This document shows, piece by piece, positions 1 to 14,351 of a DNA stretch of 14,351 bases. The notes beneath the pieces are model-generated. The model worked only from the letters and a program-made list of their open reading frames with translations. It searched no databases and had not been told where the DNA came from. The DNA is from an uncultured Eubacterium sp. Lineage in GTDB: Bacteria; Bacillota; Clostridia; Peptostreptococcales; Anaerovoracaceae. Both the position numbers and the translations under genes were made by a program. The number at the start of each line of letters is the position of its first letter. Within the stretch, counting starts at the first letter, position 1. The stretch covers positions 1-14,351 of the forward strand of contig CAMOGZ010000012.1 in assembly GCA_946614405.1 (NCBI GenBank), given 5' to 3'.

Positions 1-30
1 GTTGCCGGAAAGAAATACTTTGTTACATAA
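1..30 (+). CDS. C-terminal end of an upstream gene, partial
   Basis: Frame 1 is open from the window edge and reads VAGKKYFVT followed by TAA at 28-30. The next gene starts 26 bases later behind its own ribosome binding site, and I see no promoter in between, so this is probably the tail of a co-transcribed upstream gene. Nine residues are too few to identify a family, and chance openness cannot be excluded. Confidence 0.35.
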   Translation, partial: VAGKKYFVT

Positions 31-56
31 CTGCAACAGATTGGGAGGATAGTATT

Positions 57-968
57 ATGAAATTTGCATTTGTAGGAACTGGAATGATTGGATCCGGACT
101 GGCTGTTAATGCTGCTATGCGTGGACAGGATGTGGTCCTGTATGACGTAGTTGAGACTGAGAAGGTCAAGGGTACTGTTCGCAAGGTGCTGGACATCCTG
201 GTAGAGGCCGGTGCTATGGATCAGGCCAAGGCTGATGAGACCATCGCAAGCATGGGATTCACTCAGGATCTTGCTGAAGCCGTTACCGGAGCAGACTTTG
301 TTCAGGAATGCGTTCCCGAAAGACTGGAACTGAAGCAGTCCACATATCGTCAGATCCAGGAGATCTGCGGAGACAAGGTCGTTATCGCAAGTTCCACCAG
401 CGGAATGTTCCCATCTGCTCTTTCCGAAGGAGCACTCTATCCTCAGAATATCATCGTTGGACATCCATATAACCCGTCTTACCTGCTGCCGCTCATCGAG
501 ATCTGCGGACCGCAGGCTTCTCAGGAGACCATCGACAAGGCCATCGAGGCTTACAAGGCTATGGGCAAAGAGCCTGTCGTCTGCAAGAAGGAAGTCACCG
601 GCTTCATCGTAAACAGCCTCTCCTGGGGCGTTCTGGATGACGGAATCCAGAAGGTTCTGGACGGTGTCTGCGACGTAGAAGACGTGGACAAGGCTATCAT
701 GTACGGCCCGGGAATGCGTATGGCCATCACCGGTCAGCTGCTGACCATGTCCATGGGAGTTCAGGGTGGATTCCGTGTCATGGCTGAGAAATACGGTGCA
801 ACTGCTGCTCGTCGTCCGGAGCAGATCCCTCACTATCCGGAAATCGAGGACGGCGTGGAAGCTGAGATCGCAAACCGCACCGAGCAGCAGGGACAGGATC
901 TGGACGCCATCACCAAGTTCCGTGACAAGGCATTCGTTGAGATCCTGAAACTCCAGGGAAAACTCTAA
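57..968 (+). CDS. 3-hydroxyacyl-CoA dehydrogenase family protein, carnitine dehydrogenase-like
   Basis: This is a 303-aa NAD-dependent dehydrogenase of the 3-hydroxyacyl-CoA / L-carnitine / L-gulonate dehydrogenase superfamily, a soluble enzyme oxidising a 3-hydroxy acid or its CoA ester. The N-terminal Rossmann domain carries the GTGMIG dinucleotide loop (residues 7-12) and an acidic D30 at the end of strand 2, which favours NAD over NADP. The catalytic part has SSTSG near 112-116 and GHPYNP near 135-140, with the presumed catalytic His136 and Glu148. The helical C-terminal domain (from about 180) is complete. The HPxNPxYLLPLxE arrangement looks closer to carnitine or gulonate dehydrogenases than to short-chain hydroxybutyryl-CoA dehydrogenase, but the substrate is a guess. 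A GGGAGG ribosome binding site at 42-47 fixes the start. It is probably the last gene of an operon entering from the left; a strong terminator follows. Codon choice is biased (GGA, CTG, ATC), suggesting good expression. Confidence 0.85.
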   Translation: MKFAFVGTGMIGSGLAVNAAMRGQDVVLYDVVETEKVKGTVRKVLDILVEAGAMDQAKADETIASMGFTQDLAEAVTGADFVQECVPERLELKQSTYRQIQEICGDKVVIASSTSGMFPSALSEGALYPQNIIVGHPYNPSYLLPLIEICGPQASQETIDKAIEAYKAMGKEPVVCKKEVTGFIVNSLSWGVLDDGIQKVLDGVCDVEDVDKAIMYGPGMRMAITGQLLTMSMGVQGGFRVMAEKYGATAARRPEQIPHYPEIEDGVEAEIANRTEQQGQDLDAITKFRDKAFVEILKLQGKL

Positions 969-1016
969 TCAAAACAGAAACCCATAATAATAATACCTAT
1001 AAACAATAAACGACCG

Positions 1017-1064
1017 AAAGAGCGGTTTATGGCAGACTCAGCAATCTGTCATAAGCCGCTCTTT
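1017..1064 (+). terminator. Rho-independent terminator after the dehydrogenase gene
   Basis: A 20-bp stem (1017-1036 with 1045-1064) is fully paired apart from two G-U wobbles. It encloses an 8-base loop and ends in CTTTTG. It closes the left operon and insulates it from the bioB promoter 30 bases downstream. AAAG/CTTT ends would give some function in both directions. Confidence 0.85.
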
Positions 1065-1095
1065 TGAATTGTCACCCTGAAGTGCGCGTGGCGGG

Positions 1096-1124
1096 TTGAC
1101 AAAAGTGAGGGATGTTGTTATGAT
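1096..1124 (+). promoter_or_regulatory. Sigma-A promoter for bioB-bioY
   Basis: TTGACA (1096-1101) and TATGAT (1119-1124) are separated by 17 bases. Transcription should start near 1131, leaving a leader of under 20 bases that is almost entirely ribosome binding site. No riboswitch fits, and I see no clear palindromic BirA operator overlapping the hexamers. Confidence 0.8.
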
Positions 1125-1147
1125 TCTATTGTTGAGGAGGGATATGG

Positions 1148-2131
1148 ATGAGACCGATTCGGAAATTAACAGAGGAAGTTATTCACGGAAGAAAACTGAG
1201 AACGATAGAAGAATGCAGCATCTTACTGACCAGCGATCTTGCAGAGCTGATGGAAGGAGCGGATGAGATCCGCAGAAGGCTCTGCGGAGACAAGGCGGAT
1301 CTGTGTTCTATTATTAACGGCAGGTCCGGACGCTGCTCCGAGGACTGCAAATTCTGCGCCCAGTCCAAGTGCAATCACACCGGAGTCATGGAGTATGACT
1401 TTGTGCCCCTGGAGACTATAGTGGAGGACTGTGGACGCTATGACCGCCTCGGGGTGGACCGCTACTCCGTGGTCACAGCAGGAAGAGGCCTGGGGGGAGA
1501 GGAGCTTGCGAAGGCCGTGGAGGCCTATGCCACCCTGCACAGGACATACCCGGAGATGAAACTCTGCGGATCCCATGGTTTCATGAGCGAAGAGGGATTC
1601 CGGATGCTGAAGGAAGCCGGCGTGGACGTGGTCCACTGCAACATAGAGACATCCCGGGAATATTTCCCCCAGATCTGCACCACCCATAAGTTCGAAGAGA
1701 AGCTGGAGAACATCCGGAGGGCCAAGGCGGCGGGGCTGGACATCTGCTGCGGCGGCATCATCGGCATGGGAGAAAGCTGGGAGGACCGGATCAGCATGGC
1801 AGTGACCATCGCAGAGATCGGAGCGGTCTCCGTTCCCCTGAACGTGCTGGTGCCCATCCCCGGAACCCCCATGGAATCCATGGAGCTGATGAAGGAAGAG
1901 GACATCCTGCGGACCGTGGCTTTGTTCCGGTTCATCGTGCCCCAGGCCAAGATCCGCATCGCAGCGGGACGGTCCCGATTCGAAGACGGAGGCGCGGAGC
2001 TTTTCCGTGCAGGGGCCAATGCCACCATCACCGGCGATATGCTGACGACGGTGGGGAACAATACGAAGGAAGACAGGACCATGCTGAAGGATATGGGCTA
2101 CCGGCTGCGTCCTGAGAAGAAGAGGGAATAA
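1148..2131 (+). CDS. bioB: Biotin synthase, anaerobe-type
   Basis: BioB is a cytosolic radical SAM enzyme that inserts sulfur into dethiobiotin, the last step of biotin synthesis. The 327-aa product carries the radical SAM triad C63-x3-C67-x2-C70 in GRCSEDCKFCAQS, followed by the BioB-typical HCNIETS, CGGIIGMGE and AAGRS segments. By my alignment from memory to E. coli BioB, the [2Fe-2S] ligand Cys97 becomes Ser107, while Cys128, Cys188 and Arg260 correspond to C140, C200 and the Arg of AAGRS. Extra cysteines appear at 164, 177 and 201. This fits the published Type II BioB class of obligate anaerobes, reported to use an auxiliary 4Fe-5S cluster. GAGGAGG at 1134-1140 lies 7 bases before the chosen ATG; an ATG at 1144 is out of frame. 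bioY follows after 4 bases. No bioA, bioD or bioF is in the window, so dethiobiotin must come from elsewhere in the genome or be imported. Confidence 0.95.
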   Translation: MRPIRKLTEEVIHGRKLRTIEECSILLTSDLAELMEGADEIRRRLCGDKADLCSIINGRSGRCSEDCKFCAQSKCNHTGVMEYDFVPLETIVEDCGRYDRLGVDRYSVVTAGRGLGGEELAKAVEAYATLHRTYPEMKLCGSHGFMSEEGFRMLKEAGVDVVHCNIETSREYFPQICTTHKFEEKLENIRRAKAAGLDICCGGIIGMGESWEDRISMAVTIAEIGAVSVPLNVLVPIPGTPMESMELMKEEDILRTVALFRFIVPQAKIRIAAGRSRFEDGGAELFRAGANATITGDMLTTVGNNTKEDRTMLKDMGYRLRPEKKRE

Positions 2132-2135
2132 GCAT

Positions 2136-2675
2136 ATGGCAAGGAATAAGACTGCTGAACTGACGACCACGGCGCTGATGACAGCTCTGATCTGCATCAT
2201 GGGACCGTTGGCGCTGCCCATCGGGCCGGTGCCGGTCTCCCTGACCAATCTGGCCATCTACATCACCCTCTATGCCATTGGCACCAAGAAGGGCCTGGTG
2301 GCTTATGTGATCTATCTGCTCCTTGGCATCGCCGGGCTGCCGATCTTCTCGGGGTTCATGGGGGGACCGCAGAAGATCGTGGGGCCCACGGGAGGATACC
2401 TGGTGGGGTTCATCCTCATGATCCTGGTGGCAGGGTGGTTCATCGACAAGGATTATAAGAACAAAGTCTGGTGCATCGCAGGCATGATAATCGGGACGGC
2501 TCTGGCCTACCTTCTGGGAACACTGTGGCTCGCCTGGTCTGCCGGAATGGGGATCCAGGCCGCTGTCATGGCCGGGGTAGCGCCCTTCGTCCTGGAGGAT
2601 CTGGTGAAGATCGTGGCAGCATCCGTCGTGGGGGCCATACTCCGTGAGAGACTGGAGAAAGCAGGACTTCGATAA
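2136..2675 (+). CDS. bioY: Biotin ECF transporter substrate-binding component BioY
   Basis: A 179-aa integral membrane protein with about six hydrophobic segments, the usual size for BioY. The family signature GLPIFSGFMGG (67-77) followed by VGPTGGYLVGF (82-92) is clear, as is the C-terminal segment with ED(L)VK near 154-158. BioY binds biotin or dethiobiotin and works with the EcfA/EcfA'/EcfT energising module, which is not encoded here and is normally shared among S components. The gene begins 4 bases after the bioB stop, with an AGAGGGA ribosome binding site inside the end of bioB, so the two are translationally close and surely co-transcribed. The pairing suggests a salvage unit: import of biotin or dethiobiotin, with BioB completing the latter. 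Confidence 0.93.
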   Translation: MARNKTAELTTTALMTALICIMGPLALPIGPVPVSLTNLAIYITLYAIGTKKGLVAYVIYLLLGIAGLPIFSGFMGGPQKIVGPTGGYLVGFILMILVAGWFIDKDYKNKVWCIAGMIIGTALAYLLGTLWLAWSAGMGIQAAVMAGVAPFVLEDLVKIVAASVVGAILRERLEKAGLR

Positions 2676-2693
2676 GAATTGAAAAAAGAAATG

Positions 2694-2734
2694 AAAAACG
2701 GACCCGGAGGAGAAGCGTTCACAGGTCCGTTTTT
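2694..2734. terminator. Bidirectional terminator between bioY and the small membrane peptide gene
   Basis: The arms AAAAACGGACC (2694-2704) and GGTCCGTTTTT (2724-2734) form an 11-bp stem with a 19-base loop. The A-run on one side and T-run on the other let it stop bioY transcripts on the + strand and the convergent small-peptide transcript on the - strand. Confidence 0.8.
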
Positions 2735-2758
2735 GATATGATTGACTGTCTTTTTCGA

Positions 2759-2854
2759 TTATGCAAGAATGGTCGTAATCAGTGTGGCAAACCCCATAAC
2801 AGCTGCGAATACGACGATGCTTACCATTCCACTCATTGTTGCGTTAATTCTCAT
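2759..2854 (-). CDS. Hypothetical 31-aa single-pass membrane peptide
   Basis: An unrecognised very small gene. From ATG at 2854 it encodes MRINATMSGMVSIVVFAAVM and then 11 more residues ending in ILA, with TAA at 2759-2761. After a short polar N-terminus (Arg2, Asn4) the rest, from about residue 10 to 31, is almost wholly hydrophobic, enough for one membrane-spanning helix; there are no cysteines or acidic residues. Evidence that it is real: ACAGGAGGTA lies 7 bases upstream of the ATG, a -35/-10 pair with 17-base spacing lies upstream (2914-2942), and the shared terminator lies just downstream. Promoter, ribosome binding site, reading frame and terminator therefore form a complete unit of about 220 bp. 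Possible roles are a membrane-complex accessory peptide, a regulator of a neighbouring transporter, or a type I toxin-like peptide; nothing in the sequence decides between them. Confidence 0.6.
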   Translation of the reverse strand: MRINATMSGMVSIVVFAAVMGFATLITTILA

Positions 2855-2913
2855 TTTGTTTACCTCCTGTTTATTTCTAATTTATTTTTTGTCTTGTTTC
2901 TTTCGACAATCAT

Positions 2914-2942
2914 AATGTAACACAGCCCGAACATTTTGTAAA
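2914..2942 (-). promoter_or_regulatory. Promoter for the 31-aa peptide gene
   Basis: Read on the - strand: TTTACA (2942-2937), a 17-base spacer and TACATT (2919-2914). The leader to the ATG at 2854 would be about 50 bases and AT-rich. The promoter lies back to back with the - 10 element of the antiporter gene at 2992. Confidence 0.6.
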
Positions 2943-2991
2943 ATTAATGATAAATATAATGATTATAAATATGATTTATAGTTAGTTCCTA

Positions 2992-2997
2992 TATACT
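2992..2997 (+). promoter_or_regulatory. Probable -10 element for the first antiporter gene
   Basis: TATACT at 2992-2997 is a good -10 match in a very AT-rich stretch. The hexamer 17 bases upstream (ATATGA) is a poor -35, so activation or a weak promoter is possible. The start would be near 3004, giving a leader of about 35 bases. Confidence 0.45.
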
Positions 2998-3037
2998 ATG
3001 TTAGAATGAACACGTAAGAATGAAGGAGGATGGACCA

Positions 3038-4390
3038 TTGCTGCATGTGATTCTTGCGTTTCTGCCTCTGACGGTACTGATCGTCTCGGCGCTGATCACC
3101 AGGAAGATGGCGGAGCCCATGATCGGATCGACTCTGCTGGCTTTGCTGATCCTGCATAAACAGAATATCCTCAGCGGAACCATAGAGAGTATCTATGGGG
3201 CTTTGACGAACTCTTCTTACCAGTTTGTGATACTGATCCTTCTGGGCTTTGGCGGCATGATCAAGGCGTTCCAGGAATCCGGAAGTCTGGTGGGCTTTGG
3301 AAACTGGATCTCCCGGTATGCCTCGGGACCGAGAAAGCCGCTGATTTTGGGGTGGCTGATGGGATTCGTGATGTTTGCGGACGATTATCTTTGTACCATG
3401 ACCACCACCATCTCTCTGAGAGAGACCACGGACCGCAACGGGATCCCCCGGGAGCACCTGGCATATCAGACCAATTCCGAGGCCTCCTGCATCTGTGTTC
3501 TGATCCCATTTTCCAGCTGGACGGCCTTCACTATAGGCCTTCTGTCGGAATACGACCTGAATTTCGGTGACTATGTCCGTGCCATTCCCTTTATGTTTTA
3601 TCCCATCCTGATGGTGGCACTGTGCCTGCTGGTGGCTCTGGGGCTCTTTCCCCGCATCGGCGTGCTGAAGGAGGCCTACAAGAGAGTGGAGCAGGGAGGC
3701 TCTACCGAGTCCGGGGAAGAGCTGGGCCAGTCTCTGGTGAGCCTGGATTCCAGCGGGGACTATGAGCCATCCTCGCCGGTGAATCTGATCCTTCCTCTGG
3801 TAGTCATGATCATCGGGGTCATGATCTTCGACAAAGACCTGATCCATGGCATGTATCTTGCGATTTTCTGCCAGTTCATTCTGTACGTGGGCCAGAGAAG
3901 ACTTACGGTGGCGGAATTCTTCGAGGATTTCTTTGAAGGAGCGCGGTCCATGATCGCGCTGCTTATCGTGGTATGCTTCGGATTCATGCTGACAGCGGCA
4001 AATGAGCAGCTGGGGCTTTTTGATATCCTGATCGGAAGTGTGGGGAAGGCCATGCCGGTGTGGATGCTTCCGGCGGTGGTCTTTGTGCTGGCGGGGTTCA
4101 CCACCTTTGCCACCAGCGGATGCTGGCTGATGCAGATCATCTCGATCCCCATCTTCATGCCTCTGGCGATGGCGGGAGGACTTCCTCTGATCTATGTGGT
4201 GGCACCCCTGATGAGTGGAGTGACCCTGGGATACGGGACCTGCTTCTACGCGGATTCCATGTTCATGACCGCGGCGGGGACCGGTGTTTCCAACCTTCGG
4301 ATCGTGCATACAACCATGCCTTACGCCCTCCTGGTTTCGGCGGTGGCTTTGGCGGGATATCTTCTGCTGGGGGTACTGGGAACGGCATGA
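3038..4390 (+). CDS. NhaC-superfamily Na+/H+ antiporter-like membrane protein
   Basis: A polytopic membrane protein of 450 aa from the TTG at 3038. I prefer this start to the in-frame ATG at 3020 because AAGGAGG (3023-3029) sits 8 bases before the TTG, whereas the ATG would lie upstream of that ribosome binding site. About ten or more hydrophobic segments are visible. FADDYLCTMTTTISLRETTD (residues 113-132) followed by a Ser/Glu/Ala-rich segment and VLIPFSSW resembles the conserved core of NhaC-type antiporters. A hydrophilic, acidic, Ser/Gly-rich loop around residues 215-245 divides the protein into halves. The probable role is exchange of Na+ for H+, or of an organic substrate as in some NhaC relatives. 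It is quite different from the second NhaC protein 143 bases downstream, so it is not a recent duplicate. No hairpin follows, so read-through into that gene is possible. Confidence 0.8.
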   Translation: MLHVILAFLPLTVLIVSALITRKMAEPMIGSTLLALLILHKQNILSGTIESIYGALTNSSYQFVILILLGFGGMIKAFQESGSLVGFGNWISRYASGPRKPLILGWLMGFVMFADDYLCTMTTTISLRETTDRNGIPREHLAYQTNSEASCICVLIPFSSWTAFTIGLLSEYDLNFGDYVRAIPFMFYPILMVALCLLVALGLFPRIGVLKEAYKRVEQGGSTESGEELGQSLVSLDSSGDYEPSSPVNLILPLVVMIIGVMIFDKDLIHGMYLAIFCQFILYVGQRRLTVAEFFEDFFEGARSMIALLIVVCFGFMLTAANEQLGLFDILIGSVGKAMPVWMLPAVVFVLAGFTTFATSGCWLMQIISIPIFMPLAMAGGLPLIYVVAPLMSGVTLGYGTCFYADSMFMTAAGTGVSNLRIVHTTMPYALLVSAVALAGYLLLGVLGTA

Positions 4391-4491
4391 GTTGGACAAA
4401 ATATAGAATTTTTCTGATAAAACATAAAATATAAACAAAATTTCACAACAATACTTATAACAAAACTTTCCATATTAGTACATAATTATAC

Positions 4492-4524
4492 AAGGAGGTA
4501 TTATTCGCAAGAGTTTATGGGAGG
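4492..4524 (+). promoter_or_regulatory. Tandem Shine-Dalgarno sequences ahead of the second antiporter gene
   Basis: GGGAGG at 4519-4524, 9 bases before the ATG at 4534, is the working ribosome binding site. A stronger match, AAGGAGG at 4492-4498, lies 35 bases before the ATG with no ATG, GTG or TTG at a usable distance. Between them ATG at 4517 opens a six-codon frame whose TGA overlaps the antiporter ATG. The extra site may be a ribosome standby site, a leader peptide signal or chance. The region before it (4391-4491) is AT-rich; I see no convincing -35/-10 pair. Confidence 0.35.
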
Positions 4525-4533
4525 TTTTTTGTT

Positions 4534-6060
4534 ATGAGCGAAAAGAGAGCCACGCGGCTTCCAAGTAAATTTGAAGCCGTCATCCCGATCATAGTCCTTC
4601 TGGGACTGATGATCTGTAACTACGTTATGGGATGGGGACAGGATCCTCATATCCCGGTACTGCTTGCTGCAATTGCAGCATGTTTCGTCGGCGCTCGCTG
4701 CGGAGTGAAATATCAGGAACTGATCGCAGCAGCTATCGACTCTATCAGCCAGTCCTTCGAGGCATTCTTCATCCTGATGTTCGTAGGATGTCTGGTAGGA
4801 TCTTTCGAGTGGTGCGGAACCATTCCGGCACTGGTATATTACGGACTGAAGTTGTTCACACCGACCATCTTCCTGCCGGCAGTCTGCCTGCTGTGCACCA
4901 TCGTCGGTCTGTCCCTGGGTTCGTCCTACACCGTATCGGCAACACTGGGTATCGCATTCATGACCATTGGTCAGACCATGGGCGTCAATCCGGCCCTGAT
5001 CGCTGGAGCCGTTCTGTCTGGTGCCTGCACAGGAGACAAGTTCTCCCCGCTGTCTGACTCCACCAACCTGGCGGCAGCATCCGCTCAGACGGATCTGTTC
5101 GACCACATCCGTGCTATGATCGGAACCACATTCCCGGCATTCATTATTGCATTCATCGGATACTGTGTCATCGCAGTCTTTGGTGAGAGCGGTGAATATG
5201 ATCCGACTCTGGTAAACGGACTGGAAGAAGGAATCATCAACACATTCGATTACATGAGCCCGGTTCTGCTTCTGCCGATCCTGGTCATCATCATTGTAGC
5301 GGTGATCAAGGTACCTGGCGTACCGGGAGTACTGCTGGTATCCGCAGTTGGTTGTATCTTTGCTGTCCTGTTCCAGGGCGCATCCTTCTCTGACTGCATC
5401 ACAATGGTCCACTACGGATTCGAAGCTGAGACCGGTGATGAGCTGGCAGATGCACTGCTGAACAGAGGCGGAATGGACTCCATGATGTGGACCATCAACA
5501 TGGCGTTGATCGCTATCGGATTCGGTGGAATCTACAGCCGTATCGGTGCTGTAGAGACACTGCTGGGCGGCATGATCCGTTCCATCAAGACTCCGTTCCA
5601 GATGGTAGCTGCAACACTGCTCACCGCAATGTTCTGCATCCTGACCATGTGCGACCAGTACCTGGGACTGATCATTCCGGCTTCTATGTACAAAGAGAAA
5701 TACGACGAGATGGGACTTGCCAGAAACCTGCTGTCCAGATGCCAGGAAGACGGCGGAACCCTGTTCTCACCACTGGTACCTTGGTCCTCCTGCGGAGCTT
5801 ATCACTCCAGCATGCTGGGCGTAGGAACCCTGTCCTACCTGCCGTTCTGCTTCACCAACATCGTGAACCCAATCGTCTCTGCTGCAACTGCAGCATGGGG
5901 CGGCAATATGCTGTATGCTGACGGATCCCGCACCGGATTCTTCGGCGGCAAGGTCAAGGCAGGTGCTCCGTGTAAGGCACCGGCTGAAGCCAGAGAAAAG
6001 GCTGTCGCAGCTCTGGAAGAGCTGAGAGCAAACGGAACCTATAAGAAGATCGGCGAGTAA
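4534..6060 (+). CDS. nhaC: Na+/H+ antiporter NhaC family protein
   Basis: A 508-aa polytopic membrane protein of full family length, with about eleven or twelve hydrophobic segments. The NhaC hallmark GACTGDKFSPLSDSTNLAAA spans residues 163-182, and a second re-entrant-like segment with TMCDQYLGLIIPASMY lies in the C-terminal half. The C-terminus is a short soluble tail rich in Ala, Lys and Glu. Members exchange external protons for internal Na+; some relatives exchange organic acids or amines, so the exact substrate is open. Codon use is strongly biased (CTG, GGA, ATC and CGT/CGC), unlike the first antiporter gene, and suggests higher expression. A hairpin lacking a U-tract follows. The gene is on the same strand as the upstream NhaC-like gene, and the two may form a pair for ion homeostasis. 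Confidence 0.9.
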   Translation: MSEKRATRLPSKFEAVIPIIVLLGLMICNYVMGWGQDPHIPVLLAAIAACFVGARCGVKYQELIAAAIDSISQSFEAFFILMFVGCLVGSFEWCGTIPALVYYGLKLFTPTIFLPAVCLLCTIVGLSLGSSYTVSATLGIAFMTIGQTMGVNPALIAGAVLSGACTGDKFSPLSDSTNLAAASAQTDLFDHIRAMIGTTFPAFIIAFIGYCVIAVFGESGEYDPTLVNGLEEGIINTFDYMSPVLLLPILVIIIVAVIKVPGVPGVLLVSAVGCIFAVLFQGASFSDCITMVHYGFEAETGDELADALLNRGGMDSMMWTINMALIAIGFGGIYSRIGAVETLLGGMIRSIKTPFQMVAATLLTAMFCILTMCDQYLGLIIPASMYKEKYDEMGLARNLLSRCQEDGGTLFSPLVPWSSCGAYHSSMLGVGTLSYLPFCFTNIVNPIVSAATAAWGGNMLYADGSRTGFFGGKVKAGAPCKAPAEAREKAVAALEELRANGTYKKIGE

Positions 6061-6100
6061 GCTTACTTCAGGTTCAGCACAACAAATGAGTGAAATGTCT

Positions 6101-6128
6101 GGCCGGCAGTGGGACTACGCTGCCGGCC
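6101..6128 (+). terminator. GC-rich hairpin after nhaC, without U-tract
   Basis: GGCCGGCAG (6101-6109) and CTGCCGGCC (6120-6128) form a perfect 9-bp stem with a 10-base loop. The following bases (GGTCTGTTG) are not a U-run, so this may stabilise the 3' end of the nhaC message or attenuate partially rather than terminate fully. It leaves a possible path of transcription into the next gene 33 bases further on. Confidence 0.55.
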
Positions 6129-6160
6129 GGTCTGTTGCGATGGAAGGGGTAGGAGTAAGA

Positions 6161-6682
6161 ATGGAATATAAGGGACAAGTTAAGCAGAGAAGCAAAGACA
6201 AACGGATCGCCTATCTGTTTGGTACGGTGCTCCTGGTATTCATGGAGATCATCACCAAGCAGTACTTCTACGTTCCGCTGACGGCACTACTGTTTGCGGC
6301 ACTGATCATGCAGAAATCCCATGTGATCTCAGAGAAGGGGATCGACATCCGCTACGAGATCCTGGGCTACCGGATCAATAACCGGTGGAAATGGAGTGAG
6401 ATCTATGCCATGCAGCCGGATTACCAGAAGGCTGCGCCGTATGTACAGCTTCTCATCGAGAAGAATACGTCCATGATCCGGCCCTTCGTTTATACGAAAG
6501 AGGAGTACCGGGAGATCCTGAAGCTGGCGGAGCGGATGAATCCAAAGATCATCATCGACCATTATGAGGAAGAGGATATCGAACAGGTCAAAGCCAACCG
6601 CGCCAAAGCCCAGGAACAGGCGCAAGCCAGATACCGGGAAGAACAGGCGAAGAAAAGAAAAAAGAGAAAGAAACAGAAATAA
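6161..6682 (+). CDS. Small membrane protein with basic C-terminal tail, unknown function
   Basis: A 173-aa protein of no family I can name. Two hydrophobic segments (about 16-32 and 37-51) form a membrane hairpin after a basic N-terminus. A soluble domain of about 57-130 follows, with ISEKGIDIRY and NNRWKWSEI segments resembling bacterial PH-like (YcxB/bPH-type) domains. A charged helix from about 135 then ends in a very basic tail (KKRKKRKKQK). I chose ATG 6161, preceded by TAGGAG at 6150-6155, over the in-frame ATG at 6086, because the 25 extra residues would be encoded by the nhaC-end hairpin and have no good ribosome binding site. The N-terminus and domain ends should be cytoplasmic by the positive-inside rule. 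No independent promoter was found; it may depend on read-through from nhaC. It ends with a clear terminator. Confidence 0.75.
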   Translation: MEYKGQVKQRSKDKRIAYLFGTVLLVFMEIITKQYFYVPLTALLFAALIMQKSHVISEKGIDIRYEILGYRINNRWKWSEIYAMQPDYQKAAPYVQLLIEKNTSMIRPFVYTKEEYREILKLAERMNPKIIIDHYEEEDIEQVKANRAKAQEQAQARYREEQAKKRKKRKKQK

Positions 6683-6696
6683 GATGGAACACAAAG

Positions 6697-6724
6697 ACTG
6701 CTGCAGGTGCGGCAGTTCTTTTTT
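6697..6724 (+). terminator. Rho-independent terminator after the two-TM protein gene
   Basis: ACTGCTGC (6697-6704) pairs with GCGGCAGT (6709-6716), with one G-U pair and an AGGT loop, followed by TCTTTTTT. The T-run abuts the next promoter at 6727. Confidence 0.85.
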
Positions 6725-6726
6725 AG

Positions 6727-6754
6727 TTGACAAAGGACCGGGACGTGCTATAAT
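6727..6754 (+). promoter_or_regulatory. Consensus sigma-A promoter of the metal permease-Fur unit
   Basis: Perfect hexamers TTGACA (6727-6732) and TATAAT (6749-6754) with a 16-base spacer. This is the strongest promoter in the window, as expected for a unit held off by a repressor. Transcription should start at about 6761. Confidence 0.88.
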
Positions 6755-6758
6755 GTAT

Positions 6759-6783
6759 TTTGCAAATCAGTTGCAAATGCAAC
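6759..6783. promoter_or_regulatory. Candidate operator: TTGCAA repeats at the transcription start
   Basis: Two TTGCAA hexamers, each itself palindromic, start at 6760 and 6771, exactly one helical turn (11 bp) apart. The first lies in the palindrome TTTGCAAA (6759-6766). The second begins a perfect inverted repeat, GTTGC-AAAT-GCAAC (6770-6783). The block covers about +1 to +22 of the transcript, a position where a bound repressor would block initiation. The most likely binder is the Fur-family protein encoded in the same unit; this is inference from position and symmetry. Confidence 0.6.
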
Positions 6784-6809
6784 AGAGTCTACAGAAGGGT
6801 CTGAAAACT

Positions 6810-7661
6810 ATGACAGAAGCTATCCTGGAAGCGGTGATCGACAGCCTTAAGCTGGTACCGTTTCTGTTCATAACATATTTACTGATGGGACTGCTGGAAC
6901 GCGCGGCAAGTGACCATGCCAAGGACCTCATTCGCCGGGCCGGAAAGGTGGGACCGGTGTGGGGCGGCCTGATCGGGGTGATTCCCCAGTGCGGATTTTC
7001 GGCTGCGGCGTCCTATTTCTACGTGGGGAAGGTGATCACACTGGGGACCCTGATCTCCATCTACCTTTCCACGTCTGATGAGATGCTCCCCATCTTCCTG
7101 TCGGAGCATGTACCGGCATCCACCATCGCCAAGGTGATGATCGCCAAGGTAGTGATCGGTGTTATATCCGGATTTATGGTGGAGCTGTTCTTCGGCTGGC
7201 TGGCCAGGAGACGGCATGTCCCGCAGGACTATACCGGTGAGATGGGCGTCGGCTGCAACTGTGCCGCAGATCTTCTCATCGACGCCATCGTCAAGACACT
7301 TCAGGTGTTCATTTTCATTCTCATCGTTTCCGTGATCATTGAGATCTGCGTGGAGCTGGTGGGATACCATGCCATCTCCGGGCTGTTCCGGGGGATGCCA
7401 GTGGTGGGAGAACTGCTGGCGGGCCTGATCGGACTGATCCCCAACTGCGCCGCATCGGTGGTGATCACCCAGCTCTATCTGGAGGGCGTGATCGGTCCGG
7501 GCCCCATGATGACCGGACTTCTGGCGGGGGCAGGAGTGGGACTTCTGGTCTTGTGCCGGGAGAACCACCATTGGAAGCAGAATCTGATGGTGATCGGGAT
7601 CCTCTATGTCGTTGCAGTTGGATGGGGCGTTCTGATCGAACTCTTTGGAATCACCTTTTAG
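6810..7661 (+). CDS. ArsP_2-type putative heavy-metal/arsenic efflux permease
   Basis: A 283-aa polytopic membrane protein matching, from memory, the ArsP_2 family of putative heavy-metal exporters. Its two halves are related. One carries GVIPQCGFSAAAS (residues 56-68) and STSDEMLP (87-94); the other carries GLIPNCAASVVITQLY (208-223) and GLLAGAGVGLLVL. The repeated P-(Q/N)-C motifs (Cys61, Cys213) are natural candidates for metal contact. The central soluble loop, often His/Cys-rich in relatives as I recall them, is reduced to GCNCAAD (148-154). I chose ATG 6810 with AGAAGGG upstream; earlier in-frame ATGs at 6753 and 6777 overlap the -10 element or the operator and lack ribosome binding sites. 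The Fur-family gene follows after 9 bases in the same transcript. The substrate is unknown: arsenic, another thiophilic ion or a divalent metal. Confidence 0.82.
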   Translation: MTEAILEAVIDSLKLVPFLFITYLLMGLLERAASDHAKDLIRRAGKVGPVWGGLIGVIPQCGFSAAASYFYVGKVITLGTLISIYLSTSDEMLPIFLSEHVPASTIAKVMIAKVVIGVISGFMVELFFGWLARRRHVPQDYTGEMGVGCNCAADLLIDAIVKTLQVFIFILIVSVIIEICVELVGYHAISGLFRGMPVVGELLAGLIGLIPNCAASVVITQLYLEGVIGPGPMMTGLLAGAGVGLLVLCRENHHWKQNLMVIGILYVVAVGWGVLIELFGITF

Positions 7662-7670
7662 GAGTGAGAG

Positions 7671-8072
7671 ATGTATAAGACAAACAGCAGAAGCCGGATC
7701 ATGCAGTATCTGCAGATCAACCGGGATCATACCGTCAGCGTGGCGGACATTCAGGATCATCTTGCAAAAGAACAGAATCCGGTGAACAAGACAACCATAT
7801 ACCGATACCTGGACAAGCTGGAGGAAGAAGGTGACGTGATCCGCTATACCGATGAGAGCGGGAAGAAGGCTACCTACCAGTTTGTGGACCGGGCTCATCA
7901 CTGTGACGAGCATCTTCACCTGAAATGCCTGAAATGCGGGCGGGTCATACACCTGGACTGTTCCTTCATGGATACCATTGCAGAGCATATCGAGGAGGAG
8001 CACGGATTCGCCATCCAGTGCAGAAGTTCCGTGATCTACGGGTACTGTGAGGCCTGTCGGAAAACTGAATAA
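7671..8072 (+). CDS. Fur-family metal-responsive transcriptional repressor
   Basis: A 133-aa protein of standard Fur-family length. The winged helix covers about residues 1-70 with recognition helix NKTTIYRYLDKLEEEG (39-54). The dimerisation and metal domain has HHCDEHLHLKCLKCG (76-90), giving H77, E80, H81 and H83 as regulatory metal ligands and C86-x2-C89, with C126-x2-C129, as a structural zinc site. A TTAGGAGTGAG ribosome binding site precedes the ATG, and the gene lies 9 bases behind the metal permease. It most likely represses its own operon through the TTGCAA repeats. Whether it belongs to the Fur, Zur, PerR or another branch cannot be told here; the C86/C89/C126/C129 set is shared by several. 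Confidence 0.88.
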   Translation: MYKTNSRSRIMQYLQINRDHTVSVADIQDHLAKEQNPVNKTTIYRYLDKLEEEGDVIRYTDESGKKATYQFVDRAHHCDEHLHLKCLKCGRVIHLDCSFMDTIAEHIEEEHGFAIQCRSSVIYGYCEACRKTE

Positions 8073-8084
8073 TTCGCCTGAAAT

Positions 8085-8113
8085 GGTCGGTTTTTAGACA
8101 AACCGGCCTTTTT
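8085..8113 (+). terminator. Rho-independent terminator after the Fur-family gene
   Basis: GGTCGGTTT (8085-8093) pairs with AAACCGGCC (8100-8108), with one G-U pair and a six-base loop, followed by TTTTT (8109-8113). Confidence 0.85.
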
Positions 8114-8118
8114 GTAGG

Positions 8119-8147
8119 TTTCATTTCCGGATTTCTTTCGATATAAT
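8119..8147 (+). promoter_or_regulatory. Sigma-A promoter of the radical SAM gene
   Basis: TTTCAT (8119-8124) and TATAAT (8142-8147) with a 17-base spacer. The leader to the ATG at 8213 is about 60 bases and shows no strong hairpin. The gene is therefore transcribed separately from the metal unit. Confidence 0.7.
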
Positions 8148-8212
8148 ATCATAGGATTAGAAGTGAAAGTGTAAACAAACGTTATTGATATATTGTGATT
8201 GGAGTGAGAATT

Positions 8213-9607
8213 ATGGATATGAAACATAAGATGGGACGTGTCGCTTTTTCGAAAGCCTTCGACATTGCCTACGGCAGGATCGAGAAGGACCGCCAGAAGG
8301 GAATGCTGGAGATTTTCAATCTGGTGGAGGGATACGTAACCAAGAACGGTAATTATGACCTGAGCAATTTCCGCGCCTGCCTGGAGGACAAGGACAGCGC
8401 ATTGTATCAGTACATCAGCCGTATCATCGACGAGACCGATCGCCATGAACTGAAGACCTTCGTACTGAACTTCCTGTACGAGGCTATGTCTCGCGGAACC
8501 AGCCTGATCCATCAGGCTCGTGCCAAGTATCAGTGCAATGTTCCCTGGCTGATCCTGATGGATCCCACCAGCGCATGCAACCTGAAATGCACCGGATGCT
8601 GGGCAGCTGAGTATGGTCATAAGCTGAACCTCACACTGGAGGAAATGGATAACCTGATCTCTCAGGGCAAGGAACTGGGAATCTACTACTATATGTACAC
8701 AGGTGGAGAACCACTTGTCCGGAAGAACGATCTGATCAAGCTTTGTGAGATGCATCCGGATTGTGCGTTCATCTCCTTCACCAATGGAACCCTGGTGGAT
8801 GAGGCCTTTGTGAAAGAACTGAAGCGTGTCGGAAACCTGTACCTGGCCATCAGCCTGGAGGGATTCGAAGAGGCCAACGACGACCGCCGCGGCAAGGGCG
8901 TATACCAGAAGGTCATGCACGCCATGGATCTGCTGAAGGAGAATGGAATCATCTTCGGAACTTCCATCGCCTACACCAGAAACAACATCGAGTATGTTAC
9001 TTCCGATGAATTCATCGATATGGAGATCAGCAAGGGAGTCAAGTTCTCCATGTACTTCCACCTGATGCCGGTCGGAAACGACGCATCCCCGGAGCTGATG
9101 CCCACCGTGGAGCAGCGCCTGATGATCAAGGACCGTCTGCGTCAGATCCGTGCCATGAAGGACGGAAAGGGACTGTTCTGCTTCGACTTCCAGAACGACG
9201 GAGAGTATGTCGGCGGATGTATCGCCGGCGGACGGAACTACTTCCACATCAACGCCAACGGCGACGCAGAGCCCTGCGTATTCATCCACTATTCCAACAG
9301 CAACATCCGTGAGAATACGCTGATCGAGATCCTGCAGTCTCCGCTGTTCATGGCATATCATAACAATCAGCCCTTCAACGACAACCACCTCAGACCATGT
9401 CCGATGCTGGAGAACCCTGATGTTCTGCCGAGACTGGTTGCAGAGAGCGGAGCCAAGTCTACAGATCTTCAGTCACCTGAGACCGTAGAGCACCTGTGTG
9501 ACAAGTGCCGCGACTATGCATCCTGCTGGGGCGAGGTCGCAGACAAGATCTGGAAAGAGGAAGGCCATGAGGAATCTTCTGAAGAGAAGATGGCCGTCAA
9601 CCTGTAA
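8213..9607 (+). CDS. Radical SAM/SPASM domain protein, unknown substrate
   Basis: A 464-aa protein from ATG 8213, which has GGAG 8 bases upstream; an in-frame GTG at 8195 lies before that site. Residues 1-107 form an all-helical N-terminal region. The radical SAM core follows, with C122-x3-C126-x2-C129 in ACNLKCTGCW, then YTGGEPL (162-168) for SAM binding. The C-terminal part has cysteines at 336, 355 and 396, and CDKCRDYASCW (429-439), where C-x2-C-x5-C follows the earlier GGC...G-x4-C; this is a SPASM-type auxiliary [4Fe-4S] arrangement. Relatives include peptide-maturing and anaerobic sulfatase-maturing enzymes, but no precursor peptide or partner gene is adjacent, so the reaction is unknown. 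It is monocistronic, with its own promoter and terminator. Codon use is strongly biased, comparable to enolase, suggesting an abundant, housekeeping-like protein. Confidence 0.85.
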   Translation: MDMKHKMGRVAFSKAFDIAYGRIEKDRQKGMLEIFNLVEGYVTKNGNYDLSNFRACLEDKDSALYQYISRIIDETDRHELKTFVLNFLYEAMSRGTSLIHQARAKYQCNVPWLILMDPTSACNLKCTGCWAAEYGHKLNLTLEEMDNLISQGKELGIYYYMYTGGEPLVRKNDLIKLCEMHPDCAFISFTNGTLVDEAFVKELKRVGNLYLAISLEGFEEANDDRRGKGVYQKVMHAMDLLKENGIIFGTSIAYTRNNIEYVTSDEFIDMEISKGVKFSMYFHLMPVGNDASPELMPTVEQRLMIKDRLRQIRAMKDGKGLFCFDFQNDGEYVGGCIAGGRNYFHINANGDAEPCVFIHYSNSNIRENTLIEILQSPLFMAYHNNQPFNDNHLRPCPMLENPDVLPRLVAESGAKSTDLQSPETVEHLCDKCRDYASCWGEVADKIWKEEGHEESSEEKMAVNL

Positions 9608-9615
9608 AGACAATC

Positions 9616-9650
9616 AAAAACCGCTGCAAGCTCAGCTTGCGGCGGTTTTT
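9616..9650. terminator. Bidirectional terminator between the radical SAM and lactate permease genes
   Basis: CCGCTGCAAGC (9621-9631) and GCTTGCGGCGG (9635-9645) form an 11-bp stem with a TCA loop, flanked by AAAAA (9616-9620) and TTTTT (9646-9650). It serves both convergent genes; the permease stop lies only a few bases away. Confidence 0.92.
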
Positions 9651-9652
9651 CG

Positions 9653-11143
9653 TTACATGAAATAGCAGAGAAGTCCGGACAGCGCCAGCAGAAGCAGGGC
9701 GTAGCCCAGGCCTTTTCTCAGCGCCTCGGATTCCTTTCCGGTGATCCCGGCTGCTGCGGTGCCGATGGTCAGTGTCTGCAGACTGATCATCTTGCCCACT
9801 CCGGAGCCGTACATGTTAGCGGCTGCGAGCCAGGCCGGCGACACACCGATGGCAGCTGCAGTCTGAGTCTGGATCTTTCCGAACAGTACGGTGGTCATGG
9901 AGGCGCTTCCGGTGATGAATCCGCCGATGCCGCCCAGAAGAGGCGAGATCAGTGGATAGAACCGGCCAGCCACCAGGATCAGGCAGGTGGCGATCTCCAT
10001 GGTCATGCCGCTGTATCCCATGATCTTGGCAATGGCAAGGATGCAGCAGATCATGATTACCGTGCGGTAGTTGCCGGTGAGAGTCTTTCCCAAGACCCGA
10101 AGGATGCGTCCCGGGGATGCTCCCTGGATCAGCCCTCCCAGGATCCCGGAGAGGAAGATGGTCACGCCCGGTGCGGACAGCCACTGGAAGGTCACGGATG
10201 CGGGATTCTCTCCCGTGTAGACAGAGATGGTGGTGGACACCGATTTCAACGGTTCCTGGATCTCCGGCACCAGGCTGGATGTCAGCAGGAGCAGCACGAA
10301 GATCAAAAGGAATGGGGCCCAGGCTCTCGCGGTTTCCGCCAGGCCCAGTGCCGTTTCTTTGGAGGCCCCTCCGGTGAGCTTTGTGCTCAGGGCGATGGCG
10401 ACCATGCAGGCCAGAGGTCCGATGATGTAGGGGAGTTCTCCGCCCACGAAATATCCAAAGAAGGAGGACAGTCCCACGTTCACGACGGCTGCCAGGATCG
10501 TCACGGGGAGAACCTGGCGAAGGCCCTTCCATCCGCCGTAGATGAGCACCATGAGGAAGGGCGCCAGCAGGGACGGGATCAGCTGAAGGATCACCACGCT
10601 CCTGCAGACTTCCATCTCGCCGAGGCCGGTGATGGAGGACATCATGTAGAAGCCCAGGCCCACGGAGCCAAAGGCTGTGGCGGCGGCATCTCCCAGGGCG
10701 CATGCGATGATCACGGGGATCGGGTCCAGTCCGATGCCCACCAGGATCCCGGTGGGAATGGCCACGGCGGTGCCGAAGCCGGCGATCCCTTCCATGAAAC
10801 CGCCAAAGCCGTATCCGATGATCAGGAGCAGTACCAGCTCGTTGGTGGATACGTTGGCCAGGACCTTCCGGATGGTCCCCATGGCCCCGGTCTCCACGGT
10901 GATATTATAGGCAAAGAGGGCCGACAGGATCACCAGGCAGATGGGCCACAAAGCCGTCAGGCCTCCTTCCAGTGCAGCGGTAAGAAGCTGGTCCGGGGTC
11001 ATGTGCCAGCGAAGGAAGGCCAGTATCCCGGTGATGGGCAGTGCAATGAGGCTCGCCTTGTATCCTGGCATTTTCAGGACCAGGAAGGCGAACAAAAGCC
11101 ACAGGATCGGGATCAGTGCCAACATGAGTGATAAAGTGTTCAA
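9653..11143 (-). CDS. lctP: L-lactate permease (LctP/LutP family)
   Basis: A 496-aa polytopic membrane protein of the lactate/glycolate permease family, about twelve or more hydrophobic segments, probably importing or exporting lactate with protons. The signature GFGGFMEGIAGFGTAVAIP is at residues 112-130, followed by ALGDAAATAFGSVG (149-162); a second family segment, GFITGSASMTTVLFGKIQ, lies near the C-terminus. The start is TTG at 11143: AAGGAG ends 6 bases before it, whereas the first ATG (11125) would be 24 bases away. The gene begins 60 bases after the enolase stop in the same direction, and that gap is filled by a terminator hairpin and this ribosome binding site. Expression therefore probably relies on read-through from enolase, linking lactate transport to glycolysis. 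No lactate dehydrogenase or lactate-utilisation genes are in the window. Confidence 0.9.
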   Translation of the reverse strand: MNTLSLMLALIPILWLLFAFLVLKMPGYKASLIALPITGILAFLRWHMTPDQLLTAALEGGLTALWPICLVILSALFAYNITVETGAMGTIRKVLANVSTNELVLLLIIGYGFGGFMEGIAGFGTAVAIPTGILVGIGLDPIPVIIACALGDAAATAFGSVGLGFYMMSSITGLGEMEVCRSVVILQLIPSLLAPFLMVLIYGGWKGLRQVLPVTILAAVVNVGLSSFFGYFVGGELPYIIGPLACMVAIALSTKLTGGASKETALGLAETARAWAPFLLIFVLLLLTSSLVPEIQEPLKSVSTTISVYTGENPASVTFQWLSAPGVTIFLSGILGGLIQGASPGRILRVLGKTLTGNYRTVIMICCILAIAKIMGYSGMTMEIATCLILVAGRFYPLISPLLGGIGGFITGSASMTTVLFGKIQTQTAAAIGVSPAWLAAANMYGSGVGKMISLQTLTIGTAAAGITGKESEALRKGLGYALLLLALSGLLCYFM

Positions 11144-11157
11144 GTGGATCTCCTTCT

Positions 11158-11188
11158 AAAAGACCCGAGCAGCGAGGCTGCCCGGGTC
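11158..11188 (-). terminator. Enolase terminator, abutting the lactate permease ribosome binding site
   Basis: On the - strand GACCCGGGCAGC (11188-11177) pairs with GCTGCTCGGGTC (11173-11162), a 12-bp stem with one G-U pair and a three-base loop. Only four T follow (11161-11158) before AGAAGGAG. The short U-run suggests partial termination. Confidence 0.75.
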
Positions 11189-11203
11189 CTGTTAGTTTAC
11201 GAA

Positions 11204-12514
<1,311 letters not shown>

Positions 12515-12539
12515 TTACGAGTATCTTCATTCACGTTCA

Positions 12540-12568
12540 ATTATGTACTAAATGCAGGATTCTGTCAA
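12540..12568 (-). promoter_or_regulatory. Sigma-A promoter of enolase
   Basis: On the - strand TTGACA (12568-12563), a 17-base spacer and CATAAT (12545-12540). The leader to the ATG is about 35-40 bases and shows no strong structure. Confidence 0.82.
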
Positions 12569-12589
12569 GGTGAACAGCGTGCTGAAAAT

Positions 12590-12619
12590 GGAATACCTGC
12601 CATTACGACAGCCATGCCG
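12590..12619. repeat. Direct repeat, copy 1 (intergenic)
   Basis: A 30-bp sequence containing CCTGCCATTACGACAGCCA, matching 28 of 30 positions of copy 2 at 12643-12672, with 53-bp spacing. This copy lies between the enolase promoter and the end of the nuclease-like gene. Read on the - strand it re-encodes the last residues AWLS and stop of that gene. Confidence 0.85.
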
Positions 12620-12642
12620 GATGGTACACTGAGAGCCGGAGC

Positions 12643-12672
12643 GGAATGCCTGCCATTACGACAGCCACGCCG
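12643..12672. repeat. Direct repeat, copy 2 (overlaps the 3' end of the nuclease-like gene)
   Basis: Second copy of the 30-bp repeat. It includes the terminal codons and stop of the gene ending at 12656 and 13 bases beyond it. The pair looks like a local tandem duplication of a gene end, or two members of a dispersed element that has supplied the stop codon. Confidence 0.85.
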
Positions 12673-13465
12673 AAAGGGTCTTCTCCAGCATGGCGGGATT
12701 CAGCGAACCGTCTCCAAATTCCAAAGTGATGATCAGATTGACGCCGGGAACGTATCCTGCCCGGAGATACTGCTTCAGTTTGATGATGAATTTCTCAAAA
12801 TACTCCTGGTCGCTGAGCATTCCAAAGTGTTCGTACAGGATTTCCCGTCCTTGCTTCGGAATCAAAATTGTGAAGTCTGTCGCAATGGTGATCCCGCCGA
12901 TATTGTGTTCTTCTTCATAGACATAGGGTATCCCGAGATGCCGGAGGGTGTTGCAGATGATGACTTCAGATTTGGAACGCACTACCCAACCGTCTGGAGT
13001 AGGGTACTTTTTTCCTTCCGGTTTGTAGTCGCTGTACTTCCTGGGCTTTGCCAGCCAGGCCTCCGGGTCAGTGATCCCGACGAAGGAAAGGCACTCCTTC
13101 GGCAGGTTCTGATAACATCGCGGAAAAGACTCCTCCGCCACACGCGGATCGTATTCCCAGAATGACTGGATCAGATGATCCAGGTCCCTGACCATGGCAT
13201 CCAGCTTACGGATAGCAGTCTTGAGGTAGTAGGTTTGCTTGATCAACTGAACTTCCGGGTGATTCTCGGGTCCCAGGTATTTCTCCGGATAATTGCCCTT
13301 CCCCCTGTGTGTGACCTTATAATACTCACCACGCCCCCTGCGGTTGCGACGTTTCAGTGAGCATCTGTGATAACGGGACAGGGATCGGTAGTGTTTCTTC
13401 AGCTGCTTGAGCAGCTGCTTCTTCTCATCGCGTTCTGCGATCAATTGGGTCTTCAGGTCTAGCAT
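12656..13465 (-). CDS. PD-(D/E)XK nuclease-like protein of unknown function
   Basis: A 269-aa soluble protein I do not recognise by name. The N-terminal third is helical and very basic (coiled-coil-like 1-25, then an Arg/Lys-rich stretch 33-56 and another helix 70-105), suitable for nucleic acid binding. The C-terminal third looks like a PD-(D/E)XK fold: RSKSEV with Glu167, ATDFTI with Asp197, ILYEHFGM with Glu212/His213, Lys229 and Tyr233 in the next helix, and LIITLEF near 244-250. The E...D...E-x-(K/H) order matches the family, but the usual lysine is replaced by histidine in the EHFG segment, so activity is inferred only. AAGGAAGG precedes ATG 13465, and the gene has a good promoter. No methylase, helicase or other restriction or defence partner is adjacent. 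Its last codons lie inside a direct repeat. Confidence 0.7.
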   Translation of the reverse strand: MLDLKTQLIAERDEKKQLLKQLKKHYRSLSRYHRCSLKRRNRRGRGEYYKVTHRGKGNYPEKYLGPENHPEVQLIKQTYYLKTAIRKLDAMVRDLDHLIQSFWEYDPRVAEESFPRCYQNLPKECLSFVGITDPEAWLAKPRKYSDYKPEGKKYPTPDGWVVRSKSEVIICNTLRHLGIPYVYEEEHNIGGITIATDFTILIPKQGREILYEHFGMLSDQEYFEKFIIKLKQYLRAGYVPGVNLIITLEFGDGSLNPAMLEKTLSAWLS

Positions 13466-13509
13466 AGAATGTCCTTCCTTTAATTACAGATAATGGTAGA
13501 GATAGTTAT

Positions 13510-13538
13510 ATATTACAATAGAAATTTTCTTGTGTCAA
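13510..13538 (-). promoter_or_regulatory. Sigma-A promoter of the nuclease-like gene
   Basis: On the - strand TTGACA (13538-13533), a 17-base spacer and TAATAT (13515-13510). It is divergent from, and nearly touches, the promoter of the Cys-rich protein gene. Confidence 0.8.
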
Positions 13539-13560
13539 TCTTTTTATACGGGCCAATCTG

Positions 13561-13569
13561 TGGTATAAT
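13561..13569 (+). promoter_or_regulatory. Extended -10 promoter of the Cys-rich membrane protein gene
   Basis: TGGTATAAT (13561-13569) is an extended -10 element (TG-N-TATAAT). The hexamer 17 bases upstream, TTTTTA at 13541-13546, is a weak -35 and lies next to the divergent -35 at 13533-13538. Confidence 0.7.
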
Positions 13570-13599
13570 TCCTGTAGTAATTTGGAAGGAGTTGATAAT

Positions 13600-13800
13600 A
13601 TGGAATATTTCCTGGGTCATATCATATATATTCTGATTGGTGGTTTTATCATTGCTGCGATTTGCGCAGTCTGGGCTTTTGCCGCAGAGAAATGGAATAA
13701 GACGAAGAAGGAAGAGGGCATCAAGGACGCCATCGACTGTGGCATGGGCTGCAGTGGATGTGCGATGTTTGCCGCATGCGGAAAACACCGTCAGGAATAA
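13600..13800 (+). CDS. Small Cys-rich single-pass membrane protein, FeoB-associated-like
   Basis: A 66-aa protein from ATG 13600 with AAGGAG 8 bases upstream; an earlier in-frame TTG overlaps that site. Residues 5-29 form one hydrophobic helix. A basic linker (KWNKTKKEEG) follows, then CGMGCSGCAMFAACGK with cysteines at 47, 51, 54 and 60. One N-terminal TM helix plus a short C-terminal cytoplasmic Cys cluster is the layout of FeoB-associated Cys-rich proteins, which accompany ferrous iron transporters. No feoA or feoB is in the window, so the assignment rests on layout only. It could instead be a generic Fe-S or metal-binding membrane peptide. It is transcribed alone and ends in a UUCG terminator. 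Confidence 0.75.
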   Translation: MEYFLGHIIYILIGGFIIAAICAVWAFAAEKWNKTKKEEGIKDAIDCGMGCSGCAMFAACGKHRQE

Positions 13801-13812
13801 CTTGGTTGCTGG

Positions 13813-13837
13813 AACCGGTCTTCGGACCGGTTTTATT
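13813..13837 (+). terminator. UUCG-loop terminator after the Cys-rich protein gene
   Basis: AACCGGTC (13813-13820) and GACCGGTT (13825-13832) form a perfect 8-bp stem closed by a very stable C(UUCG)G tetraloop, followed by TTATTG. Confidence 0.88.
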
Positions 13838-13877
13838 GTGTCTGCGGTGGCTGCACAGGACACCCCTGGGCAAAGAC

Positions 13878-13990
13878 GAGTCCCGGGATCGCACATATGC
13901 CTCGGGATCGCAGGCGACTCCTGGAATCACAGCCGAGTCCTGGAATCGCAGCTGAGTCCTGGAATCAAAGTTGATTCTCCGGGATGATCG
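13878..13990. repeat. Six degenerate 19-bp tandem units
   Basis: Units start at 13878, 13897, 13916, 13935, 13954 and 13973, an exact 19-bp period. The middle three are closest to GAGTCCTGGAATCGCAGCY; the outer ones have GGGATCG in place of GGAATCG. A weaker unit may precede them at 13859. The period is not a multiple of three, and stops occur in the frames I followed, so the array is noncoding. Confidence 0.8.
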
Positions 13991-13991
13991 T

Positions 13992-14035
13992 CCACCCATT
14001 TTTCGTTTTTCTCATTTTTAGGTGGTTTTCAACAA
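13992..14035 (-). repeat. GGTGG hairpin unit A
   Basis: Read on the - strand: TTGTTGAAAACCACC, an AT-rich variable middle, then GGTGG, 44 bp in all. The ACCACC and GGTGG ends can pair. First of four units in the right end of the window; its start-to-start distance to unit B is 50 bp. Confidence 0.75.
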
Positions 14036-14040
14036 GGGCC

Positions 14041-14085
14041 CCACCCCATATCTTGAAAAAACGAGAATTAGGTGGTTTTCAACAA
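14041..14085 (-). repeat. GGTGG hairpin unit B
   Basis: Same orientation as unit A with an identical 18-base leading part (TTGTTGAAAACCACCTAA on the - strand). Length 45 bp, ending GGGGTGG. It faces the core segment at 14086-14251. Confidence 0.75.
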
Positions 14086-14251
14086 TTTTTTATTCGGCAC
14101 AAATGGAAGATTAAGGAAGAAATCGGGATGTGCGAAGTAAATTGAGTCTGAGATTTGAATGCAGCGTTCACTTTTCGGGCTGTTGATGAGCTGGATAAGG
14201 GCGTGAAGGAGTCAGTTCGACGGGATGAGACGAAAATGACCTTGTTAAATC
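14086..14251. other. Core between the two repeat pairs, no gene seen
   Basis: About 166 bases flanked by oppositely oriented repeat pairs. One + frame stays open for about 40 codons to a stop inside unit C, but it has no ATG/ribosome binding site combination and runs into the repeat, so I do not call a gene. No promoter, terminator or tRNA-like fold was recognised. It could be the middle of a small nonautonomous element. Confidence 0.4.
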
Positions 14252-14295
14252 TTGTCGAAAACCACCCAATTTCTTAAAAACAGAGTTTTAGGTGG
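14252..14295 (+). repeat. GGTGG hairpin unit C
   Basis: TTGTCGAAAACCACC, a variable AT-rich middle and GGTGG, 44 bp, now on the + strand and thus inverted relative to units A and B. Its start is 50 bp before unit D. Confidence 0.75.
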
Positions 14296-14301
14296 TATGC
14301 T

Positions 14302-14345
14302 TTGTTGAAAACCACCCAAAACGCGATTATTTCAAAATTGGGTGG
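14302..14345 (+). repeat. GGTGG hairpin unit D
   Basis: TTGTTGAAAACCACC, a variable middle and GGTGG, 44 bp. The arms ACCACCCAA (14311-14319) and TTGGGTGGT (14338-14346) are perfectly complementary over 9 bp. Further units could follow past the window edge. Confidence 0.75.
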
Positions 14346-14351
14346 TCATCC

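Follow-up and report, generated by a model that had tools for sequence, protein, structure and literature searches.

Contig C12 of this uncultured Eubacterium sp. ends in a 354-bp intergenic element made up of eight short half-sites, CCACC or GGTGG, which are arranged in alternating orientation. We tentatively read this element, at close to but somewhat under even confidence, as a REPIN/BIME-like, non-autonomous and probably once-mobile array of half-sites in duplex DNA that would be read by a candidate trans-acting protein. The window, i.e., the whole stretch of DNA that was analysed, is the entire contig (14,351 bp), from an assembly of 1,461,717 bases in 223 contigs with a completeness of 89. 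The features at its right end are listed in Table 1.

Table 1. Features at the right end of the window.
Feature	Position	Strand	Description
Upstream gene	13600..13797	+	66-aa Cys-rich protein; weak, below-cutoff match to FeoB_associated (E 0.0016)
Terminator-like hairpin	13810..13835	+	Past the Cys-rich gene, ahead of the element
Flanking 19-bp tandem repeat	13907..13967		3.2 copies; ends 24 bp before the element
Whole element	13992..14345		354 bp, from the first CCACC through the last GGTGG
Unit A	14035..13992 (13992..14035)	-	44 bp; TTGTTGAAAACCACCTAA ... GGTGG; half-site starts 29 bp apart
Unit B	14085..14041 (14041..14085)	-	45 bp; half-site starts 30 bp apart; 50 bp from A
Core	14086..14251		166 bp; without GGTGG or CCACC
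Unit C	14252..14295	+	44 bp; TTGTCGAAAACCACCCAA ... GGTGG
Unit D	14302..14345	+	44 bp; final GGTGG 6 bp short of the contig end

Structure of the Element

The four units share a start, TTGTYGAAAACCACCYAA, with 18 conserved positions, and the end GGTGG, and differ in their AT-rich middles. In the - strand pair (A and B) as in the + strand pair (C and D), one unit starts 50 bp from the other, and the two pairs are opposed. The first-pass annotation had described this layout, with units of 44/45/44/44 bp, 50-bp periods and a 166-bp core, and all of it was confirmed here, as were the shared ends, with a conserved start three positions longer than had been given. The element itself was also found where it had been placed, with the exception that its right end had been set at 14346, one base beyond the last GGTGG. 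Among 2000 dinucleotide-preserving shuffles of positions 13851-14351, 61 had two units sharing an arm sequence, 1934 had one, five had none, and no shuffle reached three.

The half-sites start at relative positions 0, 29, 49 and 79, then 270, 299, 320 and 349. Four of them lie within the 18-bp strong form, each with a bare 5-bp partner at a distance of 29-30 bp. Inverted pairs (I1, I3, I4 and I5) link the two ends of the element, which means that terminal inverted repeats are present. The contig stops at 14351, shortly beyond unit D. The 50-bp period corresponds to 4.8 helical turns at 10.5 bp and a 28-31-bp step to 2.7-2.95 turns, so that phasing is approximate; array steps of 20-21, 41, 52-53 and 61-62 bp fall close to whole turns and count in favour of a duplex-DNA reading, which the 50-bp period fits less well.

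Distribution of the GGTGG Word

Even when three mismatches were allowed, the 18-base word was found only at the four places in the window, and the GGTGG element is single-copy in the genome as assembled. A scan of 536,678 bases of the same genome for four or more such units with arm gaps of 10-45 identified the window only (two shuffles gave none), and scanning of 20 additional contigs added one array, built on a different word. The two-unit GGTGG pattern was present in one of 17 genus genomes, the source genome. For the core, neither the source genome nor phages or plasmids yielded similar DNA; phages and plasmids also gave no blastn match to the full element, and the two-part unit pattern was absent from the viral contigs searched.

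Looser searches returned scattered matches. The exact 15-mer was found in at least 120 stretches of viral contigs, with one match apiece in the 80 listed, as is expected for a 15-mer, and in two of 61 genomes, the source genome and G058, the latter with a single match. The pattern GAAAACCACC..GGTGG..TTG was identified in 7 of 349 genomes of the family, the six besides the source having one place each, and its reversed control gave one match (G028). Two of these genomes (G329 and G335) had matches that resemble ordinary strong hairpins and were rejected as relatives of the unit. Among 84,980 species genomes, a collection that may omit the source genome, the single-unit pattern had one match, in a Rhodobacteraceae record, which by our estimate is about the chance level.

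Similar Arrays with Other Words in the Genus

An array was found at the Cys-rich gene of another genome of the genus, G013, where it is built from 36-bp units of the form CGCACKTAT-N21-RGTGCG. That genome has at least 141 such units (68 + 73 pattern matches, with none for the reversed control) and more copies of the array than the 22 that were aligned; those at C10:130, C13:56911, C17:197, C24:23489, C29, C34:117, C46:358 and C60:7276, some of them contig-cut or partial, stayed outside the alignment. The aligned copies are 354 bp (14 copies), 355 bp (6), 356 bp and 357 bp in length, and unit spacings in a search allowing mismatches were 39-41/61-62/62/93-94/62 in 21 of the 22. The order of the slots is fixed, the half-sites run through the entire element and, by blastn, the element was present in one of the 17 genus genomes. 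The copy at L156:6711-7064 and the 21 aligned with it (alignment A2) have twelve near-invariant GTGCG half-sites on a grid of approximately 31 bp. The repeat also has an invariant TTGGTTTACAATAA close to one end and a central dyad, CCATA..TATGG.

A blind scan for places where a single 5-bp arm recurs in inverted pairs of fixed spacing identified a CTACA-N23-TGTAG element in a second relative, G006, whose chromosome carries it at 10 places. Its pattern had 18 + 18 matches, all in one of the 17 genus genomes, and the reversed control had one match (G003). The form at L351 has two pairs around a core, with half-site steps of 28/24/28/67/28/24/27, and unit numbers vary at the other places. The same scan gave two further arrays in the source genome itself. 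Contig C11 (L222:162-391) has a CTGGT two-pair element with steps of 28/13/28/87/28/13/28, comprising four units, all exact but for a mismatch in one; its word extends to TCACCAG/CTGGTGA, its unit period is 41 bp and there are imperfect repeats in its left flank. Contig C56 (L326:752-971) has a GGGAA array with half-site steps of 21/7/21, whose pattern is in one of the 17 genus genomes; its GGGAA/TTCCC half-sites follow 21-bp steps, and the array has GGGAAYATTCCC dyads.

Across these arrays, opposed half-site starts within a unit are 28-31 bp apart (27 in single G006 units), and each tested word or element was confined to one of the 17 genus genomes. The blind scan for four or more units found none in 400,000 bases of G008, 300,464 bases of other genera and 1,052,225 bases of viral contigs. 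The number of arrays is a lower bound, as the scan covered about half of the source genome, a sixth of G006 and a seventh of G008. Three-unit hits, namely L216 and L231 in the source genome and four in viral contigs (arm gaps 17-38), were kept outside the argument; among the three-unit hits, the gap is constant in L062 (28) and in L103 (21).

Direct alignment of the window to three G013 copies gave no convincing homology. The equal length, 354 bp, of the window element and 14 of the 22 G013 copies may be a coincidence, since the elements measured in G006 and on C11 span 230-285 bp. The arrays differ in unit number and spacing, and shared descent is not claimed for them on these comparisons. 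It is possible, although we consider it rather doubtful, that they represent an undescribed class of fixed-geometry arrays in which inverted half-sites lie about 28-31 bp apart and the word switches between species and within a genome. The open-licence literature, searched with a few choices of words, had no title or abstract describing such arrays. If such a word-switching class is real, it implies that the proteins which assemble on the arrays and bridge DNA belong to a co-evolving family, mobile or host-owned, that diversifies rapidly.

Genomic Location

The Cys-rich gene was matched in 15 of the 17 genus genomes, the source included, and marks a site that is shared with G013. A hisZ homologue directly follows this gene, within about 500 bp and with no array, in 7 of 14 relatives (G002, G004, G006, G007, G008, G010 and G011). 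In G013 the hisZ homologue comes after the array, in G014 it is approximately 1.3 kb beyond the Cys-rich gene, and in the other five relatives none was found within a stretch of about 3.2 kb. A scan of both sides of the locus in the 14 relatives, requiring at least three units, found an array in G013 alone. In the source genome, a hisZ-like gene begins at base 183 of contig C25 (169 bits to PF13393, under the curated cutoff of TIGR00443), and the first 68 bases of that contig are a 35-bp tandem repeat. Based on the gene order in relatives and the array at this place in G013, the gap between the Cys-rich gene and hisZ is most likely also where the window element lies, with contigs C12 and C25 being putatively joined by gene order.

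The first-pass annotation had suggested a bounded, possibly mobile miniature element around a core, to be recognized by an empty site in a related strain. This part of its interpretation stood, as the layout recurs in relatives and the neighbouring genes adjoin without an array in the seven relatives listed above.

Short tandem repeats specific to the locus, such as those to the left of the window element, also edge several G013 copies. Upstream, positions 12656-13465 (-) encode a protein of 269 aa that matched nothing in Pfam or NCBIfam; among 5.8 billion proteins, the search returned the protein itself and four relatives with identities of 32-44%, the best-scoring at 41%. Its cluster comprises 5 member sequences from 8 contigs, the largest of which has 22,421 bases.

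A Candidate Protein Acting in Trans

In the reading that we prefer, a dimeric or multimeric, sequence-specific protein would read the half-sites in double-stranded DNA. The same protein would bind both the strong 18-bp and the weak 5-bp half-sites, bridge paired sites and join the two ends of the element. The word of an element would be matched to the binding protein of one lineage, for which a transposase-like enzyme working in trans is the likeliest candidate; this protein would either move the element, as we prefer, or use it as a docking site. Mobility in trans is preferred because each word is limited to one species and, in two of them, has been amplified there. For the GGTGG element, a single copy in the genome as assembled, mobility of its own is a prediction.

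The identity of such a mover was sought with an E. coli RayT query, which had nothing at E<=1 in 709,975 bases (49%) of the source genome; the same search had one match in G008, which was not significant (E 0.20). No target-site duplication was visible by eye at the edges of the 22 G013 copies, and the right edge of the window element is 6 bp from the contig end.

A host-owned docking site, i.e., a host-selected array for a nucleoid, chromosome-organising or regulatory protein whose copies spread by duplication and not as mobile DNA, is an unlikely alternative with some evidence in its favour. The G013 copies have diverged by about 32% in unit interiors and have kept their half-sites (1.9%), which looks like upkeep of each copy, and their spacing is nearly fixed. 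However, the word differs between sister species and even inside one genome, its restriction to one of 17 genomes for each tested word is unlike the site of a conserved host protein, and the source genome as assembled has one GGTGG copy.

If the preferred reading of a trans-acting protein is right, a single genus offers one DNA architecture in a natural series that varies in its recognition word. Such a series would suffice to seek the binding protein through correlations between words and protein variants, and would allow us to ask how DNA-binding specificity and dispersed sites switch together.

Inverted Half-Sites or Hairpins

The units had previously been interpreted as structured nucleic acid on which selection for structure acts; as RNA or single-stranded DNA hairpins they would have 24-25-nt loops. 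Folded singly as RNA in their own direction, units A to D formed stems of 7, 6, 6 and 9 bp (z -2.6, -1.5, -1.7 and -2.8, respectively), consistent with the 6-9 bp proposed earlier, and loop length is nearly constant. In addition, positions 13980-14351 folded as one long imperfect hairpin (z -5.5), better than 100 shuffles. However, the inverted half-sites alone explain the folding energy of the units and of the whole element, and the long hairpin arises because the element ends are inverted copies. The arms are complementary in all five words, as is expected when one half-site repeats in inverted orientation, and a dimer that reads one word both ways would explain this equally well as a stem. 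If the arrays do share descent, the five complementary words would mean that the class as a whole is compensated, and structure would then be favoured.

The copies within G013 argue against the hairpins. Between the 22 copies, the twelve 5-bp half-sites diverge by 1.9%, in comparison to 31.8% for the unit interiors and 33.2% for the linkers. Of 660 arm pairs, 646 were consensus, five were G-U wobbles, nine were broken and none was compensated. In RNAalifold of the copies, covariation contributed -0.63 of the -48.5 kcal/mol, and 4 of the 53 predicted pairs had changed on both sides; the predicted helices were mostly long-range and not unit hairpins. The power of covariation is limited here, as the arms hardly vary. 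In G006, 184 of 185 arm pairs were intact and none was compensated, in a sample biased by a search pattern that demanded intact arms.

The bases just inside the arms were also analysed, by comparing pairing within their own unit to pairing with permuted arms of other copies. There was no excess in G006 (94 of 180, permuted mean 100.5) or in the four units of the window (10 of 20, compared to 13.5 permuted). The G013 slots gave a deficit (slot 1), no difference (slot 2, p 0.21) and a slight excess that would fit a hairpin (slot 4, p 0.025); slots 3, 5 and 6 hardly vary and are thus uninformative, with slots 5 and 6 pairing at 23 and 0 of 110 positions, respectively. Rfam had no match above threshold, the sole listed match being H19_2 (E 0.39, far under its cutoff).

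Since the half-sites are near-invariant and G013 has no compensated pair, the word is conserved as sequence, which would point to recognition in duplex DNA. Together, these comparisons favour inverted half-sites of duplex DNA over the hairpin explanation, which we consider improbable, and the selection on structure that had been proposed is weakly supported at best. These results also suggest caution in general, as intergenic "hairpins" of constant length can be inverted half-sites instead of RNA folds, and the divergence of copies within a genome helps to decide between the two.

Comparison to Known Repeat Systems

REPINs and BIMEs are the nearest known kind of element. The window element has inverted doublets of a conserved short word with interiors that are variable in sequence and constant in length, and it shares with RAYT-moved REPIN/REP doublets, as outlined in PMC3116915 and PMC3733652, the intergenic inverted pairs, the invariant short word, the presence of several word families per genome and, for its relatives, dispersal. 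REPs are described as palindromes tagged with GTAG or CGTC types, with loops of 2-20 or 4-5 bp, and GTGG is named as a degenerate tag in one species (PMC3733652). By contrast, the arms here are 5 bp, the interiors 23-26 bp (24-25 in the window) and the word is GGTGG/CCACC, with no GTAG or CGTC tag. Compensatory changes are reported as common in REPINs (PMC3116915), whereas none was found in 660 G013 or 185 G006 arm pairs, the latter sample being biased as noted, and the searched 49% of the source genome had no RAYT match. We have not filed the window element as a REP because it differs in tag and loop size and its relatives differ in compensation.

The element is intergenic, with regularly spaced units in alternating orientation, and in this it resembles BIMEs, which are outlined as regularly spaced palindromic units, mostly extragenic, and are reported to bind proteins (PMC2817692). 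The build of the unit and the word differ from those described there, as there is no GT(A/G)G head with a GC-rich palindrome and the G013 slot order is fixed. Unlike a BIME, the GGTGG element as assembled is without many copies per genome, and many-copy arrays were found only with other words, in G013 and G006.

MITEs such as BOX, RUP and Correia elements share the small size, inverted ends and species restriction; terminal inverted repeats together with target-site duplications are their hallmarks (PMC3049150, PMC2229807). A classical MITE, i.e., a remnant of two opposed transposon ends with paired transposase sites, derived from a gene-less insertion sequence or a larger transposon, would account for the opposed multi-site ends of the window element and for the G013 arrays that lie inside a larger element with inverted ends. 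We consider this quite improbable, as the G013 half-sites span the whole element and not the ends alone, no duplication was seen by eye at its 22 copies and no autonomous relative was met, the dedicated search being the RayT query only.

Pairs of Rho-independent terminators share the short GC-containing arms, and TTTT follows the hairpin on the + strand of units A and B, but 24-25-nt loops and 5-bp arms do not fit a terminator; our terminator scan accepts loops of 3-8 only and so cannot judge the units. The unit size of TIGR arrays is about 36 nt. TIGR arrays are, as outlined in PMC12045711, likewise arrays of units with constant and variable parts, whereas the units here face both ways, two in each direction in the window, with none of the one-orientation direct repeats of CRISPR or TIGR arrays, and their variable parts diverge within a slot as ordinary sequence does.

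A local duplication accident without function is very improbable and already largely refuted by recurrence: GGTGG units were found only at the window, and the adjoining 19-bp tandem repeats suggest a duplication-prone locus, but the unit middles differ while ends and lengths are constant, none of the 2000 shuffles reached three units, and a similar architecture with other words is present in the source genome and two relatives. The first-pass annotation would have taken units that occur only here, without arm covariation, as a sign of such an accident; this is nearly true for the GGTGG word and misleads because the architecture, not the word, recurs.

Several other repeats were noted in the relatives. 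In G013, a larger element with 61-nt inverted ends that are 82% complementary (L147:1795-1855 and 2687-2747) occurs in several copies, some of which enclose the 354-bp array. One copy (C29) is without most of the array and was considered as a clean excision, which we rejected, as it appears to be an internal deletion (a deletion derivative). In G006, one sequence (GAAGTGTACCCATAAAAGTAGAGTC...) starts at or within the array at both L348 and L354, with more array pieces about 1.4 kb further on, and is possibly an insertion sequence that splits two arrays. A different kind of tandem repeat, likewise kept outside the argument, is present at L257:13263-13630 in the same genome, where seven near-identical units of approximately 54 bp each have the stem GTTCCATGCA..TGCATGGAAC.
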